A stretch of 64,000 nt of DNA, from positions 2,243,174 through 2,307,173 of the forward strand of contig CP151667.1 of the NCBI GenBank assembly GCA_038400315.1. The letters are read 5' to 3'. Below are positions 1 through 64,000 of this stretch, piece after piece (position 1 is the first letter of the stretch; every line of letters starts with the position of its first letter). The DNA comes from Isosphaeraceae bacterium EP7 (GTDB lineage Bacteria > Planctomycetota > Planctomycetia > Isosphaerales > Isosphaeraceae). The notes under the pieces were generated by a model that did no database searches, was not told the DNA's origin, and saw nothing but the letters and a program-made list of their open reading frames with translations. The position numbers were made by a program, and so were the translations under genes.

Positions 1-559
1 ACTCGTCGGGCAACGGGCGGCCGAAATCCCGTCTCACCGGGACGGCACGACCATAACGATTGGGCGACACCACGCCAACACTTTTTCCGCGCACTCATGC
101 CCTCGCGACGCACCCGCGGCAACGCCGGATTCAGGCACCGGCCCAAGTTAGGATCGCGTGAAGTCCCCTTCCATCGCGGCCATTTTTCTCGCCGGCCATG
201 CCCCCTGCGCCCTTCCGTTGAGATTCCGCCGGCCCGCCCCGGCCGGGGGTCTGAACGGATGATCCGCGCGAGAATCGGGCCCGCGATCGCATGTTCAGGT
301 CTCCGAGCCGAAGACCCGCCGGGAATGGTCTAGGCATCGCCCTGACCTGGATTATCGGCCGCCGTCGGGGGGTCCCGAATGCCTCACCGCCCGAATCGTC
401 GGGGGCGGGTCATCGCCCACGGCGCAACCGAAGCAATCCAGCGCCCGCGACCGTTGACGACCGCGCCCGGACCGGACACCATGGCTCCGACACGGCCCGG
501 ATCCGACGGATTCCCGCCCCCCGACAGGCCGAGCCTTCCCGCCCAGGAGTACCGAAGCC
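1..559. other. no supported gene (left edge to DUF1080 gene)
   Basis: I see no convincing gene here. Open frames exist on both strands but give Arg/Pro/Ser-rich translations typical of random high-GC sequence, with no ribosome-binding site or domain. The right end must hold the promoter of the secreted DUF1080 gene, whose Shine-Dalgarno AGGAG is at 545-549. Confidence 0.6.
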
Positions 560-1303
560 ATGTCACCCCGCTCACTCCGTCTTGTCGGCCTCGGACTCGT
601 CGCGTCCACGCTCGCCGGGATGGCCCCCGAAGACGGCGCCGCCCCCTACGGCAGCATCGCCGGCTTGACTCTGGCCAGCCCGGAGCATGGCGTCGACACG
701 CCGAGCACGCCTCCGCCCGCAGGCGCCATCGTCCTCTTCGACGGCAAGGACCTCGACGCCTGGGTCGGTCGCGACGGCAAGCCGCCCGGGTTCACGCTCG
801 TCGACGGCAAGGCCGCTCAGGTCAAAGGCGGCGACATCCGGACCAAGGAGACGTTCAACGTCCCCGTCCGCCTGCACGTTGAGTTCCGCACGCCCTACAT
901 GCCCGAGGCCAAGGGACAAGGACGGGGCAACAGCGGCGTCTACCTGCAAGGGCGGTACGAGGTGCAAGTGCTGGACAGCTATGGGCTGAAGAGCCAGGAC
1001 AATGACTGCGGCGGCATTTACAAGGTGGCCGTCCCGCTGGTCAACGCCTGCAAGGCGCCCACCGTCTGGCAGGCCTACGATATCGACTTCACCCCGCCCA
1101 GGTTCGAGGCCAAGACGAAGGTCGAGCCGGCCCGCATCAGCGTCCGGCAGAACGGCCAGGTGATCCACAAGGACGTTAAGATCGAACTCGACAACACCGT
1201 CTCCGGCATGGGCGGAGACCCCTCGACGCCCGGCCCCATCATGCTGCAAGATCACGGCAACCCGGTGCAGTACCGCAACATCTGGATCTTGAAAACTCCT
1301 TGA
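560..1303 (+). CDS. secreted DUF1080 (3-keto-disaccharide hydrolase-like) protein
   Basis: The 247-residue product has an N-terminal signal-like segment (residues 1-20) and then a DUF1080 beta-jelly-roll fold. Visible family hallmarks are the opening 'LFDGKDLDAWVGRDGK', the central 'GRGNSGVYLQGRYEVQVLDSYG' region and the closing 'GPIMLQDHGNPVQYRNIWI'. The family is related to LamG/concanavalin-like sugar-binding domains, and some members hydrolyse 3-keto-glycosides; planctomycetes carry many paralogues, probably for extracellular glycan use. The ATG at 560 follows AGGAG at 545-549. It converges with the next gene with a 4-bp gap. The family call is solid; the substrate is unknown. Confidence 0.9.
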   Translation: MSPRSLRLVGLGLVASTLAGMAPEDGAAPYGSIAGLTLASPEHGVDTPSTPPPAGAIVLFDGKDLDAWVGRDGKPPGFTLVDGKAAQVKGGDIRTKETFNVPVRLHVEFRTPYMPEAKGQGRGNSGVYLQGRYEVQVLDSYGLKSQDNDCGGIYKVAVPLVNACKAPTVWQAYDIDFTPPRFEAKTKVEPARISVRQNGQVIHKDVKIELDNTVSGMGGDPSTPGPIMLQDHGNPVQYRNIWILKTP

Positions 1304-1307
1304 ATCC

Positions 1308-1874
1308 TCAGGAGTGTAGCCCCTCGGGCCGCCCCAGCTCCAGCAGCGAGAGCGTGCGGACGATCGCACGCTCGGCCGGGAATGTGTGGAACGCCTGGAT
1401 CGAGACACCACGGCCCCGGGCCTCGATGTGGACGCGGCTGAGCGGCGGCGGCGCCATCCGGTCGGCCACGGCGAAGCGGACGAACAGGTCGCCGCGCGAC
1501 GCGTCCAGGGTTAACTCCTCGGAGAGATGGGCGAAGACCTCGGCGTCGAGCCGCTCGACGTCGAGGCAGGCCTGGTAGTGCGGGCCCAGACCCAGGTCGA
1601 GTTCCGCAGAGCGATCACGCCGGACCGGGGAATGGTAGAGCAGGCCTGACTCGGGAAGCTCGGCCAGCGGACCTGCCAGCACCTCGGTGAGCCTCGTCGC
1701 CCCCGACCGCCAGGTGACGGTGTGCCCCCCCTCAATGATCCGGACATCGGCCTCCCAACCGTCGCCGCCCACCCTCGTGTGGGCACGGGTTGCGAACCAG
1801 TCCGGATGTAACGATCGCCCGAAGAGCTGGAAGGACAGGTCGGCGACCCGCGATTTACCGAAGCTGACGCCCAT
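1308..1874 (-). CDS. DUF2617-like protein
   Basis: A 188-residue soluble protein beginning MGVSFGKSRVADLSFQLFGR. It has no signal peptide or membrane segment. The pattern 'RVADLSFQLFGRSLHPDWF' followed by 'GHTVTWRSG' and 'LTEV' fits DUF2617, a family of unknown function found in actinobacteria and planctomycetes; this assignment is from memory of the family pattern. The frame stays open upstream to 2825, but that part overlaps the methyltransferase gene antisense and looks random, so I place the start at the ATG at 1874. No function can be given. Confidence 0.62.
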   Translation of the reverse strand: MGVSFGKSRVADLSFQLFGRSLHPDWFATRAHTRVGGDGWEADVRIIEGGHTVTWRSGATRLTEVLAGPLAELPESGLLYHSPVRRDRSAELDLGLGPHYQACLDVERLDAEVFAHLSEELTLDASRGDLFVRFAVADRMAPPPLSRVHIEARGRGVSIQAFHTFPAERAIVRTLSLLELGRPEGLHS

Positions 1875-2135
1875 GTCACGCTCGCCCTCTCTTATCGTCG
1901 TCGTCCATCCGTGCCGGTCTGGTGGGACGCGGTTCATTCCAGCATAAGCCGCGATAACCCCGTCGCCAACCGCATCAACCGAGAGCAACCCCGATGCCGC
2001 GACCAGCCGCACGGCCCGCCTTGACGGGGGGGCGAGCCGGCGATAGAGTCCCGCCGGCCGAGGACAGGCGCCCCGGGCGACGGAATGCCCGAGTGACGGC
2101 CGAGACCCACCCACGGCCGCGGTGCGGAGCCTGGC

Positions 2136-2855
2136 GTGCCGACACGGACGATGCCGATCCTTCCGGTGCGTGCCCTTTCCGCCATCCGGCGCAAAGGCCC
2201 GCGATACGCCTGGCACAAGGCCCTCAGGCGAGGTCTCTCGCGCTGGCCCGACTGGAAGCGTCGTCTCCTCTACGCCGACCCCCGCGACTATTGGACACTG
2301 CGCGGCGGCGATGAATATTACAGGGAACAGGAAGGGCAGGCCGCCCGGACCGAACGGGCCGAATGGCTGGCCGCCCGCATCGCGGGCTTGCAGCCCAAGT
2401 CCATCCTGGAAGTCGGCTGCGGCTACGGCAAGCAGCTGAGGGCCTTGCGTCAGCACGTCGACGTGCCGATGGTCGGCCTCGACTTCAGTCCGTCCCAGCT
2501 CGGGCAGGGGGCGACCTACCTGGACGGCCTGGACCGGATCTCCCTCGTCCTGGGAACCGGCGACCGGCTCCCGTTCGCGGACGGCGCCTTCGACCTGGTC
2601 CTCACTTCGGCCGTCATCCTGCACAACCCCCCCGAGATCGCCGACCGGATCCGCCGCGAGGTCATCCGCGTGTCGCGCCGACTGGCGGCGCACAACGAAG
2701 ACACCGACGTGACCTACAACCGATACGGCTACGACACCGCCGCCTGGTACAGGGCCAACGGCTTGCGGGTCCTGGAAGCCGGACCCATCCCCGTCGGGCC
2801 CGCGGACGCCCGCGTGGCGTCGCAATTCTGCGTGGCCGGGCCGTGGACCGACTGA
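2136..2855 (+). CDS. class I SAM-dependent methyltransferase
   Basis: A 239-residue protein with a basic N-terminus and a Rossmann methyltransferase core. Motif I is 'SILEVGCGYGKQL' (about residues 89-101), the acidic ribose-binding residue is in 'MVGLDFS', and the later 'GTGDRLPFADGAFDLVLTSAVILH' is motif II/III of the Methyltransf_11 type. The start is GTG at 2136 with GGAG at 2126-2129; an in-frame ATG at 2151 is the alternative. It overlaps the flippase gene by 13 bp, so it probably belongs to the same surface-glycan cassette, where it could methylate a sugar or lipid carrier. The acceptor is not determinable. Confidence 0.85.
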   Translation: MPTRTMPILPVRALSAIRRKGPRYAWHKALRRGLSRWPDWKRRLLYADPRDYWTLRGGDEYYREQEGQAARTERAEWLAARIAGLQPKSILEVGCGYGKQLRALRQHVDVPMVGLDFSPSQLGQGATYLDGLDRISLVLGTGDRLPFADGAFDLVLTSAVILHNPPEIADRIRREVIRVSRRLAAHNEDTDVTYNRYGYDTAAWYRANGLRVLEAGPIPVGPADARVASQFCVAGPWTD

Positions 2856-4342
2856 CCCGCGACCCGAAGACCCCGAGGCGTCTGCGTCGACTCGTCGTCG
2901 AACCGAGTCCCGGCAACGGGCCCGACGACCCGCGCCGCAGGCTGCTGCGCAACGGCCTGATCGTGACCGTGGGCGGCCAGGTCGAACGAGGTGTGGGAAT
3001 TCTCACCGCGCTAGCCCTGCGCCGCTGGCTCGACCCCGCGCAGCTCGGCGTCTATACCGGGCTACGACTTTTCCTGGACAACACCAACCGCACGAGCCTT
3101 GGCATCGGCCTGGGTGCGGTCCAGGAAATCCCGCTGCTGCGCGCCCGAGGGCGCGAGGCCGAGGCCCGCCACCTGGCCGACGTGGCCCACACCACCAACA
3201 CGCTCACCTGCCTGGCGTACGCCCTGGCGCTCGTGGTCTGGGGCCTCTACGGCCGCCACGAAGGGCCGATGGCCCGCGAGTGGGCGCTCGGCGCGCTCGG
3301 GGTCGCGGCGCTCGTCATCCTGCGCCGCCGCGAGAGCTTCACCATCGCCGTGCTCCGCTCGCTGGGCGAGTTCCGCCTGACGACCGAGCTGGACCTGTTT
3401 GAGGCCGTCGTCTCGGTCGTCGCCATGGGCTGCGGCGTGATCCTGGCCGGATTCTGGGGCCTGCTCGGCGCAGTCGGCATCGTCCTGGCCGCGAAGGTCC
3501 TCTACCTCCGCATCCGGCACCCGCTGCGGCTGGCCTGGGCCTGGGACGCGCCGGCGGCCTGGCGACTCTTGAAGGTCGGCCTCCCCATCCTGGCCAACAC
3601 CACCGCCTTCGCCGCCGTCAGCTCGTTCGATCGCGGCCTGATCCTCGGCCGCCTTCCCGACGGCGAGCGGCTGGCCGGGCTCTACACCGTGGCGCTTCTG
3701 GGCACGAACTGGTCGGTCGACCTGGCCGGCCGCGTGGTGCTCGTCCTGTATCACGACTTCCAGCAGGTGCTGGGAAAATCCGGCGACGTGGCCGAGGTCG
3801 CTCGTCGCGCCCGCCGGGCCACCGAGATCCAGGCGCTGGGCCTCTCGGTGCTGGCCGCCTGGGCCGCCTTGCTGGCCCCGCCGCTGCTGGGGTGGGCTTT
3901 GCCCAAATATGTCGAGGGCTTGCCCGCCCTGCGACCGCTGCTGCCGGGGATGATCCTTCTGGGCCTCTGCTGGCCCGCCCGGCAAATGCTCATCGCCATC
4001 GGCCGCCCCTATTCACTCTGCGCCGCGACACTGGCGGGGCTGGCAGTACTCGCGACGGCGGGCATCGCGGGGGCTGACCGCTGGGGCATCGTCGGCGTGG
4101 CCGGAGGCGCCTCGGTCGGCTATGCGGCAATCTTCCTGCTGACCACCGCCGTCGCCTGGATCCCGAGTCTGGGACTGCGAGCCTGGGCGGCCGGCATGAG
4201 CCGCATCGCGAGGCCGCTCGCCTGGTCGGCCCTGGGAGCGACCCTCGCCCTGCGCTGCCCGAGCCTCCCCTGGTCAATGGCCCTTCTCGTCGCCTGGACC
4301 GCCGTGCCGGCCTGGCAGGCCTGGAAACTCAAACGGGCCTGA
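2843..4342 (+). CDS. polysaccharide flippase (Wzx/MATE-like membrane protein)
   Basis: A 499-residue polytopic membrane protein with roughly 12-14 hydrophobic segments. An N-terminal basic stretch precedes 'LLRNGLIVTVGGQVERGVGILTAL', which matches the first helix of polysaccharide-biosynthesis exporters, and a later helix pair ('LLKVGLPILANTTAFAAVSSFDRG') matches the start of the second half-bundle. The reading frame is open from 2363, but the true start is most likely GTG at 2843, inside the methyltransferase 3' end, implying translational coupling. The likely role is to flip a lipid-linked glycan across the inner membrane, consistent with the glycosyltransferase and lipid-head-group enzyme that follow. 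Confidence 0.8.
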   Translation: MDRLTRDPKTPRRLRRLVVEPSPGNGPDDPRRRLLRNGLIVTVGGQVERGVGILTALALRRWLDPAQLGVYTGLRLFLDNTNRTSLGIGLGAVQEIPLLRARGREAEARHLADVAHTTNTLTCLAYALALVVWGLYGRHEGPMAREWALGALGVAALVILRRRESFTIAVLRSLGEFRLTTELDLFEAVVSVVAMGCGVILAGFWGLLGAVGIVLAAKVLYLRIRHPLRLAWAWDAPAAWRLLKVGLPILANTTAFAAVSSFDRGLILGRLPDGERLAGLYTVALLGTNWSVDLAGRVVLVLYHDFQQVLGKSGDVAEVARRARRATEIQALGLSVLAAWAALLAPPLLGWALPKYVEGLPALRPLLPGMILLGLCWPARQMLIAIGRPYSLCAATLAGLAVLATAGIAGADRWGIVGVAGGASVGYAAIFLLTTAVAWIPSLGLRAWAAGMSRIARPLAWSALGATLALRCPSLPWSMALLVAWTAVPAWQAWKLKRA

Positions 4343-4368
4343 CGCCCGAGCCGGGGAGTGCGCCAAGG

Positions 4369-6261
4369 ATGGTCGATCTCGCCTTCGTCACCCTGCTCGC
4401 CCTTCTCGCCTGCGTCATCGGCGACGCCTTCGCCCGGCGCCTCGCGCCAGCTCCGTTGGATCTGCTCGACCGACTGGCCCAGTCGCTTTCCCTGGGACTC
4501 GGGGCGATCGCCCTGGCGGCCACCTCTTCGGCCTTGGCGGGACATCTCGACCGCGGCGGCCTGGCCGTCTCCGTCGGGCTCCTCGCCGCCTTCGCCCTGG
4601 CAGTCCGCCCGCGAGGTGGCGCATTCGACCGGGGCGAGTCAGTCCTTCAAATGATCCGAAACCGCGTCGTCCCGACCTGGAATGATCCGGCGAGTGTCAT
4701 TCCGCTCCTGGGCCTGATCGCGCTCGCCGGCACCTTGTTAACGGCGATGGCCCCCCCCACCGATGGCGATGCGCTCTGCTATCACCTGCAAGTTCCCAAG
4801 GTCTTCCTCGAAGCGGGATCATTGACCTTCGACGCAGACTTGCATGAGACGATCTATCCGCTGGCCACCGAGATGCTCTACACGCTGGCCCTCGCCTTCC
4901 GGGGGCCCGTGGCCTGCCGGCTGATCCACTGGCTGTTCGGCATCGCATTCGCCCTGAACGTCGCGGCGCTCGCCCGGCCCATGCTCGGCCCGCGTGCAGG
5001 CTGGGCGGGGGTCGTTGCTCTGCTGACACCGGCCGTCTCCAACGGCATGGGCGCACCGATGAACGACATCGCCCTGGCCGCCTTCGGCAACGCCGCGATC
5101 GTCGCCGTCATGCGACTGCGCGATGATTCTTCGATCCGATCCGCCCTCCTGGCGGGCCTCTTCGCCGGGCTGGCGATCGGGGTGAAGTATCCCGCGCTGG
5201 TGCTCGTCGGCGTGCTCGGCCTGGCCATCCTCTGGCCCTCGCGAGACTCCGCGTTCCGAGACCGGATCTGCCTGGCAAGCGTGTTCGGCCTGGCCACGCT
5301 CGCGACCGGCGGGATCTGGTACGCGAGGGCCTTTCACTACACTGGCAATCCCGTCTATCCGTTCTTCCGCCGCGTGTTCGGCACCGGGCTGGATATCGTG
5401 CTCGACCCCGCCAGCCTGCCCATGGCCGCGACCCCCTGGAATGTGCTGACGGCGCTCTGGCCGATGACGCTCGATCCCGACCGGTTCGACAGCCTCTCAC
5501 ATCAGTTCGGCCCCGCCTTCCTCATGTTCCTGCCGGCGCTCTTGCTGGAGAAAGCCCCTCGCCGGCTGTTGGGCGTGCTGGCCATCGGTTACGTCTTCCT
5601 CACCCTCTGCGTCACCCAGCGTCAGAGCATGCGCTTCGTCCTCATCGCCGTCGGCCCGCTGTCGGTGGGAGTCGCCTGGCTCGCCTCGCGCTGGTCCGAC
5701 CGACGGACGATCCCCGCGCGCCTGCTCGTTGGCGTCCTCGTCTCGCTCCTCGCCGCCGAGGCCGGACTGGCCGCCTCCCGGGCCAGGCACGGCCTTGACG
5801 TGGCGCTGGGGCGGGAATCCCATGCGGAGTTCCTCACTCGAAGGGAGCCCACCTACCGCGTGGGTGAATGGATCAACGAGAACCTTCCCGTCGATGCGAA
5901 ACTGATTGGCCAGGAGCATCGGGGGTTCTACATTCCTCGGCCGTACACGATGGAACTCGCCCACCGTCGCCGCACCGCACTGGCCGCGCCCGGGGATCGT
6001 CCCGAGGAGGTCGTCCGGTCGCTCACCGGCCGGGGGTTCACGCACCTGCTGCTCTGCCCGCCGCAGCCCGAAACCGCCGTCGAATTCGATCCAACGCTCT
6101 CCCGCGCCCTCGCCCCCTGGCTGGCCAATCGCAGTCCGCTTTATCGGGAATCGATCACCGACCCCGACGGAGTGACACGCCTCTATTCAATCTATGCCCT
6201 GCCGGCGATCGAACCTACGTCGGCCCTGGTGATTGGCCCCTTCGACGGAGGCCCGCGATGA
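4369..6261 (+). CDS. membrane glycosyltransferase, GT39/ArnT-like
   Basis: A 630-residue protein with about 10-12 membrane helices and a C-terminal soluble part of about 130 residues. After two N-terminal helices, the segment 'APPTDGDALCYHLQVPKVFLEAG' has the acidic first-loop motif of polyprenol-phosphate-sugar-dependent glycosyltransferases (GT-C fold, RgtA/ArnT/PMT group). The enzyme should transfer a sugar from a lipid carrier on the outer face of the inner membrane. The ATG at 4369 follows GGGGAG at 4353-4358. Its stop overlaps the next start as ATGA. Donor and acceptor are unknown. Confidence 0.75.
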   Translation: MVDLAFVTLLALLACVIGDAFARRLAPAPLDLLDRLAQSLSLGLGAIALAATSSALAGHLDRGGLAVSVGLLAAFALAVRPRGGAFDRGESVLQMIRNRVVPTWNDPASVIPLLGLIALAGTLLTAMAPPTDGDALCYHLQVPKVFLEAGSLTFDADLHETIYPLATEMLYTLALAFRGPVACRLIHWLFGIAFALNVAALARPMLGPRAGWAGVVALLTPAVSNGMGAPMNDIALAAFGNAAIVAVMRLRDDSSIRSALLAGLFAGLAIGVKYPALVLVGVLGLAILWPSRDSAFRDRICLASVFGLATLATGGIWYARAFHYTGNPVYPFFRRVFGTGLDIVLDPASLPMAATPWNVLTALWPMTLDPDRFDSLSHQFGPAFLMFLPALLLEKAPRRLLGVLAIGYVFLTLCVTQRQSMRFVLIAVGPLSVGVAWLASRWSDRRTIPARLLVGVLVSLLAAEAGLAASRARHGLDVALGRESHAEFLTRREPTYRVGEWINENLPVDAKLIGQEHRGFYIPRPYTMELAHRRRTALAAPGDRPEEVVRSLTGRGFTHLLLCPPQPETAVEFDPTLSRALAPWLANRSPLYRESITDPDGVTRLYSIYALPAIEPTSALVIGPFDGGPR

Positions 6262-7085
6262 CCGGATACCCCACGCTGGGCCAGCTCCGTGCCCGAGTCC
6301 AAAAGGGCAGGCACCGCGAGATCGGCAACTGGCTCGCCCGCCGCGTCGCCCGACCTGCCGCGATCTACGGCACCTGGGGCGCAATCCGGCTCGGGCTCTC
6401 GGCCAACCAGGTCACGGCTGCCTCGCTCGCCTCGGCGCTGGCCGGATGTGGGGCGATCGGCACCGGGAGCGAGCCGGGGTTCCTGATCGGCGTCGCGCTG
6501 CTGCACCTGGCCTTCTGGCTCGACCACGTCGACGGCCAGGTCGCGCGCTGGAGGGGGACTGCCGGGCTCGACGGCGTCTATCTCGATTATTTGATGCACC
6601 ACGCCCAGACCCTCGCCCTCGGCTTCGCGCTGGGGCAGGGGGTGGCGATGCGCACGGGCAACCCCACCTGGTCGGCCGCGGGCTTCTCGCTGGCGCTCGG
6701 CTGGGCGATGCTCTCGCTGCACAACGATTGCCGATACAAGGCGTTCTTCCAGCGACTGAAATCTTCCTCCGCCCGCTATCGCGTCGACGGCGGATCCGGG
6801 GGCCGGCCCGCGCCGCCCGCCCCCTGGCCACGCCAAGGGCTAGGAGTTCTGACCTGGCCCTTGTTCAAGGCCTGCGAGGCCCACGTCGTCCTCGTCGCGT
6901 TGACGCTGCTGGCTCTTCTGAACCTCGTCGCCCCCGCAATCTGGGACCACGCGACCCGCCTCGGCGTGATGGCCTTCGCCGTGATCGCCCCGATCCTCGC
7001 CGCCGGTAGGATCGTCCGCTCGGCCCGCGGCAACTCGGTCGAGGCCGAATTCAACCGCTGGTTCCGGCCCGATTCGGGTCGCTGA
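6258..7085 (+). CDS. CDP-alcohol phosphatidyltransferase family protein, fourth Asp replaced by His
   Basis: A 275-residue membrane protein with about six helices. The family signature D-x2-DG-x2-AR-x8-G-x3-D-x3-D is visible as D89, D92-G93, A96-R97, G106 and D110, but the last position is His114 rather than Asp ('LDYLMHH'). In characterised members the fourth Asp is the proposed catalytic base, so activity may be altered. The family makes phospholipids or phospho-polyol lipids from CDP-alcohols. The start overlaps the glycosyltransferase stop (ATGA at 6258-6261), tying it to the glycan cassette. About 140 bp of non-coding sequence follow. Confidence 0.82.
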   Translation: MTGYPTLGQLRARVQKGRHREIGNWLARRVARPAAIYGTWGAIRLGLSANQVTAASLASALAGCGAIGTGSEPGFLIGVALLHLAFWLDHVDGQVARWRGTAGLDGVYLDYLMHHAQTLALGFALGQGVAMRTGNPTWSAAGFSLALGWAMLSLHNDCRYKAFFQRLKSSSARYRVDGGSGGRPAPPAPWPRQGLGVLTWPLFKACEAHVVLVALTLLALLNLVAPAIWDHATRLGVMAFAVIAPILAAGRIVRSARGNSVEAEFNRWFRPDSGR

Positions 7086-7226
7086 CGTCCGGCGATGGAA
7101 CTCCTGCCCGCGTCGTACTCGACGGACGGCCTCGCGGGCGGTCGGCCCAGGACGCTGCATCGGCCCTGGACTCGGGCTATGATGCCACGTCGAGCGCATC
7201 GACGCACGATCTCAGGGAGCCCTTCC

Positions 7227-8333
7227 ATGACGGACACCATCCACGGGAACCTGGGCCACCGCCACGAGATGCCCGCCGGGCGCGGGCCCTGCATCGGCGT
7301 GGTCGGGGCCGGCTTCATCGTCCGCGACTGCCACCTCGTCGCGTATGCCGACGCCGGCTTCCAGGTGGCCGGCATCACCTCACGCACCCCGGAACTGGCC
7401 CGAGAGGTCGCCCAGCTCCGCGGCATCCCCCGCGTGCACGACTCGCTTGGGTCGATGCTCGACGACCCCGAGATCCAGATCATCGACGTCGCGGTCCCTC
7501 CCCTGACCCAGCCCGAGATCATCCGAAGCATCCTGGCCCATCCCGGCAAGCACGTCCGCGGCATCCTGGCGCAAAAGCCCCTGGCGATGTCTTCCGCCGA
7601 GGGGAAGGAACTCGTCGAGGCCTGCGAGGCTGCCGACGTGCTGCTCCAGGTCAATCAGAACATGAGGTATGACCACTCGGTGCGGGCCTTGCGCAGCCTG
7701 ATCAACCACGGGACCTTCGGCGACCCCGTGCTCGCCACCATCGAGATGCGCGCGGTGCCGCACTGGATGGCCTGGGCAAAAGATGGACCGTCGCTCTCGA
7801 CGTTCATCATGAGCATTCACCACCTCGACACCCTGCGCTACTGGCTGGGCAACCCCGCCCGGGTCCTCGCCAGCACCAGGCCCGATCCTCGGACCAAATT
7901 CGAGCATCGCGATGGCCTGAACCTTTACATCCTCGAATACGAGAACGGCGCCCGCGCATCATCCTGGGACGACGTCTGGGCGGGGCCGGTCCAGGAGGGG
8001 GCCGCCTCCGAATTGTTCGTCCGCTGGCGGTTCGAGGGGACCGAAGGGATGGCCCTGGGCACGATCGGCTGGCCCGAGTGGCCCAGCCATTCCCCCAGCA
8101 CGATCGACTATACGACGATCGCCGACCGGGGCGACTGGCATCGCCCGCGCTGGCCCGAGGCCTGGTTCCCGGATGCCTTCGCCGGTCCCATGGCCGGCCT
8201 GATGCGGGCCCTCGAGACGGGCACCAGGCCCGACATCTCTGGCCGAGACAACCTCGACACGCTGGCCCTCTGCGAGGCCGTGATGACCGCCGCCCTCGAA
8301 CACCGCGTCGTCGACTTCGAATCGATCGCCTGA
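7227..8333 (+). CDS. Gfo/Idh/MocA family oxidoreductase
   Basis: A 368-residue cytoplasmic protein. The NAD(P)-binding Rossmann motif is 'IGVVGAGFIV' (about residues 23-32), and the family's catalytic-lysine motif appears as 'AQKPLAM', keeping the lysine. The C-terminal alpha/beta domain contains 'SIHHLDTLRYWLG', the usual His-bearing helix near the substrate. Such enzymes oxidise or reduce sugars and inositols. AGGGAGC at 7214-7220 precedes the ATG at 7227. A sugar isomerase-like gene follows 35 bp downstream, suggesting a shared sugar or cyclitol pathway. Confidence 0.9.
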   Translation: MTDTIHGNLGHRHEMPAGRGPCIGVVGAGFIVRDCHLVAYADAGFQVAGITSRTPELAREVAQLRGIPRVHDSLGSMLDDPEIQIIDVAVPPLTQPEIIRSILAHPGKHVRGILAQKPLAMSSAEGKELVEACEAADVLLQVNQNMRYDHSVRALRSLINHGTFGDPVLATIEMRAVPHWMAWAKDGPSLSTFIMSIHHLDTLRYWLGNPARVLASTRPDPRTKFEHRDGLNLYILEYENGARASSWDDVWAGPVQEGAASELFVRWRFEGTEGMALGTIGWPEWPSHSPSTIDYTTIADRGDWHRPRWPEAWFPDAFAGPMAGLMRALETGTRPDISGRDNLDTLALCEAVMTAALEHRVVDFESIA

Positions 8334-8368
8334 CCAGGCCAAGCCGCCTTGCCCCAGGGGAACCACCG

Positions 8369-9211
8369 ATGAAACTCGGCCTGATCAATTCCGCGTGGGC
8401 CCAGGCGGGCCGCGACACCGCCTACGGGATCGCCCAGACCCGCGCCATTGGCTTCGACGCGATCGACATCTTCGCCGATCCTCTCGACATCGGAGCCGCC
8501 GAGCGGGCCCTCATCAAGTCAGAGGCCGATCGCGCGGGGCTGCCGATCATCAGCGTCGCATGCGTCGCCGTCGGGCTCGTCGACTTCAATCCGAGCGTCC
8601 GCCGGTTCCACGTCGACCGCTGCCGGGCCTATCTCGACATGACCCGCGAGTTCGGCGGAAAGAATCTCTTGCTCGTCCTGGGCGAATACATCTGGCAGCG
8701 CGAGGTGATCCCCCCCACCGAGCAGTGGGCCGCCGGCGTCGAGTGCGTCCGCACCCTGGGAACGCACGCCGGGGCGCTCGGCCTGGAGATCGCCCTGGAA
8801 CTCGAGCCGTTCCGCGAATCACTGCTCAACGACGTCGACAGCATGGTACGGTTCCTGGCCGACGTGGACCACCCGGCGGTCAAGGCAAACCTCGACATCT
8901 CCCACCTGGTCCTGTCCAACCAGCCCCCGTCGGCCGTCGAGCGGCTCCGGGGCAAGGTGGCCCACGTCCACATCTCGGATTGCGACGGCAAGGTCCACGG
9001 CGACCTCCCTCCTGGACGCGGCGTGGTCGACTTCCCCCCCTATCTTCAAGCCATCAAGGCACTCGGGATCGACGATCTGACCGTCTCGATCGAGCTTGAA
9101 TACTCGCCCGAGCCCGACAAGATCGTCGGATGGGTCACCGAGGCCTACAACTCGACCAGTGCCCTGATGCGCGACGCCGGCCTTCGTGAACCGAAGCCCG
9201 GGCGCCCCTGA
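8369..9211 (+). CDS. sugar phosphate isomerase/epimerase (xylose isomerase-like TIM barrel)
   Basis: A 280-residue single-domain protein of the AP-endonuclease-2/xylose-isomerase-like TIM barrel. Metal-site regions typical of the family are seen: 'IALELEPF' (Glu), 'VKANLDISHL' (Asp-His), 'AHVHISDCDGKVHG' (His/Asp) and 'VSIELEY' (Glu). These ligands usually hold Mn or Co for isomerisation, epimerisation or dehydration of sugars or inosose. The ATG at 8369 has AGGGGAA (8356-8362) upstream. The stop overlaps the next gene's ATG (TGATG). With the preceding oxidoreductase it probably catabolises a sugar or cyclitol. Confidence 0.87.
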   Translation: MKLGLINSAWAQAGRDTAYGIAQTRAIGFDAIDIFADPLDIGAAERALIKSEADRAGLPIISVACVAVGLVDFNPSVRRFHVDRCRAYLDMTREFGGKNLLLVLGEYIWQREVIPPTEQWAAGVECVRTLGTHAGALGLEIALELEPFRESLLNDVDSMVRFLADVDHPAVKANLDISHLVLSNQPPSAVERLRGKVAHVHISDCDGKVHGDLPPGRGVVDFPPYLQAIKALGIDDLTVSIELEYSPEPDKIVGWVTEAYNSTSALMRDAGLREPKPGRP

Positions 9212-10914
9212 TGCGCGACTTGCCGTTGGTAGCATGGACGAGGATGGTCGGCCGCGGTTCTCGGGCCGAAGGGCTCGCGGCGGCATTCTTGCTCGTCGCC
9301 GCTCTCGTCATCGTCATCGGTTGGCCCCTGCTGGCGACGATCCTGGCCGCATGGGAAGGTGACGCCGGACCATCGGGGGGCCTCATCGATGCGGCGATGG
9401 CCGGCGGCGTGGCGCGCCCGCTCGGACTGGCCATCACGACCCTGAAGCTTGTTGCGCTGGCGGAGCTTGTCGCGCTGCCCGCGGGCATTGCGCTGGCGCT
9501 CGTCCTGGCACGCACCGACGCCCTGGGAGGTCGGGCCTCGCGGGCCGCCCTGGCGATGGCGGCGTTCGTGCCGATGCCGCTGCATGCGGCGGCCTGGCTG
9601 GGTTCGTTCGGCAACATGGGCCGTTCGCAAGCCTTCGGCCTGCCGCCGCTCCTGGTCGGCCTGCCTGGCGCCGCGATCGTGCACGGACTGGCGGCGTTGC
9701 CCTGGGCGGCCCTGCTCGTGGGCATCGGCCTGAGGTCGGTCGAACCCGAGCTTGAAGATGCGGCGTTGCTCGACCTGCCCGCGTGGCGGGTCGCTGTTGG
9801 CCTGGGATTGCGCCGGAGCCTGGGGGCGATCGCGACGGCGGCGCTCGCGGTGGCGGTGCTCACGGCCGGCGACATGACGGTGACGGACCTGCTCCAGATT
9901 CGGACTTATGCTGAAGAAGCGTATGTACAGTACGGCGTGGGCAACGGCCCGGGCGCAGCGGCGACGGTTGCCCTGCCGCCGCTGCTGGTGCTCGGCACCC
10001 TGATCGCGGGGGGGGCCCGTTGGCTGTCCACCGCCGACCCCGCGCGTCGGTCTTCGGGGCGGGCGCGCACCTGGGAACTCGGCCGCGGGCGCCTGCCCAT
10101 CGGCGTCGCGGCCGCGACGCTGGCCTGCGGGCTGCTTGCCGTGCCGGTGGCGGGCCTCGCCTGGCGGGCGGGCAGGGTGGGGGGGGTGGCCGCTCGGGGG
10201 ATCGCCCCGCACTGGTCGATCGGCGGGTTCCTGGGGACGATCCGGCGGGCCTGGTCGACGATCGCCTGGCCGATGGCCGAGAGCGCCACCTGGGGGGCAA
10301 TCGCCGCGACAATCATCGTCTGTCTCGCCTGGTCGCTCGCCTGGAAAGGGCGCAACGGAGGCCCCTGGGCCTGGGTCGCGGCGGGCGCGGCGGCCCTCTC
10401 GCTGGCCGTGCCCGGGCCGGTCGCGGGCATGGCCCTGGTCCTCGCCTACCGAGACGTCCCGCCGATCTATGACACCTCGGCGAATCTCGTCATCGCGTAT
10501 GTCTTGCGGGCCTGGCCCTACGCACTCCTCGTCCTCTGGCCGGCCATGCGATCGATCCCACGAGCCTACCTCGACGCCGCCGAACTCGACGGCTGCACGC
10601 CGCCTGGGGTCATCACGCATGTGGCCCTGCCGATGACCCGGGCCGCCACGGTCGCGGCGTGGGGGGTCGCGTTCCTGCTCTCGGTGGGGGAGCTGCCCGC
10701 GGCGAATTGCGTCTACCGCCCCGGCACGTCGATCGCTTCGGTCGTCATCTGGGGGCTGCTGCACACGGGGGTCGAGAGCCACCTCGCGGGCGTTGTCCTG
10801 GTGCTGCTGGGGGTGGTGGGCGTCTCGGGCCTTGTCGTCGCCCGCCTGATCTCGGCGGCGTACGGCTCGCGCAACGGGTCCGCGCTCAGAGGCTCGGGTT
10901 GGAGAATTCCTTGA
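9211..10914 (+). CDS. fused double-domain ABC transporter permease (Fe3+/thiamine/spermidine type)
   Basis: A 567-residue integral membrane protein made of two permease modules of the binding-protein-dependent family. Two EAA-type loops are visible: 'SVEPELEDAALLDLPAWRV' in the first half and 'SIPRAYLDAAELDGCTPPG' in the second. The two-module layout is that of FbpB-like iron permeases. No ATPase or binding protein is adjacent, so those subunits must lie elsewhere. It overlaps the isomerase stop (TGATG at 9209-9213) and its own 3' end overlaps the opposing oxidoreductase gene by 29 bp. The substrate is unknown; the context hints at a sugar or cyclitol but the family favours iron. Confidence 0.82.
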   Translation: MRDLPLVAWTRMVGRGSRAEGLAAAFLLVAALVIVIGWPLLATILAAWEGDAGPSGGLIDAAMAGGVARPLGLAITTLKLVALAELVALPAGIALALVLARTDALGGRASRAALAMAAFVPMPLHAAAWLGSFGNMGRSQAFGLPPLLVGLPGAAIVHGLAALPWAALLVGIGLRSVEPELEDAALLDLPAWRVAVGLGLRRSLGAIATAALAVAVLTAGDMTVTDLLQIRTYAEEAYVQYGVGNGPGAAATVALPPLLVLGTLIAGGARWLSTADPARRSSGRARTWELGRGRLPIGVAAATLACGLLAVPVAGLAWRAGRVGGVAARGIAPHWSIGGFLGTIRRAWSTIAWPMAESATWGAIAATIIVCLAWSLAWKGRNGGPWAWVAAGAAALSLAVPGPVAGMALVLAYRDVPPIYDTSANLVIAYVLRAWPYALLVLWPAMRSIPRAYLDAAELDGCTPPGVITHVALPMTRAATVAAWGVAFLLSVGELPAANCVYRPGTSIASVVIWGLLHTGVESHLAGVVLVLLGVVGVSGLVVARLISAAYGSRNGSALRGSGWRIP

Positions 10915-11953
10915 GCGGCAGGTCCACCGGACCCTGGTGCCGGGAGCTGCGTGCGACGGCCTCGGTGAACTGCATATACCGGACGCCGGTGGCGAACGTC
11001 GTGTGCGTCACAGGGCGTTCTCCGCGAATCGCCGCGACGAAGTCGGACTCGACCTGCCAGCCCCCGCGCAGCTCATCGGGGATCGCGACGGGGGCCAGCT
11101 CGCGCTCCCCCTTGCGGGCCCCTCGAATCTCATCGAGGGCCAGGTCGTAGTCGAGCGTCCCCTCCGAACCATACAGCGTCACCCCCAGCGCGTGGCCATG
11201 CAGGGCCACGCCGCTGAGCCGGTAGACGCCCCGTGATCCGTCTCCGTGCGAGGTCAGCACGTCCACGCTGTCGGGCGTCCCGGCGCGGGCGAGCTTGCCC
11301 GTCTCTTCGTCCCGGCGCTGGGCAATGAAGACGGTCGCATTGGCCAGCACCCGCGTCGCCGGGGTGACCCAGCGCAGGACGGTCTCGTAAAGGATCCCCA
11401 GCTGGAGCATGTTGAAGCCGGAATATTTGGTCTTCTGCCGCCACGAGAGCGGAGTCTGGGGGTCGGCCAGGTCTCCGTGCACCGCCCGTGCATGGACCTC
11501 GCGCAGGGTGCCGAGGTAGCCTTCGGCGATCAGGGCCCGCATCGTGGCGTCGCCAGTCAGGCCGAAGGGGCTGGGCACGATCATGGTGGCCAGGTTCGGG
11601 CTCTCGTGCGCGCGGTCGTACATTCGCTGGGCTTCGCGGGCGTTCATGGCCATGCGGGCCTCGGTCAGCACGTGCTTGCCGGCGTCGAGGGTCGCCAGCG
11701 TGACCGGGCAGTGCAGGTTGGGCCAGGCTGCGACGACGACCGCGTCGACCATCTCGTCGTCGACCAGCGACTCCCAGGTGTCGTGGATGTTCGGGATGTC
11801 GAACTCACGCGCGATCTTCGCGGCGCTCTCGCGCCGTCGATTGCACACGGCCGTCACCCGGACCCCAGGCAAGGCCAGGAAGCCGGGAAGATGCCGGGTC
11901 CGCGCAATCCCCCCTGCGCCCACAATTCCGATCCGGATCACGCCCGAGCCCAT
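10886..11953 (-). CDS. Gfo/Idh/MocA family oxidoreductase lacking the EKP lysine
   Basis: A 355-residue protein with Rossmann motif 'IGIVGAGGIARTRH' at residues 8-21 and the usual C-terminal domain. Where the family normally has Glu-Lys-Pro with the catalytic lysine, this one reads 'GKHVLTEARMAMNA', i.e. Glu98-Ala99-Arg100. It may use another catalytic residue or act as a binding or regulatory protein. The ATG at 11953 follows a purine-rich GAGGGTGG. It is convergent with, and overlaps by 29 bp, the ABC permease gene. Confidence 0.87.
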   Translation of the reverse strand: MGSGVIRIGIVGAGGIARTRHLPGFLALPGVRVTAVCNRRRESAAKIAREFDIPNIHDTWESLVDDEMVDAVVVAAWPNLHCPVTLATLDAGKHVLTEARMAMNAREAQRMYDRAHESPNLATMIVPSPFGLTGDATMRALIAEGYLGTLREVHARAVHGDLADPQTPLSWRQKTKYSGFNMLQLGILYETVLRWVTPATRVLANATVFIAQRRDEETGKLARAGTPDSVDVLTSHGDGSRGVYRLSGVALHGHALGVTLYGSEGTLDYDLALDEIRGARKGERELAPVAIPDELRGGWQVESDFVAAIRGERPVTHTTFATGVRYMQFTEAVARSSRHQGPVDLPLKEFSNPSL

Positions 11954-12128
11954 GCCATCCCACCCTCAACGGGGAACTCCGCCCCTTGCAGAGCCCATGA
12001 TAGGCCGGGGCGGGCCCCGCCGTCCAAGCAAGGTTGGTGAAACCTCGGCGCGCCCGCTACGATAAGGCCGAACGTCCCGCCCCGGAACTCCCTCCCGCAC
12101 CGCCTCACTCTCCACGCGGAGCCCGCCC

Positions 12129-12626
12129 ATGCGTCGTCTCAACCTGCCAGCGTCCGTCGCGGCCATCGTCCTCGTCGCCGCCTCAGCCTCCGCCCGCGCG
12201 GAGCATGCCAAGGTCCACCTGGAAGTTTCCGCCCCCGGAGTCCAGGAAGTCGCCTTCGTCGACCAGACCCCGCCGGAATACGGCAAGAACCCCCGGCCCG
12301 TCCTGAAGGTGAAGGCCGGCGACCCGATCAAGGTCATGTGGACCTTCGAGAACATCTACCCGCACAAGACCCTCGAAAACGTGGTCGTCCATTTCTTCGT
12401 CGCCCGCCAGGACAAGGTCGGCCAGAAGCCCCTTCCCAGGCTGGACGACGACGTGCTCCACGAGTCGGCCTTCGACATGGACTTCAAGCCCGGACGCAAG
12501 GCCGGCTCACGCATGACGCTCCGCATCGACACCCCCGGCGTCTACCTCGTGCGCGCCGAGAGCAAGGAAACCCAGAGCGACCACGAGCACTTCGCGGCCA
12601 TCGACCTCGTCGTCGAGAAGCCCTGA
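12129..12626 (+). CDS. secreted protein of unknown function
   Basis: A 165-residue protein with a clear signal peptide (residues 1-24, basic start then 'AAIVLVAASASARA'). The mature part is a beta-rich domain with 'VKAGDPIKVMWTFEN' and 'RIDTPGVYLVRAES', resembling immunoglobulin-like or cupredoxin-like sandwiches, but no metal-ligand pattern is evident. I do not recognise a named family. It lies 54 bp upstream of an alpha/beta hydrolase and could share a transcript with it. Confidence 0.75.
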   Translation: MRRLNLPASVAAIVLVAASASARAEHAKVHLEVSAPGVQEVAFVDQTPPEYGKNPRPVLKVKAGDPIKVMWTFENIYPHKTLENVVVHFFVARQDKVGQKPLPRLDDDVLHESAFDMDFKPGRKAGSRMTLRIDTPGVYLVRAESKETQSDHEHFAAIDLVVEKP

Positions 12627-12680
12627 ACGAGCCGCCGCCAATCCTTCGCACCCGAAGCCCAGGCACGGAACCAGTCGACC

Positions 12681-13562
12681 ATGACGTTTTCATCCCCGGT
12701 CGAAGGATTTCGGCTCGCCTACGACCGCTTCGGCGCCGGCCCGCCCGTCGTCCTGCTCCACGGCTGGCCCGGAGATCGGACCGACTACCGGGCCCTGGCC
12801 CCACTCCTGTCAGACTCGGCCGACGTCATCGTCCCCGACCTCCGCGGCTTCGGCCAGTCCGACAAGCACGTCGCCGAGCCGGAGCTCGCCTATTCGGGTG
12901 CGGCCCAGGCCCGCAGCATCATCGGCCTGATCGAGGAGCTGCGCCTGCGCCCCGCCGTCCTGGCCGGCTACGACGTCGGCAGCTTCGTCGCCCAGACTGT
13001 CGCCAGGCTACGTCCGGACCTGGTTCGTGCCCTGGTGGTCTCGCCCCCGCTGCCTGGAGCCGGCAAGCGGGTCCTCTCCCCGGAGTCGACGCGCGAATTC
13101 TGGTATCCCGCCTTCCATCAGCTCTATCTCGCCGAGATCCTCATCGACGGCAAGCCGCACTCGGTCCGGGCCTACCTGAAATACTTCTGGTCCCACTGGT
13201 CGGGCCCCTGCTACGCGGTCGACCCGGCCCATATCGACCACCTCGTCAACGTCTACTCACCCCCGGGCGCCTTCACGGCCTCCATCGCCTGGTACCGAAC
13301 CTCCTCCAGCCCCGTCGCCGCGTACATCGCCGAGGCCGCCCCGAATCTCGCGAATCGGATCAAAGCCCCGACGACGGTCCTCTGGCAAGAACATGACCCC
13401 ATCTTCCCCACCGAGTGGTCCGATCGCCTCGACGAGTTCTTTGCCGACGTGACCCTGGAAAAGCTCGCCGGTGTCGGCCACTTCACGCCCCTGGAGGCGC
13501 CCGCCAAGTTCGCGGCGGCCATCCAGAAGCGGCTTTCGGCGCCGATGTCCCCGATGAGATGA
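12681..13562 (+). CDS. alpha/beta hydrolase with Asp nucleophile (epoxide hydrolase-like)
   Basis: A 293-residue alpha/beta hydrolase. The oxyanion motif is HGWPG (27-31), the nucleophile elbow is 'GYDVGS' with Asp98 in place of Ser, and 'VGHFTPLEAP' near the C-terminus carries the catalytic His. An Asp nucleophile is the mark of epoxide hydrolases and haloalkane/haloacetate dehalogenases. No signal peptide is present. The substrate cannot be told from sequence. Confidence 0.85.
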   Translation: MTFSSPVEGFRLAYDRFGAGPPVVLLHGWPGDRTDYRALAPLLSDSADVIVPDLRGFGQSDKHVAEPELAYSGAAQARSIIGLIEELRLRPAVLAGYDVGSFVAQTVARLRPDLVRALVVSPPLPGAGKRVLSPESTREFWYPAFHQLYLAEILIDGKPHSVRAYLKYFWSHWSGPCYAVDPAHIDHLVNVYSPPGAFTASIAWYRTSSSPVAAYIAEAAPNLANRIKAPTTVLWQEHDPIFPTEWSDRLDEFFADVTLEKLAGVGHFTPLEAPAKFAAAIQKRLSAPMSPMR

Positions 13563-13727
13563 GATCGGGATGTCAGGCCCGTTCGGGTTGCCTGAAGAGA
13601 GAAGTGATCTCGACAAATCCCGAACTCTGCTGGACATTTCTTTCGTGCAGGGCCTTCAAGGCCGATCGACACAGCGACGACTCAGCTTGAAAAGCTCGGC
13701 CCATCAACGGGAAAGGACTTCCCCGCC

Positions 13728-14696
13728 ATGTCTGATCGGATGGATTCCTCGAAACGTCGCGCGTTCACCCTCATCGAACTTCTTGTCGTCATCTTCATCA
13801 TCGCCATCCTGATCGGCCTCCTGTTACCGGCGGTGCAGGCCGCTCGCGAGTCCGCGCGCAGGCTGAAATGCGCCAACAATTTCAAGCAGATCGGCCTGGC
13901 GATGCATTCTTATCAGGATTTGCATCAGTGCTTCACGCCGGGCTTTGTCTTCGATCCTCCCTCGATTCAACAGGGCTGGGCCTGGGGAACCCTTCTCCTA
14001 CCGGGAATCGAGCAAGGGCCCCTCTACAACTCGATGAACTTCAGGCACCCCGCCTATTCCGAGGTCCAGAGCACGGCAACACTGACGAACGTGGACGACT
14101 ACCTGTGCCCCAGCGGAGGCGGCCCCGGCCCGGTCGACGTTTTTGCATCGACGTCGAACATGCCGTACAAGGACAAGCTGGTTTGCAGTCAGTATGTCGC
14201 ATCGGCGGGCTGGTTCCGGATGTACGAAAAGATCGGCCCGAACCTCAGCAAGATCGCCGCGACGGGCACCGGTGCCTTCTTCATGAACTCCGCGACCTCG
14301 CCGGCGTCGATCCTCGACGGCATGAGTCAGACGTTGATGGTCGGCGAGCGATCGAGGAACGTCTCGGATGCTGCCTGGGCCTCATTCGGCCACACTCCCA
14401 TCCAACTCTACAACAAGCCCGGTTGGCCGACGCAGACGACGGTGTCGAGCGTGTTCCTCGTCCTGGGCAGGACCGGCGGGCCGAAATCCGACTACGAGAA
14501 CGACACCCCGCACCCCGCGATGTTCAACGCCCCGGACGCAGGCCCCGACACCTTCTGGAGCCAGCACCCCGGCGGATGCGGCTTCCTGATGTGCGACGGC
14601 TCGGTCAGGTTCCTCAAGTCGACCATGCAGTTCCCCGTCTTCCAGGCCCTGTCGACACGCTCCGGCGGCGAGATCGTCGACGGCTCGGCTTATTAA
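13728..14696 (+). CDS. DUF1559 protein with prepilin-type N-terminus
   Basis: A 322-residue protein with the type IV prepilin/pseudopilin N-terminus '[19 protein letters not shown]' (residues 10-28), followed by '[14 protein letters not shown]' and the DUF1559 (SBP_bac_10) domain. The C-terminus carries the family's H-X9-DG motif ('[16 protein letters not shown]'). The residue before the Phe is Ala rather than the common Gly. The family is massively expanded in planctomycetes and thought to be surface or pseudopilus-like proteins. ATG 13728 follows AAAGGA. It is a single-gene unit with a 165-bp upstream region that should hold its promoter. Confidence 0.95.
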
Positions 14697-15299
14697 TCCG
14701 CGCCGCCCTTCTGTGCCGTGAAGCGGCCTCGAATTCATTCCACCCCTGAATGAACCTGATTCTCCCCGGGCGAGATTGGAAGTCTCGCTGCATGCCCTTC
14801 TTGCGAGTCGGGCCGGGACGATGAAAGTTCGAGATCCGCGAACGGCCGGGACCTCACCCCGAGGTGCTCAAGGCCGTTGTCTACACGTTCGGCCGCCAAC
14901 GGTCGAAGCGTGGAATGGATTTCATCGCTCTGCGTCACGCCCAGATCACTCGGGGGCATCGGGAACCTATTCCGGAAGGAGATTGACGATGCCCCCCCAT
15001 GCGGGCGCCGTCAGTCAAGGTAGCCCATGTTTCGATGGGGCCTCGTCGTACGACCCTACGACCTTCGGCGTTCCTAAATAACACCATCATTCACGCTATC
15101 TATTACGAATCAGGGCATTGGACTGCAAAAGATTGCAATTCCATCTCCGAGGCCGAGGAGGCGTGGGACGCAAGGAGAATGGCGGCGTACATGACTTAGT
15201 CTCGACGGCTCGCGACCTTGTTTGCCGAGGATTTAAGGCCGCATCCATGTAGGCTGCGGTCGTAGGGTTCGAGCCCGAGAGCAACTTAGGACCTAGAGC
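14697..15299. other. intergenic region, no supported gene
   Basis: About 600 bp, slightly less GC-rich than its surroundings, particularly around 15060-15200. Short open frames on both strands have no domain or convincing ribosome-binding site. A 'GGTTCGAGCCC' near 15267 looks like a tRNA T-arm, but no acceptor stem or anticodon arm fits it. The right end should contain the promoter of the PEP-CTERM gene. Confidence 0.5.
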
Positions 15300-16079
15300 A
15301 TGGCAAATTGGAAGCGACTCGGCTTGACCGCCTTCACCTTCGTGTCCCTCACGGCGATGAATGCGGCACACGCCGATCTTGTGTTCAGCGGCGCGGGCTC
15401 GAATAACGAGACGGGGAACCAGGTCTCCGGGGCGGCCACCTTCAAGGTCTCCGGTAACATCCTGACCCTGACCCTGACGAACACCACCCTGGGCGGGACG
15501 ACCCTCCGCGGTGACGTCCTTCAGGGCATTGCCTTCAACGTCAATGGGGTCAATCCCACCCTGACTCTGACGACCATCGCCCTGACGAGCCCGGGCAGCA
15601 GCTCGACCGACGACCGGATCTTCACCACGAAGACGGCGGCCAACACGTCCGACCCGTTGAGCGGGTCCTATACCACGGTCCTCGGAGTCAGCCCGGTCGC
15701 CGAGTTCGGCGTGTCGTCCACCGGCTTCGCTGGGGGGTTCAACGCGGGCTCCATCACCCGGGGCACTGGCGGCGCCGATTACGGCATCGTGGCGGCCGGC
15801 ACCTTCCCCCCCGGTTCGGGAAGCAGCAATAGCTTCAACGCGGCCTTCCCTCTCATTCAGGACTCGCTGTCGTTCACGTTCCAGGTGACCGGAAACCTGG
15901 CCGAGTCGCAGTTCGAGGGCGTCAAATTCCTCTTCGGCACCGATGGCACGGGGATCATCAATGCCTCGACCCCCGCGGTTCCCGAGCCCTCCTCCCTCGT
16001 TCTGCTCGGTTCCGCCGGGGCAATCCTGCTCGCCGGCCGTACGGCACGCGGTCGCTATCTCAGCAAATGCAACGCATAA
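15300..16079 (+). CDS. PEP-CTERM sorting domain protein
   Basis: A 259-residue exported protein with a signal peptide (residues 1-25, ending 'AAHA'), a Thr/Ser/Gly/Asn-rich beta-type body, and a C-terminal PEP-CTERM signal: 'VPEPSS', then a hydrophobic helix, then a basic tail 'RTARGR'. Such proteins are cleaved by an exosortase and sent to the envelope or exopolysaccharide matrix; no exosortase is in this window. The tail after the basic cluster is a little long. The role is probably structural. Confidence 0.88.
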   Translation: MANWKRLGLTAFTFVSLTAMNAAHADLVFSGAGSNNETGNQVSGAATFKVSGNILTLTLTNTTLGGTTLRGDVLQGIAFNVNGVNPTLTLTTIALTSPGSSSTDDRIFTTKTAANTSDPLSGSYTTVLGVSPVAEFGVSSTGFAGGFNAGSITRGTGGADYGIVAAGTFPPGSGSSNSFNAAFPLIQDSLSFTFQVTGNLAESQFEGVKFLFGTDGTGIINASTPAVPEPSSLVLLGSAGAILLAGRTARGRYLSKCNA

Positions 16080-16595
16080 GGCTGGCTCTTCAAGCCGTCA
16101 CCGTGCTGACACCGCGGACGACGATCGGCGATCGACCCATCATCTGGGCAACGATCGCCCCGTCGTTCGCGGAATAGGTCGGCAACGACGGCCTTGCTCG
16201 AACCCGAGCCGCGTCTTCGAACTTCTCCAAGGCGATTTGATCGATCTGCCTTGCGAAGTCCCCCCCTCGACGACCGGCTTGGAGAGACCCGGCGATCGGT
16301 GAGAATCCGGTCGTGGACGACGAAGACCTGGCCTCTCGGGACGTCGCCTTCGAGTTCCGCACCCAGGTCAACTCCCGATTGCCCCGTCTACTCTCGGGTG
16401 GCTAACGGGCATCGAATCCCGGAAAGAGCCAGCGAAAACCCCGTCGGAATCTCGCCAATTCAGCCCAACTCACGCGAGATGGTCGCCGGTGGCCGGGTTC
16501 TGAGCCCGGCCAGATCCGGCCGACGATCAACATCGGCTTTCAACGACTTGATCGAGGCGTGGCACCCGATCGGCGCCGACAACGCATCGGCGATC
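16080..16595. other. intergenic region, no supported gene
   Basis: About 515 bp. Frames on both strands (for example 16090-16371 minus and 16194-16604 plus) are open but have no recognisable domain, and the apparent sense shifts frame along the stretch. It could be a decayed gene, but I cannot identify a parent. Confidence 0.4.
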
Positions 16596-17699
16596 TCATT
16601 TTGAAGGCGCGGCATTCGCCCTCTCCGATTCGCGAACGATCGCCGCGAGGGTGAAGCTCGGGCCATCGCCGACGGCGACGATCGCCGATCCCGCCGGGAG
16701 GCCCGAGACGCCCGGTTTCCAGGTTGCGCCGAGGTCGTCGCTGAGTGCCGCGGCCCCCGGAGAAGTCCCCGCGATCACGTTCGGGCCTGCATTGCCGAGG
16801 ACCCAGATCGGCGCATCGTCTGGCACGCCCGGGGCGAGGCGCCAGGTGGCCCCTTCATCTTTTGATTGGTGGATTCCGCCCGGGTTGTGTCCGGCGAGGA
16901 GGGAATGGCCCCGAACCAGGAATCGGAGCGGTGTCACATCCCCCACCCTCTCCCAGTTGCCGCCATCCGCGTTCATGCGGTAGAGCCCATTGTGATACAG
17001 GGCCGCGTAGAGATTCTGCCCCTTCACCGCGAGGTCGAAAACCTGCGGCCTCGCGGGCAATCCCCGACCGAGCGGGGTCCAGGATTCATCTCCAGCCTGG
17101 AGTCTGAACACACCTCCGGAGTCGGTTCCCGCGTACACGACGGAGCCTCGACTCGCCAGCGATCGGATGTGTGGGTCGGTCAGCCCATGCGCGACTCGAC
17201 GCCACGAGCGACCTTCATCCTCGGTGACGAAGACTCCCGCCTTCCTGGTCCCCGCGTAAATGCGACGACCCGCGATCGTCAAGCAAAGGACCGGCGATGC
17301 AGGGGTCTGCTCGCGAGCCGCCCACAGGCGACCCCCATCGAGCGAGATGAAGAGGCCTTCGTCCGTCGCCGCGTAGGCAGTCGTCCCCTCGATGGCGAGT
17401 GCGTGGACCCTGGCGGTGCCGAGGAGCCCCTTCCCGGCACCGGCCCAGGTTCTGCCTGCATCATCGGAACGATAGACGTCGAACGATAAGGCGGCGGCCG
17501 GAGGCCGGATCGCCTTGGGCGGGGTGCACTGCGAGCGGGCCGAACCCGGGCTGATGAGGAACAGGACGACGAACACTGCGTGCCTGAACCGATGGCCTGA
17601 AGGGCAACCCTCGGACAGCCTGAAAGAGTCGCTTTCGGCCGGCTGCACATGAGTCGGATTCGCAGGTTGATCGGATAGCTCGACGGCGTGGTGAGGCAT
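16596..17699 (-). CDS. secreted BNR/Ycf48-like beta-propeller protein
   Basis: The protein holds repeated sialidase-type Asp-box units such as 'SDDAGRTWAGAG', 'SLDGGRLWAA', 'TEDEGRSWRRV', 'SKDEGATWRL' and 'SDDLGATWKPG', giving a six- or seven-bladed beta-propeller. A hydrophobic export segment ('AVFVVLFLISPGSARS') sits about 45 residues from the chosen ATG at 17699, so the real start may be nearer that segment or at an alternative codon; upstream ATG at 17702 and 17780 are in frame. Asp boxes are structural, so enzymatic activity is not implied. It is tail-to-tail with an unannotated stretch and downstream of the FG-GAP gene start. Confidence 0.75.
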   Translation of the reverse strand: MPHHAVELSDQPANPTHVQPAESDSFRLSEGCPSGHRFRHAVFVVLFLISPGSARSQCTPPKAIRPPAAALSFDVYRSDDAGRTWAGAGKGLLGTARVHALAIEGTTAYAATDEGLFISLDGGRLWAAREQTPASPVLCLTIAGRRIYAGTRKAGVFVTEDEGRSWRRVAHGLTDPHIRSLASRGSVVYAGTDSGGVFRLQAGDESWTPLGRGLPARPQVFDLAVKGQNLYAALYHNGLYRMNADGGNWERVGDVTPLRFLVRGHSLLAGHNPGGIHQSKDEGATWRLAPGVPDDAPIWVLGNAGPNVIAGTSPGAAALSDDLGATWKPGVSGLPAGSAIVAVGDGPSFTLAAIVRESERANAAPSK

Positions 17700-17842
17700 C
17701 ATGGGGGGTGAGATCCCCGGGCCAATGTTGACGCCTGAACCCGACCCGACTTCCCGCGAAACTGCGATCGGACGCCACAAGTCAAGGAGGGAGGAGGGTC
17801 GGGACGGCGCGGGGTTCGAGCCGTCCCGACCGATGGACTCGC

Positions 17843-20200
17843 TTATTTCACCGGCTCGGCCGCTTTGGGATCGGGGCCGGGGTCCTGACGGTAGACGAGG
17901 ACCCGATCATGGACGATGAGGACCAGGTCTTTCAGGCCGTCGCCGTCGACGTCGCCGATGCCCAGGTCTCGGGGCTCGACGAATCCCCCACCGTCGCGGA
18001 AGCTCTTGCGGTCGAAGACCTTGAAGGAGATCGCCCGCTGGAGGTCGCCGGGCTTGGCGTAGGTCACGATCTCGACGAAGTGCTCGGCCACGTCAATCAG
18101 GACGATGTCAACCTTGCCGTCATTGTTCAGGTCCCCGGCGGCCAGGTCGCCCAGGCGTGCGTCTTCGCGGTTCGACTCGTAGCTGGCCAGGGTCTTCAGG
18201 CGTAGGCCCTTGCTGCCGGTCACCACGACGCCGAAGCGGTCGGTGCCTGAGAGGAGGAGGTCGTTCTTGCCGTCGCCGTTGAAGTCGGCCACGTGGACTC
18301 CCTGGAAGTCGATCGGGCCGACGGAGAGGGTGCCTGAGGGGCGGTAGACCCCGTCGCGGGCCTCCAGGAAGATCAGGGACTTGGAGGCCCGGTCGAGCAG
18401 GACAATTTCCTGTTTGCCGTCGCCGTCGATATCGAGCGCCGCGGCCCCCTGGATCTGGGCCGATGCACGGCCGGCGTTGTACTGGTCCTTCACTTCCCAG
18501 CGGCCGTCCTTGTCCAGCTTCAGGTTGCGCGCGAACGCGTTCTGACTGACGAGCAGGCCGGGGCCATTCAGGTTCACCTGGGTCAGGCCGGCGGGGGTCA
18601 CGCCCGAGAGCGGGCCGAGACTGCCGGCCGGGGTGGGCTCGCTGCCTTCGTGGCCCAGCAGCAGGACGGGTGCGCCGAAGGCGTTGAAGATGAGGATATC
18701 GGCGTGGCCGTCGTCGTTGACGTCCAGGGTCTTCATCGCGGGCGGCAGGCCCGAGAGGCCCTTGATGGCCACGGAGTCGGCGGTGCCCCAGCGGTAGGGG
18801 ACGAACGTGCCCGACTTTTCTCGCTTCAGGGCACGCAGGCTGAACGCGTCGGTGCCGGTGCCGCCGCCGCGGGTGATGTACACGATCTCGGGGGTCTTGT
18901 CGCCGTCCAGGTCGGCCAGGTCGAGGGCGACGGGGTCGCCGCCGACGGTCGGGAGCGGTGCGGGGAAGCCCAGGCGATCCCCTTCGAAGGTGGCCCGGCC
19001 GATCTGCTTCTCGGTGTCGGAGAGGACGTAGACCTCGGCCTTCTTGTCGCCGTCCAGGTCGGCCAGCCTCACGGTCCGGCCGCCGACCAGGCCGGGGAAG
19101 GTCTGGGCCGAGCCCAGGCCGGCGGTCCCGCTCTGGCGATAGACGAGGAACTGGGCGTTGGCCGGGTCGGTCACGACCACGTCGGCCTTGCCGTCGCCGT
19201 CCAGGTCGCCCACGTCGGTGGTCCGGCCGCGAGCTGTTCCGGGGGGGAGGGGGTAGAAGATCAGGCGGCCGCGTTTGCCCGCCTCGTCCCCTTCGGCCTC
19301 GTCGAGGGTGAGCACCTTGACCCGGCCCGACTGGTTCTCGATGGAGAGCATCTCGACGCCCGGCTTATCGTCGATCTGCGCGAAGGCGTAGGCCCTCAGC
19401 ACCTCGGCGGCGAACCGCTGCTCGGGGCCGAGCTTCCCCTTCTCGCCCGAGAACCGGATGCGGACCGGGTCGTCGCCGGCTCCGTCCATCAGCACGAGGT
19501 CGTCGCCGCCGTCACCGTCGACATCCGCCGCCTTGATGAACCGGGGGCTCGACGCGGTGTGCGGTGTCCGTTCGGGCTCGGAGAGCTTCCCCTTGTCTTC
19601 CTGGTAGACGAAGACAACTTCGCTGGGGGTGAGAAGCGCGAGGTCGAGCTTGCCGTCGCGGTTCAGGTCGCCGACGGTCAGCGAGCCTCCCCCTTCGATC
19701 GCCTCGCCGGTGCTGACCCGTTTGGGAGAACCGAACTTGCCCGAGCCCTCGTTGGTCAGCACGGTCAGCTCGGCGGGCGTACCGTAATAGGCGATGTCGA
19801 GCTTGCCGTCGCCGTTAAAGTCGGCAAGCTGGAGGCTGACGACCTCCTTGTTCACCGGCAGGCTGACCAGCCTCATCCGGCGGTCGTAGGCGATGTCGTT
19901 CGAGTCGCCCTTGACCCTGGCGTCGTCGCCGGCCGGCCCCTTGCTGCTCAGGAGCAGGTCGATGCGCGAACGGCCGTTGTTGACGATGAGGATGTCGTCG
20001 ACCTTGTCGCCGTCGAGGTCGCGGACCAGCAGGTTGGCGATCCGGTTCTCGAGCTTGTAGACCTCGAGCGGCTGGAAGCCGAAATACTCGGCCAGGCTGG
20101 GCTCGTCGGCCCCGGCCGCCTTCTGGGCCCCGACCCCGGCCGTCAGCAACAGCCAGGTTGCCGCCGCCCAGATCCATCGCCGCCTCGTTGCGTGCTTCAC
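17843..20200 (-). CDS. secreted FG-GAP/VCBS repeat protein
   Basis: A 785-residue exported protein. The signal peptide (residues 1-30) is followed by about twelve calcium-loop repeats of the form D-x-[DN]-x-D-G-x-x-D, e.g. 'DLDGDKVDDI', 'DFNGDGKLDI', 'DLDGDGKADV', 'DVNDDGHADI', 'DLNNDGKVDI', 'DVDGDGLKDL'. They are spaced as in beta-propeller FG-GAP proteins such as integrin-like domains. It probably binds calcium at the cell surface. The start is GTG at 20200 with GAGGGAG just upstream; the frame is open further back but without signal-peptide features. A single long reading frame also runs antisense and is an artefact. Confidence 0.9.
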   Translation of the reverse strand: MKHATRRRWIWAAATWLLLTAGVGAQKAAGADEPSLAEYFGFQPLEVYKLENRIANLLVRDLDGDKVDDILIVNNGRSRIDLLLSSKGPAGDDARVKGDSNDIAYDRRMRLVSLPVNKEVVSLQLADFNGDGKLDIAYYGTPAELTVLTNEGSGKFGSPKRVSTGEAIEGGGSLTVGDLNRDGKLDLALLTPSEVVFVYQEDKGKLSEPERTPHTASSPRFIKAADVDGDGGDDLVLMDGAGDDPVRIRFSGEKGKLGPEQRFAAEVLRAYAFAQIDDKPGVEMLSIENQSGRVKVLTLDEAEGDEAGKRGRLIFYPLPPGTARGRTTDVGDLDGDGKADVVVTDPANAQFLVYRQSGTAGLGSAQTFPGLVGGRTVRLADLDGDKKAEVYVLSDTEKQIGRATFEGDRLGFPAPLPTVGGDPVALDLADLDGDKTPEIVYITRGGGTGTDAFSLRALKREKSGTFVPYRWGTADSVAIKGLSGLPPAMKTLDVNDDGHADILIFNAFGAPVLLLGHEGSEPTPAGSLGPLSGVTPAGLTQVNLNGPGLLVSQNAFARNLKLDKDGRWEVKDQYNAGRASAQIQGAAALDIDGDGKQEIVLLDRASKSLIFLEARDGVYRPSGTLSVGPIDFQGVHVADFNGDGKNDLLLSGTDRFGVVVTGSKGLRLKTLASYESNREDARLGDLAAGDLNNDGKVDIVLIDVAEHFVEIVTYAKPGDLQRAISFKVFDRKSFRDGGGFVEPRDLGIGDVDGDGLKDLVLIVHDRVLVYRQDPGPDPKAAEPVK

Positions 20201-20388
20201 GGCCGCTCCCTCGTCGCGTGTCGTCGGGCCCGCGCCCGCGTTCGTTCGGGCAAACCGCCCAGCGTAAAGTCCGCCGCACCCCGCGGCAAGCCCCGGCGCC
20301 CCGTCCGTCCATGTCCTAGGCTGCTTGCAGTCGGGCGCGAATCTCGAAGGGACCGACACCCTCCCTCGATCCAAGGAGCCAAGGCCCG

Positions 20389-21279
20389 ATGGACGAAGCC
20401 CGGCCGACCGACGCAAGGCGCAGATTGCTCAATGCCGCCAACCCGCGAGGCGGCTGGGGCGAACGAGCCGGCGTCCCCTCACGCGCCGAGCCCACCGCGC
20501 TCGCCTGCCTGGCCCTCGCCGGCGAGACCTCCGCCGAAGCCCCGCTCGCCCTCGCCGCCCGATGGCTTGCTGCGCGTCAAGGTCCCGACGGCGCGGTCAC
20601 CGCCGCCGAAGCACTCCCCGGGGTCGCCTGGGCCACCCCGCACGCATTGCTGGCCTGGCGGTCGCTGGGCGTGGACCGCGAGGCGCAGAAACGGGCCGCT
20701 CGCTGCCTTCTGGCGCGATCGGGAGCGGTTTCCGAGGCTGACGCCGTGGTCGGCCACGACCAGTCGCTAATCGGCTGGTCCTGGGTCGAGGGCACCCATT
20801 CCTGGGTCGAGCCGACCGCCTGGGCCATCCTGGCGTTGGCCTCGACCGGCGATCGCGGACATCCTCGGGTGGAGCAGGGCTTGGCCTTGATCCTGGATCG
20901 GTCGATCCCCACGGGCGGCTGGAATTACGGCAACCGGACCGTCTTCGGCCGGGCACTGCGGCCCCATCCCGGCCCCACCGGCCTGGCCCTGCTGGCCCTG
21001 GCCCACCTGGGCGGGCCGACTCCCCCGGCTGTCACCAAGGCCATCTGCTACCTGAAGGACGTGTTGCCCGCGACCCGCGCCGGCGGCTCGCTCGCCTGGG
21101 GCGTCATGGGCCTGAAGGCCTGGGGCGCCGCGCCACCCGAGTCCCCGCGATGGCTGGCGACGGCGCTCGATGATTCCGACCATCCGGACCAAGTCTCCAG
21201 GAAGGCCGCGCTGTTGCTGGCCTCGGCCCAAGACCCGCTCGCCCGCTTCGGCCTCAAGGCCGGGAACGCCCCACGATGA
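20389..21279 (+). CDS. prenyltransferase/squalene-oxidase repeat (terpene-cyclase-like) protein
   Basis: A 296-residue cytoplasmic protein built of alpha-alpha hairpins, with repeats such as 'EPTALACLALAG', 'WLAARQGPDGAV', 'EPTAWAILALASTG' and 'GPTGLALLALAHLG'. These are the QW-like repeats of the terpenoid cyclase/protein prenyltransferase alpha-toroid. It lacks the DxDD motif of squalene-hopene cyclase and is half the length, so it is a toroid protein of unknown activity. Its stop overlaps the DUF362 start as ATGA, so the two are co-translated and probably act together. Confidence 0.78.
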   Translation: MDEARPTDARRRLLNAANPRGGWGERAGVPSRAEPTALACLALAGETSAEAPLALAARWLAARQGPDGAVTAAEALPGVAWATPHALLAWRSLGVDREAQKRAARCLLARSGAVSEADAVVGHDQSLIGWSWVEGTHSWVEPTAWAILALASTGDRGHPRVEQGLALILDRSIPTGGWNYGNRTVFGRALRPHPGPTGLALLALAHLGGPTPPAVTKAICYLKDVLPATRAGGSLAWGVMGLKAWGAAPPESPRWLATALDDSDHPDQVSRKAALLLASAQDPLARFGLKAGNAPR

Positions 21280-22271
21280 CACCCATCTCCCCCTCCCGGA
21301 GACGCTTCCTGGCCGTCGCCGGCATCGCCACCACTTCCGCGATGTCCGCCCAGGCATGGGCCGGCCGCAATGAGAGGGGTTGGCGGTCCGACGTCTTCAT
21401 CGCCCGCGCCGGCTCGTATTCGGTCGACCTCCGTCAGCCGATCATCGAGGGGCTGGAAGCCCTGGGCATCGTGCACGAGGTGGTTCGCGGCAAGACGGTC
21501 CTGCTCAAGCCCAACCTCGTCGAGCCCGCGGCGAAGGCCCCTCACATCAACACCCACCCCACCGTTGTTCTGGCCGCCGCCGAGGCCTTCCGCTGCCTGG
21601 GTGCCGCGAGCGTCCTGATCGCCGAAGGGCAGGGGCACGTCCGCGACACCGAGCTGGTGCTCGACGAATCAGGCCTGGGCGCCGAACTGCGGCGCGAAGG
21701 GCTCCCCTTCGTCGACCTCAATCACGACGAGGTCGACGAGGTCCCCAACGCCCTGCGCCTGACCGGGCTGAAGACGCTCTGGCTGCCGCGAGCGGTGCGG
21801 ACGGCCGACATCGTGGTCTCGATGCCCAAGATGAAGACGCACCACTGGGCGGGCGCCACCCTGTCGATGAAGAACCTCTTCGGCATCATGCCGGGGGTCT
21901 GCTACGGCTGGCCCAAGAACGTGCTGCACCGGGAGGGAATCCCGCAGTCGATCCTCGACATCAACGCCACCGCCCGGCCTCACCTGGCGATCGTCGACGG
22001 CATCGTCGGCATGGAAGGCGACGGCCCGATCATGGGGACGCCCATCGACTCGGGCCTGCTCGTCATGGGCACCAATCTGACGGCGGTCGACGCCACCGCG
22101 GCACGCCTGATGCGCCTCGACCCGAGCCGGATCGCCTACCTCGCCGGGGCCTCGGGACGGCTGGGGCCGATCGCCGAGTCCCACATCGGCCAGCGCGGCG
22201 AATCGATCGCCTCGCTGGCCCAGACTTATGCGTTGCTCGACCATCCGAGCCTCGCCGGGCTGCGGGCGTGA
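21276..22271 (+). CDS. Tat-exported DUF362 protein
   Basis: A 331-residue protein with a twin-arginine-type leader ('SRRRFLAVAGIATTSAMSAQA', residues 6-26) and a DUF362 domain. Conserved blocks visible are 'TVLLKPNLVEP', 'HINTHPTVVLAAAEAFR', 'MPKMKTHHWAGATLSMKNLFG' and 'AIVDGIVGMEGDGPIMG'. DUF362 proteins are sometimes linked to Fe-S or flavin proteins; no Cys cluster is seen here. It is translationally coupled to the toroid gene and convergent with the PHP gene, with a 2-bp gap. Confidence 0.88.
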   Translation: MTPISPSRRRFLAVAGIATTSAMSAQAWAGRNERGWRSDVFIARAGSYSVDLRQPIIEGLEALGIVHEVVRGKTVLLKPNLVEPAAKAPHINTHPTVVLAAAEAFRCLGAASVLIAEGQGHVRDTELVLDESGLGAELRREGLPFVDLNHDEVDEVPNALRLTGLKTLWLPRAVRTADIVVSMPKMKTHHWAGATLSMKNLFGIMPGVCYGWPKNVLHREGIPQSILDINATARPHLAIVDGIVGMEGDGPIMGTPIDSGLLVMGTNLTAVDATAARLMRLDPSRIAYLAGASGRLGPIAESHIGQRGESIASLAQTYALLDHPSLAGLRA

Positions 22272-22273
22272 GG

Positions 22274-23644
22274 TCACTTCGGCGAGGTCGGGGCCACCCC
22301 GGGTGCGCCGCCTGCGGCCGCGCCGGCCAGCCAGGCCTGCCAGCCCACCGGCTGCGTCCAGGCCTGCGCCTTCTGGTCGGGGTAGGACGGATTCTCGGGC
22401 GGCTTGTCGGACGTCACCACCGCCCTGACATAAAGCTCGTCGCCGGTCAGCTTGTACGTCGCATTGGTCCCCGCGACCGACGCCAGCACCCTGCCCACGT
22501 CTTCGCTGTACCGCTGGGTCACCGCCAAGGGCTTGCCGTCGGGCCCCTCCACAGGCTTGCGGGCGGGGTCCCAGCCGGTCTTCGTCCCCACGAACTGAAT
22601 GGTGTAACTGGCGTCGCCCTGCGGCAGAACCTCGACCGTCAGGGTCTTGGCCGACTCGTCGTGCGTCACCTCTTTCAAGGTCACGCCGCTGGACGCGTAG
22701 AAATCCCCCTTCACGATCGACGAGATCAGCGACTCGGGCGTCAGGAACCTCGCCCGGACGTTGATCCAGCCCCGGCCGGGGTACGAGCCCCCCGCGCCGA
22801 AGTAGTGGTGCGAGTCGTCGGTGGCCAGTCCGCTCAGCGGGGCGACCTTCATCTCGCCGATGCGCAAGGTGTTGATGATATCCCACATCCGGTCGACGCT
22901 CGCATGCGTGGCGTCCCCCTGCTGGTGCACGCCCGGGTGGCCGTTGTAGACCTCGAAGAACCGCTCCTTCGTCACCATCGCCAGCTCCTCGGCGGTGATG
23001 GCGTAGCCGAAGTTCGGGTGGTTCAGGTGCCCCAGGATCGGCCTACCCAGCCGCTTGGCCTGCTCCTCGATCGCCTCGAGGTTGTTGGTCATCACCTCGA
23101 CGACGCTCTTGCCCCCCTTGGGCTCGATCAGCTCGGCCAGGTTGGTCGCGTTCATGTGGATCGGCTTCTCACCGAACCGGTCGGTGATCTCCTCCCCCTG
23201 GATCAGGAGGAATTTGCCCGGCTGCTCAAAGAGCGACCGGAATTCGTTCAGCGGCTTCAGCCTGACCTGGGTGACATCGCCCAGCTCCCTCGTCTGCACC
23301 CAGTCCTCGCCGAACCGGGTCTTGTACAGCGCCACCGCATCGCGCCCGGCGAGCTTGTTTGCCTTGGCCACGTCGACCCATTTCCGACCCTGTCCCAGCG
23401 TGTTGTGGTCGGAGAGCGCCAGGAACTGGTATCCGCGGCGGGCATACCAGTCGACGATCATCTCGGGGTAGTCGTTGCCGTCGCTCCAGAGCGAATGGGT
23501 GTGCAGGTTCCCCTTGAACCACCGAGGGCCGCCCCCCAGCGCCGAGGCCAGCGGGTCGTCGGCCCCCTGCGCCTGGGCGTCCGGAATCCAGGCGCCCAGC
23601 AGGGCCGCAAGCGCGATCGACGGGGCAATCCAGGAGCGGGGCAT
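22274..23644 (-). CDS. secreted PHP-type metal-dependent phosphoesterase-like protein
   Basis: A 456-residue exported protein (signal peptide 1-25, ending 'AQA'). The PHP domain starts at 'GNLHTHSLWSDG' (His48, His50 and the Asp are metal ligands), followed by 'FLALSDHNTLG', 'ILGHLNHPNFG' and 'LATDDSHHYFG', which supply the remaining His/Asp ligands. A C-terminal beta domain of about 130 residues follows, including 'TIQFVGTKTG'. PHP domains hydrolyse phosphoesters with three metals; the export and extra domain suggest an extracellular substrate. Start ATG at 23644. Confidence 0.85.
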   Translation of the reverse strand: MPRSWIAPSIALAALLGAWIPDAQAQGADDPLASALGGGPRWFKGNLHTHSLWSDGNDYPEMIVDWYARRGYQFLALSDHNTLGQGRKWVDVAKANKLAGRDAVALYKTRFGEDWVQTRELGDVTQVRLKPLNEFRSLFEQPGKFLLIQGEEITDRFGEKPIHMNATNLAELIEPKGGKSVVEVMTNNLEAIEEQAKRLGRPILGHLNHPNFGYAITAEELAMVTKERFFEVYNGHPGVHQQGDATHASVDRMWDIINTLRIGEMKVAPLSGLATDDSHHYFGAGGSYPGRGWINVRARFLTPESLISSIVKGDFYASSGVTLKEVTHDESAKTLTVEVLPQGDASYTIQFVGTKTGWDPARKPVEGPDGKPLAVTQRYSEDVGRVLASVAGTNATYKLTGDELYVRAVVTSDKPPENPSYPDQKAQAWTQPVGWQAWLAGAAAGGAPGVAPTSPK

Positions 23645-23915
23645 GATGGTCTGGTTCCTCGCCGCGTGGCGTCGAGATACGCCCGCGCCGCCCGTTCAAT
23701 CGGGGCCGGGCGCGGCGCCCGCGGGCCCGCCAGGCTACACGCGCCTCCCCTCGAAGTCAGCCCCCAAGGCCCCCTCTCCCCTCGACGCGCCGGTTTCTTT
23801 GCTTAAGAATGAATGAAGAGGAGAGCCGGCCCCGTCGTGCGAGGCCGGCCGGCCCATTCCCTCGCACCCCACCGGCCCCGCGTCCAACCGAAGGGACTCC
23901 CACGGAGGTCACCCC

Positions 23916-24791
23916 ATGCTCATCCGATCCTCGGCGGCATGTCTCGGGATCTGCCTGGTCCTGGCATCCGCCTCGGCCCCCGCCATCGAAGATGCCAGGG
24001 CGAAGCCCAAAGCGACCGCCGCCGACCCGGTGCCGGCCGACTCGGAGAAGCCCGCCGCCAAGCCCGAGCTCGACGCCGAGGGCGCCACCAAGTCCAAGGC
24101 GAAGCCCAAGGGCAGGCCGAAGACCGAGGTCGCCACCTTCGGCGCCGGCTGCTTCTGGTCCACCGAGGCCGTCTTCGAACGCCTCCCGGGCGTCCTCTCC
24201 GTGGATTCGGGCTTCAGCGGCGGACAGGTCCCCAACCCGTCCTACGAGCTCGTCTGCTCAGGGACTACCGGCCATGCCGAGGTCGTCAACGTCCGGTTCG
24301 ACCCCGACGTCACCACCTACGACGCCCTGCTCAACGCCTTCTGGACATCGCACGACCCCACCACGCCCAACCGGCAGGGCGACGACTTCGGCACGCAGTA
24401 CCGCTCGGCCATCTTCTATCACAGCGAGGCCCAGAAGAAGGCCGCTCTGAAGTCCTACCGCGAGCTCACCACCCGCAACGCCTTTCGCGGGCCCATCGTC
24501 ACCGAGCTGCTCCCCTTCGGCGGCTTCTACCCGGCCGAGCCCTATCATCAGGACTATTTCCGCACCAATCGCGGCTCCGACTACAGCCTGATCTACATCA
24601 TCCCCAAGCTCCGCAAGCTCCACCTTCTGGACACCAAGCCCAGGTCGGCCGCCCACGCCCCGGCCCGACGTCCGCTTGACCGCGCACGCACAATCGGGGC
24701 ACAGTCGACGGAGACTCAGGACACCGCCAAGGACCAGGGGGACGCGCCGGCCACCTCGGGGACGACCTCCCCGCCGGCGCCCGGCCGCTGA
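23916..24791 (+). CDS. msrA: exported peptide-methionine (S)-S-oxide reductase
   Basis: A 291-residue protein. Residues 1-24 form a signal peptide, 25-70 are a Lys/Ala/Pro/Asp-rich linker, and the MsrA domain follows: active-site 'FGAGCFWSTEAVF', 'VDSGFSGG', 'TGHAEVVNVRFDP', 'SHDPTTPNRQGDDFGTQYRS' and 'EPYHQDYF' are all intact. MsrA reduces S-methionine sulfoxide in oxidised proteins; here it would act outside the cytoplasm. A C-terminal extension of about 65 residues, low in complexity, has no known role. No MsrB is next to it. A receiver-like gene follows after 31 bp. Confidence 0.93.
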   Translation: MLIRSSAACLGICLVLASASAPAIEDARAKPKATAADPVPADSEKPAAKPELDAEGATKSKAKPKGRPKTEVATFGAGCFWSTEAVFERLPGVLSVDSGFSGGQVPNPSYELVCSGTTGHAEVVNVRFDPDVTTYDALLNAFWTSHDPTTPNRQGDDFGTQYRSAIFYHSEAQKKAALKSYRELTTRNAFRGPIVTELLPFGGFYPAEPYHQDYFRTNRGSDYSLIYIIPKLRKLHLLDTKPRSAAHAPARRPLDRARTIGAQSTETQDTAKDQGDAPATSGTTSPPAPGR

Positions 24792-24822
24792 CCCCATCCG
24801 CATCCGCCCAGGAACTCTCCCC

Positions 24823-25212
24823 ATGGCAGGCGCCCGCATCCTCAGCGTCGGACAGTGCAGCTACGATCACGGCAAGATCCGCGGCGCGCTCAACCGCTCC
24901 TTCGAGGCCGAGACCGTCGCCGCGGCCACCGCCGCCGACGCCTTCCGCGCCATGGCACGCGACCACTTCGACCTCGTCCTGGTCAACCGAGTCGGCGACT
25001 CCGACGGCGAGCCCGGTGTCGACCTCATCCGGGCCCTGAAGGCCGACCCCGTCAACGGCGCCGTCCCCGTCATGCTCGTCAGCAACTACGCCACGGCCCA
25101 GGAAGAGGCCGTCGCCGCCGGCGCCCTCCGCGGATTCGGCAAGGGCGATCTGGGCACCCCCGTCGCCGACGACCCCATCCGAGCCGCACTCACTCCGGCG
25201 GCCAAGGCCTGA
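24823..25212 (+). CDS. stand-alone pseudo-receiver domain protein
   Basis: A 129-residue single CheY-like domain. The fold is suggested by 'FDLVLVNRVGDSDGEPGVDLIRALK', 'VPVMLVSNYATAQEEAVAAGALRGFGK' and the final helix. The phospho-acceptor position holds Asn55 rather than Asp, and the N-terminal acidic pair is missing ('LSVGQCS'), although the conserved Lys before the last strand is present. It is thus unlikely to be phosphorylated in the usual way. The frame is open upstream into msrA, but ATG 24823 with AGGAAC at 24810-24815 is the natural start. A strong terminator follows. Confidence 0.8.
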   Translation: MAGARILSVGQCSYDHGKIRGALNRSFEAETVAAATAADAFRAMARDHFDLVLVNRVGDSDGEPGVDLIRALKADPVNGAVPVMLVSNYATAQEEAVAAGALRGFGKGDLGTPVADDPIRAALTPAAKA

Positions 25213-25239
25213 CGGGACCGGCAGCGATTGGCCAACCAT

Positions 25240-25278
25240 CGGCCTCGCCCGACGCCCTCGAAGCGTCGGGCGAGGCCG
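25240..25278. terminator. Rho-independent-like terminator between convergent genes
   Basis: A perfect 16-bp inverted repeat (arms 25240-25255 and 25263-25278) with a 7-nt loop, followed on the + strand by TTTCGTT. It lies between the receiver gene and the GH5 gene, which face each other, and can serve both directions. Confidence 0.85.
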
Positions 25279-25288
25279 TTTCGTTCCC

Positions 25289-26419
25289 TCACTTCCCGGC
25301 CGCCCCGGTCAGCCCCCGGATGTACGCCACTTCGCCGGCATCATAGGGCGTCCCGTCGCGGCGGAAGATGTCGTGGAACCAGACCGGCGGCTCGGCCCTG
25401 TAAGGGGTCTTCCACGAGTCCCAGGGGATCGTCGTCTGCGACTTGCCGTCGACGAACCCCCAGTTATACGCCCCCACCTTCTTCGACTTCAGGAACGCCA
25501 GGCAGGGGTCGAACCGGCTCCCCTCGGGCCGCGCCATGTACTCGGTGCAGAGCACGGGCCGGCCGTACGCCTCGACGCTCTCCAGCCGAGCCTTCAGCTT
25601 GGGCAGCGGCGAATAGTCGTGGAAGCTCAGGACGTCCGACTCCTCGAGCTGGAATGTCTGGAGGGGTGTCAACTTGCCCCGCTGCCACTCGCCCACCCAG
25701 ACGCCCGACGTCAACGGCTGGGTCGGGTTCTCGTCGCGGGCCCAGGCATAGGCCTTCTTCAGGAGCATCAGGGCCAGCTCCGACTTGTTCGCCGGCTCGA
25801 ACTTCATGTAGCTCGAACCGTTGGTGTTATCCGGCTCGTTGCAGACGTCCCAGACTTGCACCCTCGGATCATCCTTGAACCGGCCGACCACGCCGCGGAC
25901 GTAGCCCTCAAGCTCGCCGTGCCGCTCCGGGTGGCTCAAGATCTCCACGCCCGGCCCCTGCACCCAGCCCGAGTTATGCACGCCGGGCTTGGGCGCACGC
26001 TGCGGCCCCGCCTTGGGGAAGGGATCCCAGACCGAGTCGAACAGGACCAGCATCACGCCGATCTTGTGCTTCGCCGCGATCGCCAGGAACCCGTCGACAC
26101 GCTTGAGGAACCCATCCGGGTCCTGCTTGTACGCCAGGTCGTGAAGGAAGACCCGCATCGAGTTGAAGCCCAGGCCATGCGCCAGGCCCAGCTCCCGGTC
26201 GATCGTCGCCGGGTCGAACGTCTCCGCCTGCCACATCTCGAGTTGGTTGATGGCCGTGCTGGGGATGTAGTTCGACCCCACCAGCCAGGGCGTCTTCTTG
26301 CCCCAGGCCTGCGCCTGCTCCTTGGTCCAGAGGTCGCGGGCCCCCCCTTCCACGGCCCAGCCCAGCAGCACCCCGGCGACGCACGCCATCAGGGCGATCG
26401 ATCTTCGGACGCGATTCAT
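25289..26419 (-). CDS. secreted glycoside hydrolase family 5-like enzyme
   Basis: A 376-residue protein with signal peptide (1-27). The TIM-barrel cellulase/mannanase features are 'GFNSMRVFLHDLAY', 'VQVWDVCNEPDN' with acid/base Glu195, 'VLSFHDYS' and 'PVLCTEYMAR' with nucleophile Glu293. This pattern is clan GH-A, close to GH5-type endo-1,4-beta-mannanase or cellulase. It would degrade plant or algal polysaccharides outside the cytoplasm. The ATG at 26419 is chosen because it begins the signal peptide; the upstream extension looks random. Confidence 0.85.
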   Translation of the reverse strand: MNRVRRSIALMACVAGVLLGWAVEGGARDLWTKEQAQAWGKKTPWLVGSNYIPSTAINQLEMWQAETFDPATIDRELGLAHGLGFNSMRVFLHDLAYKQDPDGFLKRVDGFLAIAAKHKIGVMLVLFDSVWDPFPKAGPQRAPKPGVHNSGWVQGPGVEILSHPERHGELEGYVRGVVGRFKDDPRVQVWDVCNEPDNTNGSSYMKFEPANKSELALMLLKKAYAWARDENPTQPLTSGVWVGEWQRGKLTPLQTFQLEESDVLSFHDYSPLPKLKARLESVEAYGRPVLCTEYMARPEGSRFDPCLAFLKSKKVGAYNWGFVDGKSQTTIPWDSWKTPYRAEPPVWFHDIFRRDGTPYDAGEVAYIRGLTGAAGK

Positions 26420-26554
26420 CGGAATTCCCACCCCGGTCCTGCGACCCTCCTTGCCCGACCGGCCCCCATCCCTGGACGGCCGACCCGGCGGGAAAGGCCG
26501 GGGCGTCCAGCCTACGCCAACCAAGGCGGCCGCTCCAGGCCGGCGAACGACGAA

Positions 26555-26589
26555 GGGCGACCCCGCGGACATCGTCCCCGGGGTCGCCC
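26555..26589 (-). terminator. hairpin terminator of the second DUF1559 gene
   Basis: A perfect 11-bp inverted repeat (26555-26565 and 26579-26589) with a 13-nt loop lies 40 bp past the stop codon of the DUF1559 gene at 26629, in the right place to end its transcript before the GH5 gene. Confidence 0.7.
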
Positions 26590-26628
26590 CTGTTGTCTCG
26601 TCGATCCTGGGTCGCGCAGAACGCTCGC

Positions 26629-27663
26629 TCAGTAGGAATCGGAGCTGATGACCTCACCGCCGCGCATGCTGCCCAGCGCCCGCCAGGCCTCGCCGTTGAC
26701 TGTGTTCTTGATGAACCGGATCGAGCCGTCGCCCAGCATCGTGTTGACGCCGCCGGGGTGGTAGCTCCGGGAGGTCACGGCCGCGTAGACCGGTCCCCCT
26801 CGGTTCTCCCTCAGGCCGACCAGGTCGAGGTCCTGGCCCTGATCGCCGCCGACCCGGGTGATCTTCTTGTTCGGCGGCCAGGCCGTCGTGAACCCCGTCT
26901 CGTGGACGGCGCCGTCAACCCACTCGGTGTGGCCATTCAACCCGAGGGTGCATCCCGTGTTGTACTCGGGCGCCACCTCGTAAGGGCTGGCCGACGCGGG
27001 CGGCAAGTTGTTGATGTTGTTGACATTCGCCAGGCCCGTCCCGCAGTTGCCCAGATTCGGCTGATACGTCTTCACCTCGGCGGCCAGCATCGTGTTGCTC
27101 AGGCCGTCGGTGAACTCGGCAAACTTGCGGGCCAGATTCACGTCGAAGGCCGACCGATTCGCGGTCCCCGTAAACCCACCCCAGGAATACCAGTCGCCCC
27201 GAGCCCAGGCGTATGAAGTGACGCCATATTGCTTGACGCCCGTCGTCGCGTTCATCCTCGGCTCCGGCTTGATCTCGCTCGGGCAGAGGAACCCGGCGAC
27301 AACCACCGCGCCGATCGTCGAATTGTCGGCCACGCTATATCGCAGAGTGAAGTTGATGTTGTTGAAGATCGACCCCTGCTCCATGAACGGCAGGATCCTC
27401 GCGTGTGCACTCCAGCCGTTCGTCCAGGTGATCGTCGACCCGCTGCCGATCTGGATGAACGCAGGGGGAAGGGCCCCATTGGTTGACTCGTAGTTGTGAA
27501 TCCCGAGGCCCAACTGCTTCAGATTATTGGTGCACTGGATCCGCCGCGCCGCCTCGCGGGCGCTCTGCACGGCCGGCAGCAGCAGCGCGATCAGGACCGC
27601 GATAATCGAGATCACGACCAGCAGCTCGATCAGTGTGAAGCCACGCCGTTGGGGCACTCTCAT
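26629..27663 (-). CDS. DUF1559 protein with prepilin-type N-terminus
   Basis: A 344-residue protein. The N-terminus '[19 protein letters not shown]' (residues 6-24) has the classical Gly-Phe cleavage site for prepilin peptidase, followed by '[14 protein letters not shown]'. The DUF1559 body ends with the H-X9-DG motif ('[16 protein letters not shown]'). It is a monocistronic unit with its own terminator. It is a distant paralogue of the protein at 13728. Confidence 0.95.
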
Positions 27664-28126
27664 CGGAATTCAACCTTCGAAAGCAAAGGAGCGGAGGTTT
27701 CCAAGCAGCAAAGATTTCGGTGGGGGGAACTGGGTCCGCGACGATCCCGTCGCAACTCATCCCGCACTTGAGACTCAATCTCTCGCGGAAGGATCATGAC
27801 GCAACAGAGTTTCAACGTCAAGAACCCGGAATTGAATCGACAGCTCTGCGACGCTTACTGCCGCGTCGATTCGCGGAACTCACCGAGAACGTCCGACGCA
27901 AGTTCAGACGTCGAGTCGGGCGGCCTTCATCACGACTCCAGGTGGGCCTGGAGTCTCGAGAAGAACTCCCGCACAATCGGTCGCACCAGCAGGGGTTGGG
28001 CCGTCGAAGGCCCCTTGCATCCGACGCGCGTCGGCGGGGGTTCGCTGTCCAACGGATCAACTCAGGTCCGGTTCGATCGGTTGGCCTGCCGGGCTGAGCT
28101 GGTTGACGTGGAGGTGGTTCTTGGGA
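27664..28126. other. intergenic region between divergent genes
   Basis: About 460 bp separating the DUF1559 gene (minus) from the small membrane protein gene (plus). It should hold both promoters. Several short frames span it but none has a domain. Confidence 0.5.
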
Positions 28127-28549
28127 ATGGCCCGTCAAATTATGTGTGCCATCGTCGCGGCATCGGTCCTCTTCATGGTCGGGGTGGCCTTCCACCTGGC
28201 GATGCCGCTGGTTGCCCCCGGAATCCCTCCCCAGTTCTCCGATTCATCGCTGTACCGCCCCTGGACCGGGTGGACCTCCACGTACATGCTGGTCCATCCG
28301 CTGTGGTTCGGCGTGGTCTTCGCCGCGATGTATCAGGCACTTCGTACCCGCGGCATGCGGATTCGAGGTTGGCGGGGTGGACTGTGCTATGGATTGGGGG
28401 TCTTCCTGGTCGGGAGTCTGCCGGTCTTTCTCCTTGCCTTCGCCTCATTCCGGGTGTCGGGAGGGGTCATCTTCTCATGGGTTGCCCAGAGCCTGTGCCA
28501 GTACGCGGCGGCAGGTGCGGCGGTCGGGGCGGCAGCCGGCCAGGACTGA
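28127..28549 (+). CDS. small four-helix membrane protein of unknown function
   Basis: A 140-residue hydrophobic protein with about four membrane helices: 'MCAIVAASVLFMVGVAFHL', 'MLVHPLWFGVVFAAMYQAL', 'GLCYGLGVFLVGSLPVFLL' and a C-terminal Ala/Gly-rich helix. The ATG at 28127 is preferred over the upstream TTG at 28103, with GAGGTGG at 28111-28117. The family is not recognised. Confidence 0.65.
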   Translation: MARQIMCAIVAASVLFMVGVAFHLAMPLVAPGIPPQFSDSSLYRPWTGWTSTYMLVHPLWFGVVFAAMYQALRTRGMRIRGWRGGLCYGLGVFLVGSLPVFLLAFASFRVSGGVIFSWVAQSLCQYAAAGAAVGAAAGQD

Positions 28550-28711
28550 TCCAAGATCAAACGTCGTCGGTCGGGCCGATTCCCGAGTTTCGTGCGGATG
28601 GCCGGTCGGACGCTACGTCGGCCGAATACGTGCCTCAGTCGATCTGATGCACCATCAGGGAACCGGTCAAGGGCGGTAATGAGCGACCGGGCCAGCCCAG
28701 GCTCGCGACCC

Positions 28712-29710
28712 TCAGCGAAAGAGGTCGTCCACCGCCTCGATCCGCCCGGCATGAGCCTCGACCAGGAACGCCGAAACAGGGCGGGCGATCGTCGTCGAGC
28801 TGTCGCCGGCAACTCGTTCGGGGTGACCGATCTCGCGCGTGCTCGTGCGGACGATCAGGGCCCCCGGGGCCCAGGGCATGGCCGAGAGATTGGCGAGGTA
28901 CGCCTTGAACTGGCCGGCTCGGAGCAGGAAGAATTCGACGTCGGAGATGTACAGGACCCCAACCTTCAGGCCCCGCGAACGCAGCCAGGCCGCCAGCCGG
29001 GGAAGGGTGTCGGCGGCCGAATAATCGCCGACGAGCGGGACGCAGCGATCGGCCCGTTGCAAGTCGCGGACGGTTACGTAGCCCGCCTCGGTCCCCAGGA
29101 AATGCCCCGGCTTGCCCCCGCGATCGGCCGTCCCGATCAATCTGCCGAGTGTCGGATACATCGGCAAAGCCAGGAATCGGGCCGCCATCCCGGGCCCGGC
29201 CAGCCTCGCCTGGATCCGCGCGACCGCTTCGAACTCATCGCGGCCCGCCAGCACGCCCAGCCCGCGCAAGACGCCCGCCACGTCGAGGATCGCCCGGTCG
29301 AGCCGCCCCCGTTCCATCTCCGGGCCCGAGAACGCCGCCACCAGTTCGGAACCCGTCGCCCCGGCCCCGACGGCCAGGCCCGCCCTGGCCGTCAGCCTCT
29401 GGAGATAGCCGACGCGGTCGTCGGCCAGAGTGAAAAGGCCTTTGTGCAGCAGGTGGACAAGCGTATTGCCGCGTCTGCGGTCGACGATGAACGCCCAGGA
29501 CGGCCGGCACGCCGCGATCATCGAGAAATTCTGATCCGGCCCCACTCCGAGGTAGACCGAGCCCGCCAGCCCGGCCGAGGCGAGCTCGCCGGCGACCCTC
29601 GGATAAGAATCCTCGTTGCTCACCAGATTATCGGCGGCCGGTCCCGCCTCGCGGCCCGAGAGCCCGGCGACAAGCCCCGCGAACCCGTCCAGCTCCCGCC
29701 CCGGGCTCAC
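28712..29710 (-). CDS. LIC_10091-like family protein
   Basis: A 332-residue soluble protein. 'SNEDSY', 'GSVYLGVGPDQNFSMIAACRPSWAFIVDRRRGN' and 'LVHLLHKGLFTLADDR' match the LIC_10091 family first noted in Leptospira, whose N-terminal half looks like a Rossmann/methyltransferase-type fold ('LGVGPDQN' then an acidic 'IVD'). Activity is unknown. The start is GTG at 29710, overlapping the stop of the upstream small gene (GTGA), so the two are translationally coupled. The family recall is from memory of its conserved block. Confidence 0.72.
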   Translation of the reverse strand: MSPGRELDGFAGLVAGLSGREAGPAADNLVSNEDSYPRVAGELASAGLAGSVYLGVGPDQNFSMIAACRPSWAFIVDRRRGNTLVHLLHKGLFTLADDRVGYLQRLTARAGLAVGAGATGSELVAAFSGPEMERGRLDRAILDVAGVLRGLGVLAGRDEFEAVARIQARLAGPGMAARFLALPMYPTLGRLIGTADRGGKPGHFLGTEAGYVTVRDLQRADRCVPLVGDYSAADTLPRLAAWLRSRGLKVGVLYISDVEFFLLRAGQFKAYLANLSAMPWAPGALIVRTSTREIGHPERVAGDSSTTIARPVSAFLVEAHAGRIEAVDDLFR

Positions 29711-30015
29711 TCCTTGACCCGGACGTGCCTGACCTTGTTGGCCTGGAGCCAGCCCAGGAACACTTCCTGCTCCTCGGTAATCTCAACCTCGGTCATATTC
29801 GCCGTATCCAGGGGCGAAACGAGGTAGAAGACCCCCTCATCGAGCCACTTCGCCACCTCGTCGTCCGAGAAGAAATACTCCCCCTCGATCAGGTCCGGGG
29901 CCCCGCGAGATCCCCCCGGGGTCATGAAATAAACGAGCTGAGCCCGTAGCCGATCCGTGATCGGATAAGCCGCCAACCCCGGGCGATCCAAAGCAATCAG
30001 AGCCGTCCCAGCCAT
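29707..30015 (-). CDS. small protein coupled to the LIC_10091-like gene
   Basis: A 102-residue acidic protein: 'AYPITDRLRAQLVYFMTPG', 'LIEGEYFFSDDEVAKWLDEGVFYLVSPLD' and 'EITEEQEVFLGWLQANKVRHVRV'. ATG 30015 follows a strong GGGAGGGG; longer in-frame starts up to 30228 give a random-looking N-terminus. The last codon overlaps the next gene's GTG, suggesting a partner of the LIC_10091-like protein. No known domain. Confidence 0.7.
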   Translation of the reverse strand: MAGTALIALDRPGLAAYPITDRLRAQLVYFMTPGGSRGAPDLIEGEYFFSDDEVAKWLDEGVFYLVSPLDTANMTEVEITEEQEVFLGWLQANKVRHVRVKE

Positions 30016-30290
30016 CGCCCCTCCCACCGAACAAACCGTCCACCACCAGGCCAACACGACCAACGCCCGCGATTGTACGGCCAACGACCATCCGCACGCC
30101 ACCGGACAACGGCATTCCATCGATCGGGCCGAATCGAGGTCGCTGTGTCGCTCGCAAACCGCCTTCGGGCGGACAATCGGGCAACACCAAATGGGCGACA
30201 ACTCCAGCTCATCGATACGATGAACCACAGATGGTCATCGCCGACTCCACCATTTCGAACGACATGTTACAGCTCATGGAGAGGTTTTCG

Positions 30291-31364
30291 ATGAGCGATG
30301 AATGGTTCCAGGCCGTCGAGCGAGACGACACCGAGGCGGTCCTCGACATGCTTGGGCGTGGGACTGATGTCAATGTCTTGAAAAATAGTGCCAAGGACAC
30401 GGCATTGATGCTGGCCGTCCAGAAGGCTCAGATCTCGATGATCGAAATTCTCCTTCGCCACGGCGCGAACACGAACCTCCGCGATTCCAGGGGTTACTCC
30501 GCGGTCACGCTCGCCGTCATCCTCTCGCTGCCCCGTGAACGACACCACTGGAAACTCCCCTGTCCCGAACCGCGGCCGCTGGAAATGCTCCTCGCGGCGG
30601 GCGGCCGACTGGGAATCATCGAGTCGGTCTTGCTCAATGACCTCGATCTCGCCCGCAAGAGTCTGGACGGAGGAGACGACCCGAATGAGGGTGAGTGGCA
30701 GTACCACGGCCCCGTCCTCACGCTTGCCGCGCGGCTCGGTTATCTCGAAATGATCAATCTGCTGATCGACCGCGGAGCGAATGTCGAGGCGATGGATGAC
30801 CTGGCAAACAGGCCGCTGCGGGCCGCCGCCTCCTACGGACAACTCGAATCCGTCCGACTCCTGCTCGATCGAGGTGCTGACATCGACGCGACAGATGGGA
30901 ACTCGCGTAGCGCCCTCACAAACGCCGTGTTTGAGGGCCATCGGGAGGTCGCCGAGTTCCTCCGTTCCCGAGGCGCCAGAGTCGGCATCGTTGAGTCCGT
31001 CTCCCTGAAGGACGAGGCGCTTCTCGAAGAAGCCCTGAAGGAGCAAGACGAGCTTGGATGGATCGACGATCGGGTCAACGCGATCCAGACTTTCGCGGGA
31101 AGCCTGTGGTCTGCGAAGATCGTCCAACATCTCCTCGATCACGGACCCATCAATCTGGACGATCCTTGGCACATGGCCGCAGCCGCAATGACCGGCGATC
31201 GGGAAATCCTCCGCATGCTCCTCGACCGAGGCGCCGACGTCAACGCCGACCACTTTGATATGACGCCCCTCGACTGGGCCATCCGCGAAGGTCACGACGA
31301 GGCCGCAGCATTTCTAGAAGAACGCGGGGCTAAGCGCGGTCCGACGCCGTCGGCCCGCGATTGA
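30291..31364 (+). CDS. ankyrin-repeat protein
   Basis: A 357-residue cytoplasmic protein of ankyrin repeats. Clear units include 'DTALMLAVQKAQISMIEILLRHGANTN', 'LEMINLLIDRGANVEAMDD', 'LESVRLLLDRGADIDATDG', 'HREVAEFLRSRGARV' and 'REILRMLLDRGADVNADHFDMTPLDWA', with degenerate units between. The repeats mediate protein-protein contacts. ATG 30291 is preferred because GGAGAGG lies at 30278-30284, 6 bp upstream; an in-frame ATG at 30231 lacks this. No signal peptide. Confidence 0.88.
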   Translation: MSDEWFQAVERDDTEAVLDMLGRGTDVNVLKNSAKDTALMLAVQKAQISMIEILLRHGANTNLRDSRGYSAVTLAVILSLPRERHHWKLPCPEPRPLEMLLAAGGRLGIIESVLLNDLDLARKSLDGGDDPNEGEWQYHGPVLTLAARLGYLEMINLLIDRGANVEAMDDLANRPLRAAASYGQLESVRLLLDRGADIDATDGNSRSALTNAVFEGHREVAEFLRSRGARVGIVESVSLKDEALLEEALKEQDELGWIDDRVNAIQTFAGSLWSAKIVQHLLDHGPINLDDPWHMAAAAMTGDREILRMLLDRGADVNADHFDMTPLDWAIREGHDEAAAFLEERGAKRGPTPSARD

Positions 31365-31399
31365 ACTCCCTGGATCGACGGCCGAAGTCATACGGCCGA

Positions 31400-31705
31400 T
31401 CAGGCCAGCCGGTCAATCTTTCCGTGACGAAGGGCCGGCCAATCGGCGAATGCGAGGACGAGGATCAGGCCGATGTTAACCACGGGGACCATCGAGAGCA
31501 GGCCCATCGCGCCGGGGAAGCCGGCCTTTTCGCAGATCCGCCAGGCCGCCCAGACGATGAGGAGACAGCAAGACGCGAAGACGATGAACTCGGGCAGGCC
31601 GATGGTGGGCAAGTAGGCAAAGAGCATCGGCAATGTCCCGGATGAGGTGAGCAATGTCGAGCCAGGGATCGTCATCCAGAGAACCGGCAGGCCGTGGTTG
31701 GCCAC
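31400..31705 (-). CDS. small membrane protein
   Basis: A protein of up to 101 residues with two or three membrane helices ('PEFIVFASCCLLIVWAAWRI' and 'GLLSMVPVVNIGLILVLAF') separated by 'CEKAGFPGAMG'. The helix-'KAGxPG'-helix layout resembles small DUF5684/DUF805-type membrane proteins. The start is GTG at 31705, or possibly ATG at 31675. Function unknown. Confidence 0.55.
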   Translation of the reverse strand: MANHGLPVLWMTIPGSTLLTSSGTLPMLFAYLPTIGLPEFIVFASCCLLIVWAAWRICEKAGFPGAMGLLSMVPVVNIGLILVLAFADWPALRHGKIDRLA

Positions 31706-31755
31706 GATGATTTCAGGTTACCTCAATCCCAGGCTTGTCCGGCCATCAACCGGCA

Positions 31756-32169
31756 TCAGTCCTGGTCGAGTTCCTTGACCGAGAGGATCGCGGGCTCGGG
31801 AATCCAGACGGGCTTCTCCTCGCCGGGCTTCATTCTCCCGATGCCGACGTTCCGAAAGAAACGATTCAGGATGGGGATCTTGCCCCCGAGCACATTCGTC
31901 GTATGCGTGCGCTTGACGGAACTGACCGCCAGCGTGATCCCGTCTTCCTTGGAGTCCGAAACCTTCCCCTCGTAGCTGACCTCGATGATGCGCCCCTTGT
32001 CATCCTTCTCGGGCTTCAGCTCGACCCGGCATTGAGTCCCTGTCGCGGGCAGAACCAGTGCAGGCGGCGAGACAGGTTGCTCGGGGTCATCGAAACCCGC
32101 ACCCACCGCCGTCAGAACAAAGGAGAGACCCAAGACGGCGAGCAAGCAGACCGATCGCTGTCGAATCAT
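31756..32169 (-). CDS. secreted protein of unknown function
   Basis: A 137-residue protein with a signal peptide (residues 1-24, 'SVCLLAVLGLSFVLTAVGA') and a beta-rich mature part ('CRVELKPEKDDKGRIIEVSYEGKVSDSKEDGITLAVSS' region; then 'IPILNRFFRNVGIG'). The latter resembles a short phrase seen in secretin-related proteins, but the match is too small to name. ATG 32169 follows GGGAGG. It is monocistronic. Confidence 0.65.
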   Translation of the reverse strand: MIRQRSVCLLAVLGLSFVLTAVGAGFDDPEQPVSPPALVLPATGTQCRVELKPEKDDKGRIIEVSYEGKVSDSKEDGITLAVSSVKRTHTTNVLGGKIPILNRFFRNVGIGRMKPGEEKPVWIPEPAILSVKELDQD

Positions 32170-32599
32170 GGCAACCTCCCGAGCGAAGAACACGGCTGGA
32201 ATTCGTGGGCTCAATACCGCGTTTCCATCGGTTTGACAACCCTGGATCCCACCCGCACAACTCAACCTAAGCGATCCCCCCACGACCGTCGCCCTCGAAA
32301 AAGCGAGCGGCCTAAATCCCTGCAACCACCTAGCTTAAAACGATTTCCGTTAGATAAAACCTCAAAAACTGGCCATCGGCACGGCCATAACTGCGGATCA
32401 ATGTGCTTCGCGACGTGCTCACAATCAGCCAATCAGCGGGAAGACGAAACGAACCCGGGAAGACGAAACGAACCCGGGAAGACGAAACGAACCCGGGAAG
32501 ACGAAACGAATCCGGGAAGACGAAACGAACCCGGGAAGACGAAACGAACCCGGCGCGGGCTGGGATTCTCGAGCGGGATCAATCGCGTGGCCTGGAAAC
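32170..32599. other. intergenic region with minisatellite
   Basis: A 430-bp non-coding stretch. It starts with the promoter region of the secreted-protein gene, has an AT-richer patch at about 32330-32380, and then holds the 19-bp tandem array described separately. Confidence 0.6.
32439..32552. repeat. 19-bp tandem repeat, six copies
   Basis: Six head-to-tail copies of GGAAGACGAAACGAACCCG occupy 32439-32552. Copy 4 (32496-32514) has a single C-to-T change; the others are identical. The unit is not a multiple of three and the array lies outside any supported gene. The near-identity points to recent expansion or active homogenisation, and the copy number is likely to vary between strains. Confidence 0.97.
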
Positions 32600-32962
32600 T
32601 CAGGAATGCGGCGAGGCATCGTGGCCGGCGGCTTCAGCGACGTACCAGTCTCGGTAGGGGGTATTCACCGCCATCCGCCGGTTCTGGTCGGGCGATCCGT
32701 CTGTCCACCAAGGCGAACCCCGCTCACCGAGCGACTCCTTGGCGGCCTGGATGGCCAACCTGGCGGCTTTTCGGGCTTCGTCGTCGCCGGCCTTCCTGGC
32801 CCGCCCCAACGCGGAGCGGGCACGCATGAGATCTCGTTGGAGGGAGGATCGCCGGTCGTCGGTCAGCGAGGGGTCGGCCATCCGCCAGAGGCGGCCCCGG
32901 ACGACGAAGTAGCGACCGTCGGGCGTGACCGGGTAGGGGGGCTTGCGGGGCGGTTCGGACAT
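32600..32962 (-). CDS. conserved small protein of unknown function
   Basis: A 120-residue hydrophilic protein that follows a widespread conserved-hypothetical pattern: 'YPVTPDGRYFVVRGRLWRM' at the start, a charged Ala/Arg helix 'ARSALGRARKAGDDEARKAA', and 'LGERGSPWWTDGSPDQNRR' with 'NTPYRDWY' at the end. ATG 32962 follows AAGGAACCGCCG. No function is known to me. Confidence 0.75.
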   Translation of the reverse strand: MSEPPRKPPYPVTPDGRYFVVRGRLWRMADPSLTDDRRSSLQRDLMRARSALGRARKAGDDEARKAARLAIQAAKESLGERGSPWWTDGSPDQNRRMAVNTPYRDWYVAEAAGHDASPHS

Positions 32963-33195
32963 CGGCGGTTCCTTGTTGGGTCTCGTGCTGATCGTGGAGG
33001 ACGGCGAGATCGTCCGGTCTTGAACGAGCGGAGGATGAACCTCGCTTCAACCCGGCATTCGACCAAGGAGATGGCCCGGCATCCCTTGATTTGGAGGTTC
33101 GCGCCTTGCCTGTTTGATCGGCCCAACCTACACTTGTCGGAAGGCAGCGGAAGGCGGCGGACTTCGTGCAGGGATCGGCATCGAGGGGATCAGCG

Positions 33196-34659
33196 ATGCA
33201 AGGTTGCAACGAGATCGAGCGGACGCGGAAGCGGGTCGGCTGGTTCATGGCCGGTTGCTTCGGGTTGCTGGGCACCTGGACACTCTCGCCGGGCATTCCC
33301 GTTCTGTGGGCCCCACGCGCCGAGGCGTCGGTGAAGGCCGCGGGCATGGAGCTGTTCAACCACCGCTGGGAGCCCCACGATGCGCTCGCCGGCGTGGGCG
33401 GCGACGGCCTCGGCCCGGTCTTCAACGCCCGTTCGTGCGTCGCCTGCCACTTCCAGGGGGGAGTCGGCGGAGGAGGCGGCAACAAGCAGAACGTCAGCAG
33501 CTTCGAGACCGCTCCCACCAAGGGCGACCCCAACCTGCACGACGGACTCATCCACGCCTTCGCTGTGGATAACCGCTACGTCGAGGACCACGCCTCGCTG
33601 CACAAGCTCTTCCCGGTCATCCCCAACGGCGTGAAGGTGCAGGCCGGCTGCGGGATCCTGACCCGCGACTTCGACCCCGTTCGCACCATGAGCGTCAATT
33701 CGACCGCCCTGTTTGGCGCGGGCTGGATCGACCGGCTGTCGGACAAGAGCATCACCAACAACTACCTCAAGACGTCGTTGAAGCAGGTGGGCCGCGAACT
33801 TGACGGCAACTTCAAGGGGGTCGTCTCCGGCCGCCCGCGGGTGCTGCCCGACGGCCGCGTGGGCAAGTTCGGCTGGAAGGCCCAGTTCGCCACGCTCGAC
33901 GAGTTCGTCGCCGCGGCGTGCGCCAATGAGGTCGGCCTGGGCAACCCGCGCCGCAATCAGGCCAAGCCCTTGGGAACCGCCGGCTACCCCGACGTGAAGC
34001 CCGACCTGGACGACACCCAGTTCGACGCCCTGATCGCCTTCATCGACACCCTCGACCGACCCGACGAAGTCGCCATCGAAGACGTCGCCCTGGCCTCGAC
34101 GGCCGCGCGCGGCAAGGCCCTGTTCAGCTCGGTCGGCTGCGCGGCCTGCCACGTCCCCGACATGGGCGGGATCAGCGGCGTCTACAGCGACTTCCTGCTC
34201 CACCGGCTGGACGACCCCAACCGCGCAGGCGGCGAGGGGGGCGGCTACGGCGGGGGAAGGGCATCGGGCGCCACCGAGACGGTCGAGGTCCCGTTGCCCC
34301 GCGACCACCCGCTGCCCGAGGAGTGGAAGACCCCGCCGCTCTGGGGCGTGGCCGACTCGGCCCCCTACATGCACGATGGGGGCTCGCCGACGTTGCAAAT
34401 GGCCATCGCCCGCCATATGAACAACGCCCAGGCCGTCACCGATGCCTATTTCGAGCTGGCGCCCGACGACCGGGCGGCCGTCATCGCCTTCTTAAAGACC
34501 TTGAAGGCCCCGGCCACCGCCCAGCCCGCCGACCCCTCGGTGCTGGCCGACTCGTTGTTGCCGCCCGAGGTCAAGCGTCCCGAACCTGCCAGATCGAAGC
34601 CCAAGGCTCGCCCCAAGGCCCAGGCCCGTGCGACCGAAATCACCGCACCCGAAGCCTGA
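33196..34659 (+). CDS. di-heme oxidoreductase (DHOR/thiol oxidoreductase-like cytochrome c peroxidase family)
   Basis: A 487-residue exported c-type cytochrome. Residues 15-40 form an export segment. Two heme motifs are seen, C81-VA-C84-H85 and C315-AA-C318-H319, plus 'WKTPPLWGVADSAPYMHDGGSPTL', the block near the second heme in the DHOR (DUF1111) family. A Lys/Ala/Pro-rich tail of about 50 residues follows. Related proteins are periplasmic peroxidases or oxidoreductases. ATG 33196 has GAGGGG at 33184-33189. A convergent terminator follows. Confidence 0.9.
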   Translation: MQGCNEIERTRKRVGWFMAGCFGLLGTWTLSPGIPVLWAPRAEASVKAAGMELFNHRWEPHDALAGVGGDGLGPVFNARSCVACHFQGGVGGGGGNKQNVSSFETAPTKGDPNLHDGLIHAFAVDNRYVEDHASLHKLFPVIPNGVKVQAGCGILTRDFDPVRTMSVNSTALFGAGWIDRLSDKSITNNYLKTSLKQVGRELDGNFKGVVSGRPRVLPDGRVGKFGWKAQFATLDEFVAAACANEVGLGNPRRNQAKPLGTAGYPDVKPDLDDTQFDALIAFIDTLDRPDEVAIEDVALASTAARGKALFSSVGCAACHVPDMGGISGVYSDFLLHRLDDPNRAGGEGGGYGGGRASGATETVEVPLPRDHPLPEEWKTPPLWGVADSAPYMHDGGSPTLQMAIARHMNNAQAVTDAYFELAPDDRAAVIAFLKTLKAPATAQPADPSVLADSLLPPEVKRPEPARSKPKARPKAQARATEITAPEA

Positions 34660-34686
34660 ACCCGGACGGATTCACCCTCAACGCCA

Positions 34687-34730
34687 AATGCGACGCCATC
34701 CCCATCCGCCGACGGGGGTGGCGTCGCATT
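34687..34730. terminator. hairpin terminator between convergent genes
   Basis: A 17-bp inverted repeat (34687-34703 with 34714-34730; one G:U) with a 10-nt loop lies 27 bp after the di-heme oxidoreductase stop and 20 bp beyond the end of the opposing small gene. Confidence 0.82.
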
Positions 34731-34749
34731 CATTGGTGAACTGCACGGC

Positions 34750-35040
34750 TCAGGCCGCCTGCTTGTCGTCCTCGTCCTGGTGGAGGATGAGCAGGCTGGT
34801 GCGATGGAACTCCTCCTGGGTGACCTCGAAGGGGGCCCCGTTGATGGCCCAGAGGGCCTCGATCACGGCGTCCCGATCGGACTCGGGCTCGTCCCAGGTC
34901 ACGCAGAAGCGGGACTCGTCGTGGACGGCGACATCTAGGCCCAGGTCGTGCAGGTGCTGCTCGATCTCGGCCCGATGGCCGGGGTCCGAGGCGAAGGTCC
35001 AGCGGACCAGGTCGGTGAGGTGGTCGTTCGAGTCGCCCAT
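34750..35040 (-). CDS. small acidic protein of unknown function
   Basis: A 96-residue protein, 'MGDSNDHLTDLVRWTF' to a Asp/Glu-rich C-terminus. It has a predicted alpha/beta pattern ('HRAEIEQHLHDLGLDVAVHDESRFCVTWDEPE') but no known domain. ATG 35040 follows GGAGGA. It lies 120 bp downstream of the hydrogenase-like operon on the same strand and could be its last gene or independent. Confidence 0.65.
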   Translation of the reverse strand: MGDSNDHLTDLVRWTFASDPGHRAEIEQHLHDLGLDVAVHDESRFCVTWDEPESDRDAVIEALWAINGAPFEVTQEEFHRTSLLILHQDEDDKQAA

Positions 35041-35161
35041 CTGCGGGTCCTCCGTGCCTTGCCCGTCGGGCGGCCCGGCGCGTTCGAAAAGGCGCCGGCC
35101 CGGCCGCCCACCGAGTTGTATCGGAGGCGGACGGGCCGGAACTTCAACCCGGGCGGGGCGA

Positions 35162-35956
35162 TCAGGGCGTGTGGACGGCCGGCAGGCTGGCCGCTTCCAG
35201 CCGGCCCATCAGCCGCAGGAATCCATCGAGGATCGTGAGTGGGTGCGGCGGGTTGCCGGGGATGTACAGGTCGATGGGGAGAAGCCCCTCGGCGCCGTTG
35301 TTGACTTCGGGGTGGTCGCGGAAGATGCCGCCGGAGATGGCGTCGGTCCCCACGACGATGACCAGCTTGGGCGAGGTCGTCGCCTCGTAGGTGCGCAGCA
35401 GGGCTTCCTTCATGTTCTGGCTGACCGGGCCGGTGATGACGATGCCGTCGGCGTGGCGAGGCGAGGCGACGAACTGGATGCCCAGCCGGCCCATGTCGAA
35501 GACCACGGTGCCCAGCACGTTCAGGTCGGACTCGGCCGAGTTGTCGCCGCCGGCGCTGACCTGCCTCAGCTTCAAGGACCGGCCGAAGAGTCGCTTGATC
35601 TTGTCGTCGAGCTGCCTGGCGGGCTCGTACACGGTGCCCGACCGGACGACGAGGTCGGCGCGGCTGCGGGCGGCCAGTCGGTAGTCCTGGGTGAACGTGA
35701 TGGCCCCGGCTGGGCAGTCTTCCACGCAGTCATTGCAGAAGAGGCAGCGGCCCATGTCGAGGCTCAGGCCCGACGCGTCGCGGGCGACCGAGTCGCTGGG
35801 GCAGGCGTCGACGCAGGCGGTGCAGCCGTCGGAGCACTTCGAGTCGTCGAGCACGGGCAGGCCGAGGAACCGGTCGGGCAGGGCCGGCGCGGGGGCGTCC
35901 GGATAGCTGATCGTGCGGCGGCCCTGCCTCAGGCGCTCCTTGATGATCGAGATCAT
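35162..35956 (-). CDS. fusion of 2[4Fe-4S] ferredoxin (HyfH-like) and NuoB/HyfI-like subunit lacking N2 ligands
   Basis: A 264-residue protein, last core gene of the Hyf-like operon. Residues 25-90 are a HycF/HyfH-type ferredoxin with C41, C45, C48, C52 and C71, C74, C77, C81 (the first motif has one extra residue between C1 and C2). Residues 105-264 are a NuoB/HyfI-type domain ('MGRLGIQFVASPRHADGIVITGPV', 'LLRTYEATTSPKLVIVVG'). In normal NuoB four Cys bind cluster N2; here the matching positions read D138, A141, D205 and N235, and no Cys occurs after residue 81. The fold is kept but the cluster cannot be. Normally HyfH and HyfI are separate genes. Confidence 0.9.
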   Translation of the reverse strand: MISIIKERLRQGRRTISYPDAPAPALPDRFLGLPVLDDSKCSDGCTACVDACPSDSVARDASGLSLDMGRCLFCNDCVEDCPAGAITFTQDYRLAARSRADLVVRSGTVYEPARQLDDKIKRLFGRSLKLRQVSAGGDNSAESDLNVLGTVVFDMGRLGIQFVASPRHADGIVITGPVSQNMKEALLRTYEATTSPKLVIVVGTDAISGGIFRDHPEVNNGAEGLLPIDLYIPGNPPHPLTILDGFLRLMGRLEAASLPAVHTP

Positions 35957-36026
35957 GCGACGGAACCTCGGCGTGTCGGGGTCGGAACGGTGAAAGGTCT
36001 CGGACCCGGGCGGGCCGGGCCCCGCA

Positions 36027-37559
36027 TCAGAGGTCGTGCCCGCAGTAGGACAGGTTGAAGCTCTTGTTGCAGAGCGGGAAGTCGGAGATCCCCTGGTCGC
36101 GCAGCGACAGCGACAGGCCGATCCAGTTGTGGAACGACGGGTCGATCACCTTGTAGTGGGCGAACGCCCCCGCGTCGTCGGTGATGGCGACGTGACAGAT
36201 CTCGCCGCGCCAGCCCTCGACCAGCGAGACCACCAGCGAGCTGGGCGTCAGCGGACCGACCTCGACATTCGTCGGCCCTTCGGGGAGCTGGCTCGCCTGC
36301 TCGAGGACGAACTGGCCCGACCGCCGCACTTCCAGGTAGCGGACATAAGCCCTCGCGAAGACGTCGCCGGTCGCCTGAACCGAGATCGGGATATAGTGGA
36401 AGCGGTAGATCCCGCTGGGATAGTCCAGCCGCACGTCGCGGTCGAGGCCCGACGAGCGGCCCGCGGGACCGACCAGGCCGAGGGCCAGGGCGTCGTCACG
36501 CGAGACAGTGCCGGTCCCCTCGAACCGGGCCTGAACCGAGAGCGAGTCCCAGAGCAGGCCGGCCGCGCCGTTGACGTCGACGAGGGCGGGCTCGACACGC
36601 TTACGCATCCGATCCAGGAGTTCGCCGTCGAGGTCGTAGCCAACCCCGCCGGGCCGGACCAGGCCCCGGCCGAAACGATTGCCGCAGATCATGGCGGTGG
36701 AGTTGAGGAAGTCGCCCCGGATCCGGCCACAGTACGATGCCGTCGGCAGGTAGCCGACGTCGTTAGCCAGCGCCCCGAGGTCGCCAGTGTGGTTGGCCAT
36801 CCGCTCCAGCTCGAGCGCGATGCCGCGGATCGCCTGGGCCCGCAACGAGGGGCGGGCGCCGGCAAGGGCCTCGACGGCCTGGCAGTAGGCCGTCGCGTGG
36901 CCGACCGACGTGTCGCCGGCGATCTGCTCGACAAGCCTGAGCGACTTCCGGTTCGGCCCTTCCCAGAGCGCCTTTTCGATCCCACGGTGCTGGAAGCCCA
37001 GCGCGATTTCCAGGTGGAAGACCCGCTCGCCGTGGCACTGAAATCGAAAGGCCCCCGGCTCGATGACCCCGGCATGAACCGGGCCGACGGCGACCTCGTG
37101 GACTTCCTGCCCCTCGACCCGATAAAACTCGGTCCCAGCCGGCTGCACGCCGGGGAGGATGGGCGTGTCGGAGGAACGGCCCCAGGCGTCGTGGCCGGGC
37201 CGGTAGGAGGCATGGAACCGGACCGGCTTGAGCCAGGGATGCCCCTCCGGCACGACGCCCCACTGCTCGGCGATCTCCCGCTCGAACATGTGGGCCGACG
37301 GGCAATCGGGCGTCAGCGACGGGTAGCGGTCGGGCACGTCGGCGGAGAGGACCGCCAGCTCACCCTCGTCGTCGAGGGCAAGGACGGCGTAGAGCCGGAT
37401 CCTGCCGTCGACTGGCCGGCCGAACAAGGCCACCAATCGGCCGCCCGATCGAACCGACTCGACGACCTCGTCGCGGAATCCGCCGAAGGCGAGGTGCGGC
37501 ACGTCGGCCAGCGGGATCGGCTCATTGTGGGCCAGGCGGGTCGCTTGGGCCGTCGCCAT
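36027..37559 (-). CDS. hyfG: HyfG-like large subunit without NiFe ligands (NuoC-NuoD type)
   Basis: A 510-residue fusion of a NuoC-like N-terminal domain ('AHMFEREIAEQWGVVPEGHPWLKP') and a NuoD/hydrogenase-large-subunit domain ('GERVFHLEIALGFQHRGIEK', 'GHATAYCQAVEAL', 'LELERMANHTGDLGALANDVGY'). The NiFe-binding L1 motif (normally RxCGxC) reads Q212-I-A-G-D-T217, so both Cys are gone; the C-terminal DPCxxC is replaced by a tail with C497 and C506 nine residues apart. At most one ligand position could survive. It therefore cannot be a hydrogenase. Starts at ATG 37559 overlapping the hyfF-like stop (TGATG). The gap to the next gene is 70 bp. Confidence 0.92.
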   Translation of the reverse strand: MATAQATRLAHNEPIPLADVPHLAFGGFRDEVVESVRSGGRLVALFGRPVDGRIRLYAVLALDDEGELAVLSADVPDRYPSLTPDCPSAHMFEREIAEQWGVVPEGHPWLKPVRFHASYRPGHDAWGRSSDTPILPGVQPAGTEFYRVEGQEVHEVAVGPVHAGVIEPGAFRFQCHGERVFHLEIALGFQHRGIEKALWEGPNRKSLRLVEQIAGDTSVGHATAYCQAVEALAGARPSLRAQAIRGIALELERMANHTGDLGALANDVGYLPTASYCGRIRGDFLNSTAMICGNRFGRGLVRPGGVGYDLDGELLDRMRKRVEPALVDVNGAAGLLWDSLSVQARFEGTGTVSRDDALALGLVGPAGRSSGLDRDVRLDYPSGIYRFHYIPISVQATGDVFARAYVRYLEVRRSGQFVLEQASQLPEGPTNVEVGPLTPSSLVVSLVEGWRGEICHVAITDDAGAFAHYKVIDPSFHNWIGLSLSLRDQGISDFPLCNKSFNLSYCGHDL

Positions 37560-39034
37560 CACTGTCCTCCCAGGGAATGGGCCATCATGTGCAGGACCGA
37601 CTCCAGGGCCGGCGGGATGTACAGCCCGAGGGCCAGGCCCCCCAGACCCAGGGCCGCCGGGGGGACGGTCGCCCAGAGCGACTCGCGCAGCGGGGTTCCC
37701 TCGACGGTGGCCGTCGCCTTGCCCTGGCCCATCGGCAGGACCAGGTTGGCCATCCCCACGAAGATCACCGCCAGCAGCGCCAGGTAGGTCGCGGCGACCA
37801 AGAATCGGCCCTGGTCGAGGGCCGCCTTGAGGATCACGAACTCGCCGAAGAACGCGCCGAAGGGCGGGATGCCGGCGATGGCGAACAGGCCGGCCCCCCA
37901 GAGAAGGCCGGTCACAGGCAGCGAGCGGCCGAGCCCGCGGATCTGATCGCCCGACTTGGTCTTGTAGGCCGCCAGGATATTCCCGGCCGTGAGGAACAGG
38001 GCCGCCTTGCCCATCGACTGGCAGACCGCGAACAGGCCGGCGCCGTAGGCTCCGACGCCGCCCAGGCCCACACCGAGGGCCAGGATGCCCATGTACTCGA
38101 CGCTCGAATACGCCAGCATCCGCTTGTAGTTGTTCTGGCCGACGATGAAGATCGCCGCCACGGCCATCGACACTAGCCCGAAGCCGATGAGCAGGTTGCC
38201 GCTGAACCCCGCGGGGCCCGCCGAGAGCATCACCTGGTGGGTGCGCAGGATGCCCAGGAAGGCGCAGTTGGAAAGCGCCCCGGCGAGCAGGGCGGTCACC
38301 ACCGACGGGGCCTCGCTGTAGACGTCCGGCAGCCATGTATGCAGCGGGGCCAGCCCCGCCTTGGTCCCGTAGCCGACCAGGATGAACAGGAACGCCGCCT
38401 CCAGCCAGCCCACCCGCAGGCTGGGGCCGGCCTCGATCAGCTTGCTCAGGATCAGGCCCGAGGATGCGTCCCCTTTGGACACCGCGACGGCCAGCATGAA
38501 GTTGCCCATCAGGGCCAGCGCGATGCCGACCGAACAGATGAGCAAATATTTCCAGGTGGCTTCCAGGGACCTCGGCTGGCGATGGAAGTAGACCAGGGGT
38601 GCGCTGACGAGCGTGGTCAGCTCGATGGCCACCCAGAGCAGGCCGAAGTGCTGGCTGACGGTGACCAGGGTCATCGTGGCCAGCAGCATCAGCAGGCAGC
38701 CGGTGAACGAGGCCTCGGGCCCGTTGTCGAACCGGAAGCTCGACTTGTAGTCGATATGCCGCTTCGTCTCCGCCTCGCGCCTCAGATAGCCCACGGCGTA
38801 GAACGACGAGGGGAGGAACAGCACGCTGATAATGCTGAGGAACAACAGGCCGGTCTCATCCAGCGCCAGCCAGCCGTCGGCCATGGTCGCAGGGCGATTC
38901 GCCCAGGCCCCGGCCGTGAACAGGGCGTGGAACGCGGCCGTGAGCACCAGCAGGGCGCGCCGGGGCGTGTCCGACTTCAGGAAGAAGGCGGCGGCGCCGG
39001 CGGCCACCAAGATCGCCAGGAAGGCCAGGATCAT
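37559..39034 (-). CDS. hyfF: HyfF-like antiporter-type membrane subunit (NuoN/NuoM family)
   Basis: A 491-residue protein with about 14 membrane helices of the proton_antipo_M family. Conserved features include 'FGLLWVAIELTTLVSAPLV' (Glu in TM5), 'LVGYGTKAGLAPLHTWLPDVYSEAPS' (Lys and the loop after TM7) and 'NNYKRMLAYSSVEYMGIL'. These ion-translocation residues are intact, so this subunit should still pump H+ or Na+. It starts 6 bp after the HyfE stop and overlaps HyfG. Confidence 0.92.
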   Translation of the reverse strand: MILAFLAILVAAGAAAFFLKSDTPRRALLVLTAAFHALFTAGAWANRPATMADGWLALDETGLLFLSIISVLFLPSSFYAVGYLRREAETKRHIDYKSSFRFDNGPEASFTGCLLMLLATMTLVTVSQHFGLLWVAIELTTLVSAPLVYFHRQPRSLEATWKYLLICSVGIALALMGNFMLAVAVSKGDASSGLILSKLIEAGPSLRVGWLEAAFLFILVGYGTKAGLAPLHTWLPDVYSEAPSVVTALLAGALSNCAFLGILRTHQVMLSAGPAGFSGNLLIGFGLVSMAVAAIFIVGQNNYKRMLAYSSVEYMGILALGVGLGGVGAYGAGLFAVCQSMGKAALFLTAGNILAAYKTKSGDQIRGLGRSLPVTGLLWGAGLFAIAGIPPFGAFFGEFVILKAALDQGRFLVAATYLALLAVIFVGMANLVLPMGQGKATATVEGTPLRESLWATVPPAALGLGGLALGLYIPPALESVLHMMAHSLGGQ

Positions 39035-39040
39035 TGCGAT

Positions 39041-39685
39041 TCAGTCCCTCAGCGTGGAAAGCTGGTCGACGTCGATGTGGTCGAACTCGCGGCTGATGTG
39101 GAAGATGGCGATCCCCATGACGAAGACCGCCACGAAGACGTCGAGCAGCACGCCCATCTCCACCAGGAACGGCTCCTCGTGGGCCATCGCGACGCCGAAG
39201 ATGAAGATGCCGTTCTCGAGCACGAGATAGCCCACCACCTGCATCACCGCCGTGCGGCGGGAAATGATCAGGAAGAGGCCCACCAGCACCGAGAAGAAGG
39301 CCATCGGCAGAACCAGCGGGGACGTGGTGGGGACCGGCAGCTCGAACCGGCTCCCCAGCCAGACCGACAACATCAGCATGCCCACGCCCGCCATCGCCGA
39401 CGCCGCCAGCCCGACGTAGGGCTCCGTCTCGTGCTTCACGTCGGCCGTGCGCGTCGCCCTCAGCAGCAGGGTCGGGAACAACCAGCCCTTCAGCGCGATG
39501 GTGATGATGGCCACGGCCACCAGCCGAAATCCGACGCCGTCGTGCGACAGCGGCAGGGCGAGCACGCCGAGGGCCACCCCCTGCCAGGCCGCCAGCCGGA
39601 TGCACGCCCGCAGGCGGCCCGTCACCAGCATCGCCAGGTTCAGCAGGGCCACCACCACCAGCAGCGGATCGATCAGGGACTTCAA
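39041..39685 (-). CDS. hyfE: HyfE-like membrane subunit (NuoK-like)
   Basis: A 214-residue membrane protein with about seven helices, the length of HyfE. The C-terminal 'FFSVLVGLFLIISRRTAVMQVVGYLVLENGIFIFG' carries the buried Glu of the NuoK-like half-channel, and the end 'FHISREFDHIDVDQLSTLRD' is typical of HyfE. The frame is open much further upstream, but the start must be TTG at 39685, overlapping the HyfC stop as TTGA, which gives the expected length. Confidence 0.88.
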   Translation of the reverse strand: MKSLIDPLLVVVALLNLAMLVTGRLRACIRLAAWQGVALGVLALPLSHDGVGFRLVAVAIITIALKGWLFPTLLLRATRTADVKHETEPYVGLAASAMAGVGMLMLSVWLGSRFELPVPTTSPLVLPMAFFSVLVGLFLIISRRTAVMQVVGYLVLENGIFIFGVAMAHEEPFLVEMGVLLDVFVAVFVMGIAIFHISREFDHIDVDQLSTLRD

Positions 39686-40605
39686 GAGACCACCCCCCCG
39701 TGTTCGAGGACCAGGGCCAGGCCGGCCAGCGTCACCGCGCCGATGAGGAGCTCGGGCACCCGCATCATCCGCAGCCGGGCCATTGTCGACTCGATCACCC
39801 CCAGGGCTACCGCCAGGGCGATCATCCCCGCCACGGCCACCGTCAGGTCGAGCGCCGGGATGCCGAAGTGGAACGGGATGACCAGGCCGACGATCAATGA
39901 CCCCAGCATCCAGAGCTTCAACGCCGCCCCGTAGAGGATGAAGGCGAGGTCGGGACCGCCGTGGTCGAGCACCATCACCTCGTGGATCATCGTCAGCTCC
40001 AGGTGGGTGTTGGGGTCGTCCACCGGGATCCGCGAGTTCTCCGCCAGGAAGACGATCATCAAGACCACCGCGACCAGCCCGAGCACCAGGCCCGAGTGGC
40101 CCCAGACGTGCAATGAGATCGCCTGATTGATGCCCGACAGCGAGATGCTTCCGGTCTCGCGGGAGACGGCGACCAGGCCAAGCAGCAGCGCGGGCTCGGC
40201 CAAGGCCGAGAAGAACACCTCGCGGCTGGCCCCCATCCCCTCGAACGGCGAGCCGGTGTCCAGCGCTGCGAGCACGGTGAACAGCCGGGCCAGGCCCAGC
40301 AGATAGGCCAGCAGCAGCAGGTCGCCCTCGAATGAGATGGGCGACCGGCAGCCGCCCAGCGGAACCAGGGCGATGGCCGCCAGCATCGCGCCCAGGCCGA
40401 CGACGGGACCGGCCCGGAAGACCCAGGTGGTCACGTTGCTGTAGACCGTCCCCTTGCGCAGCAGCTTCCAGAGGTCGTGATACGCCTGGAGTAACGGGGC
40501 CCCGGCACGGCCGGCGAAGAGGGCCTTCGTCCGGTTGGTCACGCCCAGCAGCAGGGGCGCCAGCGTCAGGGCCAGCAGCGGTGGCAGGAAGGACGAGACA
40601 TTCAT
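39682..40605 (-). CDS. hyfC: HyfC-like membrane subunit (NuoH/HycD family)
   Basis: A 307-residue membrane protein with about eight helices. 'NRTKALFAGRAGAPLLQAYHDLWKLLRKG' is the cytoplasmic first loop of the NuoH/HycD family, and 'ENSRIPVDDPNTHLELTMIHEVMVLDHGGPDLA' is its acidic loop lining the site that couples redox and ion transfer. ATG 40605 is chosen from homologous N-termini ('SSFLPPLLALTLAPLLLG'). It is coupled to HyfE by TTGA. Confidence 0.92.
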   Translation of the reverse strand: MNVSSFLPPLLALTLAPLLLGVTNRTKALFAGRAGAPLLQAYHDLWKLLRKGTVYSNVTTWVFRAGPVVGLGAMLAAIALVPLGGCRSPISFEGDLLLLAYLLGLARLFTVLAALDTGSPFEGMGASREVFFSALAEPALLLGLVAVSRETGSISLSGINQAISLHVWGHSGLVLGLVAVVLMIVFLAENSRIPVDDPNTHLELTMIHEVMVLDHGGPDLAFILYGAALKLWMLGSLIVGLVIPFHFGIPALDLTVAVAGMIALAVALGVIESTMARLRMMRVPELLIGAVTLAGLALVLEHGGVVS

Positions 40606-40742
40606 GGAAGGTTTGATCCGTGAGACATCCGCCACCACGTCGGGCGCCGAGGCATCGCGATTCGATGCGATGCGGCTCCGACACGTCCCATTCTCGTTGA
40701 TCTCGTCGCGTCGCAAGCAACCGGGCGCGAGGCCGGGGCGGC

Positions 40743-42749
40743 TCAGGTCGGCATCACCAGCCCCAGGTACCAGACCAGGAGCACGATGAGCGTCAGGGCC
40801 ACATAAAGGATGTAGAGGTGAGTCTGGCCATTCTGGATCCAGCGCATCAGGTCGGCGACGCGGCCGACACCCCGGAATGCCGGCCGATAGATCAGCTCGG
40901 TCGCCACGTCGGGCATCTCGCTGGAGTACGACCCGGGCGCCGGGAAAAGGCCGGTCGAGGGGACGATGCTCCGCCGCTCGCGGAAGACGCCGGCGAAGAA
41001 GGTGCCCAGCGGCTCGACGAACGACGAGCCCGTGTACTGGATCCGGGGGGTACCGCCCTGGTAGCCGCAGCCCCAGGTCGTCGAGGTTGCGACCTCACGG
41101 TTGCGGAACAGCAAGGCCCGCAGGCCGTAGAGCGAGGCGACCAGGACGAGCAGCAGGCCCGAGACCGTCACGACCGAGGTCAGCGCGGGGGCCACCTCGG
41201 CCGTCGCGGGGACCACCCGGTCGGGCGCCAGCTTGGCGACGCCCGCAGCGACCGGGGCCAACACCTCGGCGATCCGCGGGGAGCCGAGCCCCACCGCCAC
41301 GCAGAGCAGGCCCAGCACGGCCATCGGCCCGGTCAGGCCCAGCCCAGGGGCATGGGCGTTGACCGCGTCTTCGGTTCGGGGAGAGCCCAGGAAGACGATC
41401 CCGATGACCTTGGCGAACGTCAACGCCGCCAGCCCGCCGATCAGGGCCAGGGCCCCGACCACCACCGCGGACGGCACCGCGTAGAGGTTGCCCGATTCCA
41501 TGTGGCCGCGGAACGCGCCCAGATAGATAAGGAACTCGCCGGCGAACCCGTTCAACGGGGGCAACCCGCAGATGGCCACCGCGCCCAGCACGAACAGGCC
41601 CGAGAGCAGCGGCATCGTCTTGGCAAGTCCGCCCAGCCGGTCGATCTGACGGGTCCCGGTGGCGTGCACCAGGGCGCCGGCCCCCAGGAAAAGCATCCCC
41701 TTGAACAGGGCGTGATTCAGGACGTGCAGCAGCGCCCCGGAGAACCCCAGGACCGCCACCGAGGGCATGTTGCCGGAGACGCCGACGAGGCCGATGCCCA
41801 GCCCCAGAGCGATGATGCCGATGTTCTCGACCGTGCTATACGCCAGTAGCCGCTTGATATCCTGCTGGGTCGCGGCGAACAGGATGCCCCAGACGCCCGA
41901 GAGCACACCGATGCCCACCAGGAGCCAGCCCCACCAGGCGGGTCCCGCCGGCAGCAGGGTCAGGGTGCGGATGATGCCGTAGATGCCCGTCTTGACCATC
42001 ACGCCGGACATGACCGCCGAGACGTGACTGGGGGCCGCGGGGTGCGCCTCGGGCAGCCAGACATGCATGGGCATGAATCCGGCCTTGGTGCCGAAGCCGA
42101 TGACCGCCAGCACGAACAGGACGCTCGCCGTGCCGGCCGCCAGCTTGGGCGACGCCGCGGCGATGGCGTCGAAGTCGAGCGAGCCGGCGCCCTGGCCCAG
42201 GATCGCGAAGAAGGCGAATAGGAAGGCCGTCCCCAGGTGGGTCGCGATCAGATAGGTACGCCCCGCCTCGATCACCTGCGCGTCCTCATCGTCGAAGACG
42301 ACGAGGAAGTAGGAGGAGATCGACATCACCTCCCAGGCGACGAGGAACAGGATGCCGTTGCGCGACAGGACGACGGCGAGCATGCTGGCCGTCAGGACGT
42401 TGTACATCAGCCAGGAGAAGCCCAGCGAACGCTCGCCACGGTGCTCCATCAGATAGGTCGCCCCGTAGACCGCGGCGACTCCGCTGAGAACCAGGATCGG
42501 CAGCGCGAACCAGGCCGAGAGCGGGTCGAGCGTCAGCCAGAGCGAGCCATAGGGCACCGACCAGGGACGATGGAACGTGGACGAACGGGAGTAGACGATC
42601 GAGTCGACCACAGGAGCCAGGCCGATCAGGCAACCGACTAGCGAGCCGCCCGCGCCGAGCCAGGTCGCCAGGCGGGGCCTGGGCCCCGAGAGTATCGAAA
42701 GGACGCCGCCGCCGAGCATCACGGACAGGGCGATCAGTAAGGTATCCAT
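40743..42749 (-). CDS. hyfB: HyfB-like antiporter-type membrane subunit (NuoL family)
   Basis: A 668-residue membrane protein with about 16 helices. It keeps 'NGILFLVAWEVMSISSYFLVVF' (TM5 Glu), 'FGTKAGFMPMHVWLPEAHPAAPSHVSAVMSGVMVKTGIYG' (TM7/TM8 Lys) and 'QQDIKRLLAYSTVENIGII'. The C-terminal extension includes 'TTWGCGYQGGTPRIQYTGSSF', as in HyfB/HycC. It starts 4 bp after the PTS-EIIA gene stop, so the regulator and the complex are in one transcript. Confidence 0.93.
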   Translation of the reverse strand: MDTLLIALSVMLGGGVLSILSGPRPRLATWLGAGGSLVGCLIGLAPVVDSIVYSRSSTFHRPWSVPYGSLWLTLDPLSAWFALPILVLSGVAAVYGATYLMEHRGERSLGFSWLMYNVLTASMLAVVLSRNGILFLVAWEVMSISSYFLVVFDDEDAQVIEAGRTYLIATHLGTAFLFAFFAILGQGAGSLDFDAIAAASPKLAAGTASVLFVLAVIGFGTKAGFMPMHVWLPEAHPAAPSHVSAVMSGVMVKTGIYGIIRTLTLLPAGPAWWGWLLVGIGVLSGVWGILFAATQQDIKRLLAYSTVENIGIIALGLGIGLVGVSGNMPSVAVLGFSGALLHVLNHALFKGMLFLGAGALVHATGTRQIDRLGGLAKTMPLLSGLFVLGAVAICGLPPLNGFAGEFLIYLGAFRGHMESGNLYAVPSAVVVGALALIGGLAALTFAKVIGIVFLGSPRTEDAVNAHAPGLGLTGPMAVLGLLCVAVGLGSPRIAEVLAPVAAGVAKLAPDRVVPATAEVAPALTSVVTVSGLLLVLVASLYGLRALLFRNREVATSTTWGCGYQGGTPRIQYTGSSFVEPLGTFFAGVFRERRSIVPSTGLFPAPGSYSSEMPDVATELIYRPAFRGVGRVADLMRWIQNGQTHLYILYVALTLIVLLVWYLGLVMPT

Positions 42750-42753
42750 ATCC

Positions 42754-43467
42754 TTAGGCGGGCTCCCCGGCGGTCACGGCGGACGTGGGCGAGGACGATT
42801 CGTCCACCCGTCGCAGCTCCTCGGCGAGCTGCTCGAGCGGCGCCCGCCGCTTCAAGGCCTGGCGTAGCGAGGGTTCCTGCAACGCCCGGGACAGCCGGGC
42901 GAGCACCCTGAGATGAGACCGGATTGTCGGGCTGATCAGCACGAAGAGGGTCTGGACCGGCAGCCCGTCGGGCGCGTCGAAGGCGAGCGGCGCGGCGAGC
43001 TGGCAGATGGTCAGCGATGGGCATCCGAACCCGCCCAGCACCAACGGCTGACGCGGATGAGGGATGGCGATGCCGTCCCCCACGGCGGTCGAGCCGACCG
43101 ACTCGCGGGCCATCAGCAGTTCTTCGACTGCGCCCCGGTCCGCCCCATCGGGAAGGTTGAGGCGACGGACGAGTGCGGCGAAGACCTCGGCCTTCGTCGA
43201 GCCTTCGACCCCCTGGATCAGGCCGCCCGTGGCCAGGGCCCCGGCGAGCGTCTCCTCGGGCGGACCTTCGTTGTTCTTGCCGTTGACCAACCCGACGTCG
43301 AACGGGATCCGGTGTAGTCCGGCCCATTCAAGCAATTCAGTGCGGTCGAAGTAGGTCCGGCCGCCGACCTGGCGCGAGGGAAGGTCCTCGTCGTGGGCCC
43401 ACTTGTAGACGTGGGACTCGGGCACCCTGAAGATGGCGGCCACGTCACGGACGGTCAGTTGTTGCAT
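42754..43467 (-). CDS. helix-turn-helix (excisionase-type) / PTS EIIA fusion
   Basis: A 237-residue protein. Residues 1-55 are a MerR/excisionase-type winged helix ('LTVRDVAAIFRVPESHVYKWAHDEDLPSRQVGGRTYF'). Residues 75-220 are a PtsN-type EIIA domain with the phospho-acceptor His137 in 'TAVGDGIAIPHPRQP'. EIIA-Ntr domains sense phosphotransferase status; fused to DNA- or partner-binding HTH they can act as regulators. The gene heads the Hyf-like operon with a 4-bp gap to hyfB. ATG 43467 is chosen as the first codon of the HTH domain. Confidence 0.85.
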   Translation of the reverse strand: MQQLTVRDVAAIFRVPESHVYKWAHDEDLPSRQVGGRTYFDRTELLEWAGLHRIPFDVGLVNGKNNEGPPEETLAGALATGGLIQGVEGSTKAEVFAALVRRLNLPDGADRGAVEELLMARESVGSTAVGDGIAIPHPRQPLVLGGFGCPSLTICQLAAPLAFDAPDGLPVQTLFVLISPTIRSHLRVLARLSRALQEPSLRQALKRRAPLEQLAEELRRVDESSSPTSAVTAGEPA

Positions 43468-44153
43468 CGCCTTGCACTTCTCCCGCCCCGGCGAACGCCC
43501 CATGAGGTCGGTCGCGGACGGGCCGTCCGCGAGAGCCTTGGAGAGTCGGTCGGCGATCAACAAGCGTCAGATCCGGCCCGGTCTCGGTCACACGTCCATC
43601 TCCCAGACCTGATCCGCCCCCGTTGCCGATAGGCGTCACGATTGGGGAGAAGGGTCGAGAGACTCGTTGAGGACTTCCGGGTGGATCGCGCGCCTGGGGG
43701 GGAGGGCACGCCCATGCTGGGCAAAAAGAAGGGAGGGGCCGCGAGCGGAACGGGGGAGGGACCGATCGAGGCCAAATGCGGCGACGGGGTCACCTCGTCA
43801 GCCGTCACCGCCAGGCCCCGATGGACGGGGCAAACGGGACAACGAGGCCGATCGGCGAGCCGTCATCCGCCTTCAGCGGACCACCTCGGGAGTCTGCGGG
43901 CCTAGAACCTTCAGACTCCTCCGGCCCTTCACTTCTGTCTTCGCCAATCATCGGCAGGTCATCACCGAGTGTCAAGCCAGAGCTTAACTTCGGCGCGTTG
44001 ATTCTCGGAGCCGTGATGACCTGCTCCCCCCCGAGCCGGCAAGCGTCGGGCCGCCGTCGAGGTCGTCGCCCGACCGACGTTCGGTTACGATGGCGGCCTT
44101 GCGCGAGGCCGAGGGCCCGCGAAATCCACCGCTCCTCACGAGGTGAAGGCCGA
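43468..44153. other. intergenic region between divergent genes, no supported gene
   Basis: About 690 bp between the HTH/EIIA gene (minus) and the inositol monophosphatase gene (plus). It must hold the promoter of the Hyf-like operon. The open frames through it are low-complexity Arg/Pro/Ser. Confidence 0.55.
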
Positions 44154-44945
44154 ATGACGACCCCCGAATTCCAGGTGGCCGAGGACGCGGCGCGTCTCGG
44201 CGGGGCCATCGTGGCGCGCTACTTCCGCGAGGGGGTCACCATGCGATCCAAGGATGTCGGCAATCTCGTCTCCGACGCCGACGTCGAGGCCGAGCGTGCC
44301 ATCATCGCCGAGATTCGAAGGGCCTTTCCCGGCCACGCCGTCCTCGCCGAGGAGGAGCACAGCGGAGACGCCGCGGGCGCCGAGCATCTCTGGGTCATCG
44401 ACCCGCTGGACGGCACCAACAACTTCGCCCACAAGATCCCCCACATCGCCGTCTCGATCGCCTATTACCACAAGGGCGAGCCGAGCTGCGGGATTGTCTA
44501 CAACCCGCTCGACGACACCTGGTACACCGCGATCCGCGGCCAGGGCGCACGCCACAACGGCAAACTCGTGCGCGTGGGCGAGGAAGACAGGTTGGAGGAC
44601 ATCGTCGTCGGCACCGGCTTCGGCTACGACCGCGGGGCCTTGATGGAAGCGACCCTGGCATCGATCGCCGACCTGAGCCGGCACGGAATCCACGGAGTCC
44701 GCCGCTTCGGCGCCGCGGCGCTGGACCTCTGCTGGGTCGGCACCGGCATCTTCGGGGCCTTCTACGAGTACACCCTGCAACCCTGGGACTTCGCCGCCGG
44801 CCGCCTCTTTGTCGAGGAGGCGGGGGGCCGCGTCACCACCTGCCAGAACAAGTCCCTGCCCATGGCCCCGTCGAGCATCCTGGCCACCAACGGCTTGGTG
44901 CACGAGGCGATGCACGATGTGCTCCGCATCCACTGGCCTGACTGA
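44154..44945 (+). CDS. inositol monophosphatase family protein
   Basis: A 263-residue cytoplasmic phosphatase. Metal-site motifs are intact: 'VLAEEEHSG' (Glu), 'LWVIDPLDGTNNFAHKIP' (Asp-x-x-Asp-Gly-Thr) and 'YTLQPWDFAAGRLFVEEAGG' (Trp-Asp). This set defines inositol-1-phosphatase/fructose-1,6-bisphosphatase/PAP phosphatase relatives. ATG 44154 follows GAGGTGA at 44140-44146. The frame is open upstream but without homology-like sequence. A terminator follows. Confidence 0.92.
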   Translation: MTTPEFQVAEDAARLGGAIVARYFREGVTMRSKDVGNLVSDADVEAERAIIAEIRRAFPGHAVLAEEEHSGDAAGAEHLWVIDPLDGTNNFAHKIPHIAVSIAYYHKGEPSCGIVYNPLDDTWYTAIRGQGARHNGKLVRVGEEDRLEDIVVGTGFGYDRGALMEATLASIADLSRHGIHGVRRFGAAALDLCWVGTGIFGAFYEYTLQPWDFAAGRLFVEEAGGRVTTCQNKSLPMAPSSILATNGLVHEAMHDVLRIHWPD

Positions 44946-44957
44946 TCGGGACCTTCA

Positions 44958-45010
44958 CGAGACGACGGCGGCGTGCCCTCCCCGGGAGCACGCCGCCGTC
45001 GTTCGTCTCG
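44958..45010. terminator. bidirectional hairpin terminator
   Basis: A long inverted repeat: arm 44958-44976 pairs with 44988-45010 (a 3-nt bulge in the right arm), with an 11-nt loop. It lies between the convergent inositol monophosphatase and M13 peptidase genes and is the strongest hairpin seen in the window. Confidence 0.85.
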
Positions 45011-45040
45011 TCGAAAGAGAAGGTCGGTCCTCCCCTGACC

Positions 45041-47071
45041 TCACCAGATGCTGACGCGCTGCTCGGGGGGGAGGTAGAGCTTGTTCCCCGGCTTGACGTC
45101 GAACGCCTTGTAGAACTCGGGGATATTGCGGACGACGCCGTTGCAGCGGAACTCGGGCGGGGAGTGCGGGTCGGTCGCCAGCCTGCGAGCAAGCTCGGCG
45201 TCGCGCTGCTTGGTCCGCCAGACCTGCGCCCAGCCCATGTAGAACCTCTGCTCGCCGGTCAAGCCGTCGATCACCGGCGCGGTGGCCCCCTTGCGGGCCA
45301 GGGCGTAGGCCTTGTAGGCAATGGTCAGGCCGCCGAGGTCGCCGATGTTCTCGCCGATGGTCAGGGCGCCGTTGACGTGCTGCCCAGGTAGCTGCGCCGG
45401 CTCGAAGGCGTCGTACTGCGCGATCAGCTTCTTGGCGCGGGCGTCGAACTCGGCCCGGTCGGCGGCGGTCCACCAATCCTTCATATTCCCCTCGCCGTCA
45501 TACTTCGACCCCTGGTCGTCGAAGCCGTGGCCGATCTCGTGGCCGATCACCGCGCCGATGCCGCCGTAGTTCGCGGCGTCGTCCCCGTCCAGGTCGAAGA
45601 AGGGGGGCTGGAGGATGGCCGCCGGGAAGACGATCTCGTTCATCCCCGGGTTGTAGTACGCGTTGACCGTCTGCGGGGTCATCCCCCACTCCAGGCGGTC
45701 GACCGGCTTGCCGAGCTTTGCCAGCGTGCGGTTGAACTCGAAGGCCACGGCCCGCTTGATGTTGCCCACCAGGTCGTCGCGGCTGATTTCCAGCTTGGAA
45801 TAGTCGCGCCACTTGTCGGGATAGCCCACCTTGGGGGTGAACTTGCCCAGCTTCTCCAGCGCCTTGGTGCGCGTCTCGGGGCTCATCCATTCAAGCGTCT
45901 GGATGTCCTGCCGATAAGCCTCGACCAGGTTGGCCACCAGCTCATTCATCCGGGCCTTGGCGGCGGGGGGGAAGTGCTTGGCTACGTACAGCTTGCCCAC
46001 GGCCTCTCCCAGCGACATCTCCACGGCGCCCACCGCACGCTTCCAGCGCGGCTTCAGCTCCTGGGCCCCGGTCAGCACCTTGCCGTCGAACTCGAAATCT
46101 TCGTCGACGAGCGCCTTGGTCAGCAGCGACGCACGGGCTTTCACCAGATGCCAGCGTAGCCAGGACTTCCAGTCGTCGATCGGCACCTCGTCGAGCGCCT
46201 TGCCGGCCGCCGTGAGGAAGTCGGGCTGGCGAACGACGAGCTCCTGCACGTCGCCGGCGCCGATGGCGCCCAGCCAGACGGCCCAATCGATGCCCGGCGC
46301 GAGCTTCGCCAGGGCGTCGCGGTCGACCTTGTTGTAGGTCAGGGTGTCGTCGCGGCTCTTGACCCGGTCCCAATGACCCTTGGCCAGCCGGGTTTCCAGC
46401 GCCATCACCTTGTCGGTCGCGGCGCCCGCCTCGGCCTGATCGGACAGCTCGAACATCTTCTTGAGGTGCGGCGTGTAGGCCTTGCGGATGGGCTCGAACT
46501 TGGCGTCCCGGTAGTAGGCCTCGTCGGGCAGGCCCAGCCCCCCCTGATTCAAATAAACGATGTACCGATCCGACTTCTTGGCGTCGGTGTCAACATAGAG
46601 GCCGAAGAGGCCGTCCACCCCGGTGCGCTGGAGCGTGCCCATCGCCTTGAGCAAGCTTGCCTTGTCGGTCACCGAGTTGACCAGGGCAAGCTCCTCGGCG
46701 ATCGGCGTCAGGCCCTTGGCCTCGATGGCCTTCTCGTCGAGGTAACTGGCGAAGAGATCACCGACCTTGCGGGCCTCGGGCGTGCTGTCGGACTTGGCGG
46801 CGGCCTCCTCGATAATCACGCGAAGGTCGGCCTCGGCCTGATCCCTGAGCTTGTAGAAGGCCCCGTCGGACGACCGATCGGGCGGGATGACGGCCTCGGC
46901 CAGCCACTTGCCGTTGACGTGCCTGTAGAGGTCATCCTGCGGGGCGACCTTGGGGTCTCCCTCCTTCAGGTCGATTCCCGAGCGAGTCGCCGCGGGCCTG
47001 ACGTCGGCCGCGAATGCCAGGCCCAGGCCGAGCAGGCCCAGGGCCGCCGCGGCGGGAAGAGTGCGTTTCAT
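45041..47071 (-). CDS. pepO: M13 family metallopeptidase (neprilysin/PepO-like), exported
   Basis: A 676-residue zinc endopeptidase. Signal peptide 1-21, then the M13 N-terminal domain ('DLYRHVNGKWL') and the catalytic domain: 'VNAYYNPGMNEIVFPAAILQPPFF', the zinc motif HEIGH at residues 511-515 and 'GENIGDLGGL' supplying the third ligand and Asp. It ends in 'RVSIW', close to the Cx2W end of M13 enzymes. It degrades oligopeptides, here in the periplasm. ATG 47071 follows AAAGGAG. Confidence 0.95.
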   Translation of the reverse strand: MKRTLPAAAALGLLGLGLAFAADVRPAATRSGIDLKEGDPKVAPQDDLYRHVNGKWLAEAVIPPDRSSDGAFYKLRDQAEADLRVIIEEAAAKSDSTPEARKVGDLFASYLDEKAIEAKGLTPIAEELALVNSVTDKASLLKAMGTLQRTGVDGLFGLYVDTDAKKSDRYIVYLNQGGLGLPDEAYYRDAKFEPIRKAYTPHLKKMFELSDQAEAGAATDKVMALETRLAKGHWDRVKSRDDTLTYNKVDRDALAKLAPGIDWAVWLGAIGAGDVQELVVRQPDFLTAAGKALDEVPIDDWKSWLRWHLVKARASLLTKALVDEDFEFDGKVLTGAQELKPRWKRAVGAVEMSLGEAVGKLYVAKHFPPAAKARMNELVANLVEAYRQDIQTLEWMSPETRTKALEKLGKFTPKVGYPDKWRDYSKLEISRDDLVGNIKRAVAFEFNRTLAKLGKPVDRLEWGMTPQTVNAYYNPGMNEIVFPAAILQPPFFDLDGDDAANYGGIGAVIGHEIGHGFDDQGSKYDGEGNMKDWWTAADRAEFDARAKKLIAQYDAFEPAQLPGQHVNGALTIGENIGDLGGLTIAYKAYALARKGATAPVIDGLTGEQRFYMGWAQVWRTKQRDAELARRLATDPHSPPEFRCNGVVRNIPEFYKAFDVKPGNKLYLPPEQRVSIW

Positions 47072-47523
47072 CCTGACGAAACTCCTTTGGATGTGTGGTC
47101 CGAGGCCCGGCCTCTTCGCCCCGATTCGGGGAAACGCGGCCGGATCGAACGTCGCGACCGCCGTTGTGCCGTGCCATTCTAGTCGCCCGGCTCGTCGGTC
47201 CGTCAATGATTCGAATCGCCCGGCCTGGCTCGCCCCGACACCCGGAGTCCCCCCGAGGAAGGCGCAATCCGCCAACGACTTGACCGCCAGAGGGCGTCCA
47301 CCGTCACGCCATTCGGAGGCGAAAGTCCGGGCGAAGGTCGCGGCCCGAGATGACCCGACCAGGGAGCGCACCTCGGCCAGTACGGACCGATCGTCGGCCT
47401 ACCCGAGTGATGAGACATCGAGACGCAATTCGACGAGGCCGACGCCCGATTCTGGCATGCGGATTGCTAAATATGCGGTCGTATCGATTCCCAGATCCCG
47501 CTGACCTCGCGACGGAGGTTGTG
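47072..47523. other. intergenic region between divergent genes
   Basis: About 450 bp between the M13 peptidase gene and the small basic protein gene. No supported gene; overlapping frames are of random composition. It should hold two divergent promoters. Confidence 0.5.
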
Positions 47524-47838
47524 ATGCCCAAGGGTGACAAATCCAAGTACACCGACAAGCAGAAGCGGCAGGCTGAGCACATCGCCGAAAGCTACGAGGA
47601 GCGAGGCACACCCGAGAATGTCGCCGAGGCGCGGGCCTGGGCCACGGTCAACAAGGAGACAGGCGGAGGCAAGAAGTCGGGCAGCGGCCGGGGCAAGAAG
47701 GTTGACACGACACCCAGCGTGACCGGCGGCAAGAAGGGCGGAGCCGCGTCTTCCAAGCGCACGCCCGAGGAGCGGTCGGCCTCGGCCAAGAAAGCCGCCG
47801 CCACCCGCAAGCGGAACCGAGAGGCCGCCGCAGGCTGA
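47524..47838 (+). CDS. small Lys-rich protein, plasmid-stabilisation-like
   Basis: A 104-residue basic protein. The N-terminal 'MPKGDKSKYTDKQKRQAEHIAESYEERG' and 'EARAWATVNKETGGGKKSGSG' match a small family often labelled plasmid stabilisation protein, though the role is unproven. The C-terminal half is a Lys/Ala/Arg/Ser-rich tail like histone H1-type proteins. ATG 47524 follows GGAGG at 47513-47517; an in-frame GTG precedes it directly. Confidence 0.72.
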   Translation: MPKGDKSKYTDKQKRQAEHIAESYEERGTPENVAEARAWATVNKETGGGKKSGSGRGKKVDTTPSVTGGKKGGAASSKRTPEERSASAKKAAATRKRNREAAAG

Positions 47839-47860
47839 ATTATCGGCAAGGCCGTTTAAT

Positions 47861-47897
47861 GCCCGGCGCGACGCCCCAGGCGGGCGCCGCGCCGGGC
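47861..47897. terminator. hairpin terminator between convergent genes
   Basis: A 10-bp stem (47861-47870 with 47888-47897) extended by a 5-bp inner stem (47872-47876 with 47882-47886) and a 5-nt loop. It lies in the 61-bp gap between the small basic protein gene and the MFS gene. Confidence 0.75.
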
Positions 47898-47899
47898 TG

Positions 47900-49219
47900 T
47901 TATGAAGCCGGCCTGGCCGGGCCGATGACCGGCCGGTTGGGGTCGAGGACCAACCAGCTCAACGCCGCGGCCAGATAGACGCAGGAGAAGAGCAGGAGGA
48001 TCGGCGTCCAGCTCCCTCCGGACCTGGTGATCGAGTCGATCTGGTAACCCACGATGATCGGGCAGAGCACCGACCCGAGATTTCCCAGCGTATTCATCAC
48101 CGCGAAGACAAGCGGGGTCGACTTGCCGCCGACGTCGATGGCGGTCGCCCAGGTCGCCGGGCCCGAGAAGCCCGAGAAGAATGTGCCCAACGTGACAAGG
48201 GCCACCACCCAGACGGTTCCCCCCGCCGGTGCCATCGCGGCACATGCGGTGGCCAGCGCGCAAAGCAGGAGCGAGCCCGCGGCCACGCCGCTGCGGCTGG
48301 CCCAGAGCTTACCCGTCAGGCGATAGACCCGATCGACCGCCCAACCTCCCGCGAAGCTGCCCGCGACCACGCCCGCCAGCGGCAGCATGTTCAGCTCACC
48401 GGCCCGCTCTCGGCTGACCCCGTAGCCCCGCTCCAGGAACGTCGGGAACCAGGTGACGAAGAAAAAGTAGCCGAACGATCGGAAGAAGTGCTGGAGGCAG
48501 AGCGCCCCCATCGTGGGCGACCTCAGCATCTGCAAGAAGACAGCCGCCATCGGCTCACTCGGCTCCTCTGGCGCTGGGGCGACACCGTCGAGGATCAAGG
48601 CCCGCTCGGCGTCGTTGACCGCGGGGTGCTCGCCGGGAAGGTTCCGATACCAGGCCGCGAAGACCGCGGAGGCGATGACCCCCGCGATCCCGAAGATCAG
48701 GAACGCAGGCCGCCAGCCCAGGGGGCCCATCAGGCGGATGGTCAGGCCGCTCCCCAGCACGCCGCCGACCGACATGAATGACGTGATGACCGAGCTTGCC
48801 GAGCCACGCCTGGCCCGCGGATACCAGGACGAGACCGCCGCGTTGGCCACCGGGAAGAGCACCGCCTGCCCCAGCCCGACCGCCAGCCTCGACCACCAGA
48901 GGAGGCCAGCCGACCCGGCGAGCGCCGTGGCGATCGTTGCCAATGACCAGACGAGGCAGGCCAGCGACAGGCCCCAGCGTGCGCCGAGCCTGGCACCCAG
49001 CCAGCCCCCGGGGACCTGCGCCCAGTACCCCATCGCGAACGCGCCGAGGACCCAGCCCATGCTCGCGTTGGAGAGGCGCAGGTCGGCCTGGATCGTCGAG
49101 GCCGCCGGGGCCAGGCAGACCCGCGTCAGGTAGGCATGCACCGTCAGGGCCGCGAGCGACCCCAGCACCAGGTGGCGCACCCTCGTCGGCAAGGCCGGGC
49201 CTGCGGCAGCTTCACTCAT
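47900..49219 (-). CDS. MFS transporter (anion:cation symporter-like)
   Basis: A 439-residue protein with 12 membrane helices. 'SNASMGWVLGAFAMGYWAQVPGGWLGARLGARW' is the TM2-loop-TM3 signature of the ACS family, and 'SSWYPRARRGSASSV' and 'GFSGPATWATAIDVGGK' match positions in the same family, which imports organic anions such as glucarate or phthalate. It starts inside the last codons of the upstream gene (8-bp overlap), so the two are translationally coupled. Confidence 0.88.
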   Translation of the reverse strand: MSEAAAGPALPTRVRHLVLGSLAALTVHAYLTRVCLAPAASTIQADLRLSNASMGWVLGAFAMGYWAQVPGGWLGARLGARWGLSLACLVWSLATIATALAGSAGLLWWSRLAVGLGQAVLFPVANAAVSSWYPRARRGSASSVITSFMSVGGVLGSGLTIRLMGPLGWRPAFLIFGIAGVIASAVFAAWYRNLPGEHPAVNDAERALILDGVAPAPEEPSEPMAAVFLQMLRSPTMGALCLQHFFRSFGYFFFVTWFPTFLERGYGVSRERAGELNMLPLAGVVAGSFAGGWAVDRVYRLTGKLWASRSGVAAGSLLLCALATACAAMAPAGGTVWVVALVTLGTFFSGFSGPATWATAIDVGGKSTPLVFAVMNTLGNLGSVLCPIIVGYQIDSITRSGGSWTPILLLFSCVYLAAALSWLVLDPNRPVIGPARPAS

Positions 49220-50801
49220 CAAGGAATCGCCCCAGGACATTGGCCGTGATTGCGGAGATGTGCTCATCGACCAGCAGCGCGGCGGGATAGGCGATCGAGC
49301 CGGCTGAGAAGACCGAGCCGCCCCCTTCGACGTCAAACTGCACCATGTCGGCCCCGCCGTCGCCCGGATTCGTCCCCTTGGCGATGACATGCACACCGGC
49401 CGGAGAGCTGGGCGAGACCTTGTCGGTCTCGTGGCCCGAAGCTCCCCCCGGGCAGCGCATGTGCAGGCTCTGGGTGCCGAACAGGTCCCCCTCGTCCAGC
49501 CCCGTGCCTTCGAACACCCAATGGTCGGCATCGACCACGCGATAGGGGGCGCCCGTCATGATCCCGCGCTCGTCGAAGACCACCCCGAGGAGGCTCGCCT
49601 CCGAGTCGCCCGACAGGTGGAAACGGCCTTCAAGCTTGCGACTCGTCACCTCGCGGGCGTCGCCATTCTTGTAGACGGCCGTGAATTCGTCGAGCAGCTC
49701 GACCTCGCAGTTCACCCCGTTGCCACCCAGGTACATCAGGCGCCCGCCGCGTGTGTTCACCCAGTCGCGCACGCGATCGAACATGCGGCGGGTCCAGTAC
49801 TCGGGGTGCGTGCTGATGATCAGGACGCGATAGCGGTCCAGGTCGAGGTCCCCGGAATCGAGTTGCGTCTCGGCATAATAGTCGTAGTCGAACTCCTCGC
49901 GTTCGAGCCAGGCCAGCAGCCTCCACTCGGCCGGGGCCAGGTGGCACGCGGCCCGCCCCTCGATGGGATCATCGGGCTCCTCGCCCTGGTCGATGTGGTT
50001 GATCGCCTCGGGCCGGTCCATCGACAGCGGGGCATACTCGTCGACCCCGTAGGCGATGTTGTCCGGGTCGGTGTACCGCCGCAGCTCCTGCCGCGAGTTG
50101 ACGGTGGGCGTCTCGGGCAGGCGGTCGGGATTGATGTAGTTGCTCCGGCCGCCGAAGCTGTTGTATGCGTTCCAGGTCAGGTTCGACGCCAGCACGGCGA
50201 CGTCCGCGGTGGGTTCCGCGGGGGCGACGATCCAGGGAAACGAGAAGTCGAGCCCCGACTTCGTCTGGGCCCGGAAATAGTAGAGGCCCGATCGTTCCGG
50301 CGCGGCCACGAACTGCTTGTGTGCGGGGCTGGTATAGCCCTGCGTGTTCCAGCCCACGCCGGTACGCGAGTAGTCGCCGTCGGGCGTGATCTGCATCGTG
50401 GCGCGCGGGCCGTGCTCGTCGAACCAGCCGAGGTTCTTGATGAATTCGGCCGTCGCGCCCATCCTCCAGAGGCCCAGCGTATAGGCTTCGACGGAATGGA
50501 CGCGGAACTCCGAAGACTCGCCGCCCCGCACCCACTTGGGCCAGGCATAGCCCATCAAGCCGTCGGCCAGCAGTCGGAAGTGGTGCGGCAATCCTTCGGC
50601 CACCTGCACGATCGAACGCTTGGAGCCGAATCCCGCTTTCGACAGCGTGACCCGATAAGTGCCCGGCGGGACGTCTGCGTAGACGGCGCCTGTGGCCCGC
50701 GATCGAGCCTCGACGGAGCCGACGATCGAGGGGCCCTCGAATTCGAGCAGCACGTCGGGGAGGGCCACATACCGCTCATCGCTCACATATCCGACCAGCA
50801 T
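49212..50801 (-). CDS. N,N-dimethylformamidase beta-subunit-like protein
   Basis: A 529-residue protein. The middle and C-terminal region ('DVAVLASNLTWNAYNSFGGRSNY', 'STHPEYWTRRMFDRVRDWVNTRGGRLMYLGGNGV') fits the large subunit of N,N-dimethylformamidase, an iron amidase whose core resembles a class I glutamine-amidotransferase-like fold. The N-terminal part has a carboxypeptidase-regulatory-like beta domain ('GAVYADVPPGTYRVTLSKAGFG'). ATG 50801 is preferred over TTG 50852. No small (alpha) subunit is next to it. Coupling to the MFS gene suggests an amide-containing or related substrate taken up from outside. Confidence 0.72.
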   Translation of the reverse strand: MLVGYVSDERYVALPDVLLEFEGPSIVGSVEARSRATGAVYADVPPGTYRVTLSKAGFGSKRSIVQVAEGLPHHFRLLADGLMGYAWPKWVRGGESSEFRVHSVEAYTLGLWRMGATAEFIKNLGWFDEHGPRATMQITPDGDYSRTGVGWNTQGYTSPAHKQFVAAPERSGLYYFRAQTKSGLDFSFPWIVAPAEPTADVAVLASNLTWNAYNSFGGRSNYINPDRLPETPTVNSRQELRRYTDPDNIAYGVDEYAPLSMDRPEAINHIDQGEEPDDPIEGRAACHLAPAEWRLLAWLEREEFDYDYYAETQLDSGDLDLDRYRVLIISTHPEYWTRRMFDRVRDWVNTRGGRLMYLGGNGVNCEVELLDEFTAVYKNGDAREVTSRKLEGRFHLSGDSEASLLGVVFDERGIMTGAPYRVVDADHWVFEGTGLDEGDLFGTQSLHMRCPGGASGHETDKVSPSSPAGVHVIAKGTNPGDGGADMVQFDVEGGGSVFSAGSIAYPAALLVDEHISAITANVLGRFLDE

Positions 50802-50902
50802 CAGATCCAGCTCCGCCCGCGCAATCTGGCCGGAACGCCCGGCCGCCGGCAAGGTTATGCCACGCGGCGGCGGGCCGGTCCAGGGGCTGGCACGTGGGGG
50901 CC

Positions 50903-52345
50903 TCAGGCGAGCAGGGCGGGGACGACCTTGGCGTGGGTCACCTCAGCATCGGTCAGGCTATCGTCGCGGCCGTCGTGCGGGTGCGTCAGCCGGCGGTGGT
51001 CGAGACCCATCGCCCGCAGGATCGTGGCCTGTAAGTCGTAGACGCTGACCACGTCCTCGACCGACTTGTAGCCGAACTCGTCAGTCTTCCCGTGGACGTG
51101 CCCCGCCTTGAAGCCGCCGCCGGCCAGCCAGAGCGAGAAGGCGTGCCGGTTGTGGTCGCGGCCGTCGGCCCCCTGCGAGACCGGCAGCCGGCCGAACTCG
51201 CCGGTCCAGAGCACGATCGTGCTATCCAGCAGCCCGCGACGCTTCAGGTCGGTGACTAAGGCCGCGCTCGGCTGGTCGGTGCGGGCGCAGAGGCCTTTCA
51301 GGCTCTCGGCATTCTTGCTGTGCGTGTCCCAGGGCTGGCTGTTGAGGAAGAGCTGGACGAACCGAACGCCTCGCTCGACCAGCCGGCGGGCCAGCAGGCA
51401 GCGGGTGCCATATTCCTGGCTCGCCGGGTTGTCCAGGCCGTAAAGCCGCTTCGTCTCGGCCGACTCGCCCGACAGGTCGAGCGCGCCGGGGACGGCCGTC
51501 TGCATCCGCGCAGCGGTCTCGAAATTGGCGATGCGGGCCTCCAACTCGTCGTTGCCGGAGTGCCGACCCAGGTGGGCCCGGTTCAGCGAGTCGAGCAGCC
51601 CGAGCTGGCCGCGTCGAGCCTCGGCCGAAACGCCTTCCGGGGTGGCTAGATTCAGGACCGGCGAGGCCCCCGAGCGGAAGCTGGTCCCCTGATAGACCGC
51701 GGGCAACCAGCCAGACGACCAGTTGCGCACGCCGTCGACCGGCAGGCCGCCGGGGTCCGACAGCACGACATAGGCCGGCATCTCCCGATTTTCCGAGCCG
51801 AGCCCGTAGATCACCCACGAACCGAGCGTCGGCCTGCCGGCCTGAATCTTCCCGGTGTGGATCAGGCGAAGGGCCGCCTCGTGGTCGACCGAGTCGGTCT
51901 GCATCGAGCGGATCAGACAGAGATCATCGACCACCCCGGCCGTGTGCGGCAGCAGCTCGGAAAGCTCGACGCCCGACTTGCCGGCCGGCCGGAACTTGAA
52001 CGGCGAGCCCAGCAGGTTGCCGGCCTGCTTGTCGAAGTGGATTTCCAGCGAGCCGGGATAGGGCTGGCCGTTCCTCTTCTGAAGCTCGGGCTTGGCGTCG
52101 AACAGGTCCATCTGGCTCGGGCCGCCATGCTGGAACAGGCAGATCACCGACTTCGCCTTGCCGGGCGTCTCCAGCGACGACGACTTCGTCGAGCCGGCGC
52201 GAGATGTCCCCTCGCCCAGCAGATGGGCCAGTGCCAGCGGCCCGAGCGCGCCGGCGGACCGGCCGAGGAAGGCTCGCCGGTTGAGGGCGAACGGGTTTGA
52301 TGCGTCGAAGATGCCGGCCATGGTTCGTCGGGCCTCCGCGTTCAT
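50903..52345 (-). CDS. DUF1501 protein (Tat-type leader)
   Basis: A 480-residue protein of the DUF1501 (sulfatase-fold) family. After a short N-terminal tail, 'NRRAFLGRSAGALGPLALAHLLG' (22-44) is a twin-arginine-type leader, then 'VICLFQHGGPSQMDLFDAKP' and 'TIVLWTGEFGRLPVSQGADGRDHNRHAFSLWLAGGGFKAG', the core blocks of the family. It is coupled (ATGA at 52342-52345) to the DUF1549/DUF1553 gene, the pairing found throughout planctomycetes, where the proteins are predicted to work together outside the cytoplasm, possibly on polysaccharides. Confidence 0.95.
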   Translation of the reverse strand: MNAEARRTMAGIFDASNPFALNRRAFLGRSAGALGPLALAHLLGEGTSRAGSTKSSSLETPGKAKSVICLFQHGGPSQMDLFDAKPELQKRNGQPYPGSLEIHFDKQAGNLLGSPFKFRPAGKSGVELSELLPHTAGVVDDLCLIRSMQTDSVDHEAALRLIHTGKIQAGRPTLGSWVIYGLGSENREMPAYVVLSDPGGLPVDGVRNWSSGWLPAVYQGTSFRSGASPVLNLATPEGVSAEARRGQLGLLDSLNRAHLGRHSGNDELEARIANFETAARMQTAVPGALDLSGESAETKRLYGLDNPASQEYGTRCLLARRLVERGVRFVQLFLNSQPWDTHSKNAESLKGLCARTDQPSAALVTDLKRRGLLDSTIVLWTGEFGRLPVSQGADGRDHNRHAFSLWLAGGGFKAGHVHGKTDEFGYKSVEDVVSVYDLQATILRAMGLDHRRLTHPHDGRDDSLTDAEVTHAKVVPALLA

Positions 52346-55300
52346 TCGACATAGAGAAATGCGTTGCTCGCCAGCAGCATCTGGCAGAAGTCGGCCCAGG
52401 CGCGGGCATCGGCACCCGGGCCGCCGGGGTAGCGGGCCGGCTGCTCGGCCAGGAACGCATTCGCGGCGGCCAGCTCGTCGTCGTCGGGCGGGCGGCCCGC
52501 GACGATCCGGAAGGCCAGATGCACCCTGGCGGTCTGGTCGGCTCCAGCCTCGCGCACCAGGCGATCGGCCAGGCCCCGGCCGCGTGCGGCCGCGAACTCG
52601 GAGTTGAGCAGGCTCAGCGATTGCAGCGGGATCGTCGAGGGCTGCCGCACGGTGCAGCTCGTGACGATCGAAGGGGCGTCGAAGACGTCGAGCAGGCTCA
52701 GCATCTGAGTCCGCCGCTGCTGGAAATAGACCGAACGGCGGTGCGAGCCCTCGGCCGCCTCGGGGACGAGGACTTCCCCCGCACCGTCGCGATTGGTCTG
52801 CACCGAGGGGCCCCCCGGCCTGTCATCCAGCTCGCCAGAGGCCGCAAGCATGGCGTCCCGGATCGCCTCGGCATCGAGCCGACGCAGCGGGAACCGGCCC
52901 AGCAGGCGGGCGTCGGGGTCGAGCGGATCGAGGTCGGGACGGGGCTTCGACGACTGGAGATAGGCCCTCGAACTCAGGATCAGGCGATGGATCGGCTTCT
53001 GCCGCCAGCCGCCGGCCACCAGCTCGGCGGCCAGATATTCGAGCAGCTCCGGATGCGACGGCTCCGCGCCCGCGATCCCGAAGTTGTCGGGCGTTGCCAC
53101 AAGGCCGGTGCCGAAATGGTCCTGCCAGATCCGGTTGACCAGCACTCGGGCTAGCAAGGATGACGCCCGCGAGCCCGGCTTCGTCAGCCAGCGGGCCAGG
53201 GCCAGCCGTCGGCCGGTGGTCGCCGATCCTGGGGGCTCGATCGTCAGGGTGTTGTCGGGGTCGCAGAGAACCGCGGGCGCACCGGGCTCCACAACGGGGC
53301 CGGGCGTCGAGTAGTTCCCTCGCAGCAGTAGGTGGACCGGCGATCCGGCCGGCGTCATGTCCGTGACCCAGGCGATGCGGCCCGGCCGCTCGCCGCGCTC
53401 GGACCACTTCGCCTTGATCGAGGCGTCGAACGCCTTCACGCGATCGGCCCGTTCCTTGGCCTTCGCCCCGGTCGGATCCGCCGATCGGTCGCGCGTCTCG
53501 ACCCTCAGGCGGCCGACGACGAAGCTACGTCCGCAGCAATACTCGAAGCCGAAGCCGCCGTCGGGCAGGTCGATCTTGTCGAGCGTGACGGCGGGCTCCT
53601 CGGGAACGCCGTCGACCACCTGCTCGACCCGGAATTTATCCTTCCCAGCATTGGTCACACGGACGCCGTAGTTCCGGCCCGAGGCATATCCGGTGGACCC
53701 GACCTTTCCGGAGGGTTTCGCGTCGGAGCCCGGATAATCGACCGTCACCGTGGCCCCGCCCGCGGGGTCGCCGTCGAGCAGGATGTTCCCGCCCGGCACC
53801 GCGTCGCTGTCGTTGAAGTCGCGCAAGCCGATGTAATAGCCGATGCGTTCGGCCGCCTTGCCGCCGACTTCCGCGGCGTCGAGGTCGAAGGTCGCCTGGA
53901 TCCAGTCCCCCTCGGCCTCGGGGGTCCAGTCGAACGACTCGACGGTGGAGAGCCAGCGGTTCCCGGCGCCGCCCGATTCGTTGAGATGAAGCCGTCCGCC
54001 ACGCACGGCGGCCGAAGGGGCGGGGGCTTCGCCCAGCGTCACCGGCGGCGTCCCCGCGGGGGCATCGTCCCCGGGTGCGCGGGGCGACCAGCGAGACGCG
54101 AGCGCGGCGGGGTCGTCAAAGTCTTCGCGGAAGGCCAGGATGCCGGCCTCGCGGTTCTCGCGGAGCCAGGCCCGATGGTCGGCGTTCATCCTGGCCAGGT
54201 CGGCATCGATGCGCCTGGAATTGGCCTCCCAGCGAGCCAGGTCGGCGGCAAGCGGGGCCTCGACGACGCGGTCGTTGGGCTTGACCCAGGCGTTGAGATC
54301 GAAGGCCGGGGCGAGCACGGCCTGGAGTCGATAATAGTCATGGTGGCTGATCGGCTCGAACTTGTGGTCGTGGCATCGCGCACACTGGAAGGTCATGCCC
54401 ATTAGAGACGATGCGAGGATCTGCTCGGCGCCTTCCAGGGCCGCATATTTGTCGGCACGCACCTCGTCGGGGTTACCGTCGCTCTCGCCGGTGCCGTCCT
54501 GCGAGTTGCGCAGGAAGTGGGTCGCCTCCAGCAGCCGGATCACCTCCGGCGTGACCGTCATACCGGGCTTATAGCCTGCGATCTCATCGCCCGCGAGTTG
54601 CTCGCGGACGAACTGGTCGAGCGGCACATCGTCATTGAACGATCGGACGACGTAGTCGCGATACCGCCAGGCGAGCGGCCTCTCGGAGTCGGCGCTGAAG
54701 TGGCCGTTGGATTCGGCATATCCGGCGGCGTCAAGCCACCGCTTGCCCCAGCGCTCGCCGAGCCGCGGGCTGGCCAGCAGTCGATCGACCATCCGCGCGT
54801 GGGCGTCCGCGCCGGCGTCGGCGGCGTAGGCGTCCATCTCGGCGGGCGTGGGGGGGAGCCCGGTCAGGTCGAATGAGACCCGCCTGAGGAGCGTGGCGCG
54901 ATCGGCCACATCGGTAAGCCCGACGCCCGGGGCCGCGGCATCCAGGGCCGCCTGGATGAAGTGGTCGATCGGGTTGGCGACGCGAGACGGGTCGACCGCC
55001 GCCGGGACCTCGGGTCGTTCCAGTCGCTTGAACGCCCAGTGGTCGGCGCCTGCGGGCTCGCCCGGTGAGGGCTCGGGGAGGCCAGGGGCTCCTCGTTCGA
55101 TCCAGCTTTTGAGCAGGGCCTTCTCGGACTCGTCCAGGGGATCCTTCGGCGGCATTTCGTCGGCCGCCACGCGTTCCCAGAGCAGGCTCTCGTCGAGCTT
55201 GCCGCGGACGACGGCCTCGCCCGACTCCCCGCCGCGGGCCAGGCCCTTGGGCGTGCTCAGGTTCAGCTCAGCCTCGTGCTTGCCCGGCCCGTGGCACTTC

Positions 55301-55431
55301 ACGCAGCGGGCCTTCAGCAGCGCCATCACAGCACGGCCCGGCGAAGGCTCGGGCCGAGGCCCGGCGGCCGCCGCGTCGCGCATCGAGATTGCCATCAGGG
55401 CGAGTGCCGCCACGGTGCGGGCGCTTCGCAT
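52342..55431 (-). CDS. PSD1-type planctomycete cytochrome protein (DUF1549-DUF1553)
   Basis: A 1029-residue exported protein. Signal peptide 1-23; a cytochrome c-like motif C43-VK-C46-H47 ('ARCVKCHGPGKHEAELNLS', PSCyt1); DUF1549 at about 140-400 ('IDHFIQAAL', 'FDLTGLPPTPAEM', 'GERWGKRWLDAAGYAES', 'CARCHDHKFEPIS'); DUF1553 at about 690-1020 ('NRIWQDHFGTGLV', 'DNFGIAGAEPSHPELLEYLA'). Between them, about residues 425-650, is a beta-rich segment of LamG/concanavalin type. ATG 55431 starts the signal peptide. Coupled to DUF1501. Confidence 0.95.
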   Translation of the reverse strand: MRSARTVAALALMAISMRDAAAAGPRPEPSPGRAVMALLKARCVKCHGPGKHEAELNLSTPKGLARGGESGEAVVRGKLDESLLWERVAADEMPPKDPLDESEKALLKSWIERGAPGLPEPSPGEPAGADHWAFKRLERPEVPAAVDPSRVANPIDHFIQAALDAAAPGVGLTDVADRATLLRRVSFDLTGLPPTPAEMDAYAADAGADAHARMVDRLLASPRLGERWGKRWLDAAGYAESNGHFSADSERPLAWRYRDYVVRSFNDDVPLDQFVREQLAGDEIAGYKPGMTVTPEVIRLLEATHFLRNSQDGTGESDGNPDEVRADKYAALEGAEQILASSLMGMTFQCARCHDHKFEPISHHDYYRLQAVLAPAFDLNAWVKPNDRVVEAPLAADLARWEANSRRIDADLARMNADHRAWLRENREAGILAFREDFDDPAALASRWSPRAPGDDAPAGTPPVTLGEAPAPSAAVRGGRLHLNESGGAGNRWLSTVESFDWTPEAEGDWIQATFDLDAAEVGGKAAERIGYYIGLRDFNDSDAVPGGNILLDGDPAGGATVTVDYPGSDAKPSGKVGSTGYASGRNYGVRVTNAGKDKFRVEQVVDGVPEEPAVTLDKIDLPDGGFGFEYCCGRSFVVGRLRVETRDRSADPTGAKAKERADRVKAFDASIKAKWSERGERPGRIAWVTDMTPAGSPVHLLLRGNYSTPGPVVEPGAPAVLCDPDNTLTIEPPGSATTGRRLALARWLTKPGSRASSLLARVLVNRIWQDHFGTGLVATPDNFGIAGAEPSHPELLEYLAAELVAGGWRQKPIHRLILSSRAYLQSSKPRPDLDPLDPDARLLGRFPLRRLDAEAIRDAMLAASGELDDRPGGPSVQTNRDGAGEVLVPEAAEGSHRRSVYFQQRRTQMLSLLDVFDAPSIVTSCTVRQPSTIPLQSLSLLNSEFAAARGRGLADRLVREAGADQTARVHLAFRIVAGRPPDDDELAAANAFLAEQPARYPGGPGADARAWADFCQMLLASNAFLYVE

Positions 55432-55616
55432 GGGGCGGGGCCTCGGTGGGGTCGGACGGTTTGCGCAGGGGCAATTCAGCGACTTTAATACGTCCGAGGT
55501 GCCCGACGCAACCCACCGGCAGGCCCGCGGGCCCTCCCCTTGCGCGACTCGGTCGTGCGTGGGTGGTTGCCAGCTGCTACACTCAAGCATCCGTGCGCCG
55601 AGTCTAGGAGCGATTG

Positions 55617-58600
55617 ATGTCGACCGAAACGCCTCGACGCTGGGGCATCAAGGACTGCCTTGAGTTCAGCAAAGGACTCAAGGAATTACTCGGCGCGGCA
55701 TTCGAGAAACTGCGCCGCTACGTGGGCCTCCTTAACGCCCTGGAGAAATACCGGCTCGGACTTCAGACCGAGTTGGATCTGGTCGAGCAGCCACTTCTGC
55801 GGATGGTCGCGACTCCTCCGCGTCGCTCACAACTGTACATCGACCAGCAACTGATCGAGGTCCGTGACGAGCGGAACCAGCAGGCAGCCTCGCGAACCGT
55901 CCAATTGAACACACTGGTAAACCGCCCCAGAGTCCGGGTGCTCATCACGGGGGAGGCCGGCGACGGAAAGTCGACCGTTCTCAAGGAATTTCTTGCCCGC
56001 TGGATCGCGGAATCGAGCCGCGGGAGACGGCCCAGCCTGCTACCGGCCTTTGTCCGGCTCGGATCGCTGTTCTCCGGCGTTCCGGAATCCGGGAAGGGGC
56101 CAACGGAGGGCGCGATCTTCGGGGCGATCGCAGAGGGGCTCCGTCAATTCGTCAAGTCGGGCCTCGGAGGCGTGGAGGCCGCTCAGGAGCTCGTCCGAGA
56201 GGCCCGAAACAAGGGCGAACTCGTGGTGGCGCTCGACGGCGTCGACGAGTGCGTCGATTACGACAGGGCGGTCCGCGAGATCCGCGACTTCTGCCTATGG
56301 TGCAGCGTCAACGATGGCAACGCCGTCGCCTTGACGTCCCGCACCTCACGCCTTCCCACAAGCTTGTCGGAGGCCCTGCCCCTGCGGCTGGCTGTCGAGC
56401 CGTTGTCGCTGACGCAAATCTACGAGTTCCTCGACCGCTGGCCGCGCCTGGTGGGCCGACTCGCCAGCGACCTGAAGGCCAAGCTGATGGCTTCGCCAGA
56501 TATCCGCGCCTTTTGCAGCAACCCGCTGGTCCTGACGCTTGTGGCCCACCTCTACCTGGAAGGAACCGCCGAAGGGACGTCGTTCGAGATCCCGCCCACC
56601 CGCGCAGACCTCTACGATCGGGTCTTCAAGGAACTATTGCTGGAGCGACGCGAGAACCGCGGACAGCCGCCTCTGTATCCACCCAGCGGTAAGAGGCTCA
56701 TCCTGCGTCGTCTCGCATCCCGACGCTTCTGGGATTCCACGGACGACCCCGAGCGGATCGAGCCCCGCGACCTCGCGTTGGCAATCTTTGAGGTCATGAA
56801 GGGCCCCGAAGGCCCGAACATGGGCAAGTCCTTCTACGGGTTGACCGAGCCTGCCGGCGAGGAGAAGACAGACGAGTTGGCCGTCGAGGAGAAGACAGAC
56901 GAGCCGACCGGCGAGGAGAAGACAGACGAGTTGGCCGTCGAGGAGAAGACAGACGAGCCGACCGGCGAGGAGAAGACAGACGAGCCGGCTCGAGTGGATA
57001 TCGAGCCCCGACTGACGCCGGCTGGTGAAGCCCTCCTCGACGAATTGCAGGGGAGGGACGGGGTCCTGATCGCGATCCGCGGCACCAAGTCGCGTGGAGA
57101 CGGACGCCCGGACGCCTACCGGCCATCCCACCGAACGCTCCTGGAGTTCCTCGCCGCCGAGCAGGCGGCGTCGGATCCGACGATCGGGGCCGAGGCAATG
57201 CGAGATCGCTTCCGGACGTCCGAGTTCAACCTCCTGGTATTCTACGCCGCCTTGGTCACATCACCCGAAGCAGTGCTTTCTCTGACCAAGGGATATTATG
57301 ATCCGGATCGCTACCTCAAGCGGGCCCGGCTCCTGGCGAGCGCCGAGGCCATAAACGAGGCTGTCAAGAGACGCGTCGAGGAGACCGCGAAAGGGATCGT
57401 CGACGCGGCCCTCAAGGAGCCGGGCCCGTCCCGCGAGACGGAGGAATTGCAAGCGCTGGCCGCGATGGCTGCAAGAGGGCACGAGGCGTTTGCCCCCGCG
57501 CGCGAGCAGTTGCGGCTCTACATCGAGCACCTCGCCGGTGGACGGGTTGGCGGCGCCGAGCTTGACCGGGTCATCCGGGCGTCTCCCGATCCCCTGCTAG
57601 GGATCCTCTACGACCTACGCGCCAACATCGCGGCCGACTGGAGAGCGGCCCTCATCCGGGGGTTGGCCGAGCGGTTCAAGTCCCCCGACGGCCCGCTCGC
57701 GCTCCGACGCCTCGTCGGCTTCCTCGAAAAGCAGGATCCGGAAGTCCGGCACGAGGCCGCCGCTGCGCTGGCCCGGGCCGTCAAGGAGATCCCCGCGGAG
57801 GTGAGGGCACTCTGCGACGACGAGATCTTCCGCGAGGTCCCCGAAGCCGCGTCTCAAGTCATTTGGCCCTTGGAGCGGCTCCTCCCGGGCAAGATTGTTT
57901 ACCGTTTGGTTGAGGCCGCCAATAAAGACGACGGTCTAATCTTCGATGCATTGACCCAATCCCGACGCGCCTTGACGGGGACCCTCGACTCCAGGGAAAC
58001 GCACAAATGGCGACGAGCCGACACCGACTCGCGACGCGACGCCCGGGTCACGCGATTGGCGACCGCATGCATGGTCGCGATCACGGCCGTCGCCTTCCTC
58101 TTCGACTTCTCGTTCTTGTTCAACGCAGTGCGGGGCTCGATCACCGGCCAGGCCTTCCAGTTCACCTGGGATCGGGGCTTCAGCAAGATCCCAGCGGAGG
58201 TTACTCGCAGTTTCGAAGCCTTTAATGTCACAACGCAAAAGCTCATCGAGCAAGTCCGCGCGAAGCACCCGGAGAAGCAATCTTTAATAACTATGCCACA
58301 TACCCCAAGATATGTAGCATACGTAGACAACGTACCTGAACAAGAATCATTACACTTCGAGAAACTGAAAAAGATTGCCGATACGCTCGATCCACGGATT
58401 CGGCTCACATCCGAGGACCGAGCGTCAATCGAGAGGCTGGGCGGCGCCCTCGCCCTCGTCTCGCGACTAGATCAGATCGAGACGAACTTCGATCCGCGAT
58501 GGGCCCATGACTACGATCGAGGCTGGCGAGTTCCGGGAGTCTGGGTCTATTGTCAGTGCTGGTACTGGCTGATCCCCAGCATGCTGTTCGTGGTCGTGTC

Positions 58601-58907
58601 ACACCTCGTCGGCTGGATCGTCGTGATCGGCTTGGTCGTAGAACTCTTCCAGTTCGAGCGGTGGGACATTAGTCGCAATATCTTCTTAGTCGGCGGGGTT
58701 TCCACTATTATTGCATTTGTACTATTGATTTGGCGAGCACTGACCTGGAATGGTTGCTCGGGAGATCGAGTAACCTGGTTAATCCCGATCCTCATGTGCT
58801 TCGGTGGTCTGCTGCTGGTCCGCCTGATTAGCTTCCTCTGCCGCCCGCAGAACCGGTTCATCAAATCGGTCCGCGAGTTCGAGGCGGGGATCAAGGTAGC
58901 CAGCTGA
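55617..58907 (+). CDS. NACHT-type STAND NTPase with C-terminal transmembrane domain
   Basis: A 1096-residue protein. Residues 1-105 form a helical N-terminal domain. The NACHT NTPase has Walker A 'GEAGDGKST' (112-120), Walker B 'VVALDGVDECVD' (about 203-214) and sensor 'ALTSRTSRL'. The winged-helix end has the NACHT block 'SHRTLLEFLAAEQA'. Residues 415-459 are a nine-residue tandem repeat. A HEAT-like stretch ('DPEVRHEAAAALARAV') precedes about four hydrophobic helices (about 816-838, 981-1012, 1019-1040, 1052-1072). No signal peptide. AGGAG at 55606-55610 fixes ATG 55617. Bacterial NACHT proteins include antiphage systems; here the membrane domain could be the effector. Parts near 58250-58350 and 58640-58740 are notably AT-richer than the region. 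Confidence 0.85.
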   Translation: MSTETPRRWGIKDCLEFSKGLKELLGAAFEKLRRYVGLLNALEKYRLGLQTELDLVEQPLLRMVATPPRRSQLYIDQQLIEVRDERNQQAASRTVQLNTLVNRPRVRVLITGEAGDGKSTVLKEFLARWIAESSRGRRPSLLPAFVRLGSLFSGVPESGKGPTEGAIFGAIAEGLRQFVKSGLGGVEAAQELVREARNKGELVVALDGVDECVDYDRAVREIRDFCLWCSVNDGNAVALTSRTSRLPTSLSEALPLRLAVEPLSLTQIYEFLDRWPRLVGRLASDLKAKLMASPDIRAFCSNPLVLTLVAHLYLEGTAEGTSFEIPPTRADLYDRVFKELLLERRENRGQPPLYPPSGKRLILRRLASRRFWDSTDDPERIEPRDLALAIFEVMKGPEGPNMGKSFYGLTEPAGEEKTDELAVEEKTDEPTGEEKTDELAVEEKTDEPTGEEKTDEPARVDIEPRLTPAGEALLDELQGRDGVLIAIRGTKSRGDGRPDAYRPSHRTLLEFLAAEQAASDPTIGAEAMRDRFRTSEFNLLVFYAALVTSPEAVLSLTKGYYDPDRYLKRARLLASAEAINEAVKRRVEETAKGIVDAALKEPGPSRETEELQALAAMAARGHEAFAPAREQLRLYIEHLAGGRVGGAELDRVIRASPDPLLGILYDLRANIAADWRAALIRGLAERFKSPDGPLALRRLVGFLEKQDPEVRHEAAAALARAVKEIPAEVRALCDDEIFREVPEAASQVIWPLERLLPGKIVYRLVEAANKDDGLIFDALTQSRRALTGTLDSRETHKWRRADTDSRRDARVTRLATACMVAITAVAFLFDFSFLFNAVRGSITGQAFQFTWDRGFSKIPAEVTRSFEAFNVTTQKLIEQVRAKHPEKQSLITMPHTPRYVAYVDNVPEQESLHFEKLKKIADTLDPRIRLTSEDRASIERLGGALALVSRLDQIETNFDPRWAHDYDRGWRVPGVWVYCQCWYWLIPSMLFVVVSHLVGWIVVIGLVVELFQFERWDISRNIFLVGGVSTIIAFVLLIWRALTWNGCSGDRVTWLIPILMCFGGLLLVRLISFLCRPQNRFIKSVREFEAGIKVAS
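56859..56993 (+). repeat. 27-bp in-frame tandem repeat, five copies, in NACHT gene
   Basis: Five copies of a 27-bp unit (56859, 56886, 56913, 56940, 56967) encode Glu-Glu-Lys-Thr-Asp-Glu plus Leu-Ala-Val or Pro-Thr-Gly. The types alternate (LAV, PTG, LAV, PTG, PAR), giving a 54-bp higher-order unit. The DNA is nearly identical between copies, so expansion looks recent. It inserts a charged linker of 45 residues between the NTPase and the winged-helix end. Confidence 0.97.
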
Positions 58908-59063
58908 TTGGGAAGTCGCCAGAAACTGGATAGCCCTATTTCTGGTGCCGACGCGTCTGATAGACTACACGATGACTCCGCGACCCGGCCGTGCGGAGCC
59001 CCCCACCTGCCCAGGCCACCCCCACCCGCCCGAGCTCTCCGAAAACGTGCGAGGATCTGCCCG

Positions 59064-60431
<1,368 letters not shown>

Positions 60432-60457
60432 GCCGAAACCACAGGCTTCAGGCGATT

Positions 60458-60487
60458 CGCGGGGGAGGGCTTCGGCCTTCCCCCGCG
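60458..60487 (+). terminator. terminator hairpin with C(UUCG)G tetraloop
   Basis: A 13-bp GC-rich stem (60458-60470 with 60475-60487, one G:U pair) closed by a TTCG loop, i.e. the extra-stable C(UUCG)G tetraloop, followed by TCGTTTCG. It lies 27 bp after the oxidoreductase stop. Confidence 0.85.
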
Positions 60488-60521
60488 TCGTTTCGCCCCT
60501 CAGTCAATGGAGTGGTAGATT

Positions 60522-60971
60522 GTGGAATCCTTGCTCATTCAGAGTGTATCGGGGAAAGGGACACTCGAATTTCTCGACAGGATGCCTCTAGATGCGGCCC
60601 TTTCGATCGAGGGATTCCGAGTAAGAGTTACCGACAGGAATTTGTCCGCATCCATAATTTTGTCCGCACTGAAAGTCTGTGATGACAGCGGAGAAGTCTA
60701 TTCCCTGTACGAGACATTTTCTCCTGCCGTCTTGTTCCGCCAGATGGCAGAGCGTTGGAAGGGATGGACGGGAGAACTCGACTGGGAACCTTTGGAGGGC
60801 GCCTTCGGTCTGCATTGTAGGCAGGATCGAACAGGTCACGTCTCCATCCGTGTAAACATGCGATCCGGGTGGATGGACAATGATTGGTCAATCGAGGCCA
60901 CGGTCATGGTCGAAGCTGGGCAACTCGAATTGATCGCGCGGCGAGCTGAGTCATTCTTCGGTTGCGAATGA
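60522..60971 (+). CDS. DUF6228-like protein
   Basis: A 149-residue soluble protein. The order 'WKGWTGELDWEPLEGAFGL', 'DRTGHVSIRVNM' and 'TVMVEAGQLELIARR' fits DUF6228, a family of unknown role; the match is from memory. The start is GTG at 60522, with GGAG at 60509-60512. The coding sequence is clearly less GC-rich than its neighbours, which suggests recent acquisition. No partner gene is evident. Confidence 0.6.
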   Translation: MESLLIQSVSGKGTLEFLDRMPLDAALSIEGFRVRVTDRNLSASIILSALKVCDDSGEVYSLYETFSPAVLFRQMAERWKGWTGELDWEPLEGAFGLHCRQDRTGHVSIRVNMRSGWMDNDWSIEATVMVEAGQLELIARRAESFFGCE

Positions 60972-61030
60972 TCACCACGTCCAATTCATCCAAGAATTTG
61001 AATCCTATTGAGACTTAATACTCGGCCTTA

Positions 61031-62170
61031 CTACTGGCGAGACATATAATACTGACGGACCCGCTGATTCAGGTCCTTGTCGGTCGCCAGCACACGCTGG
61101 AGCGCGGCGGTCCCCATCACGAAGAGTTCGAGCCGGGTGCGGGCGATGACGGTCTCGGGGACGGTTCGCTTCGAAAGCTCGGAGATGGTCCCGAAGGCCT
61201 GGCCGACATTCAGCTCGCGTGTCGAGCCGTCTTCATCTTGAGCCTCGGCGATGCCCTGGCCGATGACATAAATCCGGTCGCCTGGATCTCCACGCTGGAC
61301 GACGACGTCGCCGGCCGAGGCGTATTCCACGAGCATGTGGTCGGCCAGTCGGGCCAGGGTTGCGGTGTTCAGGCCTTCGAGCTGCGGCAGCGTGGCCAGC
61401 GTCCTCACGACGCGAATCGAGAGCTCGGGCTTGACGTTGGAGACGATCCGGCCGCCCACCAGGTTGACGATCCGATCGGCGCGTTCGAGCACGCGCTGGT
61501 CATGGGTGACGATCAGGACCGTCGTGCGCGTTGGGCCCGAGGCAAGCTCCTGGAGCAGGCCGAGGACCTCCTGGCCGCTGCGCGCGTCGAGAGAGGCGGT
61601 CGGCTCGTCTGCCAGGATCAATCGAGGCTCGTTGACCAGCGCCCGCGCGATCGCCACGCGCTGGCTCTGCCCGCCCGAGAGCTGCGACGGCCGGTGGCCG
61701 ATGCGTTCGCCAAGGCCCAGGCGCCCCAGGATCTCGACGGCCCGGTCGTTCATCGTGCCGACCGAGCTCGGCTTGAGGGCCGTGGCCATCCGAACGTTCT
61801 CGAAGGCGGTCAGCGAGCTGAACAGATTGTGCTTCTGGAAGATGAAGCCGATGTCACGCCGCAGGGACACGCTCTCCGACGAGGAGAGGCCGGCCATCTC
61901 GCGGCCCAGCACGCGTAACGACCCTTGCTCGACGCTCCTGAGCGCGCCGATCAGTGTCAGGAGCGTGGTCTTTCCCGACCCGGAAGGACCGGTGAGGATC
62001 ACGATCTCGCCGGGTTCGACCTCGAGCGCCACGTCGATCAGCGCCCGCGTCTTGTTCTCGCCCTGGCCGAACCAGTACGAGACCTTGTCGGCCCGCACCG
62101 CCGGCTCGACCTCGCCCAGGTCGATGGGCCGGTAGTTGGTCGCCGACTTGAATGCTTCGACCGCGGACAT
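61031..62170 (-). CDS. devA: DevA-like ABC exporter ATPase fused to a cNMP-binding-like domain
   Basis: A 379-residue protein. The N-terminal ATPase (about 25-245) has Walker A 'GPSGSGKTT', the Q-loop 'FIFQKHNLF', signature 'LSGGQSQRVAIARAL' and Walker B 'LILADEPTASLD', of the MacB/DevA type. Residues 265-379 form a cyclic-nucleotide-binding-type beta barrel ('DVVVQRGDPGDRIYVIGQG'). The phosphate-binding cassette is degenerate: 'FGTISELSKRTVPETVIA' lacks the usual Gly-Glu and Arg. ATG 62170 has GAGGA upstream; in-frame ATG 62176 and TTG 62191 also exist. It follows two DevC-type permeases on the same strand. Confidence 0.9.
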   Translation of the reverse strand: MSAVEAFKSATNYRPIDLGEVEPAVRADKVSYWFGQGENKTRALIDVALEVEPGEIVILTGPSGSGKTTLLTLIGALRSVEQGSLRVLGREMAGLSSSESVSLRRDIGFIFQKHNLFSSLTAFENVRMATALKPSSVGTMNDRAVEILGRLGLGERIGHRPSQLSGGQSQRVAIARALVNEPRLILADEPTASLDARSGQEVLGLLQELASGPTRTTVLIVTHDQRVLERADRIVNLVGGRIVSNVKPELSIRVVRTLATLPQLEGLNTATLARLADHMLVEYASAGDVVVQRGDPGDRIYVIGQGIAEAQDEDGSTRELNVGQAFGTISELSKRTVPETVIARTRLELFVMGTAALQRVLATDKDLNQRVRQYYMSRQ

Positions 62171-62195
62171 GGGCATTCCTCGATAATTCAAGGGC

Positions 62196-63413
62196 TCAGG
62201 CGTACAGATCGGCCGGGTCGACGGAGGTCAGACGGCGGCCGGCGAGCCCGCCCGAGACCAGGCACATGGCCACGGTCAGGCCGAAGATCAGGGCCGAGTC
62301 GAAGGGCTTCAGTCGCATATTCAGACCGGTCTGGCGCTCCAGCCAGACGAACAGGACGGCCGCGGTCGCCAGGGCCGTCGCGTAGCCCATCAGGGCCAGA
62401 TACCACGCCTCGGCCAGGATCGTCCGCATCAACTGACGGTTGCTATATCCCATCGCCTTCAGGGTGGCGAACTCGGGCAGGTGGTCATCGATGTCCGAGG
62501 AGAGCACCTGGTAGCAGATCGCCAGGCCGACGACGAAGCCCATCACCACGCCGATATCGAAGACGATGCCGACCGGCGTCACCTTCTCCCAGAACGCCTG
62601 CTCCTTATGCATCAGGGCGGCGCGGGTCAGCACGATCACGTCGGCGGGAAGGCGTTCGGCCACCGCACGGCGGACCAATTCGGCGTTGGCGCCGGAGTCG
62701 AGCCTGATCACGCCGACGTCGACACGATCGCCGGCGGGAGACGCACCTCGGCGGGCTGGGTAGGTGTCCAGGAAGTTGCGGGCGCTCATCACCAGTGTGC
62801 CGTTGCTCTTGAAGTCGGTTCCGAGGTCGAAGGTCCCGCCGACGCGGAATTTGCGGCCCGAGACCTCCGATTCGACCCCCTCGGCGAACTTGCCGTAGAT
62901 CTCTGACTTGGACCTGACGTCGGCCAGTACCACGCCGGTTTGCCTGAGCTGGTCGACCTTGCCTCGCACGCCTTCCAGGTCGAAGAGGTCGTCTCGGGGG
63001 TCGAACGCCAGCACCCTGATCCGGCGGGTCAGGCCGCTCGCCGGGTTACGCCAGCGGGTCTCGTGGTCGTCGCTGAAGAAGAAGGGGCGAGCCGAGGCCA
63101 CTCCGGGCACCGATTCAACGAGGTCGAGCCTCTGCCTGGGGAAGCTCAGTGGCTCGGGCAGCACGTAGCGGTTCCGGTTCGTCACCATCAGCTGGCCATC
63201 GAGGTGCGACGCCACGGCGACCATGTTGTCCAGCAACGCGTTGCGAAACCCGTTCTGCACGAGCATCAAGATCACCGCGAACGTCGCCCCGCCCACCGAG
63301 GCCAGCAGGCGCATCTTCCCCTCGGTCAAGTTCCGCCAGGCCAGCGGGACGATGAGGCGGCTTGCAGAGCGGGGTCGTCCGTTCGGTTGTGGATGCGTCG
63401 AGGCGATGGACAT
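62196..63413 (-). CDS. devC: DevC-like ABC exporter permease (FtsX family)
   Basis: A 405-residue protein with four membrane helices: one after the N-terminal 'LAWRNLTEGKMRLLASVGGATFAVILML', a large periplasmic domain, and three at the C-terminus including 'DHLPEFATLKAMGYSNRQLMRTILAEA' between helices. This is the FtsX/DevC architecture. DevBCA systems export glycolipids or other cargo with an HlyD-type adaptor. It lies 29 bp after a second DevC gene and 25 bp before the ATPase gene. Confidence 0.9.
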   Translation of the reverse strand: MSIASTHPQPNGRPRSASRLIVPLAWRNLTEGKMRLLASVGGATFAVILMLVQNGFRNALLDNMVAVASHLDGQLMVTNRNRYVLPEPLSFPRQRLDLVESVPGVASARPFFFSDDHETRWRNPASGLTRRIRVLAFDPRDDLFDLEGVRGKVDQLRQTGVVLADVRSKSEIYGKFAEGVESEVSGRKFRVGGTFDLGTDFKSNGTLVMSARNFLDTYPARRGASPAGDRVDVGVIRLDSGANAELVRRAVAERLPADVIVLTRAALMHKEQAFWEKVTPVGIVFDIGVVMGFVVGLAICYQVLSSDIDDHLPEFATLKAMGYSNRQLMRTILAEAWYLALMGYATALATAAVLFVWLERQTGLNMRLKPFDSALIFGLTVAMCLVSGGLAGRRLTSVDPADLYA

Positions 63414-63442
63414 CGTCTGGCGGAATCTCCTCGTGAAGCCGT

Positions 63443-64000
63443 TCAGTACAGGTCAGCCGGGTCGGCGCCCCGCAGCCGGTTCATGGTCAGCAGGCCCGAG
63501 ACGAAGCCGATGCCCAGGGTGAGCGCGAAGACCAGGGCCAGGTTCGACGCCGTCATCACCATCGGGATCCCCGCGAGCGCCTCGGTGGCCCGGTACAGGG
63601 CGTAGCTCGCAGCGACCGCGGGGAGGTAGGCGAGGACCCCGTAGATGATCGCCTGGATCAGCACCACACGCACGAGATACGAATTGGCATATCCGAGTGC
63701 CTTGAGGGTGGCGTACTCGGAGAGGTGGTCGCGGATATCGGCCGAGAGCACCTGATAGATCACCGCCGCGGCCACAAGCAACGCGATTAGCACGCCGAAG
63801 CCGAAGATGCGCCCCGTGGCCGTCTGGTTGACCCAGAAGTCTTCCTCCTGTTCATAAAGCTCGGCGCGCGTCAGGGCCCGGACGTCGGCGGGCAGGCGGG
63901 CGTTGAGCCGCGACGCGACTCGGGCGGAATCGGCCCCCCCGGCCAGCTTGACGAGTCCGAAACTGACGGCCACCTCGGGTGAGGAGAGGCCGAAGTTGCG
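63443..64000 (-). CDS. devC: second DevC-like ABC exporter permease (5' end beyond window)
   Basis: The visible 185 codons cover the C-terminal part of a DevC/FtsX permease: end of the periplasmic domain ('ADVRALTRAELYEQEEDFWVNQTATG'), then 'FGVLIALLVAAAVIYQVLSADIRDHLSEYATLKALGYANSYLVRVVLIQA' and the last helices, ending 'RGADPADLY' like its neighbour. The frame is open to the window edge, so the start lies beyond 64000. Two DevC-type permeases in tandem may form a heterodimer. Confidence 0.88.
   Translation of the reverse strand, partial: RNFGLSSPEVAVSFGLVKLAGGADSARVASRLNARLPADVRALTRAELYEQEEDFWVNQTATGRIFGFGVLIALLVAAAVIYQVLSADIRDHLSEYATLKALGYANSYLVRVVLIQAIIYGVLAYLPAVAASYALYRATEALAGIPMVMTASNLALVFALTLGIGFVSGLLTMNRLRGADPADLY

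Follow-up and report, generated by a model that had tools for sequence, protein, structure and literature searches.

An Ehr operon of Isosphaeraceae bacterium EP7 encoding a complex predicted to lack both the NiFe site and the N2 cluster

The window (the whole 64,000-nucleotide stretch of DNA that was analyzed, from Isosphaeraceae bacterium EP7) carries on its minus strand an Ehr ("energy-converting hydrogenase-related") operon in the order EIIA regulator-hyfB-C-E-F-G-HI. Judging from its sequence, the encoded complex is an Ehr complex, a group-4-hydrogenase-like member of the complex I superfamily, and it comes from a lineage that is also without N2. The preliminary description had read it as an Ehr-type complex with NiFe and N2 ligands both gone, and alignments and family comparison supported this interpretation. 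The absence of the NiFe site has been published before and is not new here; Ehr has been described, in the portions of the publications available to us, from Geobacter (GSU0739-0745), comammox Nitrospira, and Margulisbacteria. No N2-less Ehr was found in the available text of the Ehr literature searched, a scope outside which the original Ehr description lies. The mapped minus-strand coordinates agreed with the gene order hyfB-C-E-F-G-HI given earlier, and the span 35162-42749 did hold the six hyf genes, but it missed the first gene of the operon:

42754..43563, minus strand: HTH_17 + PTS EIIA type 2 (PtsN-like) gene, first of the operon (Pfam)
40743..42749, minus strand: HyfB/NuoL-like antiporter subunit, charged residues intact
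39682..40626, minus strand: HyfC/HycD/NuoH-like subunit, acidic residues intact
39041..39688, minus strand: HyfE/NuoK-like subunit
37559..39034, minus strand: HyfF/NuoN-like antiporter subunit, charged residues intact
36027..37559, minus strand: HyfG/NuoCD-like large subunit (EhrL), NiFe ligands replaced
35162..35956, minus strand: HyfH-HyfI fusion (EhrS), 2x[4Fe-4S] ferredoxin part + NuoB-like part

A 96-aa ORF downstream (34750-35040) had no Pfam match and no homologue in the relatives' loci that were compared. Two further, separate NuoD-type genes lie elsewhere in the genome. A lack of Hyp maturation genes was dropped as supporting evidence because HypD was found in the genome, which means that a second NiFe enzyme may exist.

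Alignment of the large subunit with HycE and HyfG of E. coli K-12 bore out the proposed loss of RxCGxC and the C-terminal DPCxxC: HycE C241, C244, C531, and C534 correspond to A214, T217, S504, and G507, with AGDT in place of the former motif and NLSYCG in place of the latter. The NiFe motif was absent from all 80 Ehr loci checked (the best 80 of at least 567 related loci), so by these alignments the lack of NiFe ligands is a family rule for Ehr. An Ehr site is found there, made up of D216, N498, K499, S500, L503, Y505, G507, D509, and L510-end. Its pattern, [AS]GD[TA] + ...NKSFNLSYCG[HF]DL-end, is kept in 8/8 N2-less taxa, and none of 17 tested site residues changes in any of the eight. The old NiFe pocket is thus, as far as conservation can tell, a new near-invariant site and not relaxed sequence. 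What differs with cluster loss is the position that aligns with HycE R239 and, by the 2fug_4 alignment, with the complex I Arg adjacent to N2, which we take to be the N2-stabilizing residue; this position is T in 74/82 N2-plus rows and in 0/8 N2-less rows. Position 212 (T212) is A in two N2-plus sisters (L045 and L122), so the change there may predate N2 loss. G215 occupies the place of Nqo4 Tyr87, presumably the quinone Tyr of complex I. The structure models were of single subunits with no partner chains, and the large-subunit model had pLDDT <50 at residues 161-166 and 506-510, which are part of the pocket.

The small subunit has also lost its cluster ligands. HycG C48, C51, C115, and C145 correspond in the alignment with E. 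coli K-12 HycG and HyfI to D138, A141, D205, and N235, exactly the residues named beforehand. The fused HyfHI protein has 8 Cys (41, 45, 48, 52, 71, 74, 77, and 81), all in the ferredoxin part, so the NuoB-like half is free of Cys as had been claimed, and with none past residue 81, hidden Cys ligands elsewhere were ruled out. Similar losses in relatives that come from other assemblies, again with the frames open, also ruled out chance or sequencing error.

We compared the N2 cysteines in 151 small-subunit rows (a non-random sample; the 80 loci above are the top-ranking ones among at least 567). All four were present (CCCC, against DADN in the window) in 138 rows, at least two were missing in 8, one was missing in 2, and data were lacking in 3. 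L044 and L095 were without N2 data, L046 and L144 were incomplete, as was L051, which has both of the two cysteines that it covers, and four records were doubled (L091/L157, L088/L166, L081/L191, and L118/L186, all CCCC). A single clade of planctomycete and Opitutia N2-less rows was rejected in the 50-row tree (p-AU 3.5e-8), and one loss across the phyla was thereby ruled out, while a single N2-less clade inside Planctomycetota was not rejected with the same 50 rows (p-AU 0.137). The small-subunit-only tree (41 rows) needed five changes, of which well-supported branches force only two; both trees were built from chosen subsets with L051, L052, and L053 excluded. By these trees, N2 loss has at least two independent origins, in Planctomycetota and in Opitutia, and the lack of N2 in Ehr is derived, rare, and repeated, with eight N2-less taxa known here, mostly from draft assemblies.

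The membrane arm looks intact. HyfB E140, K222, K253, H342, H346, and K350, HyfF E138, K225, K304, and K343, and HyfC E136, E144, D203, E210, E216, and E279 match those of E. coli Hyf and are conserved among family members. This confirmed the preliminary description on the Glu/Lys residues of the pumping subunits, and ion translocation by HyfB, HyfF, and HyfC is predicted from residues of this kind only.

Compared with known systems, the window has a Hyf/Ech-like operon with antiporter-like, NuoH-, NuoB-, and NuoD-like subunits, and it resembles Ehr complexes in its Hyf-like subunits and their order, in its lack of NiFe ligands, and in its HyfH/HyfI-type small subunit. Its large subunit is 56-57% identical to the Geobacter argillaceus, Geomonas, and Pelobacter rows, which stood for Geobacter-type Ehr in the comparison, but its small subunit is without all four of the N2 cysteines that most Ehr rows keep. 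With E. coli hydrogenase-4 and formate hydrogenlyase (Hyf, Hyc), it shares the subunit set, the order B-C-E-F-G-H-I, and the fold (large subunit vs 7z0s_E: Z 46.7, rmsd 2.6, 494 aligned; NuoB half vs 7z0t_G: Z 16.9, rmsd 2.3, 143 aligned). However, no counterparts of HyfA, HyfD, HyfJ, or HyfR were found among the seven genes of the operon, HyfH and HyfI are fused, a PTS-EIIA gene leads, and the NiFe and proximal cluster ligands are absent, so that the two CxxC motifs binding NiFe in Group 4 [NiFe] hydrogenases are not there. Fold and pumping residues are common to respiratory complex I (NuoB/NuoCD/NuoH/NuoL/NuoN), but the window is without its N2 ligands and quinone Tyr, and the window proteins score short of the thresholds set for the NCBIfam Nuo models listed. 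DAB2 (DabA-DabB) would be alike only if a non-redox reading is right, in having a NuoL-like membrane subunit without a redox chain; it differs in that DabA is beta-carbonic-anhydrase-like and nothing of this kind is in the operon. PF10070, the family of the DabA partner with its Zn site, had no match among the ten window proteins scanned with Pfam.

The HTH/PTS-EIIA gene ends 4 bases ahead of hyfB and its product keeps the EIIA histidine (GIAIPH), as do 55/57 homologues. All ten homologues scanned from in front of hyfB in other Ehr loci had the HTH + EIIA domain pair. Of 109 testable Ehr loci, 78 had a homologue ≤3 kb upstream and on the strand of hyfB, against none of 20 complex I control loci. 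The PTS-EIIA regulator gene is part of the Ehr operon and usually stands ahead of its other genes.

As the best explanation, we favor with moderate confidence an Ehr complex that assembles and translocates ions, with a large-subunit site that operates although no electrons arrive via N2. Ions would move through HyfB, HyfF, and HyfC, and for want of the last hop electrons from the ferredoxin part would be cut off from the large subunit. Ion movement would then be governed either by the ion gradients or by events at the rebuilt large-subunit site, whether binding or chemistry without redox. The pair of [4Fe-4S] clusters that is left would serve as a redox sensor or a structural element, and PTS phosphorylation would act through the EIIA protein on expression or activity. 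In the available parts of the reports, Yarrowia NDUFS2-R121M complex I, in which N2 is missing and which is otherwise intact and without quinone reductase activity (PMC8042128), is a precedent for assembly without N2, and isolated antiporter modules that conduct protons (PMC11496545) and DAB2, which couples a NuoL-like subunit to CO2 hydration (PMC13144422), are precedents for ion movement without redox. The retention of both ferredoxin clusters in every N2-less lineage seen speaks against this explanation, as it would be odd if electrons were irrelevant.

That same retention favors an alternative which we consider unlikely, namely that the complex is still an oxidoreductase and its inner ferredoxin cluster (N6b type) passes electrons to an acceptor docked at the small subunit or over a slow, longer hop. 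As far as their sequence extends, the N2-less rows retain all 8 ferredoxin cysteines (L144 begins after the first Cys). The four inner-cluster ligands are present in every one of the 151 rows except three, which have gaps or lack the domain. But the relay steps of FHL are all <14 Å in the available text of PMC9474812, which also names the proximal cluster and the NiFe site as the parts of FHL that oxygen damages. Without N2 the remaining distance to the large subunit would be longer, quinone reduction was abolished by N2 loss alone in the Yarrowia variant, and no extra cysteine substitutes for N2. A rebuilt N2 site, with oxygen or nitrogen ligands around a different cofactor or metal ion, is highly improbable. 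In principle a metal could be bound by D138 and D205 of the window, but the four positions vary by row (DADN, DESF, NEEW, NEDW, DACS, DVCW, and CACW, the fourth being a bulky W or F in five of the seven patterns), so these residues look like drift and not a new ligand set. Such free drift, together with the patchy distribution of Ehr (20/248 class genomes), would fit a functionless complex heading for loss, and small-subunit dN/dS was 0.157, 0.302, 0.095, and 0.218 in four N2-less pairs, whereas two N2-plus pairs gave 0.092 and 0.098 (dS was infinite in one more), and in the L037/L040 pair the small subunit came fifth of six, so selection on the N2-less small subunits may be somewhat relaxed. 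Decay is nevertheless very unlikely. Open frames and an unaltered large-subunit site speak against it, and every dN/dS of the orthologous core subunits in N2-less pairs was ≤0.57; HyfB values of 0.66 (L111/L126) and 0.61 (L037/L040) were set aside as non-orthologous matches with 32-35% identity. Large and small subunits were also 56-70% identical among closer relatives, against 40-66% for most membrane subunits. The dN/dS values indicate that the N2-less subunits are under purifying selection.

A role of Ehr in inorganic-carbon or anion uptake, through DAB2-like CO2 hydration with no redox or a Na+ gradient for bicarbonate symporters, is quite unlikely, although DAB2 is a working precedent. 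SulP permease genes lay ≤2.3 kb from the Ehr core in 9/151 deduplicated loci, these nine being from Planctomycetota and Verrucomicrobiota, 7 of them on the same strand and two (L040 and L036) with a P-II domain; two of the 11 matches, L216 (130 aa, 25% identity) and L075 (6.8 kb distant), were not counted as neighbors. An SbtA-type Na+-bicarbonate transporter (PF05982; E 3.6e-93 for L049) was upstream on the same strand in 2/151 loci, the two sharing a genus, and a beta-carbonic anhydrase was ≤3.3 kb away in 2/151, one of them N2-less (a weak match of 83 aa in L072 was not counted). But no SulP was found in 140/151 loci within the stretch examined, and the small complex I control also had it in 1/20, so what is seen is close, mostly same-strand placement and not a per-kilobase excess. 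SulP proteins also carry sulfate, a carbonic anhydrase fold was not seen in Ehr itself, and the window had no SulP, SbtA, or carbonic anhydrase matches of these kinds. The bicarbonate-type transporters beside Ehr in a few relatives are a lead only. Returning to ion movement without electrons via N2, we put forward tentatively a fuller version, in which a natural, repeatedly evolved relative of complex I would move ions with no electron-transfer reaction. Its terminal redox site would have given way to the near-invariant new ligand or catalytic site of the large subunit, N2 would then have become dispensable and been lost at least twice, and the machine would be switched by PTS-EIIA and, in some lineages, coupled to the uptake of bicarbonate.

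It has long been asked how complex I couples the reaction in its peripheral arm to ion channels that lie far away. In N2-less Ehr complexes the final redox step would be naturally deleted while the remaining machine is still selected, and they make it testable whether coupling can run on binding, or on chemistry without redox, in the former quinone/NiFe pocket. For the Ehr family, which is of unknown function according to the available literature, the tie to EIIA offers a regulatory handle. The conservation pattern suggests that such pumps may be workable without electron delivery to the usual place.

In the window, seven consecutive, closely spaced minus-strand genes form the Ehr (energy-converting hydrogenase-related) operon:

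43563-42754, minus strand, gene with HTH_17 and PTS_EIIA_2 domains (HTH-EIIA gene)
42749-40743, minus strand, hyfB
40626-39682, minus strand, hyfC
39688-39041, minus strand, hyfE
39034-37559, minus strand, hyfF
37559-36027, minus strand, hyfG (large subunit)
35956-35162, minus strand, fused hyfH-hyfI (small subunit, ferredoxin part and NuoB-like part)

A di-haem peroxidase/cytochrome c-like protein is encoded convergently on the opposite strand (33166-34659, plus), and at 32437-32553 a 19-base unit is repeated in tandem (6.2 copies, 97% matches) in a region where the only ORFs overlap one another and may not be real. The EP7 genome (7.2 Mb, 5 contigs) has two further NuoD-type genes, one at 1.76 Mb and one at 4.17 Mb, so the Ehr operon is not its sole complex I relative. 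It also carries HypD and HPr.

The window proteins and their relatives were aligned with the Hyc and Hyf genes of E. coli K-12 as the reference for ligand positions. The preliminary description had claimed that both the NiFe and the N2 ligands were gone, and the alignment agreed: HycE C241, C244, C531 and C534 correspond to window A214, T217, S504 and G507, and HycG C48, C51, C115 and C145 to D138, A141, D205 and N235. All eight cysteines of the fused protein lie in its ferredoxin part, leaving the NuoB-like half with none, as had been stated. The pumping residues, described as intact, are indeed identical to those of E. coli Hyf (HyfB E140, K222, K253, H342, H346, K350; HyfF E138, K225, K304, K343; HyfC E136, E144, D203, E210, E216, E279), and they are conserved in family alignments of 81 (HyfB), 80 (HyfF) and 77 (HyfC) rows. 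Structure prediction was confident for both redox subunits (pLDDT 90.2 and 92.1), with poor prediction of large-subunit pocket loops 161-166 and 506-510, and gave folds like those of E. coli formate hydrogenlyase (FHL) for the large subunit (Z 46.7, rmsd 2.6, 494 aligned) and the NuoB half (Z 16.9, rmsd 2.3, 143 aligned).

A large-subunit alignment searched against genome contigs of 84,980 species found at least 567 relatives, and the NiFe motif was present in 0 of the best 80 loci, which were the ones used. These 80 came from Planctomycetota, Verrucomicrobia, Lentisphaerae, Kiritimatiellae, Omnitrophota, Spirochaetota/Treponema, Acidobacteria, Myxococcales/Deltaproteobacteria, Geobacter/Geomonas/Desulfobacteraceae, Elusimicrobia, Latescibacterota, Zixibacteria, Riflebacteria, Auribacterota and one Methylococcaceae. 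Judged by sequence, the family of the window operon is the Ehr group. That Ehr is a known group without NiFe ligands matches the published descriptions, which treat it as kin of group 4 hydrogenases that lacks the residues for binding NiFe and whose function is unknown or has not been studied (PMC6349859, PMC10284858, PMC10432482, PMC7894505); PMC8691401 also names it. We therefore claim novelty for the N2-less variant only, of which no published account was found in the literature covered, the main Ehr paper lying outside it. Ehr occurred in 20/248 genomes of the window's class (including its own and one divergent copy), 11/45 of its family (E<=1e-40), 35/392 of its phylum and 103/387 of the phylum of genome G248 (both E<=1e-60), and 1/201 of the order of the Methylococcaceae genome.

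At the old NiFe place, G215, D216, N498, K499, S500, F501, L503, S504, Y505, G507, D509 and the final L510 were invariant in 70 large subunits, the polar ones being kept in 92 to 94 rows of a wider 94-row set. Ehr rows also retain C175, H154, D260, N286, R298, W450 and D473 (each in 92 to 94 of 94), residues that HycE, HyfG and EP7's own NuoCD do not share, and 0/96 rows extended past the C-terminus of the window large subunit. These near-invariant new residues argue for a NiFe pocket that was rebuilt rather than abandoned.

The HTH-EIIA gene directly preceded hyfB-type genes in 42/92 cases of a first set. Of 109 deduplicated loci that contain hyfB together with 900 bases or more of upstream sequence (13 further loci lacked coverage), 78 had a same-strand homologue no more than 3 kb upstream, versus 0/20 complex I controls. 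Such a gene thus commonly precedes Ehr operons across phyla; both domains occurred together in 10/10 scanned homologues, and the EIIA histidine was conserved in 55/57. Two HTH-EIIA genes stand in tandem before N2-less operons of one clade (L040, L044, L046). In Sinorhizobium, a PTS-Ntr EIIA protein affects K+ uptake via KdpD (PMC9239096). Among the papers listed as matches for EIIA with Hyf/Ehr, no title was about Ehr.

The N2 census covered 151 small-subunit rows (four records counted twice, all CCCC). All four ligands were present in 138; of the other 13, two had no data, one was partial with two of two ligands present, and ten differed:

L035: DESF
L037: DACS
L040: NEEW
L046: DAS-
window: DADN
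L111 (Opitutia): CACW
L126 (Opitutia): DVCW
L144: NEDW
L066 (Methylococcaceae): CCCS, single change
L178: CRCC, single change

Tree placement and structure prediction had been proposed as checks, and when they were run the loss proved repeated and the folds FHL-like. Two-subunit trees with ligand columns removed (93 rows and a 50-row subset, L066 scored N2-less in both) gave four N2 changes, every one forced by well-supported branches; the small-subunit-only tree, of lower resolution, gave five, two of them forced. Constraining the six planctomycete N2-less rows to one clade was not rejected (p-AU 0.137). A single clade of planctomycete and both Opitutia N2-less rows was rejected (AU, 3.5e-8), so loss of two or more ligands arose independently at least twice.

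A decaying complex is very unlikely in our estimate. For N2-less pairs the small subunit gave dN/dS values (NG86) of 0.157 (L040/L144), 0.302 (L035/window), 0.095 (L111/L126) and 0.218 (L037/L040). Its value was the lowest among the six subunits compared in two of these pairs and ranked third and fifth in the other two; L035/window was high in every subunit (0.30-0.57). N2-plus pairs with finite dS gave 0.092 and 0.098, so selection on N2-less small subunits may be somewhat relaxed. All 17 tested large-subunit site residues were unchanged in 8/8 N2-less taxa, and among the closer relatives L035-L047 the redox subunits shared 56-70% identity versus 40-66% for most membrane subunits; the remainder of the complex appears not to have decayed. 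An N2 site rebuilt with another cofactor seems highly improbable; the replacement residues vary by lineage, as expected of drift following loss. Large-subunit position 212 aligns with HycE R239 and with an Nqo4 Arg (2fug_4) that we take to be the Arg next to N2. It was T in 74/82 N2-plus versus 0/8 N2-less rows (Fisher 1.7e-7, which ignores kinship), and was also not T in eight N2-plus rows, L045 and L122, which are sisters, among them. Exchange of the N2-adjacent Arg in Yarrowia complex I (R121M) removed N2 and abolished quinone reduction in an otherwise intact enzyme (PMC8042128).

Electrons might instead exit at the inner ferredoxin cluster, which we think unlikely. All eight ferredoxin cysteines are kept in N2-less rows (L144 lacks the first since its contig begins there), and the full set occurred in 129/151 rows. 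Two or more of C1, C2, C3 and C8, presumably the ligands of the outer, N6a-type cluster, were absent in 19 rows. L110 and L134 had gaps or a missing domain; the remaining 17 (L067, L073, L083, L085, L099, L106, L107, L124, L132, L133, L167, L169, L171, L177, L178, L202, L207) kept all four N2 cysteines in 16 cases. The electron wire has thus been eroded a second time and separately, with Ehr lineages shedding different parts and seldom both. The first motif of the window protein (residues 41-52, C-x3-C-x2-C-x3-C) exceeds the usual C-x2-C-x2-C by one residue, and most aligned relatives share its spacing.

A role in carbon uptake, compatible with our main reading, is quite unlikely. In 151 deduplicated Ehr loci, a set distinct from the small-subunit rows, a SulP permease lay within 2.3 kb of the core in nine, on the same strand in seven (L036, L041, L042, L049, L050, L117, L122) and divergent in two (L040; L044, matching over only 100 aa); SulP was also found in 1/20 complex I control loci, so no excess per kilobase is claimed. 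An SbtA-type transporter adjoins L048 and L049, both from a single genus, and a beta-carbonic anhydrase adjoins L035 and L038; none of the three lies within the window. Such neighbours of Ehr operons in Planctomycetota and Verrucomicrobiota, carbonic anhydrases and transporters of the bicarbonate type (two of which have a P-II domain), suggest, and do not show, a tie to bicarbonate. DAB2, in which CO2 hydration is coupled to a NuoL-like subunit (PMC13144422), shows that such a machine can exist.

Our main reading, the likeliest one at about even chances, is that the window operon encodes an assembled ion-translocating Ehr complex in which electrons would stop short of the large subunit. The sequences themselves show the anatomy, its conservation, the repeated loss, selection and the operon, while assembly, transport and regulation are inferred. 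The ferredoxin clusters would sense or stabilise, and the complex would be governed by its rebuilt pocket, by ion gradients and by the EIIA switch.
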